Source: Cyanobium sp. NIES-981
GTDB taxonomy: Bacteria; Cyanobacteriota; Cyanobacteriia; PCC-6307; Cyanobiaceae
Reading direction: 5' to 3'
DNA length: 64,000 nucleotides
NCBI GenBank assembly: GCA_945896675.1
Contig: CAMDEM010000002.1
Location: forward strand, 1 to 64,000
Shown: in pieces, positions 1 through 64,000 of the stretch
Layout of the letters: every line of letters starts with the position of its first letter
How positions within the stretch are numbered: position 1 is the first letter of the stretch
Program-made: the position numbers and the translations under genes
The notes under the pieces: generated by a model
Databases searched by the model: none
Told to the model about the DNA's origin: nothing
What the model saw: the letters and a program-made list of their open reading frames with translations, nothing else

Positions 1-381
1 GCTTCATCCAGTTGGGCCATGGCCGTTTTGAGGTTTTGGGCCAACTTGTTCGCCTCAGGGCGATCGGCCGGCAGGAGGCGTTGATTGATGTAGCTCATTT
101 CCCGGCCCACTTCCTGCATGGGGCCGTGGATCAGGTTGGCGGTGAACACCCAGTTGCGTTCATTCACGAGCTCGGCCAGTTCGGGCAGCCGGTTTCGGGC
201 AGCGAGGAAGCCTTCGGCCTGGCGCTCAATCAGGGCCATGTCGGCGTCGCTGATGGTGGGGGCCTTCCGGGATTGGCCGCCATCACAGGCCGCGAGCCCG
301 AAGCAGAGCAGGGTCGCGACGCCCAGCAGGGCCAGACGCCGCAGTTGCTGGCTAAGCCCAGAGATCAGCGCAGACACCATC
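1..381 (-). CDS. psbQ: Photosystem II extrinsic protein PsbQ (3' end off window)
   Basis: The frame runs open to base 1, so the ORF track misses it; 127 codons are visible from the ATG at 381. The N-terminus has two arginines, a hydrophobic stretch and a lipobox LAAC at residues 29-32, so the product should be a lipoprotein anchored at the lumenal face of the thylakoid. The segment RNWVFTANLIHGPMQEVGRE and the following YINQRLLP match the conserved core of cyanobacterial PsbQ. PsbQ sits on the oxygen-evolving side of photosystem II and stabilises the manganese cluster environment. It is divergent from purU. The ORF at 12-485 on the other strand is its shadow. Confidence 0.9.
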
Positions 382-563
382 GGAAGCACCAGAGACTCGA
401 TTCGTGGAGCGACTTTATCTGCGCTGGAGCTGGAATTGGCTCTGCTGTAGCCGCTTGCAACCTGCCAGTTGAAGGTGCCAGCTGAAGTGTCCCGTTGCAC
501 CTGGGGCGCTGGATCTGGTAACAAGCCGCGATCGACCATGCTGGTGGGGAATTCTTTTTGTCG

Positions 564-1436
564 ATGAGCTCCCCTACCGCAATCCTGCAGATGATCTGCC
601 CAGATCAGCCCGGGCTGGTGAGGGAGCTCTCGGGTTGGGTGGCATCCAACGGCGGCAACATCGTGCATGCCGATCACCACAGTGATCAGGGCGCTGGGCT
701 GTTCCTCAGCCGGATTGAGTGGGAGTTGGAGGGCTTTGGGTTGCCTCGGGACGCCATTTGCCCCACGGCCCATGCCCTTGCCGAGCGCTTAAAGGGTGAA
801 TACAAGGTCAACTTCTCGGATTTCCGCCCGCCGGTGGCGATTTTTGTGAGCAAGCAGGACCACTGTCTCCTCGATCTGCTTTGGCGCACCCGCACCGGGG
901 AGCTGCCGATGCAGGTGCCCTTGGTGATTTCCAATCACCCAGACCTCGCTCCGATGGCCGAGGAGTTTGGGGCCCACTTTGAGCATGTTCCGGTGGATCC
1001 TGCATGCAAAGAGCTGGCTGAGGCCCGCCATTTGGAGCTTTTGGCCCACCACGGCATTGAGCTGGTCGTGCTGGCCAAATACATGCAAGTGCTGACGCCG
1101 TCGTTTTTGACGGCCTTTGATCCTCCGGATGCCTTTCATCAGGTGATCAACATCCACCACTCCTTTCTGCCAGCCTTCACTGGTGCCAAGCCCTACCACC
1201 GGGCCTGGGATCGGGGCGTGAAATTGATTGGGGCCACGGCCCACTACGTGAGTGAGGAACTCGATGGTGGACCGATCATTGCCCAGGAAACGGTGCCGGT
1301 GGGCCACCGCGATGGGGTGGAAGATTTAATTCGCAAGGGCCGTGACACCGAACGGCTGGCCCTGGCCCGGGCGGTGCGTTTGCATCTCAAGCGCCAGGTG
1401 ATGGTCTACGGCAGCCGTACGGCTGTTTTTGATTAG
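564..1436 (+). CDS. purU: Formyltetrahydrofolate deformylase PurU
   Basis: The 290-residue product hydrolyses 10-formyl-tetrahydrofolate to formate and tetrahydrofolate, balancing one-carbon pools and feeding formate to purine synthesis. An N-terminal ACT domain (about residues 5-85, beginning ILQMICPDQPGLV) is followed by a formyltransferase-fold catalytic domain (about 90-285) with the signatures LAKYMQVLTPSF, INIHHSFLPAF and LDGGPIIAQE. I chose the ATG at 564 over the TTG two codons upstream used in the ORF track because homologues begin close to this point. It converges on the radical SAM gene, with 25 bp between stops. Family length is about 280-290, so the gene looks intact. Confidence 0.93.
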   Translation: MSSPTAILQMICPDQPGLVRELSGWVASNGGNIVHADHHSDQGAGLFLSRIEWELEGFGLPRDAICPTAHALAERLKGEYKVNFSDFRPPVAIFVSKQDHCLLDLLWRTRTGELPMQVPLVISNHPDLAPMAEEFGAHFEHVPVDPACKELAEARHLELLAHHGIELVVLAKYMQVLTPSFLTAFDPPDAFHQVINIHHSFLPAFTGAKPYHRAWDRGVKLIGATAHYVSEELDGGPIIAQETVPVGHRDGVEDLIRKGRDTERLALARAVRLHLKRQVMVYGSRTAVFD

Positions 1437-1461
1437 TCCGGTTTTCGCCGGGCTCTCGCCT

Positions 1462-3030
1462 TTAGCCCAGGGCTTCGCTTTGGTGTTTGGCCAAGGTGCT
1501 TTTGGGTAGGGGCCCTTCGAGGTGTTCCCAGGGCAGCACCCGGCTGGGTTTCCAGCTGCTGTGGATCACGTCGTCCCATGCTGGCGGGGCTTCCGCGGGT
1601 GTGGGGCTGGTCTCCACTGCTGCCCGATAGGCCTTCTTCCAGCCTCCCAGCGATTCATGGCTGCCCCTGGCGGCGGCGATCACCGGTGCCAAACGGCGAT
1701 CACTGCGCGATAGCAGCGCCTGGATCACACTCCAGCCATAGCTTTCCGGGCGGAATTCAATGCCCTTGGGCTTGAGCCGTTTGGTTAGAAGCTTCAAGCG
1801 TTTTTCCGCTTCCGGCCGCACTCCCTGCCATTGGAAGGGCGTGTGGGCCTTGGGCACAAAGGTGCTCACCCCCAGGGTGAGCCGCAGGCCCGGGGTGGCC
1901 TTTTTGAGGGCCAGCAGCAGCTCGGCGGTGGCCTCCACATCGGCCTCTTCTTCGGTGGGTAGGCCGGCCATGCCATAGAGCTTCAGCCCGGTGAGGCCCC
2001 CTTCTTTGGCGTAGCGAGCTGCCGCATAGATCTCCTCGGTGCTCAGTTTTTTGTTCACCACCTGGCGCATCCGCTCGCTGCCGCTTTCGATGGCGATCGT
2101 CAGCGATTTACTGCCCCGTTTGGCCAGGATCTGAGCCAGCTCAGGCGTCACGGTGGAGGCCCGCACCGAACTCACGCTCACCCGGGTGCCGTCAAACCGG
2201 TCGTTGTCGAGCCAGCTCAGCAGATCGCCGAATTGGGGATGTTGGGTCACCGAGGCACCGAGTAGCCCAAGCCGTTGGGTGGCGGTGAGCCCTTTCTCCA
2301 CCGCCGGGATGAGGCCGTCATCCAGCGATGGGGTACGGAAGGGCAGGGTGAGGTAACTGGCCAAACAGAAGCGGCACAGCTCCGGGCAGCTGCGCACCAC
2401 CTCCACCATGTGGATGGATGGCCAGGCGGCCTCGGGCGTGATCACGGTGGAGTGGCTGAGGGTGTTGCCTCGCCAGGTTTGTTTGGCCACCGTGGCCGGG
2501 ATGCCGGCCTCCGTGGGCTCGACGGCCAGCAGTTGGCCATCGGAGCTGTAGCGGGGGGCATAGAGCGACGGCACGTACACCCCCGGCACCTGGGCGAGGC
2601 GCCGCAGCCGTTCTTGGCGGGGCGCCGTGCGGTGCTCCTGCAGGGCATCGAGGAAGGCCGGCAGCAACAGCTCGCCATCGCCCAGCAGCACCACATCCAA
2701 AAAGGGGGCCAGGGGTTCGGGGTTGGCGGTGAGCACCGGACCCCCGCCAAACACGATCGGGTCGTTGTCGCTGCGCTCGCTTCCCCAAATGGGGATGTGC
2801 TGCTGCTCGAGCAGATCCAGCAGTACGGGGCCATCAAGCTCCCAGCTCAGGGAGAGACCAAACAGGTCGAGATTGGGCCCCCGGCCACGCCCGCCGCCAT
2901 GGGGTGGATCGCCCTGGTCGGTGAACAGGCGGCGCACATCCACATCGGAGCGCTGGGCCAAGGTGGCCCACACCACCTGGTAGCCCAGGCTGGTGATCCC
3001 CACGGTGTAGGTGCTGGGAAAGGCCAGCAC
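1462..3030 (-). CDS. B12-binding-type radical SAM protein (TIGR03960-like)
   Basis: The ORF has 522 residues. The cluster motif CPELCRFC (C-x3-C-x2-C) marks a radical SAM core, preceded by a region resembling the B12-binding fold (YQVVWATLAQRSDVDVRRLF, then PIVFGGGPVLTANPEPLAPF). This is the pattern of the TIGR03960 family, whose substrate is not established. The true start is probably upstream: between the acnB stop (TAA 3093-3091) and the GTG at 3030 the frame is open and reads LLFEPAAPQAG, with AGGAG just before two CTG codons at 3075 and 3072, so a CTG start is likely. It would be cotranscribed with acnB, lying under 20 bp behind it. Confidence 0.8.
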   Translation of the reverse strand: MLAFPSTYTVGITSLGYQVVWATLAQRSDVDVRRLFTDQGDPPHGGGRGRGPNLDLFGLSLSWELDGPVLLDLLEQQHIPIWGSERSDNDPIVFGGGPVLTANPEPLAPFLDVVLLGDGELLLPAFLDALQEHRTAPRQERLRRLAQVPGVYVPSLYAPRYSSDGQLLAVEPTEAGIPATVAKQTWRGNTLSHSTVITPEAAWPSIHMVEVVRSCPELCRFCLASYLTLPFRTPSLDDGLIPAVEKGLTATQRLGLLGASVTQHPQFGDLLSWLDNDRFDGTRVSVSSVRASTVTPELAQILAKRGSKSLTIAIESGSERMRQVVNKKLSTEEIYAAARYAKEGGLTGLKLYGMAGLPTEEEADVEATAELLLALKKATPGLRLTLGVSTFVPKAHTPFQWQGVRPEAEKRLKLLTKRLKPKGIEFRPESYGWSVIQALLSRSDRRLAPVIAAARGSHESLGGWKKAYRAAVETSPTPAEAPPAWDDVIHSSWKPSRVLPWEHLEGPLPKSTLAKHQSEALG

Positions 3031-3090
3031 GGCCCGCAGGGCTCCCGCCTGGGGAGCGGCAGGCTCAAACAGCAGGGTCTCCTGATTCAG

Positions 3091-5706
3091 TTAGACACTC
3101 GCCAACACCTTGGCCCCATCTTCGGTGCTCACCACCCGGCCCGCGTCTTCGAAGCCCTCGAGCTGGTCGAAGTTGAGGTAGCGGTACAGCTCGGCGCCGT
3201 TGGGGTCGATCTTTTCAGCGGCAATCGCCAGGTATTGCTCCTTGGTGGGGATGCCGCCCAGCTGGGCGCAAACGGCGGCCAGTTCGGCGCTGCCCAGGTA
3301 CACCTGGGCGCCATTGCCCAGGCGGTTGTTGAAGTTGCGGGTGCTGGTGGAGAACACGGTGGTGTTGTCCTCCACCCGGGCCTGGTTGCCCATGCAGAGC
3401 GAACAGCCGGGCATCTCCATGCGGCTGCCGGCCGCTTCGAAGATGGCGTAGTAGCCCTCCTGTTGGAGCATCTCCTCATCCATGCGGGTGGGGGGGCAGA
3501 CCCACAGGCGGGCAGCATTTTGGCCCTGGCCTTCCAGCACCTTGGCGGCGGCCCGGTAGTGGCCGATGTTGGTCATGCAGGAGCCGATGAATACCTCATC
3601 AACCTTGTTGCCGGCCACCTCTGACAGCAGCCTGACGTTGTCGGGATCGTTGGGGCAGGCCAGGATCGGTTCGGTGATCGCGTCGAGGTCGATCTCGATC
3701 ACGGCGGCGTAGGCCGCATCGGCATCGGCCTCCAGCAGTACCGGATTGGCGAGCCAGGCCTCCATGGCCTTGATGCGGCGGGCCAGGGTGCGGGGGTCGC
3801 TGTAGCCGCGGGCAATCATGTTTTTGAGCAGCGCCACATTGCTGCGCAGGTATTCGGCCACCGTGGCCACCGAGAGCTTGATCGTGCTGCCGGCGCAGGA
3901 GCGTTCGGCGGTGGCATCGGTGAGCTCAAAGGCCTGCTCGAGTTTGAGATCGGGCAGCCCCTCGATCTCCATAATCCGGCCGGAAAACACATTTTTCTTG
4001 CCGGCCTTCTCCACCGTGAGCAGGCCCTGCTGGATCGCCACGTAGGGAATCGCGTTCACCACATCGCGCAGGGTGACGCCGGGCTGGAGGGAGCCCGAGA
4101 ACGTCACCAGTACCGATTCCGGCATGTCGAGGGGCATGGCGCCGATGGCGGCGGCAAAGGCCACCAGCCCCGAGCCGGCGGGGAAGGAGATGCCTAGGGG
4201 GAAGCGCGTGTGGCTGTCGCCGCCGGTCCCCACGGTGTCGGGCAGGAGCATCCGGTTTAGCCAGCTGTGGATGATGCCGTCGCCGGGCCGCAGGGAAACG
4301 CCGCCCCTGGAACTCATGAAGTCGGGCAGTTCGGCGTGGGTTTTGAGGTCGACGGGTTTGGGATAGGCGGCGGTGTGGCAAAAGCTCTGCATCACCAGAT
4401 CGGCGGAGAAGCCCAGGCAGGCCAGCTCCTTCATCTCGTCGCGGGTCATGGGCCCGGTGGTGTCCTGGGAGCCCACGGTGGTCATCAGCGGTTCGCAGCT
4501 GGTGCCGGGGCGTACGCCGGCCAGCCCACAGGCCTTGCCCACCATCTTTTGGGCCAGGGTGAAGCCCTTGCCCGACTCGGCGGGGGCGCTGGGACGGATG
4601 AACAGCTCACTGGCGCTCAGCCCCAGCTGGGTGCGCACCTTGTCGGTGAGGGAGCGGCCAATCAGCAGGGGGATGCGGCCCCCGGCGCGCACCTCATCGG
4701 TGATGGTGCTGGGCTTGAGCTCAAAGCGGGCCACGATCTCACCGGCCCCCTTTTCGCCGGCGGCGCGCTCCACCGTGCCGGCAAAGGGCCGAATCGTGAT
4801 CACGTCTCCCGATTGGAGGGCGCTCACATCGCACTCAATCGGCAGGGCGCCGGAGTCTTCGGCGGTGTTGAAAAAGATCGGCGCGATTTTGCTGCCGATC
4901 ACCACACCGCCACTGCGCTTGTTCGGCACGTGGGGGATGTCGGTGCCGGTATGCCAGAGCACCGAGTTGATGGCCGATTTGCGGGAGCTGCCGGTGCCCA
5001 CCACATCGCCCACGTAGGCCACGGGATGGCCCTTGGTTTTGAGCTCAGCGATCAGCTCGAGCCCGCCGGGCATGCGGGTTTCCAGCATCGCCGTGGCGTG
5101 CAGGGGGATGTCGGGCCTGGTGGTGGCGTGGGTGGCGGGGGAGAGGTCGTCGGTGTTGGTTTCGCCATCCACCTTGAACACCGTCACGGTGATCTCGGCG
5201 GGCAGCTCTGGCTTCGCGGTGAACCATGCGCCGGCAGCCCAGCTCTCCACCACCTGCTTGGCGTAGGGGTTGGTTTCGGCCAGGGCCAAAACATCGTTGT
5301 AGGAGTCGTACACCAACAGGGTGCGGCTCAGGCCGGTGGCGGCCTCGCTGGCGATGGCCGGATCGGCGCTCTCCAGCAGCTCGATCAGGGCGCCCACGTT
5401 GTAGCCGCCGATCATGGTGGCCAGGAGCTTCACCGCCTCGATGGGGCCCAGCAAGGGGCTGGTGGCACTGCCCTTGGCCACCCCAGCCAACCAGCCGGCT
5501 TTCACGTAGGCCGCCTCATCCACCCCGGGGGGGATGCGCTCCGAGAGCAGGTGCAGCAGAAAGCTTGCTTCGCCGGCGGGGGGCTGCTCCAGCAGTTCCG
5601 TGAGGGCCTGGGCTTGCTCGGCGCTGAGGGGCAGGGCGGGAACCCCCAGGGCCTCTCGCTCCAGGGCCGCTTGGCGGTAGCTGGCAAGAAAAGCGGCTGC
5701 AGACAT
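3091..5706 (-). CDS. acnB: Aconitate hydratase B
   Basis: This bifunctional aconitase B (871 residues from the ATG at 5706; family about 865) interconverts citrate and isocitrate via cis-aconitate, and in many bacteria also acts on 2-methyl-cis-aconitate. The N-terminal HEAT-like domain, the swivel domain ([17 protein letters not shown] region) and the C-terminal catalytic domain are in AcnB order. Iron-sulfur ligands are visible as [10 protein letters not shown] and [10 protein letters not shown] near the C-terminus. The ORF track start at 5796 adds 30 residues of unlikely sequence; [19 protein letters not shown] is a normal AcnB start. In cyanobacteria it supplies 2-oxoglutarate carbon, the acceptor for assimilated ammonium. 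Confidence 0.96.
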
Positions 5707-5869
5707 GGCCAAAGACAGCAGGGTGGGCCCCGCAGTACGGACGTTGAATCCATTCTTCTTTGTCGCCAAGCCTCCCTTTGGTGTGTATGGCTGCAAAAGC
5801 CCCCCAAGGGCCCCTGGTGCCCGCTGATTAGGGTGGTTTGATCTTGAGCAGCACCGCTAGCCCCAGGCC

Positions 5870-6940
5870 ATGAATTCCGCCACGTCCGATCTCCATGTGG
5901 TGGAAACCCGGCCCCTGGTGGCGCCCGCCCTGTTGCACCGCGAACTGCCCCTGGGCGATCGCGCCGCCGCCACCGTGCAGCAGGCGCGCCAGCGCATTCA
6001 GGCAATCCTGCATGGCCAGGATTCGCGCCTGCTGGTGATCGTGGGCCCCTGCTCCGTCCACGACGTGGAGGCGGCCAAGGAGTACGCCACTGCCATCGCC
6101 CAATCCCAGGCCCTCTATGGGGAGGAGCTGGAAGTGGTGATGCGGGTCTACTTCGAGAAGCCCCGGACCACCGTGGGCTGGAAGGGATTGATCAACGACC
6201 CCCATCTGGATGGCAGCTACGACATCAACACCGGCCTCCGCCTGGCCCGGGGCCTGTTGCTGCACCTGGCCGAGTTGGGATTGCCAGCAGCCACTGAGCT
6301 GCTCGATCCCGTGGTTCCCCAATACATCGCCGATTTGATCAGCTGGACCGCCATTGGCGCCCGCACCACCGAGAGCCAAACCCACCGGGAAATGGCCTCG
6401 GGCCTCTCGATGCCGATTGGCTTCAAGAACGGCACCGATGGCAGTGCGATCACAGCCATCAATGCCATGGAGGCTGCAGCCCGGCCCCACCATTTCCTCG
6501 GCATCAATGGCGAGGGCCAGGCGGCCATCGTGACCACCACGGGCAACCCCGATGGCCACCTGGTGCTGCGGGGCGGCAAGGGAGGCACCAACTACCACCC
6601 CGAGGCGGTGGCCGAGGCGGCGGCCCAATTGGCCAAGGCCGGGTTGCCAGGGCGCCTGATGGTGGATTGCAGCCATGGCAATTCCAACAAGGACTACCGC
6701 CGCCAGGGGGAGGTGGCCCAGCAGGTGGCCGAGCAACTGCGTTCCGGCTCCACCCATGTGATGGGCGTGATGTTGGAAAGCCATCTGGTGGCTGGTAACC
6801 AAGCCATCCAGGCCGATCGCTCCCAGCTCACCTATGGCCAGAGCGTCACCGACGCCTGCATTGATCTGGCCACCACCGCCGCCGTGCTTGAGCAGTTGGC
6901 CCAGGCGGTGCGCGATGCCCGGGGGGCGCTCTCCCTTTAG
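5870..6940 (+). CDS. 3-deoxy-7-phosphoheptulonate synthase (class I DAHP synthase)
   Basis: The 356-residue product condenses phosphoenolpyruvate and erythrose 4-phosphate, the first step of the shikimate pathway. Characteristic class I (AroF/G/H type) signatures are GPCSVHD near residue 65, VMRVYFEKPRTTVGWKG near 90, GFKNGTDG near 185 and DCSHGNSNKDYRRQ near 265. The length matches the family (about 350). Which feedback-inhibition type it is cannot be read from the sequence, so no isozyme letter is given. It starts 163 bp from acnB, divergently. Confidence 0.94.
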   Translation: MNSATSDLHVVETRPLVAPALLHRELPLGDRAAATVQQARQRIQAILHGQDSRLLVIVGPCSVHDVEAAKEYATAIAQSQALYGEELEVVMRVYFEKPRTTVGWKGLINDPHLDGSYDINTGLRLARGLLLHLAELGLPAATELLDPVVPQYIADLISWTAIGARTTESQTHREMASGLSMPIGFKNGTDGSAITAINAMEAAARPHHFLGINGEGQAAIVTTTGNPDGHLVLRGGKGGTNYHPEAVAEAAAQLAKAGLPGRLMVDCSHGNSNKDYRRQGEVAQQVAEQLRSGSTHVMGVMLESHLVAGNQAIQADRSQLTYGQSVTDACIDLATTAAVLEQLAQAVRDARGALSL

Positions 6941-6966
6941 GACACCTCCCCTTAGGAGACCTGCGT

Positions 6967-7653
6967 TTAGGAGCCCGAACTCCAGAGCTGCCAGAGCCAT
7001 CCGGTGGTGATGGGCACGGTCAAGTTGTCGATGCCGAGGAGCGCCACTTGCTCAAGGGCGGTGGCGATGGCGGCCGTGGCGACCAGGGCCGACAGGCCAG
7101 GGCTGGGCAGGCCTTGGACCTGGGCCAGATGCTGCACGAGTAGCAGGGCCCCCAGGCTCCCCGCCGCCATGGCGCCGGTGCCCACCACGGATTTGCGTTG
7201 CCCCATCACAGTCCAACTGGGCGACCTGACCACAGGGCCGATTAATCCGGCGAGGCCATCGCCCAGGGCCATCACCAGCACGCCAGCGGCCACCACCGCA
7301 GGATGCTGCGGCCAATCCAGGGCCAACAGGGCCGTGATCGAGGCCCCATAGGCCACGGTGCCGTAGCTGGCGCGGCCCACATCCTCAACCGCTGGCAGGA
7401 TGCGCAGCCGGTGGTTGAGCGCTGCCAACAGGGTGATGGTGCCGGCGGCGGGGATGGCCACCAGCCGATCAATGCCGCAGCCCCAGGCGATCAGTACCAC
7501 CACGCCGGTGCCGATGTGCACGAGCTTGCGGCTCCATTCCCGTTGGCCGTTCCAGCGCTGACGCACTTGGACGGCCAAGCCAGCCAAAAGGAGCAGCCAG
7601 GCCGCTACCGCCGCCGCGCCAAGAAGTTGTTGGGGCCACCAGGCCATCGGCAT
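6967..7653 (-). CDS. Phytol kinase / dolichol kinase family membrane protein
   Basis: This 228-residue polytopic membrane protein belongs to the CDP-alcohol kinase family that includes plant VTE5. Visible signatures are EWSRKLVHIGTG near residue 40, ALGDGLAGLIGP near 130 and GQRKSVVGTGAM near 150, with about six hydrophobic segments. VTE5 and its cyanobacterial homologue phosphorylate phytol released from chlorophyll so it can be reused for tocopherol or chlorophyll synthesis. Substrate is inferred from family membership. It follows the sigma factor on the same strand after 16 bp, suggesting cotranscription. Confidence 0.82.
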   Translation of the reverse strand: MPMAWWPQQLLGAAAVAAWLLLLAGLAVQVRQRWNGQREWSRKLVHIGTGVVVLIAWGCGIDRLVAIPAAGTITLLAALNHRLRILPAVEDVGRASYGTVAYGASITALLALDWPQHPAVVAAGVLVMALGDGLAGLIGPVVRSPSWTVMGQRKSVVGTGAMAAGSLGALLLVQHLAQVQGLPSPGLSALVATAAIATALEQVALLGIDNLTVPITTGWLWQLWSSGS

Positions 7654-7669
7654 GGCAATGCCCGCTTGC

Positions 7670-8695
7670 TTAAGCGGCCTGTTGGACGTTGCTCATGAGG
7701 CGCAATTTCATGATGGCCTTGGATTCCAGCTGGCGCACCCGCTCGCGGGACACGTTGATCAGACGGCCGATCTCGGCGAGGGTCAGGGGTTCGGCGCCCT
7801 CAAGACCAAAGCGCAGCTTGATGATCTTTTGTTCCCGCTCATTGAGCTGGGCCATCCAGGCGCCCAGGTGCTCCTTTTGCAGGTGCCGGTCCATGGAGTC
7901 CATGTGCTGGTTGCTGGCCGGGTCAGCAATCAACTCGCCCAGGGTGCTGCGGTCTTCGTCGCCGCGGGCGTGGGCATCGAGGGATGCGCAGGGGGCGCTT
8001 TGGGTGATGAGCTCTTCGAGCTCCTCGGGCTGCATGTCCATGGCGTGGGACAGCTCCAGCCGGTTGGGTTGGCGGCCCAGACGGTGGGACAACTCGCGGC
8101 TGATGCGCCGCATCTTCGACAGCTTTTCACTGATGTGAATGGGTAGACGAATGGTGCGAGCACTGTTGTCGATGGCCCGGGTCATGCCCTGGCGAATCCA
8201 CCAATAGGCATAGGTCGAAAACTTGTAGCCCATGGCGGGGTCAAATTTGTCGACAGCCCGCTCGAGGCCGATGGCACCTTCTTGAACCAGATCGAGTAAT
8301 TCGAGGCCTTGGTTTTGATACTTCTTGGCCACGCTGACAACGAGGCGCAGGTTGGCGGCCATCATGCGGTCCCGGGCCCGTTGGGCCATGCGCAGTTGGC
8401 GTTTGTGCTTGGGGGTGCGCTCTGCGGCGTCAACCTCCAGCAAACGTTTGCCGGCTTGCACATGGTGGGCAAGCTCAATTTCTTCGGCGGCTGTCAGCAG
8501 GGGCACCCGTCCAATGGTGCTCAAATACCAGCCAATCGAATCAGCGCTAAGGCGACCACCTTGGCGTGGTCCTGTTGGCTTGGCTGAAGGCTTGGTTGAT
8601 GGTTTTGCAGAACCATCAAGAGCCATCAACGATGGTCCCGGTTTCTTGACCTTGGGTAGACCAGGGTCAGAAACGGAATGCAAAGGCGTCCCCAC
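7670..8695 (-). CDS. Group 2 sigma-70 family RNA polymerase sigma factor
   Basis: The 341-residue product has sigma region 1.2 (DSIGWYLSTIGRVPLLTAAEE, about residues 55-75), a full region 2 with the -10-recognition helix (YKFSTYAYWWIRQGMTRAI, about 165-185), region 3, and region 4 with a helix-turn-helix (TLAEIGRLINVSRERVRQLE, about 305-325). It lacks the long N-terminal region 1.1 extension of the principal sigma, so it is a non-essential group 2 factor like cyanobacterial SigB-SigE. The N-terminal 50 residues are low-complexity (Lys/Pro/Ser). The start may be the GTG at 8695 or the internal ATG giving MALDGSAKP. An inverted repeat lies upstream at 8725-8736. Confidence 0.92.
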   Translation of the reverse strand: MGTPLHSVSDPGLPKVKKPGPSLMALDGSAKPSTKPSAKPTGPRQGGRLSADSIGWYLSTIGRVPLLTAAEEIELAHHVQAGKRLLEVDAAERTPKHKRQLRMAQRARDRMMAANLRLVVSVAKKYQNQGLELLDLVQEGAIGLERAVDKFDPAMGYKFSTYAYWWIRQGMTRAIDNSARTIRLPIHISEKLSKMRRISRELSHRLGRQPNRLELSHAMDMQPEELEELITQSAPCASLDAHARGDEDRSTLGELIADPASNQHMDSMDRHLQKEHLGAWMAQLNEREQKIIKLRFGLEGAEPLTLAEIGRLINVSRERVRQLESKAIMKLRLMSNVQQAA

Positions 8696-8724
8696 ACCCT
8701 AGCTCCGAATTGATTTGTCTTTAA

Positions 8725-8736
8725 TGTAGCACTACA
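8725..8736. promoter_or_regulatory. Inverted repeat upstream of the sigma factor gene
   Basis: TGTAGCACTACA is a symmetric 5-2-5 inverted repeat about 30-40 bp before the sigma factor start. Read on the minus strand it overlaps TGCTACATT, which resembles an extended -10 element. It could be an operator overlapping the promoter. No binding protein can be named. Confidence 0.3.
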
Positions 8737-8837
8737 CCTAGGGATGGAAGGTTATGAATTGGAAGACTTCCTGCATCGCTAACGGTGTCAACCGATGCTG
8801 CAGATTGGCTGCCTGAGTGTTGGCCTCGGCCGAGTCT

Positions 8838-10982
8838 TCAGGTTTGGGGCATTAGGCCGCCCCGCCATCGCTTGATCAGAGCCTGTTGCACGAACTGGTT
8901 TTCCCCTTCCAATTGTTGTTGGTGGAAGCTGCCATCGGAGGCCATATGCCAGGCCCCGGTGTCTTGTAGATAGAGGTTGAGAAGCTCTTCCAGTTGGCTT
9001 CTTAGCTTTGGGTCTTCGATTGGGGCCACGGCTTCGACGCGTCGATCCAGGTTGCGGGCCATCCAATCGGCGCTACCGAAGAACAGCTCTGGGTTGCCGC
9101 CATTGGCGAACCAGAACAGGCGTGAATGTTCGAGGAACTGGCCAATCACGCTCACCACTTGGATGTGGTCGCTAATGCCTTCGATGCCGGGGCGCAGGCT
9201 GCACATGCCCCGCACGATCAGTTCAATGTGCACGCCGGCCTGGGAGGCTTCGTAGAGCAGGGCAATCAGGCTTGGGTCGGTGAGGGCATTCATTTTCGCC
9301 CTGATGTGGCCCCCATCGCCCGCCTGGGCATGGGCGATTTCCCGGCGGATGAGGTCTTGCATGCGGCTGCGCAGGGTGACCGGCGCCACCAGCAATTTGC
9401 GGAAGCTCTGTTGCTTCGAAAAGCCGGTGAGGTAATTGAACAGCTCCACCAGGTCGGCGCCGAAGTCGGGGTTGGCGGTCAGCAGGCCCAGGTCTGTGTA
9501 GAGCCGTGAGGTTTTGGAGTTGTAGTTGCCAGTGCCGATGTGCACATAGCTGTTGAGACGCTCCTTTTCCTTGCGGACCACCAGCAGGATTTTCGTGTGG
9601 GTTTTCAGACCCAGGACGCCGTAGACCACATGGACCCCGGAACTTTCCAGTTGCTTGGCCCACTGGATGTTGTTGTCTTCATCAAAGCGGGCCTTGAGCT
9701 CCACCAAGGCCATCACTTGCTTGCCGTTTTCGGCCGCCCGAATCAGGGCCGCCACGATCGGCGAATTGCTGGAGGTGCGGTAGAGCGTCATCTTGATGGC
9801 GAGCACCGCCGGGTCATCGGCCGCCTGGTTGAGGAATTCCTCAACGGAGGTGGAGAAGAGGTCGTAGGGGTGCTGCAGGAGGACGTCGCCCCGGCGGATC
9901 ACCGAGAAGATGCTCTCGAATTCCTCGCTTTTGAGGGAGCCATCTTCCAGCTTGCTTTTTTGGGTGCGGGCCAGGGCGGGGGGGGTGCGGCCCTTGTGGG
10001 GCTTGGCCTTCAGGCTGGGCACAGGCAGTGCCATTAATTCCATTAGGTCGTCAAGACCGAGGGGGCCATTGATGCGGTACACGTCTTCCGGTTCCACCGA
10101 CATGCCCTCCATCAGCACCTGCATCACCGACTCGGGCATTTCGTTGGCGACTTCCAGCCGCACCACTTCTCCGCCCCGGCGGCGTTTGCGCAGCCCCTCC
10201 TCCAAGGCCTCCATGAGATCATCGGCCTCCAGTTCGCGGAGCTCGAGATCCGCATCCCGGGTCACGCGGAAGAAGTAATGGCCCTCCACCTCCATGCCTG
10301 GGAAGAGCCAGCCCAGGTTGAAGGCCACCACCTGTTCCAAGGGCACGGCGGTGAAGACCGGTGGGGGTTGGCTGCCGCTGAGATCGGCGGGGATTTTGAC
10401 GAACCGCGGCAGGATTTTTTGCGGCACCTTGACCCGGGCAAATTCCTGCTGGCCGGTTTCTGGATCCCGGATTAGGGCCGCCACGTTGATGCTGAGGTTG
10501 CTGACAAACGGGAAGGGATGGGATGGATCCACCGCCAGGGGCGTCAGCACCGGAAAGATGGCCGAGCGGAAGTAATCGTTGACCCAGTCGCGCTGCTTGG
10601 CGTTGAGGTTGGCGTAGTCGGTCAGGTTGACGCCGTACTCAGCGAGGTGGGTTTTGAGCGAGTGGCGGTAATGCTCCTGCTGCATGTCCAGCAGCTTGGG
10701 CAAGGCGGCCTGGATGGCCTCAATTTGTTGTTGGGGGGTATGGCCGTCGTCGCTGAGGGTGGTGATGCCGGCATCCACCTGGGACTTCAGGGAGGCCACC
10801 CTCACCATGAAGAATTCATCGAGGTTGTTGCTGAAGATGGCGCTGAACTTCGCCTGCTCCAGCAAGGGGGTGTGTTCGTTGAGCGCTTGGGCCAGCACCC
10901 GGTAGTTGAAGGCAACCCAGCTCAACTCCCGGTTGATGTAGAGCTCGGGATCCACGATCGGTGTAGCGTTAATATCAGTCAT
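8838..10982 (-). CDS. ppk1: Polyphosphate kinase 1
   Basis: The 714-residue product polymerises the gamma-phosphate of ATP into polyphosphate, reversibly. The N-terminal domain starts YINRELSWVAFNYRVLAQA, and the catalytic C-terminal half contains DPAVLAIKMTLYRTSSNSPI, VELKARFDEDNNI, TGVHVVYG-like and HTKILLVVRKE with the histidine that is autophosphorylated, followed by HIGTGNYN. I start it at the ATG at 10982 (MTDINATPIVDPE); the ORF track extends it upstream across the end of the neighbouring MFS gene, giving an unlikely Ala/Pro-rich leader. It lies 19 bp behind the MFS gene and may be cotranscribed with it. Confidence 0.96.
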   Translation of the reverse strand: MTDINATPIVDPELYINRELSWVAFNYRVLAQALNEHTPLLEQAKFSAIFSNNLDEFFMVRVASLKSQVDAGITTLSDDGHTPQQQIEAIQAALPKLLDMQQEHYRHSLKTHLAEYGVNLTDYANLNAKQRDWVNDYFRSAIFPVLTPLAVDPSHPFPFVSNLSINVAALIRDPETGQQEFARVKVPQKILPRFVKIPADLSGSQPPPVFTAVPLEQVVAFNLGWLFPGMEVEGHYFFRVTRDADLELRELEADDLMEALEEGLRKRRRGGEVVRLEVANEMPESVMQVLMEGMSVEPEDVYRINGPLGLDDLMELMALPVPSLKAKPHKGRTPPALARTQKSKLEDGSLKSEEFESIFSVIRRGDVLLQHPYDLFSTSVEEFLNQAADDPAVLAIKMTLYRTSSNSPIVAALIRAAENGKQVMALVELKARFDEDNNIQWAKQLESSGVHVVYGVLGLKTHTKILLVVRKEKERLNSYVHIGTGNYNSKTSRLYTDLGLLTANPDFGADLVELFNYLTGFSKQQSFRKLLVAPVTLRSRMQDLIRREIAHAQAGDGGHIRAKMNALTDPSLIALLYEASQAGVHIELIVRGMCSLRPGIEGISDHIQVVSVIGQFLEHSRLFWFANGGNPELFFGSADWMARNLDRRVEAVAPIEDPKLRSQLEELLNLYLQDTGAWHMASDGSFHQQQLEGENQFVQQALIKRWRGGLMPQT

Positions 10983-11001
10983 AGACTTGAAAGTAGCAAC
11001 A

Positions 11002-12258
11002 TCATCCTTCAATCTTTTGTGTTGGAGGTACTTGACCGGGCAGGCCACCCGCCACCAAAACGGCAACGCCTGCGAGCAGGCTGATGCCGAGCCAAAAGGG
11101 GCTGCTGCTGCCGATGGTGTCGTAGGCGAGGCCCGCCACGGGGGGGCCGATGAAGCTGCCGGCGCTTTGCAGGCCCTGCAGGCTGCCCAGGGCGGCCCCT
11201 TGGCCGCTGTCATCGAGGCGCCGGGAGACGAGGCTGCGCAGGCATGGGGTCACCAAGCCGGTGCCGAGGGCCAGGATGGCTACGGCCGAAAATACCACGG
11301 TTTGGGCGTTGGCCTTGGTGGCGAGGGTGACCAGCAGGCAGCCGGTTATCACAAAGCCGAGGCCCGCCAGGGTGAGTCGCCATTCGCCAAAGCGTTTGAC
11401 CAGCGGGCCAATCAGGGCGCCCTGCACCACGGTGGCTACCACCCCCACCACCAAAAAGGCACTGGCGGCCAGGCCGGGTCCCCAATCGAACACCTGTTTG
11501 AAATAGAGCACCAGCACGGCGGTAAAGCCGTTGAAGGCCATAAAGAAGAGGAAAAACGCCAGGCAGAGCCGCCGCACCTGGGGGTTGGAGAACACCTTGG
11601 CCAGTTGGCTCAAGGGCTGGAGTTCCCGCTTGCGGGGCAGGCTGATGCGGGCCTCGATCGGATGGGTTTCGGGCAGGAGCACCAGCACCAGCACCAGGTT
11701 GATCGCGGCGATGCCCGCCGCTACGACCAGGGGCAGGGTCACATTGATGCTGCCGAGCAGGCCGCCCAGGGCTGGCCCCAGGATGAAGCCCAGGCCAAAG
11801 GCCACTCCAATGAGGCCAAAGGCTTTGGCCCGCTTTTCCGGTGGTGAGATATCGGCCAGTACGGCCCCGGCGGTGGCGGCGGTGCCCCCGCTCATGCCAT
11901 CGATTAACCGGGCCGTAAAAAGCAGCGCCAGGGGAATCGTGCTCCCTGCGGCCCAGGGGATCGCTTGCCAGTCGATCGCCACGGTGATCGCAAACAGGCT
12001 CAGGCCCAGCAACGATCCAGCCACACACCAGGTGATCACCGGCTTGCGGCCGTAGCGATCACTGAGGGCGCCAATCAGCGGGGTGAAGGCAAATTGGGCG
12101 ATGGCGTAGCTGCCGGCCAGAAGTCCCAGGGTGCGGCCGTTGCTGGTGAAGCTCGCCAGCAGAAAGGGCAGCAGCGGGAAGACGATGCTCTCCCCGAGCC
12201 GGTCATTGAGCAGGGTGAGAAAGGCGCACAGGTAGGTGGAGGGGCGCGGGGTGCTCAA
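11002..12258 (-). CDS. Major facilitator superfamily exporter (TetA-like)
   Basis: This 418-residue, 12-helix MFS protein has the loop 2-3 motif GALSDRYGRKPV near residue 65 and a helix-5 motif of drug:proton antiporters (GPALGGLLGS near 155). The closest recognisable group is the TetA/multidrug antiporter branch, so efflux is more likely than uptake, but the substrate is unknown. The gene diverges from moaC with about 100 bp between, and precedes ppk1. Confidence 0.85.
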   Translation of the reverse strand: MSTPRPSTYLCAFLTLLNDRLGESIVFPLLPFLLASFTSNGRTLGLLAGSYAIAQFAFTPLIGALSDRYGRKPVITWCVAGSLLGLSLFAITVAIDWQAIPWAAGSTIPLALLFTARLIDGMSGGTAATAGAVLADISPPEKRAKAFGLIGVAFGLGFILGPALGGLLGSINVTLPLVVAAGIAAINLVLVLVLLPETHPIEARISLPRKRELQPLSQLAKVFSNPQVRRLCLAFFLFFMAFNGFTAVLVLYFKQVFDWGPGLAASAFLVVGVVATVVQGALIGPLVKRFGEWRLTLAGLGFVITGCLLVTLATKANAQTVVFSAVAILALGTGLVTPCLRSLVSRRLDDSGQGAALGSLQGLQSAGSFIGPPVAGLAYDTIGSSSPFWLGISLLAGVAVLVAGGLPGQVPPTQKIEG

Positions 12259-12361
12259 GGTGCGCTCACCTGGGGGCCCTTCACGTTATGGGGTGAGGCT
12301 TTCGTAGCCGAGCTGGATGGGAGATCTTCCATGCTGGGGTTTTAGCGGGAGCCATAGGGCC

Positions 12362-12847
12362 ATGGGATCGTCCGAACTCAGCCACCTCAATTCCAAAGGC
12401 GAGGTGCACATGGTTGAGGTGGGTGATCGGCCGGTGACCCAGCGTCAGGCAGTGGCTGAAGGGTTCATCACGATGCAGCCGCAGGTGTTGGCGATGGTGA
12501 TCCAGGGTCAGGCCGCGAAGGGGGATGTGCTCGCCGTGGCTCGGGTGGCGGCGATTCAGGCCGCTAAGCGCACGTGGGAGCTGATACCGCTGTGCCATCC
12601 CATTGCCCTAACGGGCCTTGATGTGGCAATCGCCCCAGGCGATTTCGGTGGGTGTCTGCGGATTGAAGTAACGGCTCGCACCAACGGCACCACGGGGGTG
12701 GAAATGGAGGCTCTCACCGCCGTGCAGGTGGGTCTGCTGACCATCTACGACATGGTGAAGGCTCTGGATCCGGCCATGTCGATGGGCCCGGTGCGCCTGC
12801 TTCGCAAAAGTGGGGGTCGCAACGGTGATTGGCAGAGTGATGGCTGA
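12362..12847 (+). CDS. moaC: Cyclic pyranopterin monophosphate synthase MoaC
   Basis: The 161-residue product acts with MoaA in the first step of molybdenum cofactor synthesis, converting 3',8-cyclo-7,8-dihydro-GTP to cyclic pyranopterin monophosphate. Conserved blocks are the start [16 protein letters not shown], the phosphate-binding [12 protein letters not shown] near residue 75, and [15 protein letters not shown] with YDMVKALD near the end. The ORF track begins 15 codons earlier; the ATG at 362 of this kilobase gives the normal family length. It overlaps moeA by 8 bp, so the two are translationally coupled. Moco made here serves NarB. Confidence 0.95.
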
Positions 12848-14078
12848 GCCTTTTGCTGCGGAAGGTTGGCCTCTCGACGAGGCCCGCAGCCGAATCCTGG
12901 CGGCGCTTGAACCTTGCCTTGATCAGGAGGTCGTTCCGCTGGTCAAAGGCTTGGGCCGGGTGAGTGCCGAGCCCTTGGTTTCCCAGGCCGCAGTGCCTGG
13001 ATTTCGTGCTTCGATCATGGATGGCTACGCCATTGCAGGCGATGCAATGCCGACCATCGGTGAGCGTTGGCAGTTGGTTGGTGTGTCCTCCGCGGGGGAA
13101 CCGTTTGCCGGTTCGCTGGGTGCAGGAGAGGCCATTCGGATCATGACCGGGGCCATGGTTCCCGATGGCAGTGGCCGCGTTTTACCCCAGGAGCTCGTCA
13201 CCAGACAGGGTGCGAGAGACATTCACCTGCAGCGCGACTGCGGTGGGAATCCGTGGATTCGCCAGCCCACGGAGGAAGCAGCCCCTGGGCAGGTGCTCTT
13301 GCCTGCAGGTCAGCGGCTGGGCCCCGCTGATTTAGGCCGGTTGGCAAGCTGCGGGGTGGAATCGCTTGCGGTTACCCCGCAACCTCGGATTGGCTTGCTG
13401 ATCACTGGTGATGAATTGCTTCCCGCTGGGGCCGAGAGGGCAGCTGGGCAGATCTGGGAGAGCAACAGTGCACTTCTCGAAGCCTTACTACAGCGCCTGG
13501 GTTATGCAGTTACTTCCAAGCGCGTGGTGGGCGATCAACCTGAACCGTTGCGCCTGGCCTTGCTGGACTTGGCCCAGGGCTGTGATGTGGTGGTGAGCAC
13601 GGGCGGCGTGTCGGCCGGCGACAGCGACTGGATCCGCGGACTCGTGGCGGAGCTGGGTGAGGTGTGTTTCTGGAAACTGTTTCTCAAGCCAGGGCGACCC
13701 TTTGCCTGGGGCCGGATTGGGAGAACACCATTTTTTGGTCTGCCAGGAAACCCAGTGGCGGCAGCGATCACGGCGTTGCAGCTGCTGTGGCCCGCCTTGC
13801 AACACCTGGAGGGAGCAGAGCCCCAGCTCTTGCCGCGCCTGCGGGTGGCCTTGGAGAACGATCTCAAGCGGGGGGCTGGTCGCCCTGAATTGGCTCGGGC
13901 CGAGCTGGTGGTTGCCCCCGAGGGCCAGCTGTTGGCTCGTGTGAGCGGCTCCCAGGCGTCCTCACGAATTGGATCACTTCAAGGCGCCGACCTGCTGTTG
14001 GAGATTCCGGCCGCGATGGGTTGTGTGGAAGCTGGAACCGAATTGTGGGCCCAGGTGTTGCGACTGCCCATTTTCTAA
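12840..14078 (+). CDS. moeA: Molybdopterin molybdenumtransferase MoeA
   Basis: The 412-residue product inserts molybdate into adenylylated molybdopterin, the last Moco step. Signatures include [12 protein letters not shown] near residue 60, [11 protein letters not shown] near 185, the MoCF-fold [15 protein letters not shown] near 255, and [15 protein letters not shown] near 300. Residues after 335 form the small C-terminal beta domain. I used the ATG at 12840 ([12 protein letters not shown]), overlapping the moaC stop, rather than the GTG at 12810. Confidence 0.94.
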
Positions 14079-14085
14079 GCAACCC

Positions 14086-14562
14086 TCACCACGGGGTATT
14101 TCCTTCGATCCAGGTTCCAACGCCTCCACACCACTCCCGTTTCCAGAACGGGGCGTTGTGCTTGAGGGCTTCGAGGAGTTCTTGGCAGCATCGTTGGGCG
14201 GGCCCGCGGCGATCTGCCGCGACGGCCACCAGCACAATGGCTTCACCTGGGGCAATCAGGCCCACCCGGTGGTGCACCACCACGGCCCGAACGGCGTGGG
14301 ACTCCGCGCTGGAGATAGCCAATTGTTCGAGATGGGCTTTGGTCATCCCGGGGTAATGCTCCAGTTCCAGGTGCTCCAACGCCTTCCCGTGGGCGTTGGT
14401 GCCGCGGACGCGACCCACAAAGGTGCATTCAGCCGCTGGCAGGGTGCCGTACTGCAACGCCAGGTGTTGTTGCCACCGTTCAAGCGCGATCAGGGGCCTT
14501 AGGGATTCCGTCTCCAGCACGACCTGGATCCATGCCCCAGGTTTGGCGATGGCCCCTGTCAT
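14086..14562 (-). CDS. moaE: Molybdopterin synthase catalytic subunit MoaE
   Basis: The 158-residue large subunit of molybdopterin synthase transfers sulfur from MoaD to cyclic pyranopterin monophosphate. Family blocks seen are ECTFVGRVRGTNAHGKALEHLELEHYP split over residues 45-70, VHHRVGLIAPGEAIVLVAV near 100, and HNAPFWKREWCGG near 135 with the active-site lysine. It overlaps the moaD stop by an ATGA junction, so the two subunits are translated together. It converges on moeA with 7 bp between stops. Confidence 0.94.
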   Translation of the reverse strand: MTGAIAKPGAWIQVVLETESLRPLIALERWQQHLALQYGTLPAAECTFVGRVRGTNAHGKALEHLELEHYPGMTKAHLEQLAISSAESHAVRAVVVHHRVGLIAPGEAIVLVAVAADRRGPAQRCCQELLEALKHNAPFWKREWCGGVGTWIEGNTPW

Positions 14563-14825
14563 CCGCCACTGATCGGGGGCATGAAGGCCACCTCGTCACC
14601 CCGGTGTAGGGGCTGATTGGCGGCTGCAAAGTGTTGGTTGACTGCAATGCGGATGCTGCTTGGCATCGGGCCTTGGCCCAAACCTAAGGAGCTCCAAAGA
14701 TCGGCCGGTGTGCTGCTCGAATCGCAGGGAATAGGCCAGATCCGCTCACTCCAGCCGGCTTGCTCCCGCAGGGAAGCAAACAGCCGCACGGTTAGGCCCT
14801 CTGATAAATCCTCGGAGTTTCCCAT
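14559..14825 (-). CDS. moaD: Molybdopterin synthase sulfur carrier subunit MoaD
   Basis: This 88-residue ubiquitin-fold protein ends in the diagnostic PPISGG; the terminal Gly-Gly is thiocarboxylated to supply sulfur to MoaE. The start at the ATG at 14825 (MGNSEDLSEGLTVRLFASL) trims a 57-residue unlikely leader from the ORF track version and gives family length. The activating enzyme (MoeB/MoeZ type) is not in this window and must be encoded elsewhere. Confidence 0.93.
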   Translation of the reverse strand: MGNSEDLSEGLTVRLFASLREQAGWSERIWPIPCDSSSTPADLWSSLGLGQGPMPSSIRIAVNQHFAAANQPLHRGDEVAFMPPISGG

Positions 14826-14881
14826 CAGGATTGGATTGCCGCTTAGGCCCGTTCCACAATGGTTACAGCTGAGCTGGCCGC

Positions 14882-15379
14882 GTGGGTCTAGGAATTGCCC
14901 TGTTGACGGTATCCGATACCCGCACCCTTGAGGACGACCATTCCGGGGCGGCCCTGCAGTTGCGATTAGAGGCCGCTGGACACCACCTGGTGGCACGCAC
15001 GCTGGTGCCCGATGATCGCTATTGCATCCGGGCCGCAGTGAGCACCTGGATTGCCGATCCTGTGGTACGGGTTGTGATCAGTTCAGGGGGGACGGGTTTG
15101 ACAGGCCGTGATGGAACTCCCGAAGCGATCGCCCCGTTACTTGACAAGACCATTGAGGGCTTTGGGGAGCTCTTTCGGGTGCTTTCGTTTGAAACGATTG
15201 GTACCAGCTCTCTCCAAAGTCGTGCCCTGGCTGGCGTGGCGAATGGAACGGTGATTTTTGTATTGCCGGGATCGCTAGATGCTGTCGAAACGGCTTGGGA
15301 TCGGCTGATTTGCGCCCAGCTTGATGAGCACACCAAGCCTTGCAATTTGGTACAGTTGCTCCCGCGCCTGAGGGAATGA
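14882..15379 (+). CDS. moaB: MoaB/Mog-type molybdopterin adenylyltransferase
   Basis: The 165-residue MoCF-fold protein has [16 protein letters not shown] at residues 7-22, a conserved [17 protein letters not shown] near 68 and [16 protein letters not shown] near 130. Members of this family adenylylate molybdopterin before MoeA inserts molybdenum. An in-frame TGA lies three codons before the GTG at 14882, so this GTG is the first possible start of the usual kind. It is divergent from moaD (56 bp apart), a gap that must hold both promoters. Confidence 0.9.
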
Positions 15380-15441
15380 TGAAGGCGTGGATTCCGGGCT
15401 CCCTTCCCTATCCCTATCACTGGCTGTAAGAACCAAGTTCG

Positions 15442-16194
15442 ATGACTTTTTTGGTGCTAGCAGCATTAGGTCTGGTCGCATTTTTGTATGCCTCCGTTGG
15501 CCATGCAGGGGCATCTGGTTATCTTGCTGTTCTGGCGCTGGCTGGGTTTTCGGGATCAGTCATTAAGCCTATTGCTTTGATTTTGAACGTGGCCGTTGCT
15601 TCGGTTGGCGCTTGGCAGTTCATTCGGGCAGGCTATCTTCGCTGGCGCACATTTTGGCCGCTTGTTTTTCTCTCTGTGCCCGCTGCCTATCTCGGTGGCT
15701 CTTTGATGCTTCCAACGCCTTGGTTTAATCGACTTGTTGGTCTTGTCCTGGTTGTTTCCAGCATCCGCCTTTTGAAGGATCCCCATGATGCCCAGTCTTT
15801 GCGTGAACCCAATATCTCTGTCTTGCTGTTGACGGGAGGCGGGTTAGGTCTGCTGGCCGGCCTCACTGGTACCGGTGGCGGTGTCTTTCTGACTCCTCTG
15901 CTGTTGTTTCGCAGATGGTGCACGACCAAGCAAGCTGCTGCCTGTTCGGTGGTGTTCATTCTGCTTAATTCTTTGGCTGGGCTGGCTGGCTATGTCATTG
16001 CCCGAGGCGGTCTACTGGCGGGTGCATTGGGTCCCCTTGGGCCGATGATGGCACTCACCGTGCCAGTGGTTTTTGCTGCAGGTGCCTTGGGTGCCCGCTT
16101 TGGCAGCCACCATTGGCCGGGGGCGCTACTAAGGCGCCTGTTGGCGATTGTTCTTTTACTTGCAGCAACGAAGTTGCTTGCTCTGCGCATTTAG
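15442..16194 (+). CDS. TauE/SafE family membrane permease
   Basis: This 250-residue protein has about eight hydrophobic segments and the two half-repeats typical of the sulfite exporter TauE/SafE (DUF81) family: [14 protein letters not shown] near residue 20 and [17 protein letters not shown] near 135. Family members move sulfite, sulfoacetate or other small anions. It starts 62 bp behind moaB and ends 21 bp before the convergent moaA stop, so it is embedded among Moco genes. No molybdate ABC importer is present in the window. A role in moving an anion related to Moco or nitrate metabolism is only an inference from position. Confidence 0.85.
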
Positions 16195-16215
16195 TGGGGC
16201 ACTACGAGTGGATTG

Positions 16216-17256
16216 CTAACCGCCTAAATAGGCCATCTCTGCAGGGGATCGAACGGCAGCATTCGAATGGGCTTGTCCCCTCTCTTCGCTATAGCGATCA
16301 TGGCGCTTGAGCCACAGCTCGGAGATGGCCTGCCGCAATGCAAAGTGATTGGGATCCTGGTTTAGGTAGGGCTTGAGATCGGTGCCCTCGGCGGCAAACA
16401 GGCAGCGATAGGCCATGCCATCGGCGGTGACGCGCAGGCGATTGCAGTCGCCGCAGAACGGCTCGGTTATCGAAGCCACCACGGCTAGGTGGCCCATCCC
16501 ATCGCGGTAGCGCCAGCGGCTGGCGGTGCTGTGGCTGGTGCGCCCCAAAGGTTCGAGGGGCCATTGCTGGCTAATCCTTGCAACCATTTCTGCGGCAGGC
16601 ACCACATCGTTTGGAGTCCAGCCATTGCGGGTGCCCACATCCATGGCCTCAATCAGGCGGAGTTCCAACCCTTTGCTACGAGCAAGGGCCGCTAGGGGAA
16701 CCAGCTGATCGTCGTTCCGACCCCGTTGCATCACCGCATTGAGCTTGAGGGAGCCAGCTTTTGGATCAAACCCCGCTTTCACGGCATGGTCGATGGCGGA
16801 GAGCACCCGCTCCAGGACCACCGTTCCCTGGGCTGCGGATTGACCGCCCATGCGTGCGACGCTGGCGCCATCGGTGCCATCCAGGCTGAGGGTGAGCCTG
16901 TCCAGGCCCGCTTGGCGCAGCCGCAGGGCCCGCTCGGCCGTGAGCAAAACACCGTTGCTGGTGAGGGCAATCTCTGAAAGGCCCCCGTTGCGCAAGGGCT
17001 GCAGCGCCGCAAGCAAGCCTTCCAGGCCGGGATGGAGTAGGGGTTCACCGCCGGTGAGGCGCAGGCTGGTGGCGCCAAGGCTGAGGGCCGCTGAAACGAT
17101 GGCCAGTCTTTCGGCCTGATTCAGCAGACCCGCTGGCTCCTGGGTGTCTGGCACGCAGTAAGGGCAGGCCAAGTTGCAGCGCGCCGTGAGGGAGAGTCGC
17201 AGAACGCCCAGGGGCCGCGCCAGTTGATCCCTAACCGGACTTTGCCTCTCGCCCAT
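16216..17256 (-). CDS. moaA: GTP 3',8-cyclase MoaA
   Basis: This 346-residue radical SAM enzyme starts Moco synthesis by cyclising GTP. The N-terminal cluster motif CNLACPYC (residues about 27-34) and LRLTGGEPLLHP near 65 define the radical SAM barrel. The C-terminal second cluster has FCGDCNRLRVTADGMAYRC (residues about 270-288), which binds substrate. MoaA usually ends in Gly-Gly and this one ends AYLGG, as needed for activity in the characterised enzymes. It lies 9 bp downstream of mobA on the same strand. Confidence 0.96.
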   Translation of the reverse strand: MGERQSPVRDQLARPLGVLRLSLTARCNLACPYCVPDTQEPAGLLNQAERLAIVSAALSLGATSLRLTGGEPLLHPGLEGLLAALQPLRNGGLSEIALTSNGVLLTAERALRLRQAGLDRLTLSLDGTDGASVARMGGQSAAQGTVVLERVLSAIDHAVKAGFDPKAGSLKLNAVMQRGRNDDQLVPLAALARSKGLELRLIEAMDVGTRNGWTPNDVVPAAEMVARISQQWPLEPLGRTSHSTASRWRYRDGMGHLAVVASITEPFCGDCNRLRVTADGMAYRCLFAAEGTDLKPYLNQDPNHFALRQAISELWLKRHDRYSEERGQAHSNAAVRSPAEMAYLGG

Positions 17257-17265
17257 GGGTCCAGG

Positions 17266-18024
17266 TTATGGCGTGAGGGCCTGGAGTTCGGCTGGGGAAT
17301 TGATGTTGAGGAGCTGGTCGGTGGGTAGGGGCACGCTCCGATAGGGCACCGCGGCCAACCATCCCTTCAGGCTTCTATTGCCCGCGCGAAGGGATTGGCA
17401 AAGCGTTTGGTGCAGATGGGCCGATGGGGGGTAGAGGCCAAGCAGGGGCTGGAGTTGGCTGCCATCGCTCGCCAAGGTGATCGTTTGGGGCTCGGCTGCG
17501 GCCTCAGCAAGCAGCGTCTCTAGGCCCGTGGGCTCCAGGTTCGGTAGATCCACCGGAGCGACGAACAGATAGTCGTCTGGGTGGGCAGCCATTAAGCGCT
17601 CTAAGGCAAGGAGTGGGCCCCCCCGGGGTGCGGGTTCGGCTAGAAGCTGCACACTCCAGCCGTGGATCAGGCCCCAGGCTTCCGCGAGCTGCAGGTGATC
17701 TGGATGGCCGCTGATCAGGGTGATCGGAGCACCCACCGTGGCGAGGAGGTCCAGGGTGCGCTCCAGCCAGCGCTGCCCTGCGGGGTTTGTGAGAAGAGCT
17801 TTGTCGCAGCCCATGCGCCTGCTTTGGCCGCCGCTCAGCAGGCAGCAGCGCAAGGGTCCTAGTAATCCGTTCTTGGTGGTCAATGGGGTTCTGTTTGGCA
17901 ATCGGGTTTGGCCTGGATCGAACCGAACTCCCTCAGCCTGATCTGCCTGCAGTTCCTGTAGCGACGGCTGCCGGCCAAGTCCACAGCCCTCCGTAAGGTC
18001 CCGCCGATCTCTTGATGGCTCCAT
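17266..18024 (-). CDS. mobA: Molybdenum cofactor guanylyltransferase-like MobA
   Basis: The nucleotidyltransferase motif [17 protein letters not shown] and the later [11 protein letters not shown] identify a MobA-type protein, which attaches GMP to Moco to make the bis-MGD form used by NarB. The start is uncertain. The ATG at 18024 has GGGGAGG seven bases upstream but adds about 65 residues before the motif; a TTG at 17883 ([19 protein letters not shown]) gives the normal 205 residues with no clear ribosome site. The ATG at 18024 overlaps the cynS ATG on the other strand within CATGG. If the shorter form is real, the extra 140 bp is the cynS promoter. Confidence 0.85.
17958..17971. promoter_or_regulatory. 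Weak NtcA-like motif upstream of cynS
   Basis: GTAGCGACGGCTGC has the left half of the NtcA consensus GTA-N8-TAC but only one match in the right half. It lies about 50 bp before the cynS start and closely resembles the motif between narM and narB (10 of 14 positions). This is weak on its own. Confidence 0.15.
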
Positions 18025-18478
18025 GGCGCTGCCTCCCCACACCACCACCCTGCTCGACGCCAAGCGCCACAGCGGACTCAGCTTCTCTGACCTTGCCGCC
18101 CGGCTGGGCCAGGACGAGGTGTGGGTTGCCAGCTTGCTCTATGGCCAGGCCACGGCCTCGACTGACCAGGCCCATGCGCTGCTCGAGGCCCTCCAGATCG
18201 CCGAGCCGGAGCGGCCTGCCCTGCTGGCTGCCCTCACCATCTTTCCCGTGAAGGGAGCCCTCGATCCGGTGATCCCCACGGATCCGCTGCTTTACCGCTT
18301 TTACGAGATCCTGCAGGTTTATGGCCTGCCGCTCAAGGACGTGATCCAGGAGCAGTTCGGCGATGGCATCATGTCGGCGATCGACTTCAGCCTGACGGTG
18401 GCCAAACAGGAGGACCCGAAGGGCGATCGGGTGGTGGTGACCATGAACGGCAAGTTTTTGCCCTACCGCAAGTGGTGA
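18023..18478 (+). CDS. cynS: Cyanate hydratase (cyanase)
   Basis: The 151-residue product converts cyanate and bicarbonate to ammonia and carbon dioxide, letting the cell use cyanate as nitrogen source. An N-terminal helix-turn-helix-like domain (residues 10-75) is followed by the catalytic domain with [35 protein letters not shown]; the Arg, Glu and Ser of the active site ([21 protein letters not shown]) are present. The family is about 147 residues. It sits inside the nitrate cluster but without the cynABD importer seen in some strains. It converges on narM with 6 bp between stops. Confidence 0.95.
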
Positions 18479-18484
18479 AGGGGC

Positions 18485-18985
18485 TCAGGTTTCTGGTTCC
18501 AACAGTCCAAACTCAGCCAGGGCCCGCGGCAGGTTGCGGTGCTCGTGGCCCGGATGGCTGAGCTTCACCAGGGCGAAGCGCTGCAATTCGTCCAGTTCCG
18601 CCCAGCCGCCGGTGGCCATCTCCAGGCCCAACTGGGCGCAGGAGGCAGTCAGCTCCTCAGGCACCCGCACGCCTTGCTGCCACGTTTCCCCGCTGGCTCG
18701 GGGTAGTTCCTTGGCTTTGCCAGCGCTGAGGGAGGTGGTGCGTTCCAGTAGCTGCTGGCGCAACGCCTCGATGGCTGCGGGGTCGTCGGGCCAGGACAGC
18801 AGGCCGCTGCGCTCGCTGTCGCCCAGCTCGCTCCAGTGCTGCAGCTTCAGTTTCACGCCGGCCAGATCGAGCTTGCGCCGCACGGCCATCGGAATGCAGC
18901 GCAGGTCGGCGGTGAAGTCGGCCTCGAAGTGGAAGCAGGTGCTAGCCAGGGGAGAGTTCAGGGGAGGTGACGCCACTGGCACCAT
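18485..18985 (-). CDS. narM: Nitrate reductase-associated protein NarM
   Basis: This is the short cyanobacterial protein of the nitrate reductase-associated family (TIGR02664): FHFEADFTADLRCIPMAVRRKLDL split around residues 17-40, then LKLQHWSEL and a C-terminal LVKLSHPGHEHRNLPRALAEF. NarM is required for active NarB in Synechococcus elongatus, probably for maturation. Position back to back with narB supports the call. I start at the ATG at 18985 (MVPVASPPLN, 166 residues); the GTG at 19015 is an alternative that would crowd the shared promoter region. Confidence 0.88.
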   Translation of the reverse strand: MVPVASPPLNSPLASTCFHFEADFTADLRCIPMAVRRKLDLAGVKLKLQHWSELGDSERSGLLSWPDDPAAIEALRQQLLERTTSLSAGKAKELPRASGETWQQGVRVPEELTASCAQLGLEMATGGWAELDELQRFALVKLSHPGHEHRNLPRALAEFGLLEPET

Positions 18986-18995
18986 TTCAGCTGAA

Positions 18996-19009
18996 GTAGC
19001 AACGGCCAC
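18996..19009. promoter_or_regulatory. Candidate NtcA site between narM and narB
   Basis: GTAGCAACGGCCAC matches GTA-N8-TAC at five of six consensus positions. It is centred about 43 bp before the narB start and 17 bp before the narM start, in the only non-coding gap shared by two nitrogen genes. One chance five-of-six match per two hundred bases is expected, so this is suggestive only. Confidence 0.3.
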
Positions 19010-19044
19010 AAGCACCGGGTGCCCTGGCTTGATCCAATGGCGCT

Positions 19045-21171
19045 ATGGCCCATGACCCCGCCCGCCCGGCCGCCCAGGCCCAATGCCCCTACTGCGGAGT
19101 GGGCTGTGGCTTGGAGCTGAAGCAGCCCCTAGAGCCAGGGGGCCATTGGATTGCCAGGGGTGATCGCCACCATCCGTCCTCCCTTGGACAGGTCTGTGTC
19201 AAAGGTGCCACGGTGGGTCAAACCCTGGACCACAACCGCCTCACAACGCCCCTCTGGCGTTCAAGCACCGATCAAGCCTTTGAGCCCATTAGTTGGGAGC
19301 GGGCTTTCTCAATTTTGGTGGAGCGGATTCAGGCAACGCTGGCCTCAAAGGGTCCCCAGGCGTTGGCAATTTACGGCTCGGGTCAATTCTTGTCTGAGGA
19401 TTATTACGTTGCCAACAAGTTGCTGAAAGGTGCTCTTGGCAGCAATAATTTTGATGCGAACTCCAGGCTTTGCATGAGTTCGGCGGTGTCCGGCTACGCC
19501 AGGAGCTTGGGCTCAGATGGTCCGCCCTGCTGCTACGACGACCTCGATCTAGCCGACCTTGTTGTTTTGATCGGAACTAACACCGCGGAATGCCACCCGG
19601 TGTTATTTCAGCGCCTGTTGAAGCGCAAGCGCAAACAAGGAGATGCCCTTCGCCTAGTGGTTGTCGACCCGCGGGCCACGGCAACTAGTGATGCGGCCGA
19701 TCTGCATCTTGCGATTCATCCCGGCACCGACCTCGCCCTTCTCTGTGGTGTGGGCCATTTGCTGTTGAGCTATGGCGGGATTGACCAAGCTTTTGTGGAC
19801 GCCCATACCGAGGGCTTTGCCGAACTCAGGGCCCTTTGGCGTGAATGGACACCGCAACGGGTCAGTGCCCTGTGCGGGATCACAACAGAGCAGCTGGTTC
19901 AACTTGCCGATTGGTGGATGGCCAGTGCCCAGGTGCTCAGCCTCTGGTCCATGGGTGTCAACCAAAGCCGGGAGGGAACGGCCACGGTTTCTGGAATCAT
20001 CAACCTGCACCTCGCTAGCGGTCAGATTGGCCGTGCCGGCGCCGGTCCTTTTTCCCTAACGGGTCAACCCAATGCCATGGGTGGTCGCGAGGTGGGGGGT
20101 CTGTCCCAGCTGTTGCCTGGCTATCGCGCGGTGGCCAACCCCGAGCATCGGGCCGCCGTTGAACAGCACTGGGGCTTCCCAACCGGATCGATCAGTGACA
20201 CCCCTGGTTTGTCCGTGGGTCAGCAGATCGATGCCATGGAACGGGGCGATTTGGATCTCTGGTGGGTGGCTGCCACCAATCCCCTGGTGAGCATGCCGTC
20301 GCTGGATCGGGTGCGAGCTGCGGCAGCCCGTTGCCCTCTTGTCGTGTTGACGGAGGCCTATGCCGGCACCGAAACGGAATCGGTGGCCCATTTGCTGTTG
20401 CCGGCCGCCCAATGGAGCGAGAAGCAGGGGGTGATGGTGAACTCGGAGCGGCGGGTCACCCTGTGCCAGGCCTTTCGTGAGCCCCCTGGAGAAGCCCGGG
20501 CCGATTGGGCCATTTTTGCGGAACTTGGGCGCAGGCTTGGCTTTGAGGAGCAGTTTGGCTATGGATCGTCCGCAGAGGTGTATGCCGAATTCGCCGGCCT
20601 CACCGGCGGCAGGGTTTGTGATGTCAGTGGCTTAAGCCATCAGTTGCTTCAAAGCGATGGGCCCCAGCAATGGCCGTTCCCAGCAGGTACTGAAGCTGGG
20701 GGTGGGGTGGCACGGCTCTACACAGACCATGCGTTCCCAACGGCGACAGGCCGTGCTCGTTTGCTTGCCGAAGCACCGCTTGGTTTGGCAGAGCCACCCT
20801 GTGAGCTGTATCCCCTTGTTCTGACGGTGGGGCGCTATCTGGGGCATTGGCACACAATGACCCGCACGGCCCACGTGAAGCGTTTGGTTAAGCAGCATCC
20901 CGAGGCCTTGCTTGAGGTTCACCCCTTGGATGCACGCCGGCACGGCCTTCAGGATGGCCAATGGGCTGAAGTGCGCTCGCGCCGGGCCAGCATTAAGGCC
21001 AGGGTCTTGGAAACCGAGCGGATTCGTGAGGGCACGGTGTTCCTTCCCATGCATTGGGGAGCAAGCCAGGCCACACCGTGCGAAGCCAACAGACTCATGC
21101 ACGAAGAGGCTTGCGTGCATTCTAAGCAGCCTGAATTGAAAGCTAGTGCGGTCACAATTCTGCCAGCTTGA
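19045..21171 (+). CDS. narB: Ferredoxin-nitrate reductase NarB
   Basis: The 708-residue assimilatory nitrate reductase reduces nitrate to nitrite with electrons from ferredoxin. The N-terminal 4Fe-4S motif is CPYCGVGC followed by VCVKG (residues 14-55), and the molybdopterin oxidoreductase domains follow, including DANSRLCMSSAVSGY near 145 with the expected molybdenum-ligand Cys, and the C-terminal dinucleotide-binding domain with GRYLGHWHTMTRTAHVK near 595. There is no FAD or cytochrome domain, consistent with the cyanobacterial ferredoxin type. It depends on the Moco genes to its left and NarM beside it. Confidence 0.96.
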   Translation: MAHDPARPAAQAQCPYCGVGCGLELKQPLEPGGHWIARGDRHHPSSLGQVCVKGATVGQTLDHNRLTTPLWRSSTDQAFEPISWERAFSILVERIQATLASKGPQALAIYGSGQFLSEDYYVANKLLKGALGSNNFDANSRLCMSSAVSGYARSLGSDGPPCCYDDLDLADLVVLIGTNTAECHPVLFQRLLKRKRKQGDALRLVVVDPRATATSDAADLHLAIHPGTDLALLCGVGHLLLSYGGIDQAFVDAHTEGFAELRALWREWTPQRVSALCGITTEQLVQLADWWMASAQVLSLWSMGVNQSREGTATVSGIINLHLASGQIGRAGAGPFSLTGQPNAMGGREVGGLSQLLPGYRAVANPEHRAAVEQHWGFPTGSISDTPGLSVGQQIDAMERGDLDLWWVAATNPLVSMPSLDRVRAAAARCPLVVLTEAYAGTETESVAHLLLPAAQWSEKQGVMVNSERRVTLCQAFREPPGEARADWAIFAELGRRLGFEEQFGYGSSAEVYAEFAGLTGGRVCDVSGLSHQLLQSDGPQQWPFPAGTEAGGGVARLYTDHAFPTATGRARLLAEAPLGLAEPPCELYPLVLTVGRYLGHWHTMTRTAHVKRLVKQHPEALLEVHPLDARRHGLQDGQWAEVRSRRASIKARVLETERIREGTVFLPMHWGASQATPCEANRLMHEEACVHSKQPELKASAVTILPA

Positions 21172-21254
21172 TTCATGCTACGCAAGCCGAAATCAATCGC
21201 TAGCTCTTCTCCTGAAAATCAAAATTATTACTCAGCAAGTGATAGATAGAGGTC

Positions 21255-22097
21255 TTAGTTGTCTTCGTGGGCAAAGCGGCGATAGAGGAAGTCGAGGGCA
21301 TGGTTGCGCAACTGGCCGTAGCGCTCATCGGCTTGAATCACTTCATAGCTGCGGGGCCGCGCGAAAGGCACCTCCATAATTTCGCCAATGGTTGCGGCAG
21401 GGCCGTTGGTCATCATCACAACCCGATCTGCAAGGAAGAGGGCCTCGTCGATATCGTGGGTAATCATGAGAACGGTTGGTTTCCGTTCTGCCCAAATCGT
21501 GAGAAGTTCCTCTTGAAGCTCTTCTTTGGTAATAGCGTCCAGCGCCCCAAAGGGCTCATCCAGCACCAAAACCTCCGGTTGGACGGCCAGGGCCCTTGCG
21601 ATCGCGACCCTCTGTCGCATACCGCCTGATAGCTGGGGTGGCTTTTTATGGCGAGCTTCGAGTAATCCAACTAAATCGAGATGGTGTTCGACCACCTGGG
21701 CCCCTTCCTTGGCCGATAAATCTGGACGGGCAGCCTTGACGGCAAGGGCAACGTTCTGGTTGACCGTTTGCCACGGCAAGAGGGAATAGTTTTGAAACAC
21801 CACCATTCGATCCGGGCCCGGTGATTCAATGGCGGCCCCTTGCATGGTGACGCTTCCACTTGTGGGATGAAGGAAGCCTGACACCATATTGAGCAGCGTT
21901 GATTTGCCGCAACCTGAATGGCCAATCACGCAAACGAATTCACCGCGACTCACTGTTAGGTTGATGTTTCGTAGGGCCTCAAATTCGCCCGTGCGGCTCT
22001 TAAAGACCTGCCCCACTCCTTCAAACTGGAGGAAGGGCCGCTCTTTTCCCGACGACAGTGGGGTGGTAGATGGTGGCAGTTGGGTAGTTTCTGGCAT
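21255..22097 (-). CDS. nrtD: Nitrate ABC transporter ATP-binding subunit NrtD
   Basis: This 280-residue ABC ATPase has Walker A GHSGCGKSTLLNM near residue 60, signature LSGGMRQRVAIARALA near 155 and Walker B EVLVLDEPFGA near 175, with the H-loop MITHDIDEA. It is the shorter ATPase of the NrtABCD nitrate/nitrite importer and works as a heterodimer with NrtC at the cytoplasmic face. It is last in the minus-strand nrtABCD operon, 9 bp behind nrtC. The 83 bp between it and narB is AT-rich and holds no obvious terminator. Confidence 0.94.
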   Translation of the reverse strand: MPETTQLPPSTTPLSSGKERPFLQFEGVGQVFKSRTGEFEALRNINLTVSRGEFVCVIGHSGCGKSTLLNMVSGFLHPTSGSVTMQGAAIESPGPDRMVVFQNYSLLPWQTVNQNVALAVKAARPDLSAKEGAQVVEHHLDLVGLLEARHKKPPQLSGGMRQRVAIARALAVQPEVLVLDEPFGALDAITKEELQEELLTIWAERKPTVLMITHDIDEALFLADRVVMMTNGPAATIGEIMEVPFARPRSYEVIQADERYGQLRNHALDFLYRRFAHEDN

Positions 22098-22106
22098 TGG
22101 CCTGGT

Positions 22107-24134
22107 TCAGGCAGTGGGAATCAAAACGGGTTGTTGGCTTGATGCTGCTGGGAGCGCTGCGTGTTCCATGGCTGGAGCCGATCCCTGAAGCTGGGTTTTC
22201 AGGTATGGGATGGGTTCGTCCGCGTTGAAGGGAATGCCATCGGCCAGCGCAAAGGCGGCACGCGGTGCAGGCAAGGCCTGGAAGCCTGCTTCGATCAGGG
22301 CTTGATCACAGATGTCTGGGCGGTAGGTCAGCGCGAGCAGTTCTTGCCGGTTGGTTGGGAATGGGCACCACCCCCAACGGCTGAACTGGGTGAGGAACCA
22401 GGTGCCTTCAGAACGGTTGGGAATGTGGGCCCGATCGACATGGAACTGGTTGAAGCGCAGCAGTTCTGGGCTCGCATCCCCGAGGCCGGTTTTGAACTGC
22501 CGTGTCAAGGCAATGGCAGAACGGGTTCCGAGCCATTGGGGTTGGCTTAAAACCCGGGTCATCTCATCGCGCCGGTTGCTGTTGTCACAGCTGGCGGCTG
22601 CCTGCATGAGGCCACTGCAAATGGCGACTAGGGCCTCGGGATTAGCAGCGGCCCACGCTTCCGATGTGGTGAGCACTTTTTCAGGATGTCCGCTCCAGAT
22701 GTCGAGGTCGGTGGCCAACACATACCCCTGCCGATCTTCTACGGCTTCGGCCACCCGATAGCGGCCAGCACAAAATGCATCGATGGCTCCGGTGCGCAGC
22801 GCTCCAACCATGGTTAGGGGTGAGAGCATCGTGAAGGCAATGTGCCGTTCAACATTGAGTCCGCCAGCCGTCAACCAGTGACGCAGCAACAGCTCGGCGA
22901 TGCCGTGATGTTGAGGGATGCCAATGGTGAAGGGTTTGTCCCTGGCTTGAATCCACTCCACCAAGCTCGACCGATCCTTAATCCCCAGATCCAAAAGATG
23001 GCGCGCTAGGCAAAGGGCGTTGCCATTCCGGCTGACGGTCATCGGTGTGATGGCTGCCCAGGGGGTTCGTTTTTGACCGGGCTGGTTACCCAGTCCCAAG
23101 TTCAGTTGCAAAGGGGTGGTGGCTGAGGTGATAGCCATGTCCAAGCCACCGTCAACCAAGCGTTCCTCGAGTCGACGCCAGTCGGCGAAGGACACGGGGA
23201 CGACTTGCACGACAGCGGGATCAAACAACTGGCTATCGATCGCCATCGCCAGTGGCGCAACATCGAGGCCTGGGAGGTAACCCAGTCGCACAACTTTGGT
23301 TGTGCGGCTGGGAGCGGTAGGCATGGTTGCGGCCACTGCGCTGCGACGTTGCCGTGTTCGCCGTTGTTGCTGCAAAAAACCAATCAGTTCAATCCGTAAC
23401 TGGTAATAATCTGGATGTTCCATCACTTCGAGCCGTTGCCGGGGCCGTGGGAAGGGCACATTGAGAATTTGACCAATTTCTGCTTCCGGTCCATTGGTGA
23501 GCATCACCACCCGATCGGAGAGAAGCAGCGCCTCATCCACGTCATGGGTCACCATCACGGTGGTGACGCCCGCCTCCTGGCAGATCTGCATCAACTGCTG
23601 TTGCAGGTTCCCGCGGGTTAGGGCATCCAGGGCTCCGAAGGGTTCATCAAGCAGTAGCAGGCGGGGCTGGATGGCCAGTGCCCTGGCAATGGCGACCCGT
23701 TGCTTCATGCCCCCAGACAATTCGCGGGGATACTTTTCGGCAGCGGTACTGAGGCCCACCGTCTTCAATTGCTTGTTAACCAGCTCTCTGCGTTCTTCGC
23801 TGGAGAGATGCCGAAGTACGTTCGTTACGGCTAGTTCAATATTTTGTCGAACGGTTTGCCATGGCAAGAGGGAATAGTTTTGAAAGACCACCATCCTGTC
23901 GGGTCCAGGGGTGGTGATTTCGCGGCCGTCCATCAAGATTCCACCCTTTGTGGCCACGGTCAGACCTGCCAGTAGATTGAGCAGGGTCGATTTCCCGCAA
24001 CCTGAATGGCCGATTAGCGATACAAATTCGCCTTCTTTGATCTCAAGGCTAATGTCTTTTAGGGCTACGTATTGACCTCCATCTTGTAAGGCAAAGGATT
24101 GGGTGACATTGTCAATGGTGACCATTGAAGTCAT
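22107..24134 (-). CDS. nrtC: Nitrate ABC transporter ATPase/regulatory subunit NrtC
   Basis: The 675-residue product has an ABC ATPase domain (residues 1-260: GHSGCGKSTLLNLL, LSGGMKQRVAIARALA, LLLLDEPFGA) joined to a C-terminal NrtA-like domain from about residue 285 (VVRLGYLPGLDVAPLAMA onward). In Synechococcus the NrtA-like domain mediates ammonium-triggered inhibition of nitrate uptake. The two-domain form is specific to nitrate importers, so this gene anchors the identification of the operon. The start is the ATG at 24134, one base after the nrtB stop; the ORF track start lies inside nrtB. Confidence 0.95.
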   Translation of the reverse strand: MTSMVTIDNVTQSFALQDGGQYVALKDISLEIKEGEFVSLIGHSGCGKSTLLNLLAGLTVATKGGILMDGREITTPGPDRMVVFQNYSLLPWQTVRQNIELAVTNVLRHLSSEERRELVNKQLKTVGLSTAAEKYPRELSGGMKQRVAIARALAIQPRLLLLDEPFGALDALTRGNLQQQLMQICQEAGVTTVMVTHDVDEALLLSDRVVMLTNGPEAEIGQILNVPFPRPRQRLEVMEHPDYYQLRIELIGFLQQQRRTRQRRSAVAATMPTAPSRTTKVVRLGYLPGLDVAPLAMAIDSQLFDPAVVQVVPVSFADWRRLEERLVDGGLDMAITSATTPLQLNLGLGNQPGQKRTPWAAITPMTVSRNGNALCLARHLLDLGIKDRSSLVEWIQARDKPFTIGIPQHHGIAELLLRHWLTAGGLNVERHIAFTMLSPLTMVGALRTGAIDAFCAGRYRVAEAVEDRQGYVLATDLDIWSGHPEKVLTTSEAWAAANPEALVAICSGLMQAAASCDNSNRRDEMTRVLSQPQWLGTRSAIALTRQFKTGLGDASPELLRFNQFHVDRAHIPNRSEGTWFLTQFSRWGWCPFPTNRQELLALTYRPDICDQALIEAGFQALPAPRAAFALADGIPFNADEPIPYLKTQLQGSAPAMEHAALPAASSQQPVLIPTA

Positions 24135-24135
24135 C

Positions 24136-24978
24136 TCAACGCCCTCCACCACTAATGCGATCTCCCACCATCCCCACGAGGCGATCAAGGATCAGGCCAA
24201 CAACACCCACATAGAAGATGGCCAGGATGATTTGGCTTGTGCTGGTGTCTCCCCCGGCGTTGTATGCATCCCAGATGAAGAAGCCAATTCCGCCATCGGC
24301 CTTCAGCATCTCAGCCGCCACAATGGCAAGCCAGGCAAGGCCTACGGAGATGCGCAGACCAGTAAACACGTAAGGGGCTGTAGCGGGCAGCAGGATGTCG
24401 CGCAGATAACTGTGTTTGCGCAACCTCAGAACCCGAGCCACATTGGTGTAATCCTGGGGAATTTCGCGGATTCCCACGGCCGTGTTGATGATAATTGGCC
24501 AGATTGCTGTGATAAAGATCACGAAGATTGCCGCCGAATCAGCCTGCTGGAGTAGGAGCAGGGAGATCGGTAGCCAGGCCAGGGGCGGCACGGTGCGCAG
24601 GACCTGAATCAGGGGATCAAAGCCCCGCCGCAAGAATTCATTCAGGCCAATGGCAAGACCTGCTGCAATGCCTACGATTGCCGCCAGGCTATAGCCAACG
24701 ACGACCCGTTGAAGGGAGATCAGAATCTGCAGGCCCAATCCCTTTGCCGTGCCGCCATCGTCATAGAAGGGCTGGCTGATGTAGGGCGTCCAGGTTTGGG
24801 TTATCACTTGGATGGGCCCGGGAAAGCCATCCGGATTGGGGAGGCACAAGAGCTGCCAGAGGGCCAAGGTCAGGCCGATGCAAACCACTGGTGCTTTGAT
24901 TTGACGAGCTAAGGGCGAATGCAGCCAAGGAATTCTTGATCGCCTTTGCTTACGGCTTTTGGCGAGGGCGGTGGTCAT
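24136..24978 (-). CDS. nrtB: Nitrate ABC transporter permease NrtB
   Basis: This 280-residue membrane permease has about six hydrophobic helices and the EAA-like loop of the nitrate/taurine/bicarbonate permease family near residue 195 (RLRKHSYLRDILLPATAPYVFTGL split across the loop). It starts with a basic cytoplasmic tail (RKQRRSR). It forms the pore with NrtC and NrtD and abuts nrtC with one base between stop and start. Confidence 0.94.
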   Translation of the reverse strand: MTTALAKSRKQRRSRIPWLHSPLARQIKAPVVCIGLTLALWQLLCLPNPDGFPGPIQVITQTWTPYISQPFYDDGGTAKGLGLQILISLQRVVVGYSLAAIVGIAAGLAIGLNEFLRRGFDPLIQVLRTVPPLAWLPISLLLLQQADSAAIFVIFITAIWPIIINTAVGIREIPQDYTNVARVLRLRKHSYLRDILLPATAPYVFTGLRISVGLAWLAIVAAEMLKADGGIGFFIWDAYNAGGDTSTSQIILAIFYVGVVGLILDRLVGMVGDRISGGGR

Positions 24979-25008
24979 AAAAGGAGCTCGGTTTCAAAGG
25001 AAGAAATA

Positions 25009-25033
25009 AAGGAGACCCCCGTAGGATCTCCTT
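25009..25033 (-). terminator. Intercistronic hairpin between nrtA and nrtB (possible attenuator)
   Basis: Read on the minus strand, AAGGAGA and TCTCCTT form a perfect 7-bp stem around an 11-base loop, followed by TATTTCTT. It begins 27 bases after the nrtA stop. A T-rich run after the stem makes partial rho-independent termination plausible, which would let the binding protein NrtA be made in excess over the membrane and ATPase subunits. It could instead be an mRNA processing or stability element. Confidence 0.5.
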
Positions 25034-25059
25034 AGGATCTGCATCAGCGTCGTCCGCCT

Positions 25060-26355
25060 TTACTTCATTGCCTTGATCTTTTGGCTGTTGAGGTAGGCCT
25101 TGGGATTGTTGGGATCAAACTTGATCCCATCGAAGAAGGTTTCTACGCCTCTCGAATCGCTGGTGGGAATATCGGTGTAGCCGTTGGCCTTTGCGGCCGC
25201 TCGCCACAGATCCGATCGGTTCACTTTGTCGACGAGCGCCTTTGTGTTGGTGCTTGAGGGCAAATAACCCCAGCGGATATCTTCTGTGATGAACCAGGCA
25301 TCGTGGCTCTTGTAGGGGAAGGAGGCGTTGCTGGCCCAGAACTTCATCTTGTAGCGGCTGTTTTTAACCACCTTGCCTGTGCCGTAGTCAATGGTGCCCT
25401 GGAGACGGGGCAGCAGGTCATCAACGCTGGCCTTGACGTATTTATCTTGGGCAAGCAGCTTGGCCAACTCAGGAGTGTTGGCTGGGTTGTCGGCCCATTT
25501 CTGGGCCTGCTGCACGGCCATCAACAGCCTGAGAGCAGCGTTGGGGTTTTTCTTCACCCAATCAGCCCGCATGGCAAAGGCTTTTTCAGGGTGGTCTCGC
25601 CAGAGCTCACCGGTGATGAGAGCCGTGTATCCCAGTTTCTTGTTCACGAGGCGCTCGTTCCATGGCTCACCCACGCAGAAGGTATCCATGGTTCCCGATT
25701 GCATGTTTGCAACCATTTGGGGCGGGGGAATCACCACCAGGCTGGCGTCTTTGTTGGGGTTGACTCCGTTGGCGGCCAGCCAATAGCGCATCCACAGATT
25801 GTGGGTACCGCCCGGGAACGTCACAGCAGCCTTGAACTTGTCTCCAGTGGCATTCTTCTTGGCCACGGTTTTGACTAGCCCAGGGGCCTTAACGGTGAGC
25901 TTGTCGCTCAAGAATTCATTGGATACGGAGATGGCTTGCCCGTTCAAATTCAGCCTGGCCAAGAGGTTCATTGGCACCGGCTTTTTGCTTTTGCTGATTG
26001 CCCCAGTGGTCAGCTGGTAGGCCATCGGGCTGAGCAGGTGTGCCCCATCAATCCCTCCACCGGAGCTCCCGAGTTCGAGGTTGTCGCGGGTGACCGCCCA
26101 GGAGGTTTGCTTTTTGAGCTCAACCCCGGTCATGCCTTGCTTGGCGAAGAAGCCCTTCTCTTTGGCAACAATCAGCGGAGCGGCATCGGTTAGGGCAATG
26201 AAGCCCAGGGTGGCCGAGGTGGTTTCCGGCTTGCCTGGTGCAGCGTGGGCGGCGTTGGTGGTTAGCAGGCTGGCAAGTCCACCCACCTGGAAAGCAAGCA
26301 CCGCTGTTGTGGTGGCTGTGCGAAGCAGAAATTGGCGGCGTGATGCGTTTGTCAT
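25060..26355 (-). CDS. nrtA: Nitrate/nitrite-binding protein NrtA
   Basis: The 431-residue periplasmic binding protein of the importer opens with a twin-arginine-type signal (SRRQFLLRTATTT) and a hydrophobic stretch ending NAAHA, a normal signal peptidase I site. Mature blocks include GFIALTDAAPLIVAKEKGFF, GIDGAHLLSPMAY, FPGGTHNLWMRYWLAANG and CVGEPWNERLV, which are NrtA family features. Unlike the lipoprotein NrtA of Synechococcus elongatus I see no lipobox cysteine, so it may be free in the periplasm. It is first in the nrtABCD operon with a 200-bp leader region. Confidence 0.94.
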   Translation of the reverse strand: MTNASRRQFLLRTATTTAVLAFQVGGLASLLTTNAAHAAPGKPETTSATLGFIALTDAAPLIVAKEKGFFAKQGMTGVELKKQTSWAVTRDNLELGSSGGGIDGAHLLSPMAYQLTTGAISKSKKPVPMNLLARLNLNGQAISVSNEFLSDKLTVKAPGLVKTVAKKNATGDKFKAAVTFPGGTHNLWMRYWLAANGVNPNKDASLVVIPPPQMVANMQSGTMDTFCVGEPWNERLVNKKLGYTALITGELWRDHPEKAFAMRADWVKKNPNAALRLLMAVQQAQKWADNPANTPELAKLLAQDKYVKASVDDLLPRLQGTIDYGTGKVVKNSRYKMKFWASNASFPYKSHDAWFITEDIRWGYLPSSTNTKALVDKVNRSDLWRAAAKANGYTDIPTSDSRGVETFFDGIKFDPNNPKAYLNSQKIKAMK

Positions 26356-26439
26356 TGGTTAAAACTCCGGTTCGGGGCACGAAATAGCCGCCAGTCCCTC
26401 GATGGGTTAGCGGTGCGGAATTTGGGTTGCCTGTTTGAT

Positions 26440-26498
26440 GCCAGCGCAATCACCGGTCACTGAGGGCCTTTTGATCCCCCTCAATGAATTGCGCTGGC
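26440..26498. promoter_or_regulatory. Large two-stem inverted repeat in the nrtA upstream region
   Basis: GCCAGCGCAAT (26440-26450) is perfectly repeated in inverse as ATTGCGCTGGC (26488-26498). Inside it TGAGGG (26461-26466) pairs with CCCTCA (26478-26483). The structure lies 85-143 bp before the nrtA start and has no T-run on either side, so it is not a classic terminator for the upstream gene. A leader RNA structure or an operator for nrtA expression is more likely. Confidence 0.45.
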
Positions 26499-26549
26499 GC
26501 AAAAGCTCACCAACTTGCTTAGAACAACACACGGCCTTAGCCCGCTCCC

Positions 26550-26563
26550 GTCGCATTTGCTAC
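26550..26563. promoter_or_regulatory. Candidate NtcA site upstream of nrtA
   Basis: On the minus strand GTAGCAAATGCGAC matches GTA-N8-TAC at five of six positions. It overlaps the last codons of the TrpD-like gene and lies about 200 bp before nrtA, farther than usual, but just before the leader hairpin. I see no convincing -10 element about 22 bp downstream. Confidence 0.25.
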
Positions 26564-27645
26564 AGATCTGCCATTTCTTGCCGCAGCCGTTCGCCGCTGC
26601 GGGCCTGCAGCAGTGCCCGGCTTTGCTCCAGCGCCGCTGGTAGCGAGGCGCAAGCAGCGGTCTGCCAGAGGTAGGCGGCCACGTTCCAGGCCAGCCCTTC
26701 CGCCAAGGGGCCTTCCCCGGCCAAGGCGGCCAGGGCCTGGTTTTGCCAGGTTTCAAGGCAGACCCAAGCCACTTCATCTGCATCAATGCCGTGGTCGCGG
26801 GGGTGCATCAAGATTCGCTCGATCTCACCGTTTTGAACCCTGGCAGTAATCCCTGCCCGGGTTGTGGGGAGGTCGGTGGATCCTTCCAGTCCCTTGACTG
26901 TGAGCACATCGGTTTCGCCAAAGGCGCTGAGGGCTTCCCAGGCTCTCTTTTCTGTGGGGGGGTGCACAAAACCGCTGATCAGCAGATGGTCCCCTTGGTG
27001 TGGGGTCCACAGCAGCTCCAAGCTGGCCACGGGGGGGCGCTTGCCGATCGCGTCGCGAATAGGAAGAAGGGTTTCGGCTGCGGGAAAGTGATCGGGTTGG
27101 TGGGTGAGGGCAAGACCAAACCCGTTGAGCCGCTCTTGGATGGTTTCAAGACTGTGCCCAGACCAGCCAATGCCTATGGACCCAAACAGCTCGGCGAGGG
27201 TGATTCCGTATTTCACGGGCATGGGGCTGCCTCCGTGCAGCACCACGGGCAATCCGGTGGAGGCAAGCACGAGAGCCACAAGGGGGACCAAGGGCGCAGT
27301 TCGTGACCTGCCGTCGTAGGGAACGCAGAAACAGAGGGCCTTTCGGCCTTGGGTTTTCAGCTTTGGGCCATGGCGCCGATAGCTATCGAGCATCCCGGTG
27401 AGCTCAATGGGGGAGGGCCTGCGAATCCGGTGTGCGATCAGGAAGGCCCCCATTTGGGCATCACTCGCTTCTCCAGTGAGCATGAGGTTCATGGCCTCGC
27501 ATGCCTCGTCTCGATCGAGGCCCGTACTCGTGTGTTCACCGCTGCCCACTTTGGCGATCAGTAGGCGAAATCTCTCCTGGGCCCCACTGAGTTGGCTAGT
27601 AGGCCGTTGAACCAACCTTCCGGTAATTGGTAGTGATTGCGACAT
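26560..27645 (-). CDS. TrpD-like (anthranilate phosphoribosyltransferase family) protein with altered active site
   Basis: The 361-residue product has the overall layout of the TrpD/thymidine phosphorylase class: a helical N-terminal region with LTGEASDAQMGAFLIAHRIR near residue 55, then an alpha/beta domain. In true TrpD the PRPP loop reads GTGGD and a KHGNR motif follows; here the equivalent positions read VPYDGRSRTAP (near 110) and LHGGSPM (near 137). It is therefore unlikely to be the tryptophan enzyme. Related TrpD2/YbiB proteins bind nucleic acid. Homologues occur in picocyanobacterial nitrate clusters. Here it diverges from nirA (66 bp) and precedes nrtA, suggesting a link to nitrate use. 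Function unknown. Confidence 0.8.
   Translation of the reverse strand: MSQSLPITGRLVQRPTSQLSGAQERFRLLIAKVGSGEHTSTGLDRDEACEAMNLMLTGEASDAQMGAFLIAHRIRRPSPIELTGMLDSYRRHGPKLKTQGRKALCFCVPYDGRSRTAPLVPLVALVLASTGLPVVLHGGSPMPVKYGITLAELFGSIGIGWSGHSLETIQERLNGFGLALTHQPDHFPAAETLLPIRDAIGKRPPVASLELLWTPHQGDHLLISGFVHPPTEKRAWEALSAFGETDVLTVKGLEGSTDLPTTRAGITARVQNGEIERILMHPRDHGIDADEVAWVCLETWQNQALAALAGEGPLAEGLAWNVAAYLWQTAACASLPAALEQSRALLQARSGERLRQEMADL
27630..27643. promoter_or_regulatory. Candidate NtcA site between the TrpD-like gene and nirA
   Basis: GTAGTGATTGCGAC matches GTA-N8-TAC at five of six positions and shares the pattern GTAG..A..GC.AC with the motifs before narB and nrtA. It is about 75 bp before the nirA ATG and touches the start codon of the divergent TrpD-like gene, so it could activate nirA and repress its neighbour. 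Confidence 0.3.
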
Positions 27646-27711
27646 TGCGGAGGTTGGCGCTCCGGGACGATCACCCGATCTTCCCGTACCGCCATCTCAA
27701 GCCCTGTGACC

Positions 27712-29235
27712 ATGGAACCCCTTGCCAAGCTCAGCAAGATCGAACAGGCCAAGGCAGAGCTTTGTGGCCTGGATCTAGCCCCTCGCTTGGCTGAGTTGGC
27801 GAGCCAAGGCTGGGAGTCGCTGGATGAGGCCACCCTCACCATCCGGCTGAAATGGCTGGGTATTTTCTTTCGCCCTGTCACTCCCGGGCGATTCATGGTT
27901 CGGCTCCGGTTGCCGAATGGGGTGATCCGGGCTGATCAATTGGAGGTACTTGCCGATGCGGTCGACCGTTGTGGGGTGGATGGTTCAGCCGACATCACCA
28001 CGCGCCAAAATCTGCAGCTGCGTGGGCTGCTTCTTGAGGACATGGCCCCTCTGATGCGGGCGATGGAGCTGGTGGGCCTCACCAGCCGCCAATCGGGCCA
28101 TGACAACCCCCGCAACATCACCGGCAATCCCCTGGCTGGGATCGATCCCGAGGAAATTGTGGACACCCGCCCCCTGGTGGCAGCGATTCAGGCCGCGCTC
28201 CTCGGTCCCGATGGCCCCCGCAACCTGCCACGCAAGTTCAACGTGGCCGTGGGTGGGGCCCCGGACAGTTTCCTATTGCATAACGACCTGGCGTTTCTGC
28301 CTGCGTTTCGGGAGGGTCAGCTGGGCTTCACGGTGATGGTGGGAGGTTTCTTCTCGGCCCAGCGCAATGAATTGGCTGTGCCCCTGGGCCTATGGGTGGC
28401 TCCAGAGCAACTTCCCGCTTTCACCTTGGCCGTGTTGACCCACTTTGAGCGCCATGGCAATCGGGTGGCGCGCAACAAGAGCCGGCTGATGTATTTGATT
28501 GACCAGTTGGGCCTTGAGGCCTATCGGCGAGCGGTGGTTGGGGAACTGGAGGCCCTCAGTGGTGAGGCCTTCCCCCACGACGGCACCCATCTGGTCAACC
28601 GGGCTCCCCGCTCCGGGGTCGGTGTCCATGCCCAGGGCCAATTGGGGCTCCACTGGGTTGGCCTCAGCATTCCCACGGGCCGCTTGGATGCCGGCGCGAT
28701 GGCGGAGCTGGCCAGGCTGGCCCGCTCCTACGGCGATGCGGAGTTGCGGCTGACCGAAGCCCAAAACGTCTTAATCGCCAACGTGCCGACTGATCGATTA
28801 GAGGCGTTATTGGCTGAGCCATTACTGGCCCGATTCCGGCCGGATCCGGGGGCCTTGGAAGCGGAGGCCGTGAGCTGCACCGGAAATCGCTACTGCAGCT
28901 TTGCCCTGATTCCCACCAAGACCACCGCCCAATCGGTGGTCGCAGAACTCGAAAAGCGCTTGGAGATTCCCCATGCGGTGCGCACCCATTGGACCGGCTG
29001 TCCCAATGCCTGCGGCCAACCCTACATGGGAGAGATTGGCTTGATGGGGGCCAAGGCCCGCCACGATGGCGAGATGGTTGAGGCCGCCAAGATTTTTCTC
29101 GGGGGTTCGATGGACTGCGATCCCAAGCTGGCTGAGTTGCACGACAAAGGAGTCCCCCTAACCCAATTGGCCGATGTGCTTGAAGACCTTTTGGTTGAGC
29201 GTTTCGGTGCCCGGAGGAAGGAGGCCAAGGTCTGA
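27712..29235 (+). CDS. nirA: Ferredoxin-nitrite reductase NirA
   Basis: The 507-residue enzyme reduces nitrite to ammonium using six electrons from ferredoxin through a 4Fe-4S cluster and siroheme. The duplicated sulfite/nitrite reductase fold is evident, and the cluster/siroheme ligands are CTGNRYC (C-x5-C, near residue 390) and CPNAC (C-x3-C, near 430) in the context HWTGCPNACGQPYMGEIG. TRQNLQLRG near 100 is the siroheme-binding stretch. The start at the ATG at 27712 gives family length; the ORF track extends into the promoter gap. The following SirB-like and CobA genes provide siroheme. Confidence 0.96.
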   Translation: MEPLAKLSKIEQAKAELCGLDLAPRLAELASQGWESLDEATLTIRLKWLGIFFRPVTPGRFMVRLRLPNGVIRADQLEVLADAVDRCGVDGSADITTRQNLQLRGLLLEDMAPLMRAMELVGLTSRQSGHDNPRNITGNPLAGIDPEEIVDTRPLVAAIQAALLGPDGPRNLPRKFNVAVGGAPDSFLLHNDLAFLPAFREGQLGFTVMVGGFFSAQRNELAVPLGLWVAPEQLPAFTLAVLTHFERHGNRVARNKSRLMYLIDQLGLEAYRRAVVGELEALSGEAFPHDGTHLVNRAPRSGVGVHAQGQLGLHWVGLSIPTGRLDAGAMAELARLARSYGDAELRLTEAQNVLIANVPTDRLEALLAEPLLARFRPDPGALEAEAVSCTGNRYCSFALIPTKTTAQSVVAELEKRLEIPHAVRTHWTGCPNACGQPYMGEIGLMGAKARHDGEMVEAAKIFLGGSMDCDPKLAELHDKGVPLTQLADVLEDLLVERFGARRKEAKV

Positions 29236-29274
29236 ATCGGCTTAGAGAGGTCCTTTGGTGGACCCAGTGCTCCT

Positions 29275-30750
29275 TTGGTCCCATTCCTTTTCGTGCCAAG
29301 CCTGCCTGTTTCCAGCTCCCCCCATCCCTGCGGCCAACCCGTTTTGGCTGACGTTGGCAGCAACGAACGTTGGCAGCAACTTCAGGCATTGAGGAGGCAA
29401 ACCCTGCCGATTAGCCCCTGGATTGCGGCACTCGAGAGCGGAGCCCTGCCATTGGAAGCGGATCTCGTGGCAGCGCTGGCCACGCGGGTGGATCGCCCAG
29501 GGGCTGAGCGGTTGCTGGCGATGGGTGTGGCGGCAGGAGTGGATTGGTTTTGGCAGAGCCTGGCTCGGGAATTGCTTGGCTTGGCTGGCACGGTCCAGGC
29601 GGTTTGGCTGGAGCCTTTGCTGGCCTGCGCTGGGCTGGTTTCCCCAGACCAGCACTTGGCTTGGGCCCAGGTGCTTGGCTGCTTCCAGGATCCCCGGGTG
29701 GCGGATCAGCTGCGCCGGCTTGGGGTTGGGTCTGGGTGGCAGGAACCCAGCTTGTTGCCGTTGCTCGGCCATCAGCGGCAACCCCAGGATGGAGCCCTCT
29801 TGCTCGAGCTGGCTCTTCAGCCCGCGCCCCTGGCGTTGCGTCAGGCGGCCTTGGAGGGGCTGGCTGTGGGTTTGGCGGCATGGCCCGTTGCTCCCCTGCG
29901 GGCCGGTCTTGTGCTCTTGGCCCAAGATCTCCATGGCGCCCTGGCCGCCAAAGCAGTGGATCTTTTGGCACGCTTGCCCCAAGGCCAGTCCGCGTTGCGG
30001 CGGTTGGGCCGACTTGCTCTCGATACCGAAGTGGCCCAACGCTTACAACGCCGGCTTTGTCCTTCTCCCCTGGTGCTCGTGGTGCATGGGCGCCGCGGCG
30101 GGGTGATTCCTGATGAGGTGAGGGCTTTGGCAAGCGCTGTCGAGCAGCGCAGGGGAGCACCTGTGTTGCTCCAAGCCCTTACGGCGGAGCCTCCCCAGGC
30201 CAGCGCAGGTTTTTTGAATGCCGCCCAACAGGCGCAGATGGTCACCTTGGTGCCCTTGTTGCTTGTGCCTGGGGGCCATGTGCGGGTCGATTTGAATGCC
30301 ATCGCCAGGGATTGGCGCCGTCGCTTGGCGTCCCAGCAGGGTGTGTCCCTGCAGCGGCGGTCTTTTTTGGGGGCCTGGCCGGCTTGGCAGCAGTTGTTGG
30401 CGGCCCAATTGCGCCAAGTCGCTGGCGGTAGGCCCTGCTGCTGGTTGCACCATCCCTTGGACGGCGAGCTGGCCCATCGCTATGTGGTCCTCTTGAGCCA
30501 CGTGCTTGGTTACCCGGGGGTGTCCGCTCCATACAGTGCAGCGATGGATCAACTAGGCCCTGTCGCCGCCAACTCGACTGTGGTGCAGCCGCTCACCTTG
30601 GCGGCGAACCGCCTTACAGAATCGCTTGAGGCCAGCGTTATGCGGCAGCCAGAGAACGGGTGCGACGGGCGGGTTCAGTTGCTACCACCCCTGCTTCAGC
30701 AGCTTGAGGTTCGCGAGTTTCTCCTCACCAGCTTGGAGGCCCTGCCATGA
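29275..30750 (+). CDS. HEAT-like/SirB-CbiX-like fusion, possible sirohydrochlorin ferrochelatase
   Basis: The 491-residue ORF has a long Leu/Ala-rich N-terminal half resembling helical HEAT repeats (about residues 35-260) and a C-terminal half with CbiX/SirB features: LVLVVHGRRGG near 270 carrying the first conserved His, and LVPLLLVPGGHVRVDLNAI near 330 carrying the second. Those two histidines insert the metal in small chelatases. With nirA 39 bp upstream and cobA overlapping by ATGA downstream, iron insertion into sirohydrochlorin for NirA is the best hypothesis. The exact start is uncertain; a start nearer residue 25 is possible. The HEAT-like half is not part of known SirB proteins. Confidence 0.7.
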   Translation: MVPFLFVPSLPVSSSPHPCGQPVLADVGSNERWQQLQALRRQTLPISPWIAALESGALPLEADLVAALATRVDRPGAERLLAMGVAAGVDWFWQSLARELLGLAGTVQAVWLEPLLACAGLVSPDQHLAWAQVLGCFQDPRVADQLRRLGVGSGWQEPSLLPLLGHQRQPQDGALLLELALQPAPLALRQAALEGLAVGLAAWPVAPLRAGLVLLAQDLHGALAAKAVDLLARLPQGQSALRRLGRLALDTEVAQRLQRRLCPSPLVLVVHGRRGGVIPDEVRALASAVEQRRGAPVLLQALTAEPPQASAGFLNAAQQAQMVTLVPLLLVPGGHVRVDLNAIARDWRRRLASQQGVSLQRRSFLGAWPAWQQLLAAQLRQVAGGRPCCWLHHPLDGELAHRYVVLLSHVLGYPGVSAPYSAAMDQLGPVAANSTVVQPLTLAANRLTESLEASVMRQPENGCDGRVQLLPPLLQQLEVREFLLTSLEALP

Positions 30751-31568
30751 CGGCCACTGACGCCGCGATGGCCAACCCTTCGGGCCTGGAGATCCCATTG
30801 GGCAAGGTGTATTTGGTGGGGGCTGGCCCTGGTGATCCCGAGCTGCTCACCCTGAAGGCCCATCGCCTGCTGCAGCAGTGCGATGCCCTCGTCTACGACT
30901 CCCTTGTGCCCCAGCAGCTGCTGGATCTGGTGGGTGAGGGCTGCGAACTCCATTTTGTGGGCAAGCGCCGGGGCCACCATTCGGTGCCCCAGCCCAGCAC
31001 CAATGCGGTGTTGGTGGAGCTCGCCAGGCGCCACGCGTGCATCGTGCGACTCAAAGGTGGGGATCCCTTTTTGTTTGGTCGCGGCGGCGAAGAAGCGGCC
31101 CATCTGGCCCGCCATGGGGTGAAGGCGGAGGTGGTGCCTGGGGTGACGGCCGGCATCGCCGCCCCCGCCTATGTGGGCATCCCTGTGACCCACCGCAAGG
31201 CCGGATCCAGCGTCACCTTTGTGACCGGCCACGAGGAAATCGACAAGGCCCGCCCGGGGGTGGATTGGCGCGGCCTTGCCCAAAGCAGCGACGGACTCGT
31301 CATCTACATGGGCTTGCACAACCTGCGGCGCATCGCCGAAGAGTTGGTGGCTGGGGGCCTGTCTGGGGCGACGCCGGCGGCGGTGATTCAGCAGGGCACG
31401 GTGAAAGGCCAGCGCCACCTGGTGTGTGCCCTCGGAGAGCTCGCCGATCGGGCTGAAGCGGAGGCCTTCGCGTCTCCCTCGATCGTGGTGGTGGGCCAGA
31501 TGGTGGCGGAGCGGGTTGAGGGGGTGGCACCGGAGCCCGCCGATGTGGAGATGCCCATTCCCTTTTGA
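30747..31568 (+). CDS. cobA: Uroporphyrinogen-III C-methyltransferase CobA
   Basis: The 273-residue SAM-dependent enzyme methylates uroporphyrinogen III at C2 and C7 to make precorrin-2, the branch point to siroheme and B12. Signatures are VYLVGAGPGDPELLTLKA at about residues 22-39, VRLKGGDPFLFGRGGEEA near 100, and VTHRKAGSSVTFVTGH near 150. It is the single-domain form, without a CysG N-terminal dehydrogenase/chelatase. Its start overlaps the stop of the SirB-like gene by four bases, so the two are coupled. Confidence 0.95.
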   Translation: MTATDAAMANPSGLEIPLGKVYLVGAGPGDPELLTLKAHRLLQQCDALVYDSLVPQQLLDLVGEGCELHFVGKRRGHHSVPQPSTNAVLVELARRHACIVRLKGGDPFLFGRGGEEAAHLARHGVKAEVVPGVTAGIAAPAYVGIPVTHRKAGSSVTFVTGHEEIDKARPGVDWRGLAQSSDGLVIYMGLHNLRRIAEELVAGGLSGATPAAVIQQGTVKGQRHLVCALGELADRAEAEAFASPSIVVVGQMVAERVEGVAPEPADVEMPIPF

Positions 31569-31738
31569 TCGAGTCCGCGGTGCCTGTCCAAAGCGGTATC
31601 GGTGGGGCACGCAATCTGCAGGTCAATCGCTGAACTGGTCTGCGTATCCGGGTGTTTCGTAGCTCTCGCAACGCTTTTTGCCCCGGCGGCTCGGTTCACT
31701 GGAGTCACTACCCGGGCGTCTTGCTTGCGCCAGTTCCC

Positions 31739-32257
31739 ATGTCGTCTTCCGCCTCCGGGGCCGCCATCGGCCGTTCGCCGATGTTTGAGCTGATTCCCTA
31801 CGAGAAGTTTCGCGATACCCCCGCCGTTCGCTTCTTCGACATCACGGTTGCGGAATCCAATGCCCGGGATCTGGTGATCCACTCAGGCCCAGCCATCAGT
31901 CCGCCGGATGAGGAGAAGACCGGCGCTTGGCAGTTCTATTTGCACCCCCACCAGGAAGACAACCTGCTGGCCCTTGGGGGTGGTCGCACCTTTTATTTGG
32001 TCAATTTGGGTTGGAATTATCCATATCACATTGTTCGCCTCGAAACCGGAGGCGACATCCTGCGCATCCCTCCTGGCACCTTCCACCGGTCGGTGTCTGA
32101 CCCCGACGGCTCCGTGGTGCTCAACCAGGCCGTGCGCGATCCCGGTGCGAGTGTGGTGCGGGAATTTCGCGTCTACAACAGCCGCCGGATCCCCCGGCTG
32201 TTTGCCACCACCTTCAAGACCGCGCCCTTGCCCAAGCTGCATGGGGTGAGCTGGTAG
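31739..32257 (+). CDS. Cupin-like protein of unknown function
   Basis: A 172-residue protein from the ATG at 31739 (an internal ATG at 31781, MFELIPYEKFRDTP, is also possible). Beta-rich sequence with HPHQEDNLLALGGGRTFYLV and ILRIPPGTFHRSVSD resembles the two cupin motifs, with His residues placed to bind a metal. No specific function is recognisable. It converges on the DUF2126 gene with no base between the two stop codons (TAG|CTA), but has its own 170-bp upstream gap after cobA with no clear terminator. Confidence 0.65.
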   Translation: MSSSASGAAIGRSPMFELIPYEKFRDTPAVRFFDITVAESNARDLVIHSGPAISPPDEEKTGAWQFYLHPHQEDNLLALGGGRTFYLVNLGWNYPYHIVRLETGGDILRIPPGTFHRSVSDPDGSVVLNQAVRDPGASVVREFRVYNSRRIPRLFATTFKTAPLPKLHGVSW

Positions 32258-34324
32258 CTAGCCCAGCCGCAAATCCACGGTGCAGGCCCCTGGGCGCGCC
32301 CCGCGCCAGGGACGGGGCTCTGGAGAGTTGGGGCTGGTGGGATCGCTGGAAGGGGCCGAGGGCTGTAAAGCCTGGCTCTCAAATCCTGTGGTTTCGTTGG
32401 GCAGGGTCCATTGGGCGATGGCCTGGCCCTGGTGGCGATCGATCAGCTGGAGATCCAGGGGAAGGTGGTTGGCGATGCAGGGGTGGAGGCAGGGATAGAG
32501 GGCTTCCTGGCGGTAGCGCACGGCTACCGGCTGGTGATCATCCAGCGTTAGGGGCCGGCCATTGAGCAGGAGGCCATAGCGCTTTCGGAAGGCCCCAGTG
32601 CTGATCACCTCAAAGCGCCGCAGGGAGCTATCCACAAAGCGGCTGGTGCTGCCGCCTTCCACGGGGGTGTCGCACAGCAGCGGCCAGGGTTCAAGGGCGC
32701 GGCGAATCTCGAGGGTTGCCGTTGGGTCGGTTGGATCGCTCCAGCCGAGCAGTGTTGGAAAGCGCCACTCCCAGATGGCCTGGAAGATCGGGCGCTCCAG
32801 CGGATAGCCGGCCTGCTCGAGCTCATCGAGCACCTGGCCTAAATCGAGCCACAACTGGCTGGGCAGGAGCCATTGGTCGTGCAATGTCTCACCCCAGGGT
32901 TTGAGGTCAGGGTGCCTGTTGCTTGGATCCAGCAGGTGCACCGCCAGGGCCCGCCAGAGCAGGGCCACGGCGGAGGCCCACTGGTGCTTCGGGAAGGTTT
33001 CCAGGGCCCGAAATTCGATCAGCCCCTGGCAGCCGGCTGGCCAGGCCGGGTTCCAGAACTTGTCGAGGCTGATCTCACTGCGGTGGGTGTTGCCGCTTTT
33101 GTCGGCATGGAGATGGCGCAGGGTTTCGCTGATGGCGATGCGTTGATCGCCGGCGGGCAAGCCTTCGAGCACGCCATGGGCCAGCTCCAAATCCAGCCAA
33201 GCGGCACTGCCCTCATCGGGCCGGGGTGCCTGGGAGGCGGGTCCTACGGAGTTGCCAGAAAACAGGTAGGCCAGGCTTGGGTGGTGCTGCCAGTAGCGCA
33301 GGATCCCCACCAGCCAGGCCGGCCGGCCGAAGAAGGGGTTCTCCTCCAGGCTGGGACCGCCCCAGAGCAGGTGGTTGCCGCCGCCGCTGCCCTCGGTGCG
33401 CTCCCCCTGTTGCTTCCAGGAGCGCAGGCCCACGGCCTCGCCCGCTTCCTCCAAGGCCCCCATCCAGCCGGCGTAGTCGGCCCAGCTGTGGCATACAGGC
33501 AGGTTCACTTCCAGCACGCCGGGGTCGGCGGTGAGCCCCAGCACCTGCCAGGCCCCATCGGTATCGAGGGGCAGCACCCCACTGAGCTCCGGTTGGCTCC
33601 AGGCCGCCGAAGCCTGGGCAATGACGCCCAGCAGGCTTTCCAGGGGTTGGCGGGCCAGGGGTGGCAGGAACAGGCTCCAGTCCTGCGGCCCCACCTCCAA
33701 GGTGAGCACCTGCCGCAGCACCCCCTCGGGGAAGTGGGCCAGGGGCAGGCGCAAACCGGCGGGACCAGGGGCGCCGATGAGCTCCTGCATGGGTTCCGCC
33801 AGGGGCCAGGCCGCCGCCTGCCAGCCCAGGGGGTGGCTGGAACTGGCTTCGTCATGGTGGCAGAGCGGTGCGGCCCAAACCTGGCGATCTGGATCGAGGG
33901 GATCGCGCAGGGGCAAGGGCTGGAGCAGGCAGCCCAAGCCCTCGCCAATGGCGGCCAGCAGGCCCGGGGCTTCGCTGGCAGTGAGGGCGCGCCGGTCAGG
34001 TGGGCCCTGGGGCCAGTGCACGATGGGGGTTCCATCGGCGCCTGTGATCAGCCGCAGGGCCCAGCGGGGATTCACTTCGCCGTCGTAGCGCTTGCCGGGG
34101 CAATAGATCAGCGTGCTGCCAGGCCAGACCCTTTGCTCCAGTTCCCGGCCGAGGGCTTTGGCATAGCGCAACTTGGTGGGGCCATCGGCCGCCACGCTCC
34201 ACTCGGCCCCCTCTGGTTCCACGGGCACGTAGGTGGGTTCTCCGCCAAAGGTGAGGCGGATGCCGGCCTCATGAAGCCGTTGCTCCAGAAGGGCGGCGGT
34301 GGCTTGATTGATGGAGCTCGGCAT
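32258..34324 (-). CDS. DUF2126 protein of the ATP-grasp/transglutaminase peptide cluster
   Basis: The 688-residue product starts LLEQRLHEAGIRLTFGGEPTYVPVE, and contains WALRLITGADGTPIVHWPQ and EIRRALEPWPLLCDTPVEGG, all features of DUF2126. In many bacteria this module is fused behind a transglutaminase domain in a protein of about 1,100 residues; here it stands alone, 6 bp downstream of the separate transglutaminase gene, so the two together replace the fused form. Its biochemical role is unknown. Confidence 0.88.
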   Translation of the reverse strand: MPSSINQATAALLEQRLHEAGIRLTFGGEPTYVPVEPEGAEWSVAADGPTKLRYAKALGRELEQRVWPGSTLIYCPGKRYDGEVNPRWALRLITGADGTPIVHWPQGPPDRRALTASEAPGLLAAIGEGLGCLLQPLPLRDPLDPDRQVWAAPLCHHDEASSSHPLGWQAAAWPLAEPMQELIGAPGPAGLRLPLAHFPEGVLRQVLTLEVGPQDWSLFLPPLARQPLESLLGVIAQASAAWSQPELSGVLPLDTDGAWQVLGLTADPGVLEVNLPVCHSWADYAGWMGALEEAGEAVGLRSWKQQGERTEGSGGGNHLLWGGPSLEENPFFGRPAWLVGILRYWQHHPSLAYLFSGNSVGPASQAPRPDEGSAAWLDLELAHGVLEGLPAGDQRIAISETLRHLHADKSGNTHRSEISLDKFWNPAWPAGCQGLIEFRALETFPKHQWASAVALLWRALAVHLLDPSNRHPDLKPWGETLHDQWLLPSQLWLDLGQVLDELEQAGYPLERPIFQAIWEWRFPTLLGWSDPTDPTATLEIRRALEPWPLLCDTPVEGGSTSRFVDSSLRRFEVISTGAFRKRYGLLLNGRPLTLDDHQPVAVRYRQEALYPCLHPCIANHLPLDLQLIDRHQGQAIAQWTLPNETTGFESQALQPSAPSSDPTSPNSPEPRPWRGARPGACTVDLRLG

Positions 34325-34330
34325 GGTTGG

Positions 34331-35218
34331 TTAGCTCCCAGGGATGAGCTGGTGGCTGGTGGCGCTGAGCACTTCGGCTTCGATGCTCCACTCGAAGGTG
34401 CTTTCGACCCCTGGTGGTCCAGAGAAGCTGCCCGTGATGGCCGCGGTGAGGTCGGATTTTGATGAGGTGGCAATCGGGATGTAGCGCTCGTCCACGGCCC
34501 CCTTGCCGCTGGCATCGAACCCGCGCCAGCCGGCCCCCTGGAGATACACCTCGGTCCAGGCGTGCAGGTCGTAGCGCTCGGGTTTGGGCTCCACCAGGTG
34601 GTAACCACTCACAAAGCGGGCCGGCAGCCCGACGCAGCGGCAGCACTCGATCATCAGCATGGCGAGATCGCGGCACGAACCCACCCGCTCCTTGAGGGTG
34701 CGGCTGGCCGGCCAGGCGGGGCCGATGTGGCGTTGGGTGTATTTGACCCGGTCTTGGATGATTTCGATCAGCTGTTGCAGGAAGGTGAGGCTGCGCTGAT
34801 CGCTGCCCATCAGGGCCTCATGGGCAAGATCCACGGCGGCAGCGTCGTGCTGACCGTTGGGCAGCCAGCCCTGCAAGTTGCTCATCAGATCGGGGTTGAG
34901 GCGACCGATCGGGATCGGGAGGCGGGCCATCTCCTCATCAAGGCAGGCCTCCATCAGGGGTGCCGTGAAGGTTTCCACCTCGGAGTTGGCAACCACCCGG
35001 AACAGCTCGGTTTCCCCGAGGAAGCGGGCCCGGGTGATGGTGTCACCGCCGGCGGCGATCAGATCAAACAGCTGGCTTGGATCGGGGCTTACCTCCAGGC
35101 GGTAGTCGATCAGCCGCTGGAAGCCATGGGGCCGGGGCCGCAGGCAAAAGCGGTGGGGCCCCAGCAGGACCGGCGCGCTGTAGCGATAGGTGAAGGTGTG
35201 GGTTACGCGGGCACGCAT
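34331..35218 (-). CDS. Transglutaminase-like cysteine peptidase-fold protein
   Basis: The 295-residue product has the bacterial transglutaminase N-terminal region (MRARVTHTFTYRYSAPVLLGPH) and a transglutaminase core with the catalytic triad Cys in VGSCRDLAMLM (near residue 182), His in DLHAWTEVYL (near 218) and Asp in GFDASGKG (near 236). Proteins of this family may cleave or cross-link isopeptide bonds. It overlaps the alpha-E gene by 16 bp and is translated with it. Confidence 0.9.
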   Translation of the reverse strand: MRARVTHTFTYRYSAPVLLGPHRFCLRPRPHGFQRLIDYRLEVSPDPSQLFDLIAAGGDTITRARFLGETELFRVVANSEVETFTAPLMEACLDEEMARLPIPIGRLNPDLMSNLQGWLPNGQHDAAAVDLAHEALMGSDQRSLTFLQQLIEIIQDRVKYTQRHIGPAWPASRTLKERVGSCRDLAMLMIECCRCVGLPARFVSGYHLVEPKPERYDLHAWTEVYLQGAGWRGFDASGKGAVDERYIPIATSSKSDLTAAITGSFSGPPGVESTFEWSIEAEVLSATSHQLIPGS

Positions 35219-36198
35219 GGAAGCTCTGCGCTGGATGGGGCGATGTTGGCAGCGATGTTGGCTGCGACGAAATAGCGCTGTTCGATCAGTTCATGCAGCC
35301 GGTTGAAATCGCTCTGCAAGTCGTCGATCGATTCGTGCAAGCCACTGTTGACCAGGGTATCGATGCTGGTGTAACTCCAGCGGGCCAGGGTGAGGCCGCT
35401 CTGGCACTCGATCTGGTCGGGGTCTCCGGGCACCGATTCGCCCTTGATGATCTTCAAGGTTTCGTGGATGCGCTCTAGGCAGTAGCGCACCGAGCGGGGA
35501 AAGATCGGATTGAGCAGCAGGAAGGCCGCCACGGCCTTGGGCTCGATCGCCTGTTGGCGCGATTGGCGGAACATTTGATAGGCCCCGGCGCTGCGCAGTA
35601 GGGAGATCCACTGCAGTTCATCCAGCACTCCGCCCACTTCATCGGGGGATGGCAGCAGCAGGAAGTACTTCACATCGAGGATGCGGCTGGTTTTATCCGC
35701 CCGCTCCAGCAGGCGGCCAAGCCGGCTGAATTGCCAGGAGAGGTCGCGACTCAAGGTGGCATCGGTGATCCCGTAAAAGAGTTGGCAGGCGCGGCGAATA
35801 TCCCGTAGTTGTTCTTGGCCGGGCTGGTTCCAGAAGGTCTCGTTCTCGAGAAGGGTCCAATAGATGTCGTTGAGTTGCTCCCACATCTCGGTGGTGATCA
35901 CTTCGCGAATTTGGCGCGCGTTTTCGCGGGCAAAGGCAATGCAATTGATGATGCTGTTGGGGTTGTCCTCGTTGCGTACCAAGAAGGTCACCACGTCTTG
36001 GGGGGTGGCCGACGGGTGAAGCTTGTCGAACAATTCTCGATCACCACTGGCTTCGATCAGGGGCAGCCAGGGTTCGGCGCTGCCGGGGGGGCAGTCGAGG
36101 GCCATGGCCTCGCTCACCTCCACAAAGCGGGAAATGTTCTCCGCCCGCTCTACGTAGCGGTTGATCCAGTACAGGGATTCGGCAACCCGGCTCAGCAT
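35203..36198 (-). CDS. Alpha-E domain protein (DUF403)
   Basis: This 331-residue, mostly helical protein opens LSRVAESLYWINRYVERAEN, the signature of alpha-E proteins, and has the conserved NARQIREVITTEMWEQLND near residue 95 and GRLLERADKTSRILDVKY near 165. It always travels with circularly permuted ATP-grasp and transglutaminase genes. Its role is not known. It overlaps the preceding ATP-grasp gene by 7 bp. Confidence 0.92.
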   Translation of the reverse strand: MLSRVAESLYWINRYVERAENISRFVEVSEAMALDCPPGSAEPWLPLIEASGDRELFDKLHPSATPQDVVTFLVRNEDNPNSIINCIAFARENARQIREVITTEMWEQLNDIYWTLLENETFWNQPGQEQLRDIRRACQLFYGITDATLSRDLSWQFSRLGRLLERADKTSRILDVKYFLLLPSPDEVGGVLDELQWISLLRSAGAYQMFRQSRQQAIEPKAVAAFLLLNPIFPRSVRYCLERIHETLKIIKGESVPGDPDQIECQSGLTLARWSYTSIDTLVNSGLHESIDDLQSDFNRLHELIEQRYFVAANIAANIAPSSAELPCVPA

Positions 36199-37649
36199 GG
36201 GACCACCTCCCGACTCGGGGTTTCATCAACAATCCAGGTGTCTTTGCAGCCACCCCCCTGGGAGGAATTCACCACCAGGGATCCCCGGCGCAGGGCGACC
36301 CGGGTTAGGCCCCCAGGGCTGACCCACGCCCCCTTGCCCCTCAGCACGTAGGGCCGGAGATCCACGTGGCAGGGGTAGAGCTCCCCTTGGCTCAGGGAGG
36401 GGACGGTGGACAACTCCAGGGTGGGTTGGGCGATGTAGTTGCGGGGGTTGGCCTTGATCTTGTCGGCGAATTCGGCGATCTCAGCGCTGCTGGCATGGGG
36501 GCCGATCAACATCCCGTAGCCCCCGGCTTCGGCCACCGCCTTCACCACCAGGTCGCCCAGGTGGGCCAGCACGTAGGCCTGGTCGTCGGGCCGGGCGCAG
36601 AGGTAGGTGGGCACGTTCTCGATGATCGGTTCTTCGCCCAGGTAGTAGCGGATCATGTCCGGCACATACGCGTAGATCAGCTTGTCGTCGGCCACGCCGG
36701 TGCCGGGGGCATTGGCAATGGCTACCCGGCCGGCGCGGTAGGCCTCCATCAAGCCCCGCACCCCGAGCACCGAATCGCTGCGGAAGAGGGCCGGATCGAG
36801 GAAGTCGTCGTCGATGCGGCGGTAGATCACATCAACGGGCTCCAGGCCACCGGTGCTGCGCATCCAGACCCGATCGTCCTGGCAGACCAGATCGCGACCC
36901 TCCACCAGCTGGATCCCCATCTGTTGGGCGAGGTAGCTGTGCTCGAAATAGGCGCTGTTGAACACCCCCGGGGTGAGCAGCACCACCTTGGGGCTGTCGG
37001 TCCAGGGGGCCAGCTCCCGCAGGGTTTGCAGCAGGTGGGATGGATAGTCGTCGATCGGTTGCACGGTGCGCCCGGCAAACAGGCTCGGGAACATCCGCTT
37101 CATCACGCGGCGGCTTTCGAGGAAATAGGCCACCCCCGAAGGGCAGCGCAGGTTGTCTTCGAGCACCCTCCAGGCCCCTTGGCCATCCCGCACCAAATCC
37201 AGCCCGGAGATGTGGCACCACTTGCCCAAGGGGGGCTTGAAACCTTGCATCTGGGGCCGCCAGCCCTGGGATGTTTCGATGTCTTCGCGGGGAATGACCC
37301 TGTCATTGAGAATTTTTTGGTCGCCATAGATGTCGCCGAGGAAGCGATCAATGGCTTCGAGGCGTTGGATCAGGCCCCGCTCCAGGCGCTGCCAATCGGC
37401 CATGCCAATCAGCCGGGGCAGGGGATCAAAGGGCAGGATCCGCTCCACGCCCTTGTTGCCCGAATCGTTGAGGCGAAAGGTGGCCCCCAGGCGTTTCAGC
37501 AGGATGCCCGCCGCGGCATGGTTGCGATTGAGTTCATCCAGGCCCAGTTGTCCCAGGGACGAGACAAGCGGCTGCAGGCTGCTGCGCGGCTCATCGTTGG
37601 CTGTGAAATATTCGTCGTAGCCCCGATTGGGCCTGTACTCGGTGAACAT
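36192..37649 (-). CDS. Circularly permuted type 2 ATP-grasp protein
   Basis: The 485-residue product (from the ATG at 37649, MFTEYRPNRGYDEYF) carries the circularly permuted ATP-grasp blocks: GIDYLG-equivalent WCHISGLDLVRDGQGAWRVLEDNLRCPSG near 150, ANAPGTGVADDKLIYAYVP near 315, and a lysine/glycine-rich AVAEAGGYGMLIGPH near 375 followed by a C-terminal acidic-ligand segment. ATP-grasp enzymes form carboxylate-amine bonds, so the protein is the likely ligase of this operon. It is first in the four-gene minus-strand operon (ATP-grasp, alpha-E, transglutaminase, DUF2126). Confidence 0.92.
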   Translation of the reverse strand: MFTEYRPNRGYDEYFTANDEPRSSLQPLVSSLGQLGLDELNRNHAAAGILLKRLGATFRLNDSGNKGVERILPFDPLPRLIGMADWQRLERGLIQRLEAIDRFLGDIYGDQKILNDRVIPREDIETSQGWRPQMQGFKPPLGKWCHISGLDLVRDGQGAWRVLEDNLRCPSGVAYFLESRRVMKRMFPSLFAGRTVQPIDDYPSHLLQTLRELAPWTDSPKVVLLTPGVFNSAYFEHSYLAQQMGIQLVEGRDLVCQDDRVWMRSTGGLEPVDVIYRRIDDDFLDPALFRSDSVLGVRGLMEAYRAGRVAIANAPGTGVADDKLIYAYVPDMIRYYLGEEPIIENVPTYLCARPDDQAYVLAHLGDLVVKAVAEAGGYGMLIGPHASSAEIAEFADKIKANPRNYIAQPTLELSTVPSLSQGELYPCHVDLRPYVLRGKGAWVSPGGLTRVALRRGSLVVNSSQGGGCKDTWIVDETPSREVVPC

Positions 37650-37807
37650 TCCCAGCTCTTGCGCTGGGGGGATCTTGCCCAGCAAACCAGTTCTTCTCCG
37701 GTCATGGTTGCTACGAAAGCGTGAGCTGGTGGCCTTGATGGTTGGTTGCGATTGGCGATCAATTGCGCCTTTGTCTCTTATTCTTAAGCTTGATTTATTT
37801 GGATTTC

Positions 37808-38308
37808 ATGCGGGTTCCTTTCATCCGGACGTCCTTTGCTGCAGCCCTGGCCTTGACTGCTACGGCGACGGCTGCAGTGACGGTTGGAGCCCAGTCAGCA
37901 GGGGCCCAAACCTGTCAGTTTCTGGCCCCTGTGGGTGGGGATAGCACTACCAATATCGTCACCAAAACCATCAGCGCCGGCGCCGTATTGCCCTTTAGCC
38001 ATCCGAACTGGAACACCGATTTCTTTGTGACGGCGCCCTACAGCACCTACAAGTTTTTCTTCACCGCCAATTCGTCCGTGAGTGCCACCTACCCGGTGGA
38101 GGGCTTCCTGAAGTTCACCGATGGCACCGCCTTTCAGGTCATCAACGAACCCTCCTTTGCACCGCCCACGGGCACGGGCCGCCAATGGGGCCCTTTCCCC
38201 ACATACCCCGGCAAGGTGGTTTCCCAGGTGAATTTCAGGATTGGAGCTTCAGCTGATCAAGCAGCCACCGGTTTCACCTACCGGATCTCCGTGCAGGGCT
38301 GCAACTAA
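37808..38308 (+). CDS. Secreted protein of unknown function
   Basis: The 166-residue product begins with a clear signal peptide (MRVPFIRTSFAAALALTATATA, cleavage probably after SAGAQ or a nearby AQA-like site). The mature part is Thr/Ser/aromatic-rich, beta-like, with one Cys near its start and one as the next-to-last residue, which could form a disulfide. I do not recognise a family. The 120 bp upstream is AT-rich near its end (TTATTCTTAAGCTTGATTTATT), consistent with a promoter. Its stop overlaps the convergent pabC stop by 4 bp. Confidence 0.7.
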   Translation: MRVPFIRTSFAAALALTATATAAVTVGAQSAGAQTCQFLAPVGGDSTTNIVTKTISAGAVLPFSHPNWNTDFFVTAPYSTYKFFFTANSSVSATYPVEGFLKFTDGTAFQVINEPSFAPPTGTGRQWGPFPTYPGKVVSQVNFRIGASADQAATGFTYRISVQGCN

Positions 38309-39165
38309 AGCAGGCTCCGCCACAGGGCCTCGGCATCCGGGGCGATCGGCAGGGCCGTTGGGCCCAGATGGCTGATCGCCCTGCAGCCCAGGCTGTTGAT
38401 TAAGAGGGCACCAGAGCTGCCCATTAGGGCGGTCTCGTCGAGGTTCTGCTCTCGGGCAATTCCCAGAACCAGGGCCCGTTGCCGCATGATCCCCGGCAGG
38501 CAGCCGCTGCTTAGGGGCGGGGTGATCCAGCCCGATCCCGAGCCAGATCCCGATCGCACCATCAGGTTGGTGGTGGTGCCGCAGCTGAGCTCGCCATTGC
38601 TGCTCGGCAGGAGGGCGTCATCGGAACCGGCTGCTTGCGCTTGGCGGCGGGCCTGAATCGAGGGCCCATAGGCAAAGGTTTTGCACTGGCTCAGCAGACT
38701 GGTGGCACAACGCCTTTCGGTGGGGCTCACGATCACCCGCACCGGGTCGAAATTGGGCTGGTGGGGGTTGAGTTGCAGCCAAAAGCGGTGGGCTCGGCTT
38801 GCCTCGGCTGGCGGGATGGCGATTCCCCTGCCACTCGTCCCATTGCCACCGTTTCCCCGGCTCCAATTGAGCCGGAGGGCGCCGCTGCTGATGCCGCTGC
38901 GGCTGATGGCCCCTTGAATCAGGGGCTCCACGGTTGCTTCGTCGGGCGGCTTGGCCAAGCCGAGTAGGGCGGCCGAGTGGTGCCAACGGCCCAGGTGCTC
39001 GGCCAGTAAGCGGGGCTGGCCATCGAGGATCAACACGGTTTCAAACAATCCATCGGCGAGCAGCAGGCCCCGCTCGTTGATCGGCAGGGTCAGCTCGTTT
39101 GGGGAGCCCCACTGGCCATGGGGGCCGGGATCGTTGATCCAGGCGATCGCCTCCGCTTCTCTCAT
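38305..39165 (-). CDS. pabC: Aminodeoxychorismate lyase-like class IV aminotransferase
   Basis: The 286-residue fold-type IV PLP enzyme has NERGLLLADGLFETVLILDG near residue 30, the PLP lysine in QCKTFAYGPSIQARR near 175, and LSCGTTTNLMV near 205. Directly behind pabB with an ATGA overlap, it most likely releases 4-aminobenzoate and pyruvate from aminodeoxychorismate for folate synthesis. A branched-chain or D-amino-acid aminotransferase is the family alternative, made unlikely by context. The ORF track start lies inside pabB. Confidence 0.88.
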   Translation of the reverse strand: MREAEAIAWINDPGPHGQWGSPNELTLPINERGLLLADGLFETVLILDGQPRLLAEHLGRWHHSAALLGLAKPPDEATVEPLIQGAISRSGISSGALRLNWSRGNGGNGTSGRGIAIPPAEASRAHRFWLQLNPHQPNFDPVRVIVSPTERRCATSLLSQCKTFAYGPSIQARRQAQAAGSDDALLPSSNGELSCGTTTNLMVRSGSGSGSGWITPPLSSGCLPGIMRQRALVLGIAREQNLDETALMGSSGALLINSLGCRAISHLGPTALPIAPDAEALWRSLL

Positions 39166-40550
39166 GCCAAGGCCTCCAGCAGGGGTTGGAGTTTCCAGCC
39201 CATCTCCTCGGCTTCGGCGGCTGGATCGGAGTCGGTCACGATGCCGCAGCCGGCGTGCACCCGCAGCCGTTGGTCCTTGATCAGCACCGAGCGGATCAGG
39301 ATGTTGCTGTCGAAGCTCCCATCGGGGCCCAGCCAAAACAGGGAGCCGCAATAGGGACCGCGGGCCACAGGCTCCAGCTCCGCCAGGCGCTGGCAGGCGC
39401 GAATCTTGGGCGCCCCCGTGATCGAGCCCCCCGGCCAGGTGGCGCGCAGCAGGTCCACCACCCCTTGGCCTGGTTGCAGCATCCCTTCCACCACCGAGGT
39501 GAGGTGATGCACGTGCCGGTAGCTCTCCAACCCCACCAACTGGGGCACCTGAATCGATCCGCTCTGGCAGACCCGGCCCAGGTCATTGCGCAGCAGATCC
39601 ACGATCATCACGTTCTCAGCCCGGTCTTTGGGGCTGGTGATCAGTTGGGCGGCTTCCGCCGCATCGGCTTGCGGGTCCTGCTGGCGGGGCCGGGTGCCCT
39701 TGATCGGCCGCGTTTCCACCAGGCCCTTGCCATCCACCTTCAGGAACCGTTCTGGGGAGCTGGACAGCACGGCCTCCCCCTTGGCAGGGCCTGCGGCGAT
39801 GGCTAGGCCGCCAAAGGGGGCCGGGCAGCTGTGGCGCAGGCGCAGGTAGAGGTCCAGGGCATCGGGGGCCGAGGGCGTGTTGGCTTCGCAGCAGGCGGTG
39901 AGGTTGGCCTGGAAAATATCGCCTTGGTCGATCCAATGGCGGATCTGGGCAACCTGCTCGGCAAACCGGCTGGAGCTCGTGTGCCAGGTCCAGGCGTCGA
40001 GGGGAATGGCCCCATCTCTAGGAGTTGCCGTACCAGGGGTTGCAGTTCCAGGCCCAGCCTGGGTTGCTGCCATGGCTGTGATCAAGCCAGCCATCTCCTC
40101 CAACCGCTGGGGTGTGGAGCCTTCCAGCCAAAGGGTTTGGCTCTGGTGATCCATCACCACGATCGGGTCGAACCGGGCCGCCCAAAGCACGGCCATGTCG
40201 CTGTCGGCCCAATGGTGGCCAGGCTCCACCCAGGCCCCTGCCTCGTAGGCCAACCAGCCCATCCATTGCCCGCCGCTGGCCTCGATGGCGGCCAGCGCCG
40301 CAAACGGATCGCTCGCTCCTGGGGTGCCGGGTAGGCCGCGGCACACCTGTTGCTCCAGGGGATGGACGCCGATCCGGCTCCACCGGCCCAGGTCGGAGCC
40401 ATCGCCATCGAGCCATACCAGCCCCTCGGCGCCGAAGTGGTGGGCCAGCTGCCGCACCAGATGGGCCGGTTCACACCAGGGCAGGGGGCGCCGGATGGGG
40501 CTTGGCTTGGTCAATGGCTTTGCAGGGTCAATGGCTGGACAGTGCCCCAC
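39162..40550 (-). CDS. pabB: Aminodeoxychorismate synthase component I
   Basis: The 462-residue chorismate-using enzyme shows the conserved C-terminal blocks [41 protein letters not shown] and [13 protein letters not shown]. With pabC coupled downstream, it is assigned to para-aminobenzoate rather than anthranilate synthesis; the glutaminase subunit is not in the window. The GTG start at 40550 overlaps queC by 23 bp; a later start is possible since the first 25 residues are poorly conserved. Confidence 0.88.
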
Positions 40551-41271
40551 TGGCGAGTTCGGGGTGGCCCGCCTCGATTAGCGCCGCATCGCGGATCCGG
40601 CAGCTGTCGCAGATCCCGCAGGCCTGGTCGCCGCCGCTGTAGCAACTCCAGGTGGCGTCGATGGGCACGTTTAAGCGCAGGGCCTCTCTCACGATCTCGG
40701 TTTTGCTCCAAAGCACCAGGGGTGCCCACAGCTGGGCCCCGTGGCCCTCGCGGCCGCTTTTGCTGGCCAGATCGGCCAGGGCCTGGAAGGCGCTGAGGTA
40801 GTCGGGGCGGCAGTCGGGGTAACCGGAATAGTCGATGGCATTCACGCCGAGCACCAGCTTGGTGGCCCCCCGGGCCTCCGCCAGGCTCAGGCCTAGGGCG
40901 ATGAACACCGTGTTGCGCCCGGGCACATAGGTGCTGGGGATCACGCCGCTTTGGACACCATCGGTGGGCACGGCGATGGCCTGGTCGGTGAGGGAAGAGC
41001 CGCCCCAGCTGGCCAGGTTGACGGCGATGGTGTGGTGCTCGGCCAGCTGCAGGGCTTGGGCAACGGCCTTGGCTGCGACCAGTTCCCGCCGGTGCCGCTG
41101 GCCGTAATCAAAGGAGAGGCCAATCACGGCATAACCCGCCTCCATCGCCAGAGCTGCGGCCGTGGCGGAGTCCAGTCCGCCGGACAACAGGGCAATCGCA
41201 GTGGGTTGGGGTGTGGGCAAGGGACTGGCAGTTGCCGGATCAATGGCAAAAGGCTGCCAGATCACCGTCAA
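40528..41271 (-). CDS. queC: 7-cyano-7-deazaguanine synthase QueC
   Basis: The 247-residue enzyme converts 7-carboxy-7-deazaguanine to preQ0 using ATP and ammonia, in queuosine synthesis. The PP-loop [16 protein letters not shown] is near residue 27, and the zinc-binding cysteines lie in [15 protein letters not shown] near 210. ORF start is a TTG at 41271; the GTG two codons on is an alternative. It diverges from the ecotin-like gene with 26 bp between. queE lies on the far side of that gene on the same strand. Confidence 0.95.
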
Positions 41272-41297
41272 GATGGGGTGAAACCGATGGTTTGGCT

Positions 41298-41852
41298 GTG
41301 AGTGTGCGTCTGAGGGTCTTCCCTGGTCTTGCCGTTGCCGCCCTGGCTGCTCCCCTGGCTGCCGTCTTGGGTGCCGTCGTGGCTGCGCCTGGGGCCCGGG
41401 CCATTCCGCGCCTGGATCTCAGCCCCTTCCCCCCAGCCGCTCCTGGGGAAACCCGTTGGGTGATTCAGCTGCCAGGCCTGCTTCCTTCCTCCAGCGATCA
41501 GGCCATCTCCGGGAACCCCCGCGATTGGCGGGTGCAGGTGATCGTGGGCCAGCTGGCCAAGGTGGACTGCAACATGCATAGCTTTTCTGCCCAACTCCGC
41601 ATCGAGAAGGGCAAGGCAGATCCGGTTGTTCCCTATCTGCGGGTGAGCGATGTGGGTCCGATGGCCTCCACCCGCATGGCTTGTCCCGCCGGTGAGCCCC
41701 TGCAAGAGAAGTTTGTGGCGATGGCGGGCCGGCCGTTTGTGATGCCTTACAACGTCAGTCGGCCGATCGTGGTTTACGCCCCGAAGCCCCTTGTGGTGCG
41801 CTGGCGGCTCTGGAAGGCCGAGACGCAGGAGCGGCCCGCGGGCAGCTTTTAA
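41298..41852 (+). CDS. eco: Ecotin-family periplasmic serine protease inhibitor
   Basis: From the GTG at 41298 the product has 184 residues: a signal peptide (about 1-35, ending APGARA) and an ecotin-like domain. Matches to ecotin are [29 protein letters not shown] (Cys 91), STRMACPAG (Cys 129) and [19 protein letters not shown]. Ecotin inhibits chymotrypsin-fold serine proteases through its 80s loop; the two cysteines form its disulfide. Escherichia coli ecotin has Met at the P1 position (STMMACP), while here the aligned residue is Arg 126, which would favour trypsin-like targets. It sits between queC and queE on the opposite strand. Confidence 0.88.
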
Positions 41853-41876
41853 GCGGGCCCTTCAACGACCCGACCC

Positions 41877-44247
<2,371 letters not shown>

Positions 44248-44300
44248 TCAATCTACCGATAGCCACCAAGGGGGCTTCTGGCTTGACCTTCAGCGGGGCT

Positions 44301-44816
44301 TCAGGCTTCCAGCAGGCTGCGCAGCATCCAGGCGGTTTTTTCGTGGATCTGCAGCCGCTGGGTGAGCAGGTCGGCCGTGGGCTGGTCGTTGGCGTCGTTC
44401 ACCAGGGTGAACAGGCCGCGGGCGGTGCGGGCGACGGCTTCATGGCCCATCACCAGCTCCCGCACCATGGCCAGGGCATTGGGTACGCCTTCAGTTTCCT
44501 GGATCGAGGCCAGGGCCGCAAAGTTGGCACCGCCAAAGGGGGCCGGGCAGCCCAGGGCCCGGATGCGTTCGGCGATCACATCGAGGGCGGTCCAGAGCTC
44601 GGTGTACTGGTTCATGAACATCAAATGGAGCGTGTTGAACATCGGTCCAGTCACGTTCCAGTGGAAGCCGTGGGTTTTGCCATAGAGCACGTAGCTATCG
44701 GCCAGCACCCTGCCCAGGCCAGCGGCGATCTCCTGGCGCTGAGCCTGGGAGATGCCGATGTCGATCGTGCCCATGGTGATGGTCTCGATCTCAAGGCTGC
44801 CGGTGGCGCTGGTCAT
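44301..44816 (-). CDS. dps: Dps-family ferritin-like DNA protection protein
   Basis: The 171-residue miniferritin oxidises and stores iron and detoxifies peroxide, forming a dodecamer. The ferroxidase ligands lie in KTHGFHWNVTGPMFNTLH (residues about 47-64) and TALDVIAERIRALG (about 77-90). The ATG at 44816 follows the aspS stop by 38 bp; the ORF track runs far upstream through aspS and is wrong there. The N-terminal 20 residues are short, so DNA binding through a lysine tail is not evident. Confidence 0.93.
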   Translation of the reverse strand: MTSATGSLEIETITMGTIDIGISQAQRQEIAAGLGRVLADSYVLYGKTHGFHWNVTGPMFNTLHLMFMNQYTELWTALDVIAERIRALGCPAPFGGANFAALASIQETEGVPNALAMVRELVMGHEAVARTARGLFTLVNDANDQPTADLLTQRLQIHEKTAWMLRSLLEA

Positions 44817-44854
44817 GGTTGGTGAGGGGCGATGGAACGGGTTTTGGCGGGAAT

Positions 44855-46678
44855 TTAGGCCTCTTCGTCTTCCCAGGTGCTGGCCACATGCAGCTCGTCG
44901 AGTTGCTTGGCGGCGACCCCCCCTGGGGCACCGGTCATCAGGCAGCGGGCCTGCTGGGTTTTGGGGAAGGCAATGGTGTCGCGGATGGAGTCTTCGCCGG
45001 CGAGCAACATCACCATCCGGTCGATGCCGAAGGCCAGGCCGCCGTGGGGAGGGGCGCCCATGTCCAGGGCGTCCATCAGGAAGCCGAACTGCTGATTGGC
45101 CTCTTCTAACGGCAGGCCAATGGTTTGGAGCACCTGGCGCTGCAGATCCGAGTTGTGGATGCGCAGGGAGCCTCCGCCCAGTTCCAGGCCATTGAGCACC
45201 AGGTCGTAGGCCTGGGCGCGGGCGGTGGGCAGGGTGGCGGCCCATTGGCTGGGGTCGTCGCCCAGGTCGCCTGGGTTGGGGGCGCAGAAGGGATGGTGCA
45301 GGGCCTCGAGCCGGTTCTCCTCGGCGTTGAACTCGAACATCGGGAAATCCACCACCCACAGGAAGTTCCAGGTGCTGTTCTCCTTGTCGGGGGTGACCAG
45401 ATTCAGCTCCCGGGCCAGGTATTGGCGCACCCGATCGAGGGCCTTGTTCACTGTGGCCGTGTCGCCGGCGCCAAACAGCAGCAGGGTGCCCGGTTGGGCG
45501 CCGGTGCGCTCCAGCAGTTCGGCCTTGATCGCCTCCGAGAGGTTGTCTTTGATGGCGCCGATGGTGTCGACCTCACCGCCATCCCGCACCCGGATGAAGG
45601 CCAGCCCCCCCGCGCCCGCGGCCTGGGCTTCGCTGAACACATCGCCGCCGGGCTTGATCCGCACGTTGCTGATCGCCTCATTGCCGCCGGCCACGGCGAT
45701 GCACTTCACCGAGCCCCCCGAGGCCACCGCGCCGGAGAAGACCTTGAAGCCCATGTCTTTGACCAGGTCGCTCACGGTGGTGAGTTCCATGCCGTAGCGG
45801 GTGTCGGGCCGATCGGTGCCGAAGCGATCCATGGCCTCATGCCAGGTGAGGCGTGGGAAGGGCCTGGGCAGATCAACCCCTTTGACGGCCTTCCAGATGC
45901 TGGCGATCAGGGTTTCGTTGAGCTCGAGGATCTGCTCTTGATCCATGAAGCTCATCTCGATATCCAGCTGGGTGAATTCCGGCTGGCGATCGGCCCGGAG
46001 GTCTTCATCGCGGAAGCAGCGGGCCACCTGGTAGTAGCGCTCGATGCCGCCCACCATCAGGAGCTGCTTGAACAGCTGGGGGGATTGGGGCAGGGCAAAC
46101 CATTCGCCGCCGCACACCCGCGACGGCACCAGGTAGTCGCGGGCGCCTTCCGGGGTGGAGCGGGTGAGGACGGGGGTTTCCACCTCGATGAAGCCCTGGT
46201 CCTCCAGGTGGCGGCGGGCGGCCTGGATGGTTTGGGCCCGCAGCCGCAGGTTGCCGTTCATGCGCTCGCGGCGCAGATCCAAATAGCGGTGGCGTAGGCG
46301 TAGTTCTTCGCGCACCTGTTCGTCGTCGTGCACCGACACCTGGAAGGGCAGGTTGCCGCGCACGCTGTTGAGCACCGTGATGGAGCTGGCCAGCACCTCG
46401 ATGTGGCCCGTGGCCAGGCGGTCGTTGATCGATTCGGCGGGCCGATTGCGCACCTTGCCCTCCACCTGGAGCACGGTTTCGTTGCGCAGGTGTTCTGCGA
46501 CGGCGAAGGCTTCAGCGCTCAGGTCGGGGTCCACCGTGATCTGCACGCTGCCGCTGCGGTCGCGCAGGTCGATGAAGATCACCCCACCGTGGTCGCGGCG
46601 CCGATCCACCCAGCCGCAGAGCTGGACCGCTTGGCCGCTGGATTCACTGCGCAGATCACCGCACCCGTGGCTGCGCAT
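44855..46678 (-). CDS. aspS: Aspartyl-tRNA synthetase
   Basis: The 607-residue class II synthetase has an OB-fold anticodon domain ([20 protein letters not shown]), motif 2 in [19 protein letters not shown], the bacterial GAD insertion domain (about residues 290-420) and motif 3 in [15 protein letters not shown]. Length matches bacterial AspRS. Whether it also charges tRNA-Asn cannot be told from sequence. Its ATG is enclosed in a strong hairpin with the gcvT-aspS gap, described separately. Confidence 0.96.
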
Positions 46679-46715
46679 GGAAAATCCCTAGAAGTCTTCA
46701 GGGATTTTCCCATGC
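46675..46715 (-). promoter_or_regulatory. Hairpin enclosing the aspS start codon
   Basis: GCATGGAAAATCCCT (46675-46689) is the inverse of AGGGATTTTCCCATGC (46700-46715) apart from one extra G. Read as minus-strand RNA, the stem would have about 15 pairs, and the aspS AUG lies in its 3' arm. The loop GAAGACUUC can add three more pairs. It starts 13 bases after the gcvT stop. It may act as a translational switch for aspS or an mRNA end or processing signal for gcvT; no uridine tract follows. Confidence 0.55.
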
Positions 46716-46728
46716 GAACCCGCGGGAT

Positions 46729-47865
46729 TTAGGCCCGCCGGTAGAAGGGGCGCTTCACCACCACGGCAGGCTCCGACTTGCCGCGGATCTGCACGGCCAG
46801 CTCCGTACCCAGTTTCGAGGCGGCAGGGGGCACATAGGCCAGGGCAATCGCTTCCCCCAGGCTGGGCGACCAGGTGCCACTGGTCACTTCTCCCACCACC
46901 TGATCGTTGTGCAGCACGGGGTAGCCATGGCGGGCAATGGCGCGGCCCTGGAGCTTGAGACCCACAAGCCGTTTACCCACCCCCTCGGCGGTTTGGCGCT
47001 CGAGCACCTCGCGGCCGATGAAGGGCTTGGGCATCTCCAGGTGCACCAGCCAGCCCAGACCGGCTTCCAGGGGGGTGGTGCTGGCATCCATCTCCTGGCC
47101 ATAGAGGTGCATGGCCGCTTCCAGGCGCAGGGTGTCGCGGGCCCCCAGGCCGCAGGGGGTCACCCCCTCACCGAGCAGTTGCTGCCAAAGGGCCAGGCCT
47201 GCGGCGCGATCCAGCAGCAGTTCGCAGCCGTCTTCACCGGTGTAGCCGGTGCGTCCCACAAACGCCTGGGCCCCCGCAGCGGCCCCTTGGGCCGTGCCGT
47301 TGAGGTTCAGATCGCGGTGGCCAAAGCGGGGTAAGCCGCTGAGGTTTGTGCCGCTGAGGGCTTCCAGCCTGGCCATGGCTTCGGGCCCTTGCAGCGCCAG
47401 CAAGACGCCATCGCCCTTGCGATCGGCAATCGTGATGCCGGCCGGTTCGAGCTGGCTGCGCAGCCAGGCGGTGTCGGCGTCAGCGCAGGCCGCATTGATC
47501 ACCAGCAGCAGTTCGGCTTGGCCATCCCTCTGGCCCCGGTCGTAGACGATCAGATCGTCGCGGATGCCCCCGGCTGCGTTGAGGAGCACGGTGTAGCAGG
47601 CCTCCCCAGGGCCGATGCGGAACAGGTCGGTGGGCACCAGGGCCTGGAGGGCATCCTTGGGACCAGCACCTCGCAGGGTGATCACCCCCATGTGGGAGAT
47701 ATCGAACACACCGCAGCTGCTGCGCACGGCCTGGTGCTCGGCGACCAGGCCGGCAAATTGCACGGCCATCTCCCAGCCGGCAAAGGGCACCATCCGCCCG
47801 CCGGAGGCTTGGGCGGCTTCAAAAAGGGGCGTTCGCTGGAGGGGCCCCGCAGAGGGATCGGCCAA
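46729..47865 (-). CDS. gcvT: Glycine cleavage system aminomethyltransferase (T protein)
   Basis: The 378-residue T protein releases ammonia and makes 5,10-methylene-tetrahydrofolate from the aminomethyl group carried by the H protein; it serves photorespiratory glycine use. Blocks: FAGWEMAVQF near residue 28, RSSCGVFDISHMG near 48, GRTGYTGEDGCELL near 205 and GTWSPSLGEAIALAYV near 330. The start codon appears to be TTG at 47865. GcvH and GcvP genes are not in the window. Confidence 0.95.
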   Translation of the reverse strand: MADPSAGPLQRTPLFEAAQASGGRMVPFAGWEMAVQFAGLVAEHQAVRSSCGVFDISHMGVITLRGAGPKDALQALVPTDLFRIGPGEACYTVLLNAAGGIRDDLIVYDRGQRDGQAELLLVINAACADADTAWLRSQLEPAGITIADRKGDGVLLALQGPEAMARLEALSGTNLSGLPRFGHRDLNLNGTAQGAAAGAQAFVGRTGYTGEDGCELLLDRAAGLALWQQLLGEGVTPCGLGARDTLRLEAAMHLYGQEMDASTTPLEAGLGWLVHLEMPKPFIGREVLERQTAEGVGKRLVGLKLQGRAIARHGYPVLHNDQVVGEVTSGTWSPSLGEAIALAYVPPAASKLGTELAVQIRGKSEPAVVVKRPFYRRA

Positions 47866-47927
47866 GGGGCAAGGCAGGCGGCATGGCCTGGATCCTATGG
47901 AGACGGGCCAGATGTGCCCATGGGCTG

Positions 47928-47950
47928 GGAGGTGAACTTCGGAGGTGAAC
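47928..47950. repeat. Tandem 10-bp direct repeat upstream of gcvT
   Basis: GGAGGTGAAC occurs twice with a 13-bp period (47928-47937 and 47941-47950), about 63-85 bp upstream of gcvT and 190 bp before the CNB-fold gene. It might be a double operator in this 275-bp divergent gap. I see no recognisable glycine riboswitch here. Confidence 0.35.
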
Positions 47951-48141
47951 GTCCGGCCGGATTCGGGGGAAAACCTAAGTTTTCAAAGGATGTTGCAGCA
48001 GACGCGCAGCATGTTTGCTCTTTTGAAGCGATCCACACCCTGGGGGTGGCCATGGGCGTTGTAAAAAGGAGCATCACAAATCACTCTTCGGAGCCGCCTC
48101 TATTGGTCACAGCACTCGCAATCACCCCCCCCATTGAGTTG

Positions 48142-48501
48142 ATGGCGGCCCAGGTCGACTGTGAGGTGCTCACCTTGCCTACCGGCGCCAAGCTGTTTTC
48201 CCGGGGTGCCCCCGCGGATTCCATCTACGCGGTGCGGCGAGGGATCGTTGAGGTGGTGGGCGAAGGCGGCGAGAAGCTCTGCTACCGCCCCGGCGAGTTT
48301 TTGAGCTACCAGGACATCGTTTGGTTTGTGGGCACCTATCGCAACGAGGCGTTTGCCCGCACCCCCGTGGAAGTTCTGCGCCTGGAGCGGCTCCGCTTTT
48401 TAAACCTGCTCCACAACCATCCGACCCTGGCGGTGTTGTTGATCAGCCAGCAACATGAGCGCCTGAGGGAGCAGCGCACCAGCGGCACCTGCTGCTACTG
48501 A
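48142..48501 (+). CDS. Small cyclic nucleotide-binding-fold (Crp-like sensor) protein without DNA-binding domain
   Basis: The 119-residue product from the ATG at 48142 (MAAQVDCEVLTLPTGAKLFSRG) is a single cNMP-binding-like beta-roll: PADSIYAVRRGIVEVVGEGGEKLCYRPGEF followed by a Crp-type long helix (LRLERLRFLNLLHNHP). No helix-turn-helix follows; it ends TSGTCCY. The usual cyclic-nucleotide phosphate-binding arginine cassette is not evident, so the ligand may differ. The ORF track frame continues upstream, but codons before 48142 are unlike the rest of the genome. It could be an effector-sensing partner of another protein. Function unknown. Confidence 0.72.
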   Translation: MAAQVDCEVLTLPTGAKLFSRGAPADSIYAVRRGIVEVVGEGGEKLCYRPGEFLSYQDIVWFVGTYRNEAFARTPVEVLRLERLRFLNLLHNHPTLAVLLISQQHERLREQRTSGTCCY

Positions 48502-48536
48502 GTAGGCCTCTCCCGGTTGCTCTTTAGGGAGTTTGC

Positions 48537-49400
<864 letters not shown>

Positions 49401-49453
49401 CTAAGCGCTTCGGGGGTGTAGCGCCCAAGACATCGCCCTGGCAGGCTCAAGCC

Positions 49454-49903
49454 ATGGCAGCTGGGCGACCCATCGGTGATCTGCACGTGAGCGCCGCCGT
49501 GGTGATCCCAGCGGCGGAGTTGCAGTGGCGATTTTCCAGGGCTTCCGGGCCAGGGGGTCAGAACGTCAACAAGGTGGAGACCGCCGTCGAGCTGGGCTTT
49601 GATCTGGAAGGCACCAGCGCCATCGGCCCGTTCCAAAAACAACGGCTGCTGGAGCGGCTGGGATCCCGGTGCGTGGCTGGTTGCCTGCGGGTTGCGGTCT
49701 CCGAGCATCGCTCCCAGTACCAGAACCGCGAGCTCGCCATGCAGCGCCTGGGCGATCTACTGCGGGAGGGGTTGAAGCCGCCTCCAAAGCTTCGCAAGCC
49801 CACCAAGCCCACCCGGGGGGCCGTGAAGCGGCGTGTTGACGCAAAGAAGCAAAAAAGTCAGGTCAAACAGGCCAGGCAACGTCCTCGCTCCATGGACGAT
49901 TAG
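49454..49903 (+). CDS. arfB: Peptidyl-tRNA hydrolase ArfB-type ribosome rescue factor
   Basis: The 149-residue product has the GGQ motif in FSRASGPGGQNVNKVETAVEL and a strongly basic C-terminal tail (KLRKPTKPTRGAVKRRVDAKK onward), the layout of ArfB/YaeJ, which enters the mRNA channel with its tail and hydrolyses stalled peptidyl-tRNA. It starts 77 bp from the divergent speE. Confidence 0.92.
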   Translation: MAAGRPIGDLHVSAAVVIPAAELQWRFSRASGPGGQNVNKVETAVELGFDLEGTSAIGPFQKQRLLERLGSRCVAGCLRVAVSEHRSQYQNRELAMQRLGDLLREGLKPPPKLRKPTKPTRGAVKRRVDAKKQKSQVKQARQRPRSMDD

Positions 49904-50065
49904 GACCTGCCCAGGCTGGTCCCATGAGACATGGAGAGAAGAATAAAATCAGTAAAGTAATGAGGGATACATTGAGATGCATTCTTGGGCACGCTTTGCC
50001 CTGTGGGGATGTCGCTGGAGTAGGTAAAAATATTGTGATAAATTTATTGTCTATGCCAGTCTGTT

Positions 50066-51496
50066 GTGCAAGAGTTGCAGTCTGAATTTGCGTCTCGAGA
50101 AAAAGTTCTTATCGGTTCAGAAGAGTGGTGTAATTGGCCCAATGCTGGCCTCCATGCCATCCGGGCCAGGGTTGACTCAGGTGCCAAGACTTCAAGTATT
50201 CATGCGATCAATATTTCGACGTTCCAACGCGGTGGCAAGGATTGGGTGCGCTTTGGTGTGCCCCCTTTTCAAGGGAACAAAAGAATTGTGCTTTACCATG
50301 AGTCAGAGATTTTAGAATTTCGCAGGATAAGGAGTAGTAGCGGTTCGACTGAGTCGAGGTGTGTCATCAAAGAGCTCGTATCAATTGGAAATTATAAATT
50401 TGAGATCGAAATTACCCTTGCCAATAGGGACGCGATGGGCTATCGCATGCTGCTTGGTCGTGAAGCCATTGTCGATCGCTTTGTCGTCGACCCATCGGAG
50501 TCTTTCCTGCATGGAAATTATGACCAAGAGGCATTAAAGAAGCTCTATCGTCAGCCTGCACCTGGATCTAGGGGTTTGAATATCGGAGTCTTGGCCAGTA
50601 ATCCAAAGCTTTACAGTAATCGACGTCTGATTGAGGCTGGGGAAGAGCGCGGTCACAATATGCGCTTTTTAAGTGTCAAGGACTGCTATATGCGACTCGA
50701 TCATCTTCGACCCCAAATCCATGGTCGAGGCGGGGATGCGGTCGAGGGCTTGGATGCAATTATTCCCCGGCTACGGCCAAGCGTTACTTTTTATGGATGT
50801 GCGCTCGTTAGGCAGTTCAGCGCCCTAGGTGTGCCGTCTTTAAATAGCTCGGATGCCATCGCTGCCTCCAGAGACAAGTTATTCGCGTCTCAGTTGTTTA
50901 TTCGCAATGGCTTGAGTATGCCGCTCACGGGTTTCGCCCACTCTCCGTTGGACACGAAAGAGCTGATTGACATGGTTGGGGGAGCTCCATTGATTGTGAA
51001 GCTTTTGGTGGGTACGAAGGGTCAGGGCGTGATCTTGGCTGAAACAAACAAGGCCGCAGAAGGTGTTATCAATACAATGAAAAGCTTGAATGCAAATCTA
51101 TTGGTTCAGGAATTTATTCGTGAAGCCAATGGCAGCGATCTTCGCTGCTTTGTCGTTGGAGGAAAAGTGGTAGCGGCTATTGAGAGAACGGCTGCCCCCG
51201 GAGACTACAGAGCGAATCTGCATCAAGGCGGTGTCGCAAGAAAAGTCCGACTTGATTCTGGGGAGCGCAAGCTTGCCATAGCAGCATCGAGGGCATTGGG
51301 GTTAACCGTTTGTGGCGTTGATATCATCCGATCGAGTCGGGGTCCTTTGTTGCTTGAGGTCAATTCAAGTCCCGGACTAGAGGGCATCGAAAAGGCAACT
51401 GAAAAAAATGTTGCCGGATCAATCATTGAGGAGCTGGAGCGCCAGCTGGGCTGGAATGCATCGACGAAGAACTTGCCGTCCCAACTTTCAACTTAA
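50066..51496 (+). CDS. Fused RimB-type zinc/aspartic protease and RimK-type ATP-grasp ligase
   Basis: The 476-residue product has two parts. Residues 12-155 resemble the putative ATP-dependent zinc protease family (RimB, retropepsin-like fold) with DSGAKTSS from Asp 37 and GYRMLLGREAI near 140. Residues 175-460 are RimK-type ATP-grasp: GLNIGVLASNP, SSDAIAASRDKLFASQLF, PLIVKLLVGTKGQGV, FIREANGSDLRCFVVGG and LLLEVNSSPGLEGIE. RimK adds glutamates to ribosomal protein S6 or makes poly-glutamate; RimB removes or regulates them. The GTG start follows an AT-rich 160-bp gap (AAAAATATTGTGATAAATTTATT). Codon and base use is AT-richer than its neighbours, suggesting a different history. Confidence 0.87.
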   Translation: MQELQSEFASREKVLIGSEEWCNWPNAGLHAIRARVDSGAKTSSIHAINISTFQRGGKDWVRFGVPPFQGNKRIVLYHESEILEFRRIRSSSGSTESRCVIKELVSIGNYKFEIEITLANRDAMGYRMLLGREAIVDRFVVDPSESFLHGNYDQEALKKLYRQPAPGSRGLNIGVLASNPKLYSNRRLIEAGEERGHNMRFLSVKDCYMRLDHLRPQIHGRGGDAVEGLDAIIPRLRPSVTFYGCALVRQFSALGVPSLNSSDAIAASRDKLFASQLFIRNGLSMPLTGFAHSPLDTKELIDMVGGAPLIVKLLVGTKGQGVILAETNKAAEGVINTMKSLNANLLVQEFIREANGSDLRCFVVGGKVVAAIERTAAPGDYRANLHQGGVARKVRLDSGERKLAIAASRALGLTVCGVDIIRSSRGPLLLEVNSSPGLEGIEKATEKNVAGSIIEELERQLGWNASTKNLPSQLST

Positions 51497-51500
51497 GTTT

Positions 51501-52409
51501 TCAACTGGTTCGGCCCCTTGCTTCCGCTTTAATTTGGGCCTTGGCCTGCTGCCAGAGGCCCTCCAGATCGCGGATGCTTTGGCCCTTCAGGTCGCCACCG
51601 AGGGCGGCTTCGACCCGGGAAAAGCGGTCGAGGAAGCGGTGGTTTGTGCCATCGAGGCCTGCTTCGGGGCAGATCTGGCACCAGCGGGCCACGTTCACCA
51701 GGGTGAACAGCAGATCCCCCAACTCCTCCTGGGCATGGGCCCGATTGCCGGTAGCCCGGGCTTCATCGACCGCCTCTTTGAGCTCCTCGAGCTCCTCGTG
51801 CACTTTCTCCCACACCCCATCGAGGTCGTCCCACTCAAACCCTGCTGCGGCAGCTTTTTTGGAGATCGCCATCGCGCCGGCCAGGGCGCCCTGGCCGCGC
51901 ACCTTGCGGGCGAGTTGGTCTGACAGGGGGCTCGCCGATGGTGTTGCTGGATGGGTTTCGGTTGCACCAGAGCGAGTGGTTTTCTGTTGCTGCTCTTCGG
52001 CCTTGATGGCCTCCCAGGTTTCCTGCACCGCGGCGACGTCCTTGGCTTGGCCCCCGGCAAAGACATGGGGGTGGCGGCAGACCAGCTTGCGACTGATGGC
52101 GCGGCTGATCGAGGCCAAATCAAAGCGGCCCTGCTCCCGGGCGATTTGGGCGTGGAGCACCACTTGCAGCAGGAGGTCACCGAGTTCCTCTTCCAGGTGG
52201 CCATCGTCGCCGTGGCGAATGGCATCGGCCACTTCATGGGCCTCTTCAATGACGTAGGGCACTAGGGAGGCATGGGTTTGCTCCAGGTCCCAGGGGCAGC
52301 CCGTTTGGGGATCCCGCAGGCGGGCCACCACTTCAACGAGCTCGCTGAGAGCTTCCAGGCTGGCGGCGGAAGCGGTGCTTTGGAAACCGTGATCGTGGGG
52401 TGCGCCCAT
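51501..52409 (-). CDS. mazG: Nucleoside triphosphate pyrophosphohydrolase MazG
   Basis: The 302-residue house-cleaning enzyme has two MazG repeats: CPWDLEQTHASLVPYVIEEAHEVADA with EEELGDLLLQVVLHAQIA in the first, and EELEELKEAVDEA with AQEELGDLLFTLVNVARW in the second, each with the EExxE and ExxD metal ligands. The two halves are joined by a polar linker. It converges on the RimB-RimK gene with only 4 bp between stops. Confidence 0.94.
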   Translation of the reverse strand: MGAPHDHGFQSTASAASLEALSELVEVVARLRDPQTGCPWDLEQTHASLVPYVIEEAHEVADAIRHGDDGHLEEELGDLLLQVVLHAQIAREQGRFDLASISRAISRKLVCRHPHVFAGGQAKDVAAVQETWEAIKAEEQQQKTTRSGATETHPATPSASPLSDQLARKVRGQGALAGAMAISKKAAAAGFEWDDLDGVWEKVHEELEELKEAVDEARATGNRAHAQEELGDLLFTLVNVARWCQICPEAGLDGTNHRFLDRFSRVEAALGGDLKGQSIRDLEGLWQQAKAQIKAEARGRTS

Positions 52410-52430
52410 GGTGGTGTGAACCGGCTGGGT

Positions 52431-52964
52431 TCACCTTCTCACTTTGGGCCTGCGTTTGCGCCGACCCCGGGGCCTGAGGGCTCGTAGCAGCCTGGGCAGG
52501 CGGGGCATGGGATCGCCGTCTTGCACCAGGTGCAGCCAGCTGCTGGCCTCAATGCCCACGGCCGCACTGACGATCAGGGGAGCGTGCTGTTGCCAGAGTT
52601 GGGCGGCACCGCGCAGGAGCATCTGGGGTGGCGGGGTACCCATGGGTTGGAGGCAGGCGCTCACCAGCAAGACCATCCCGGCCAAATAGGCCAAGCGCAA
52701 GCTGCTGCCCAGCAGGGGGCTATGGGAGAAGAGGGAGCGGTGGCTCAGGGTGCGGCGATAGGGCCACCACAGCAGCTTCAAGACCCCCCAACGGCGGGTG
52801 GCATTGGAGCGGGTGTCCAAATCCGGGGAGAGCAGGAGCCCGCCGATCAGAAAGCCCAGGCCGCCACTGATGGCGCCACTGGGGCCCAGCCAGGGCCACC
52901 AGAGCAGGGCAAACGGCAGGCCCAGGACCCAGGTGGCGCGGTCGTGTTGGCGGCCGCTAGCCAT
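52431..52964 (-). CDS. Predicted metal-binding membrane protein (DUF2227-like)
   Basis: The 177-residue product has a His near the start (GRQHDRATW), GGLLLSPDLDTRSNATRRWG, and SHRSLFSHSPLLGS, a His/Asp pattern of the DUF2227 metal-binding proteins found in cyanobacteria, with two to three hydrophobic stretches and a strongly basic tail (RPRGRRKRRPKVRR). Function is unknown. It overlaps the end of the acyltransferase gene by 8 bp. Confidence 0.72.
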   Translation of the reverse strand: MASGRQHDRATWVLGLPFALLWWPWLGPSGAISGGLGFLIGGLLLSPDLDTRSNATRRWGVLKLLWWPYRRTLSHRSLFSHSPLLGSSLRLAYLAGMVLLVSACLQPMGTPPPQMLLRGAAQLWQQHAPLIVSAAVGIEASSWLHLVQDGDPMPRLPRLLRALRPRGRRKRRPKVRR

Positions 52965-53925
52965 TCACCTTGGCAAGAACACGCTCGGCTAGGGCCCCGG
53001 TTGGCCGCAGGCGCTGGCCGGTGCCATCTCCGGGGCGCCAGCGGCGGTTGATCCAGTAGTACTGCTCGGCGTAGGCGTTGATCCAGGGTTCTTGCCAGCG
53101 GCCCAGGGCCCCAGCCCTCTCTTGGAGGTCTGTGGCCGACTTGGTGGGGTGGAGGGGTTTGCCGCAGATGAAACGAAAGCGCCCATCGTCTTCGCGCACA
53201 TGGGCGACGGGAAAGAGGGGGCAACCTGCTTTTTGGGAGAGGGCTAGGGGGCCTTTGGCTACGTGGGTCGTCAGGCCGAGGAAGTCGGCTTGCAGGTCGT
53301 TGGAGAAGGGGTAGAGGTCAGTCATCATCACCAGGCTTCGACCCGCGCTCAAGCTTTTCAGCATTGCTTTTGCATTGGCTTGGGGAATCCAATGGCAATG
53401 GCTATTGCTGCTTCTGGCCCGATTGAGGAGTCGATCCGTGTAGGGGTTGTGGGCTGGTCGATAGATCACTGAGAGATTGGGGAGATGGGCACTCAGCCAG
53501 CGCAAGCCGATATCCCAGCAACCCAGGTGAAGTGATCCCACAATCAATCCTTTGCCTTCTTTGTGGAGTCGAAATAGCTCATCGAGTCCATCGCCTTCGG
53601 CAAGGATCTGGCGATCATCTACGGGCTGGATAATCGACTCCAGGCAGGAGAGAAAGAAGCTTTCAAGGGATCGGACCGCCACGCGCTGACGTTGTTCATC
53701 GGTGAGTTGATGGCCGTAAACGCGAACCAGATTGGTTGCGGCGGTATCAAGGCGCTTTGCCAGGAGCGGTTGGGCTACGACCCTGGCAGCGTGAATCCCA
53801 CGCCGGATGGTCTTGTGGGAACGTCCCTGAAGAACCATCAGGAGCAGTCGGGTGGTCCAGGCCTCTCCCTGCCAGCGCAAGTGCCGAAACCATTCAGAAG
53901 CCTTTAGGGAGGGGTTTCGAGCCAT
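52957..53925 (-). CDS. LpxL/HtrB-family lysophospholipid or lipid A acyltransferase
   Basis: The 322-residue product from the ATG at 53925 (MARNPSLKASEW) belongs to the LpxL/HtrB acyltransferase family. GSLHLGCWDIGLRW near residue 140 contains the HX4D catalytic motif, followed by SVIYRPAHNPYTDRLLNRAR. Members acylate lipid A at the inner membrane. The ORF track start would place the beginning inside the opposite-strand tRNA margin, so I use the internal ATG. Confidence 0.84.
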   Translation of the reverse strand: MARNPSLKASEWFRHLRWQGEAWTTRLLLMVLQGRSHKTIRRGIHAARVVAQPLLAKRLDTAATNLVRVYGHQLTDEQRQRVAVRSLESFFLSCLESIIQPVDDRQILAEGDGLDELFRLHKEGKGLIVGSLHLGCWDIGLRWLSAHLPNLSVIYRPAHNPYTDRLLNRARSSNSHCHWIPQANAKAMLKSLSAGRSLVMMTDLYPFSNDLQADFLGLTTHVAKGPLALSQKAGCPLFPVAHVREDDGRFRFICGKPLHPTKSATDLQERAGALGRWQEPWINAYAEQYYWINRRWRPGDGTGQRLRPTGALAERVLAKVNG

Positions 53926-53952
53926 CAAAACGTGGTGTAAGGTTCTGATCAC

Positions 53953-54024
53953 GCCCGATTAGCTCAGCGGTAGAGCGCCTGCCTTACAAGCAGGACGTCG
54001 CTGGTTCGAACCCGGCATCGGGCA
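53953..54024 (+). tRNA. tRNA-Val (anticodon TAC)
   Basis: A 72-base cloverleaf: acceptor GCCCGAT pairs with ATCGGGC, D arm GCTCAGCGGTAGAGC, anticodon stem CCTGC/GCAGG around CTTACAA giving anticodon TAC, and the T arm contains GGTTCGAACCC. The discriminator is A and CCA is not encoded. It is divergent from the acyltransferase gene and directly upstream of the glycosyltransferase. Confidence 0.97.
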
Positions 54025-54049
54025 TAGCATAGTTTGCCAAGCATTCGTG

Positions 54050-54856
54050 ATGCCTGCTCCCCAGTCGATCACGAACAAAGGTGCGTATTGGCTTGGTCGC
54101 TGCTTGAAGCTTTTGGGTAATGTCCTTAAGTTTTGCTCAAGACTTTTATATTTTGTAGTCCCTTGGCTACGTTTTAGGCTGCCCTCAGAGGCTAAGCCGC
54201 TGTCGGAAAGGTTTGATCTTCGCAAGCCTAGAATTACACGCATTTTGTGGCAAACAAATTATACGAATAGGGTGTCGCTACCCGTTAAGTTGAATTATCT
54301 TTGCAACAGGTTGCTTTCTGCTTCGTATCGATATCGCTTTGTATCAGATGCGGAGATTCTTGAGTTTGTTGAGGCGGAGTTTCCAGGCAGGATTTCTAAT
54401 TGCTATAAGCGGCTCGCCATCGGAGCAGCTAAGGCTGATCTGTGGAGGTTGCTTGTCCTCTATCGATACGGTGGAGTGTATATCGACATCGATGGACATT
54501 TGGCATGGCCACTGGGCTGGACGCTGAGATCGAATCCCTCAGAGCTCTTTGTTAAGTCAAAAGATTCCCGATATACCAATTTTTTCATGGCAAGTGAGCC
54601 GGGCAATGGGCTGATCTTGCAATTGATTGAGGAGGCCATCCGAAGAATTGAGTCGCCAACAACAAACAATGTCTACCATTTGACTGGCCCAGGCCTTATG
54701 GATGATTTGTTTGTAGAAGGTGTTTGCTCGGTTGCGAGAGTCGAAGAGGTGTGTATGCAGGGAAATTTTACAAATAAGTTTTTTCAGTATATTGACAAGC
54801 CTGGTGGTGACTGGGTGACTGCAAAAAAGACGATCTCAGCCGTGACTCCCCTATAG
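54050..54856 (+). CDS. GT32-like glycosyltransferase with DXD motif
   Basis: The 268-residue product has ILWQTNYTN near residue 65, KADLWRLLVLYRYGGVYIDID near 128 with the DXD nucleotide-sugar motif, and NNVYHLTGPGLMDD near 205, matching the glycosyltransferase sugar-binding DXD family (OCH1/GT32-like). The N-terminal 45 residues include a hydrophobic segment that may anchor it to the membrane. It probably builds a cell-surface glycan. It is AT-rich, lies 25 bp after a tRNA gene, and ends in a strong terminator, so acquisition next to the tRNA is possible. Confidence 0.82.
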   Translation: MPAPQSITNKGAYWLGRCLKLLGNVLKFCSRLLYFVVPWLRFRLPSEAKPLSERFDLRKPRITRILWQTNYTNRVSLPVKLNYLCNRLLSASYRYRFVSDAEILEFVEAEFPGRISNCYKRLAIGAAKADLWRLLVLYRYGGVYIDIDGHLAWPLGWTLRSNPSELFVKSKDSRYTNFFMASEPGNGLILQLIEEAIRRIESPTTNNVYHLTGPGLMDDLFVEGVCSVARVEEVCMQGNFTNKFFQYIDKPGGDWVTAKKTISAVTPL

Positions 54857-54893
54857 AAATTGCCCCATGCGGTTGTTGCGCATGGGGCAATTT
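54857..54893. terminator. Bidirectional rho-independent-type terminator
   Basis: AAATTGCCCCATGCG (54857-54871) and CGCATGGGGCAATTT (54879-54893) form a perfect 15-bp stem with a 7-base loop immediately after the glycosyltransferase stop and before the convergent small gene. The A-run and T-run at its ends make it usable from either strand. Confidence 0.9.
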
Positions 54894-54908
54894 GTCGATC
54901 GAATCCCC

Positions 54909-55163
54909 CTAGCCTTCGGGAAAGAGCAGGGCGGCCAGTTCGTCGGCATCCACGTCATAGACCCGGGCCAGGCTGGTTTCGATGGCGCTGGTCACTTCTC
55001 CAGGTAGGAATCGCATGGCATTGAGGGCATCGTCGGCGATGTCATCGGTCAGCAGGGTTTCTCCCCCCAGCTTTTCGTCATTGATCACGGCCATCACCCA
55101 GCTCTGATAGGCGTACACCAGATCAGAGAACTCCAGGTCGGGGTCGTTGAAATCGAGGGCCAT
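54909..55163 (-). CDS. Small acidic protein of unknown function
   Basis: From the ATG at 55163 (MALDFNDPDLEFSDLVYAYQSW) the product has 84 residues, is strongly acidic (GETLLTDDIADDALNAM and ending DVDADELAALLFPEG) and probably helical. No family is recognised. The ORF track extends to 55343, but that part overlaps the divergent gene beyond and is not similar in composition. Confidence 0.65.
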   Translation of the reverse strand: MALDFNDPDLEFSDLVYAYQSWVMAVINDEKLGGETLLTDDIADDALNAMRFLPGEVTSAIETSLARVYDVDADELAALLFPEG

Positions 55164-55260
55164 GGCGGCCTGCTCCTGTGGGGTGTACCGGTAGTTTGCC
55201 GGGTGGATAGCGATGCTGCACCCCGCTTGGTCAGGATGGGGCTCTTTGCTGGCGGCAGCG

Positions 55261-55767
55261 ATGGCCCAATCCCCTGTGGGGTCGAAGGATTCGACGCCTT
55301 TGGATCCCAGCCGCCTGCAGGCCACCCTGTTTGATTTCGCCATCGCCGAACTGGTGCGGCAGCACCGGGACAGCTTTCAGCCCCTTTGGACAACTGAGAG
55401 CTGGGCCAAATTTCTGATCTGGCTGGCCCTCAATTGCGGTTGTTCCGGGGATCAGCAGGGGCTGGAGGCTTTCGCCATGGCCCTGGGCCCGGTGATGACC
55501 GGCCGCATGCGTCGGGTGTTTTTTGAGCGGGAGCTGGAGGATCTGGATCTCCAGGTGATGGCCGATCCCGCCGAACAAAAGGTTTTGGTGCTGCCCATGG
55601 GGCCGACCTTGGGCGCCATGGATCCCGTTGGAGTGGCCCAGGCTCTCAAGCGGGTGGGGCTGATGGATCGAATATCTGCTGATTCGAGTGCCTGGCAGCA
55701 ACTCGATGCGGTGGTGGCGATTCCCTGGGATGGGTCCTCTTTTGAGAGCATGGGTCCGAAGCCCTGA
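55261..55767 (+). CDS. Conserved-looking protein of unknown function upstream of valS
   Basis: The 168-residue product (ATG at 55261, MAQSPVGSKDSTPLD) has a helical Leu-rich N-terminal half with TLFDFAIAELVRQH and FLIWLALNCGCSGD, and a mixed C-terminal half (LDLQVMADPAEQKVLVLPMG). No motif is recognised. It ends 9 bp before valS and is probably cotranscribed with it. Confidence 0.7.
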   Translation: MAQSPVGSKDSTPLDPSRLQATLFDFAIAELVRQHRDSFQPLWTTESWAKFLIWLALNCGCSGDQQGLEAFAMALGPVMTGRMRRVFFERELEDLDLQVMADPAEQKVLVLPMGPTLGAMDPVGVAQALKRVGLMDRISADSSAWQQLDAVVAIPWDGSSFESMGPKP

Positions 55768-55776
55768 GCTCTCGCT

Positions 55777-58572
55777 GTGACCGACCTGGCTAAGACCTAC
55801 GACCCCGCCGGCACCGAGAGCCGTTGGCAGCAGGCCTGGGAAAGCGCTGGTGCCTTCCATCCCGATCCGGCGGCGGAGGGTGAACCTTTCTCTGTGGTGA
55901 TCCCACCCCCCAACGTGACCGGCAGCCTGCACATGGGCCATGCCTTCAATACGGCCCTCATCGACACGATCGTGCGCTTCCAGCGCCTGCGCGGCAAGAA
56001 CGTGCTCTGCCTGCCTGGCACCGACCATGCGTCGATTGCCGTGCAGACCATTCTTGAAAGGCAGCTCAAGGCCGAGGGCAAAACCAAGGATGATTTGGGC
56101 CGGGCTGCTTTCCTGGAAAAAGCTTGGCAGTGGAAGGCCGAGAGCGGCGGCACGATCGTGGGCCAGCTGCGCCGCCTGGGCTACTCGGTCGATTGGCAGC
56201 GGGAGCGGTTCACCCTGGATGCCGGCTGCAGTGAGGCCGTGATTGAGGCCTTTGTGCGCCTCCACGAGCAGGGCCTGATTTACCGCGGTGAATACCTGGT
56301 CAACTGGTGTCCCGCTTCAGGGTCTGCGGTGAGCGACCTGGAGGTAGAGATGAAGGAGGTGGACGGCCACCTTTGGCATTTCCGCTATCCCCTCAGCACC
56401 CCCAGCGCGGATGGCCGCACCCACCTCGAGGTGGCTACTACCCGCCCGGAAACCCTGCTCGGCGATACCGGCGTGGCTGTGAACCCGGGCGATCCCCGCT
56501 ATGCCCAACTGGTGGGCAAGAGCTTGACGCTGCCGCTGGTGGGCCGGGAGATTCCGATCGTGGCTGATGCCCACGTGGATGCCGACTTCGGCACGGGCTG
56601 CGTGAAGGTGACCCCCGCCCATGACCCCAACGATTTCGCCATTGGCCAGCGCCACCAGCTGCCGCTGATCACGGTGATGGCGAAGGACGGCACCATGAAC
56701 GAAGCGGCTGGCCGGTTCCAGGGCTTGGATCGCTTTGAGGCCCGCAAAGCCGTGGTGGCGGCGATGGAGGCCGAGGGCTTTCTGGTCAAGGTGGAGCCCT
56801 ATCGGCACAGCGTGCCTTTCTCCGATCGGGGCAAGGTGCCGGTGGAGCCCCTGCTCTCCACCCAGTGGTTTGTCAAAACCGAGCCCCTAGCCGCCCGCTG
56901 CCGCGAGGTCTTGGAGCAGCAAGACCCCCGCTTTGTGCCGGAGCGCTGGAGCAAGGTCTACCGCGATTGGCTCACCGACATTCGCGACTGGTGCATCAGC
57001 CGCCAGCTCTGGTGGGGCCATCGCATCCCGGCCTGGTTTGTGGTGAGCGAAACCGGTGGCGAGATCACCGACACCACCCCCTACGTGGTGGCCCGCAACG
57101 AGGCCGAAGCCCGTGCTGAGGCAGAAGCCCAGTTCGGTGCTGGCCCTGGCCCATCGGCAGACGCCCAGCCCCTGGTGCTCGAGCAGGACCCGGACGCCCT
57201 CGACACCTGGTTTTCCAGTGGCCTCTGGCCCTTCTCCACCCTCGGCTGGCCAGACGATCAGGCCGCCGATCTGCAGCGCTGGTATCCGACCAGCGTGCTG
57301 GTGACGGGCTTCGACATCATCTTTTTCTGGGTGGCCCGGATGACGATGATGGCTGGCGCCTTAATGGCTGGGCGGGAAGACCCTGGAATCCCCTGGATTC
57401 CGTTCCAAGACGTCTACATCCACGGCCTGGTGCGGGATGAGAACAACCGCAAGATGAGCAAATCGGCGGGCAATGGCATTGATCCGCTGCTGTTGATCGA
57501 GCGCTACGGCGCCGATGCCCTGCGCTTTGCCCTGGTGCGGGAGGTGGCCGGAGCCGGCCAGGACATCCGCCTCGACTACGACCGCGAATCGGACACATCC
57601 GCCACGGTGGAGGGCTCCCGCAACTTTGCCAACAAGCTCTGGAACGCCACCCGCTTCGCCCTGATGAACCTGGGCGGCGAGACCCCCGCCAGCCTGGGTG
57701 AGCCCGATCCTGAGGCCCTGCAGCTGGCCGACCGCTGGATCCTGTCGCGCCTGGCCCGGGTGAACGGTGAAACCTCCGAGCGCTACGGCTCCTATGGCCT
57801 GGGAGAGGCGGCCAAGGGCCTCTATGAGTTCGCCTGGAATGAGGTGTGTGACTGGACGATCGAGTTGCTCAAGCGGCGGCTCAACCCCGGAGATAACCCG
57901 AGTCCTCAAGCCCTGGCCGACCAGCGGGTGGCCCGCCAGGTTTTGGCCAAGGTGCTCAACGCCCTGCTGGTGATGCTGCATCCGCTGATGCCCCACTTGA
58001 GCGAAGAGCTCTGGCACGGCCTCACCACCGAGCCCGACACCACCTTTCTGGCGTTGCAGAGCTGGCCCAGCCTGGATGGGGCGGCCCTCGACGACCAACT
58101 GGAGGCTCAGTTCGCCGAGCTGATCGAGGCCATTCGGGTGGTGCGCAACCTGCGGGCTGTGGCCGGTCTCAAGCCGGCCCAACCCGTGCCCGTGCAGTTC
58201 GTCACCGGCCGCGGCGATCTGGCAGCGCTGCTGCTGCAAGCCACCGCTGACATCACCGCCCTCACCCGGGCTGAAAGCGTCACGGTGCTCTCTACCGCTG
58301 AACCTGGCCAGCGCTGCCTGGCCGGCGTGAGCGGCGAGCTGCAGGTGCTGTTGCCCATTGAGGGCCTGGTGGATCTCGAGGCGCTCAAGGGACGCCTGGA
58401 GAAGGATTTGGCGAAGGCGGAGAAGGAGATGGCTGGCCTTTCAGGGCGCCTGGCCAATCCCAACTTCGCCAGCAAAGCCCCCCCGGAGGTGGTGGTGGAA
58501 TGCCAGGCCAACTTGGCGGAGGCCCAAGCCCAGGCCGCTTTGGCCCGTAAGCGTTTGGCGGATCTGGGCTAG
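55777..58572 (+). CDS. valS: Valyl-tRNA synthetase
   Basis: The 931-residue class Ia synthetase has the HIGH-type motif [13 protein letters not shown] near residue 50, an editing domain with [19 protein letters not shown] near 220, the KMSKS motif in [14 protein letters not shown] near 560, an anticodon-binding domain, and the C-terminal coiled coil ([16 protein letters not shown]) typical of ValRS. The start is the GTG at 55777. A tRNA-Val gene lies about 1.7 kb upstream. Confidence 0.97.
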
Positions 58573-58597
58573 ACCCGTTCCCTCGGCTTCGCCATCC

Positions 58598-59218
58598 ATG
58601 GATCTCCATCCTTCGCTCTGGCTGGAGCAGGTGCTGCCTGCCCTGCGCTCACCCCTTGGCATTGCGGCGTTTGTGCCCCTCTATGCCCTCTGGGTCACCC
58701 TGCTGTTGCCAGGGGTGTGGGCATCGATGGTGGCCGGGGCCCTCTATGGCACCTGGGGGGGCAGCTTTCTGGTGTTTTTGGGGGCCTGTCTGGGGGCCGA
58801 GGCGGCCTTCCTCTTGGGTCGCACCTGGCTTCGGGATTGGGCGCGCCGGCGGCTGCTGGCCTTCCCCAAGCTCCAGGCCATCGAGCAAGGTGTTAGCCGG
58901 GAGGGCTTGAAGTTGGTGTTACTCACCCGGCTCTCGCCAGCGTTCCCCTTCAGCCTGCTCAACTTCGCCTATGGCCTGAGCGAGGTGAGCCTGCGGGATT
59001 ACACCCTGGGCCTGATCGGCATCATCCCGGGCACCATTTTGTTTTGTGGCCTCGGCGCCTTGGCGGGCGATGTGGCCCGCTTTGGGGAGGTGCTTTCGGG
59101 TCAGGCGGACCCAGCAACCTGGGCCTTGCGGGTGGTGGGCTTGCTGGCCACGGTGGCGTCGGTGTGGCTGGTGGGCCGGGCCGCCCAGCGGGCCATCAAG
59201 GGCGGGGAGCTGGATTGA
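58598..59218 (+). CDS. TVP38/TMEM64 (DedA-like) membrane protein
   Basis: The 206-residue product has about five hydrophobic segments and the VTT-domain pattern LLPGVWASMVAGALYGTWGG near residue 37, GAEAAFLLGRTW near 65 and LTRLSPAFPFSLLNFAYGLS near 108. This family includes flippase/scramblase-like and transport proteins of the inner membrane. The ATG at 58598 is right for the family; the ORF track extends into valS. Confidence 0.85.
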   Translation: MDLHPSLWLEQVLPALRSPLGIAAFVPLYALWVTLLLPGVWASMVAGALYGTWGGSFLVFLGACLGAEAAFLLGRTWLRDWARRRLLAFPKLQAIEQGVSREGLKLVLLTRLSPAFPFSLLNFAYGLSEVSLRDYTLGLIGIIPGTILFCGLGALAGDVARFGEVLSGQADPATWALRVVGLLATVASVWLVGRAAQRAIKGGELD

Positions 59219-59384
59219 CCAGCCCAAAGCTGATAAGGATGCCGTTTCGAACGTCCCTGAAGCGTTCGTTTCAGACTGCTGATGACTACCAGGGCGTACA
59301 CCAGCAGGGAGCCCAGCACGGCGAAGGCCTACGGGATGTTGATCACCGCTGTGAGGGTGAGGCTTGAGCTTGGATGCGCCCATC
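59219..59384. other. Non-coding gap with a possible broken small ORF
   Basis: No intact gene is visible. On the minus strand one frame reads SLTLTAVINIP, then a TAG (59331-59329), then AFAVLGSLLVYALVVISSLKR. The hydrophobic segment after the stop looks like a membrane helix, so this could be a decayed small membrane-protein gene or a short ORF from the GTG at 59319. There is little support for either. Confidence 0.25.
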
Positions 59385-59555
59385 TCAGCGGCCAGAAGGC
59401 TGGGGAAGGGGCCAATCGCGGATCGCCGCAATCAGCACAAACCAGGCCAGTCGCAGGCGGGCGCCAGCTCCGGGGCGGCCAGCGAGCTCGGCGTATTTGG
59501 CGCGGCCGCATTCGGTTTTGATCCAGTTGGGGGCGGCCGGTTTGGGAGCTTCCAT
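59385..59555 (-). CDS. Small basic protein of unknown function (56 aa)
   Basis: MEAPKPAAPNWIKTECGRAK begins a 56-residue ORF ending LIAAIRDWPLPQPSGR. A Trp-rich, basic, partly hydrophobic sequence (LRLAWFVLIAAIRDW) suggests a real small protein attached to the membrane. The longer ORF to 59681 overlaps the start of the divergent transporter. Composition and isolation are the only support. Confidence 0.45.
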   Translation of the reverse strand: MEAPKPAAPNWIKTECGRAKYAELAGRPGAGARLRLAWFVLIAAIRDWPLPQPSGR

Positions 59556-59642
59556 GGCTCCATCGTGGCGCGTGATGGCTCTACTGTGCCAAAAGGAGCC
59601 GGTGGCACCGGGCGGCTCCAGTGACCAATCCGGAGTGCGGCA

Positions 59643-63703
<4,061 letters not shown>

Positions 63704-63813
63704 TGCGGTTGCTGCTGCTCTGTGAGCTTCGGAGTCTGACTGACCACGTTCGCGAATTGGGGCTTCTTTGCAAAGGCCGCCACAATGCGCCGATCCGCTG
63801 GCTTGCCCCCATC

Positions 63814-64000
63814 GTGCCCCTGGAGCCCCTGCTGCCCCTGTTTCACCGCTTGGACCGGGAGCATTTCGAAAGCGCCCTGGCGCCCGGGGGCATCGCCATG
63901 GTGGAGGTGCGCTGGAGTGATGGCCGCATGCGCCGTACGGCGGGGTTATACCGAAGCGGGCGCTACCCGGATGGGCGCGATCTCTGCGAAATCGTGCTGT
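63814..64000 (+). CDS. SprT-like zinc metallopeptidase-family protein (3' end off window)
   Basis: The visible 62 codons from the GTG at 63814 read MPLEPLLPLFHRLDREHFES and then VEVRWSDGRMRRTAGLYRSGR and LCEIVL, which match the N-terminal part of cyanobacterial SprT-like proteins before the HExxH site. The catalytic motif would lie beyond the window, so the call rests on the N-terminus. It diverges from the anchored protein with 110 bp between. Confidence 0.65.
   Translation, partial: MPLEPLLPLFHRLDREHFESALAPGGIAMVEVRWSDGRMRRTAGLYRSGRYPDGRDLCEIVL

Follow-up and report, generated by a model that had tools for sequence, protein, structure and literature searches.

The gene at positions 41298 to 41852 of the window, i.e., of the whole 64,000-nucleotide stretch of picocyanobacterial DNA analysed here, encodes an ordinary member of the ecotin family (PF03974, MEROPS I11). 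It carries arginine at the P1 position of its reactive loop and probably functions as a periplasmic, trypsin-directed inhibitor of exogenous proteases, namely those of grazers or predators. The source organism is a freshwater picocyanobacterium, and its assembly is 1.97 Mb in size and 88.5% complete. Among named relatives, a Synechococcaceae MAG (97% protein identity) and an uncultured cyanobacterium MAG (91%) come closest.

Identification of the ecotin gene

41298..41852, + strand: ecotin gene (eco), GTG start, 184 aa, identified by Pfam, PDB sequence and fold matches
41298..41402, + strand: probable signal peptide, ...GARA^IPRLDL, cleavage after GARA, judged by eye
41403..41849, + strand: mature ecotin domain, AlphaFold2 mean pLDDT 82.3, Foldseek match to 7pqn
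41568..41570, + strand: cysteine equivalent to E. coli Cys50, invariant in 115/115
41682..41684, + strand: cysteine equivalent to E. coli Cys87, invariant in 116/116

The protein matches Pfam PF03974 with an E-value of 3.6e-29 and 101.7 bits, passing the cut-off of 22.2, and phmmer matched it to the ecotin sequences of the PDB at 7.7e-18. Its score of 89.6 bits against NCBIfam PRK03719, the E. coli-type equivalog, lies under the cut-off of 162, which is expected because the window ecotin is a distant member. The AlphaFold2 model was built on nine aligned sequences, those of the window ecotin and of relatives; its best Foldseek match is the ecotin 7pqn (E 8.9e-12, TM 0.80/0.85), all 29 of the 29 PDB structures matched at E <0.001 are ecotins, and no non-ecotin fold was found in the PDB at E <0.1. 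The C-terminal tail, which is the predicted dimer arm region, is of low confidence in this model. Trp130 is kept in 116/116 family ecotins and WKAE nearly so, and the window ecotin may form a homodimer via the C-terminal arm.

The preliminary description had recognized an ecotin with both cysteines and with the MACP and IVVY-P-V-WKAE blocks, and Pfam, PDB and fold comparisons now agree with it: STRMACP, PIVVYAP, WKAE and the two cysteines are all present. The Cys50 and Cys87 pair is invariant across the family and is predicted to brace the reactive loop, and the conserved scaffold residues of the family are Cys50, Asn51, Thr83, Cys87, Pro114, Val116, Pro120 and Trp130. Ala precedes the predicted cleavage point in 113/115 relatives, and export of the window ecotin to the periplasm is predicted from its N-terminal sequence.

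Other ecotin-like genes were also observed in the family. Some Cyanobiaceae carry a further, strongly diverged ecotin-like family whose P1 is Leu or Val (Pfam 4e-10 to 6e-4), at loci L122 (G222), L123 (G259), L117 (G244), L118 (G009) and L119 (G092); in G222 and G259, the divergent copy and an ordinary Arg-P1 ecotin lie on the same multi-megabase contig. Two assemblies each contain two ordinary ecotins that differ at P1, Leu and Arg in G230 (L007/L124) and Lys and Arg in G002 (L044/L045); both assemblies are incomplete and G230 is 6% contaminated, so these pairs may reflect a mixture.

Arginine at P1

41667..41687, + strand: reactive loop S-T-R-M-A-C-P (P3 to P4'), from alignments to E. coli ecotin
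41673..41675, + strand: P1 arginine codon CGC, equivalent to E. coli Met84, from phmmer and profile alignments

Both phmmer and profile alignments set the arginine of STRMACP opposite Met84 of E. coli ecotin, placing it inside the reactive loop, at P1, as had been predicted. The loop had also been described as STRMACP in place of STMMACP, a contrast that stands against Enterobacterales only, as Met occupies P1 in 0/116 ecotins of its own family. In this census, which covers 116 ecotins out of about 115 Cyanobiaceae genomes, P1 is Arg in 84, Lys in 14, Leu in 17, Ala in 1 and Met in 0, and Arg is found in 13/13 same-genus ecotins. A basic P1 is the family norm (98/116), and the rarity previously implied for Arg does not hold. 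The remainder of the loop is near-frozen among Cyanobiaceae ecotins (P2 Thr 115/116, P2' Ala 112/116, Cys87 116/116). Outside cyanobacteria, a small sample of about ten records together with the literature gave Met in Enterobacterales, Leu in Aeromonas and Vibrio and Arg in Rhizobium, while PMC9904509 describes a P1 Arg for Rhizobium and Tatumella, a Lys for Burkholderia glumae and either Met or Leu for animal pathogens. That Arg at P1 is rare or unique is ruled out by the family census, the Rhizobium records and that paper. No earlier account of the lineage pattern of P1 in picocyanobacterial ecotins was found in the literature searched, and the lineage-wide switching among Arg, Lys and Leu appears to be unreported there.

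Secondary protease-binding site

41610..41633, + strand: 60s loop, GKADPVVP replacing E. coli EGWGYDY (W-G-Y-D), secondary site lost
41745..41762, + strand: 100s loop, PYNVSR replacing E. coli R108-YNSKL, hot-spot Arg108 changed to Pro

By alignment, the E. coli-type secondary site, composed of the 60s and 100s loops, is absent from the window ecotin, and Pro stands at the Arg108 position both here and in 109/116 family members. The importance of Arg108 and Asn110 is taken from a MASP study in which these two site 2 residues were mutated (PMC9136129). The ecotin of Campylobacter rectus, with Leu at P1, likewise does not conserve the secondary site (PMC7773321); as the site varies in accepted ecotins, its loss does not exclude membership, and the secondary site characterizes E. 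coli-type ecotin without defining the family.

In E. coli ecotin, the effect of P1 is partly buffered by the second site (Seong 1994, as cited in PMC7773321). The earlier claim that P1 dictates inhibitory specificity is therefore overstated for E. coli ecotin, where site 2 compensates, and should come closer to the truth for the window ecotin. Since site 2 is degenerate here, P1 should matter more than in E. coli ecotin, and the P1 loop should carry more of the binding.

Distribution, genomic context and history

40528..41271, - strand: queC, divergent neighbour, PF06508 at 1.6e-69, supported by synteny, marking the conserved locus
41877..42575, - strand: queE (radical SAM), convergent neighbour, PF04055 at 1.4e-9, named from its position and homologues, supported by synteny

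Ecotin was found in 119/400 genomes in a family-wide search of the group labelled Cyanobiaceae here, whose named members are Cyanobium and Synechococcus. In a phylum-wide draw of 386 cyanobacterial genomes, 23 bear ecotin, all of them Cyanobiaceae, and none was found in the draw outside this family. In most of the family, ecotin is flanked by divergent queC on one side and convergent queE on the other. Among 49 ecotin loci with flanks (L002-L049 and L051), queC adjoins ecotin at 45, in many genera, and the neighbourhood consists of housekeeping genes (queC, queE, pyrG and pabB). In ecotin-less genomes of several genera, queC and queE are often directly adjacent. This placement across genera, together with the losses, points to an old family locus and not to a recent acquisition; recent gene transfer was ruled out on the same grounds. 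Moreover, dN/dS ranges from 0.11 to 0.25 between three near relatives and is 0.11 and 0.20 for the window ecotin against two near relatives, values low enough to indicate that the protein is maintained under purifying selection. Judged from these comparisons, the ecotin of Cyanobiaceae is vertically inherited with losses.

Several other observations concern the locus and the window. At L143:1462-1764 (G029), a decayed ecotin with an in-frame stop is still located beside queC, i.e., a loss in progress. In the relative G240, the aligned queC ORF (L043:3060-3800) has a stop as its fifth codon, so the window queC start (41271) may have been set upstream of the true one, which would make the gap between queC and eco wider than 26 bp. 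Elsewhere in the window, positions 37742-38308 (+), near pabC, encode a secreted-looking protein of 160-190 aa with no Pfam family, and a 93-base tRNA-Thr called by ARAGORN at 60226-60318 (+) is unsupported by Rfam and probably spurious.

Evolution of P1

When the P1 column is left out of tree building, cyanobacterial ecotins show no fewer than 13 changes at P1 and no fewer than 10 between its basic and non-basic states. Arg/Leu pairs separated by very short branches differ by one base (CGG/CTG), for example among close relatives in genus g6. Other loop positions change less (P3 6, P2 1, P1' 9, P2' 4), and the median number of changes per ecotin column is 13, the same as for P1. As the P1 rate equals the protein median, there is no evidence of accelerated evolution or of a clear arms-race signature, and hypervariability of P1 was rejected as proof of positive selection. 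The W67-G68-Y69 motif is kept in 12/97 basic-P1 and 9/18 non-basic-P1 cyanobacterial ecotins (Fisher p 7e-4); with only 1-2 informative independent contrasts, the link between a basic P1 and motif loss is not established.

Proposed function and potential targets

Arg at P1 prefers an S1 pocket with Asp189, as in trypsin-like enzymes. The window ecotin would be a substrate-like (canonical) inhibitor in the periplasm, whose loop, held by the predicted Cys50-Cys87 disulfide, would enter the active site of a chymotrypsin-fold protease. Its P1 Arg would sit in the Asp189-bearing pocket, so that trypsin-like enzymes would be preferred, and with a degenerate secondary site, binding would lean on the P1 loop more than it does in the E. 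coli protein. The proteases met are most likely foreign, such as digestive or predatory serine proteases in a grazer vacuole, in a gut or around the cell. We infer export, dimer formation, trypsin inhibition, a foreign target and a benefit for the window ecotin. The earlier proposal that Arg at P1 favours trypsin-like enzymes is borne out by the natural Arg-P1 ecotin of Tatumella citrea, which, according to PMC9904509, keeps trypsin inhibition and is about 1000-fold weaker on neutrophil elastase than E. coli ecotin.

It is unlikely that the window ecotin is a generalist, as in E. coli, with a broad target range and a P1 Arg that matters little. P1 substitutions in E. coli ecotin often leave trypsin inhibition intact because site 2 compensates (PMC7773321 and PMC9136129), but the compensating W67-G68-Y69 and Arg108 are missing from the window ecotin, and the weak action of the T. 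citrea inhibitor on elastase also argues against such breadth.

The preliminary description had offered control of a periplasmic protease of the cell itself as one role; that ecotin regulates the cell's serine proteases, in the periplasm or the thylakoid lumen, is very improbable. The predicted periplasmic location would bring ecotin into the compartment of the Deg/HtrA proteases, and the two S1 matches in the window genome are both of this type. With the catalytic serine in TDAAINPGNSGGP as the point from which residues are counted backwards, position 189 is however Ala in these enzymes, which fits P1 Arg poorly and makes control of own proteases unlikely. Neither an S1 protease with Asp189 among the S1 enzymes found nor any S8 protease was found in the window genome; as this assembly is 88.5% complete, it could lack a trypsin gene that the cell has. 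An own trypsin as the target was nevertheless rejected, as no Asp189 S1 enzyme was seen. In 36 relatives, every PF00089 match is a weak one, the best having E 7.5e-21. Most of these relatives have about three S1 matches with or without ecotin, with no visible dependence, and the same-genus G183, in which ecotin was undetected, still has 3. In addition, E. coli ecotin does not act on the proteases of E. coli itself, according to PMC9904509.

A role in defence against grazers or predators would fit the window ecotin, and an inhibitor directed at foreign trypsins remains our preferred reading. Free-living picocyanobacteria also meet proteases of predatory bacteria, competitors, phages and parasites. 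Such attack, in place of a grazer digestive enzyme, would select the same trypsin-type P1, yet we regard it as a quite unlikely target: the locus offers no genomic link, its neighbours being housekeeping genes, and cyanobacterial-type relatives were not found in a scan of viral contigs, by which phage carriage was rejected as well. The tool results favour neither the bacterial or phage target nor the grazer target over the other. In protist grazers, digestion may depend largely on lysosomal proteases that are not serine proteases; against such grazers ecotin would help little, which counts against the grazer reading. No paper linking ecotin to grazing turned up in a full-text literature search, a search for ecotin with Synechococcus gave nothing relevant, and no study of inhibition, localisation or grazing for a cyanobacterial ecotin was found in the literature searched.

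The single window gene is by itself an ordinary finding. Nearly all discussion of ecotin treats it as a means by which animal-associated Proteobacteria and trypanosomatids defend themselves, and cyanobacteria go unmentioned in the available text of a 2023 review (PMC9904509). Picocyanobacteria are among the most abundant of photosynthetic cells, and their ecotin is syntenic, family-wide and trypsin-type or sometimes chymotrypsin-type at P1, with Met never occurring there; this pattern offers a testable route to the question of whether ecotin serves outside animals as a defence against digestion by predators.

Comparison with known systems

E. coli ecotin (MEROPS I11; PDB 1ecy, 7pqn) shares with the window ecotin the fold, the disulfide pair, the P3-P4' framework, WKAE and, as predicted from the N-terminus, periplasmic export; at about 32% identity, it differs in having Met at P1 and in the WGYD and Arg108 that are absent here. 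The ecotins of Rhizobium sp. T136 and T1473 have the same STRMACP loop but keep W67-G68-Y69 and Arg108 and belong to a different phylum, as does the Arg-P1 ecotin of T. citrea (PMC9904509), which retains trypsin inhibition with weak action on elastase. C. rectus ecotin (PMC7773321) resembles the window ecotin in its non-Met P1 and unconserved secondary site, and differs in that P1 is Leu. The engineered ecotin M84R/W67A/G68A/Y69A/D70A (1ezs), which is among the closest PDB sequences, combines Arg at P1 with a disabled 60s loop, although it is a laboratory construct that keeps Arg108. According to its PDB title, 1ezs carries M84R with residues 67-70 set to Ala and was crystallised with rat trypsin, showing that loss of the 60s loop does not keep an Arg-P1 ecotin from binding trypsin.

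The cyanopeptolins of bloom-forming cyanobacteria are a functional analogue only, being non-ribosomal cyclic depsipeptides of unrelated origin. Arg or Lys at their position 2 gives trypsin inhibition, while Tyr, Phe or Leu gives chymotrypsin inhibition (PMC6070996), and the gut proteases of Daphnia are mainly trypsins and chymotrypsins (PMC2873468). These two position-2 classes match the two classes found at P1 of cyanobacterial ecotins. Tentatively, picocyanobacterial ecotins might be the ribosomal counterpart of cyanopeptolins, in which P1 would flip between Arg/Lys and Leu by single-base changes, track the digestive proteases of grazers and discard the secondary site where P1 is basic. For the role of picocyanobacterial ecotins, the cyanopeptolin parallel is suggestive.
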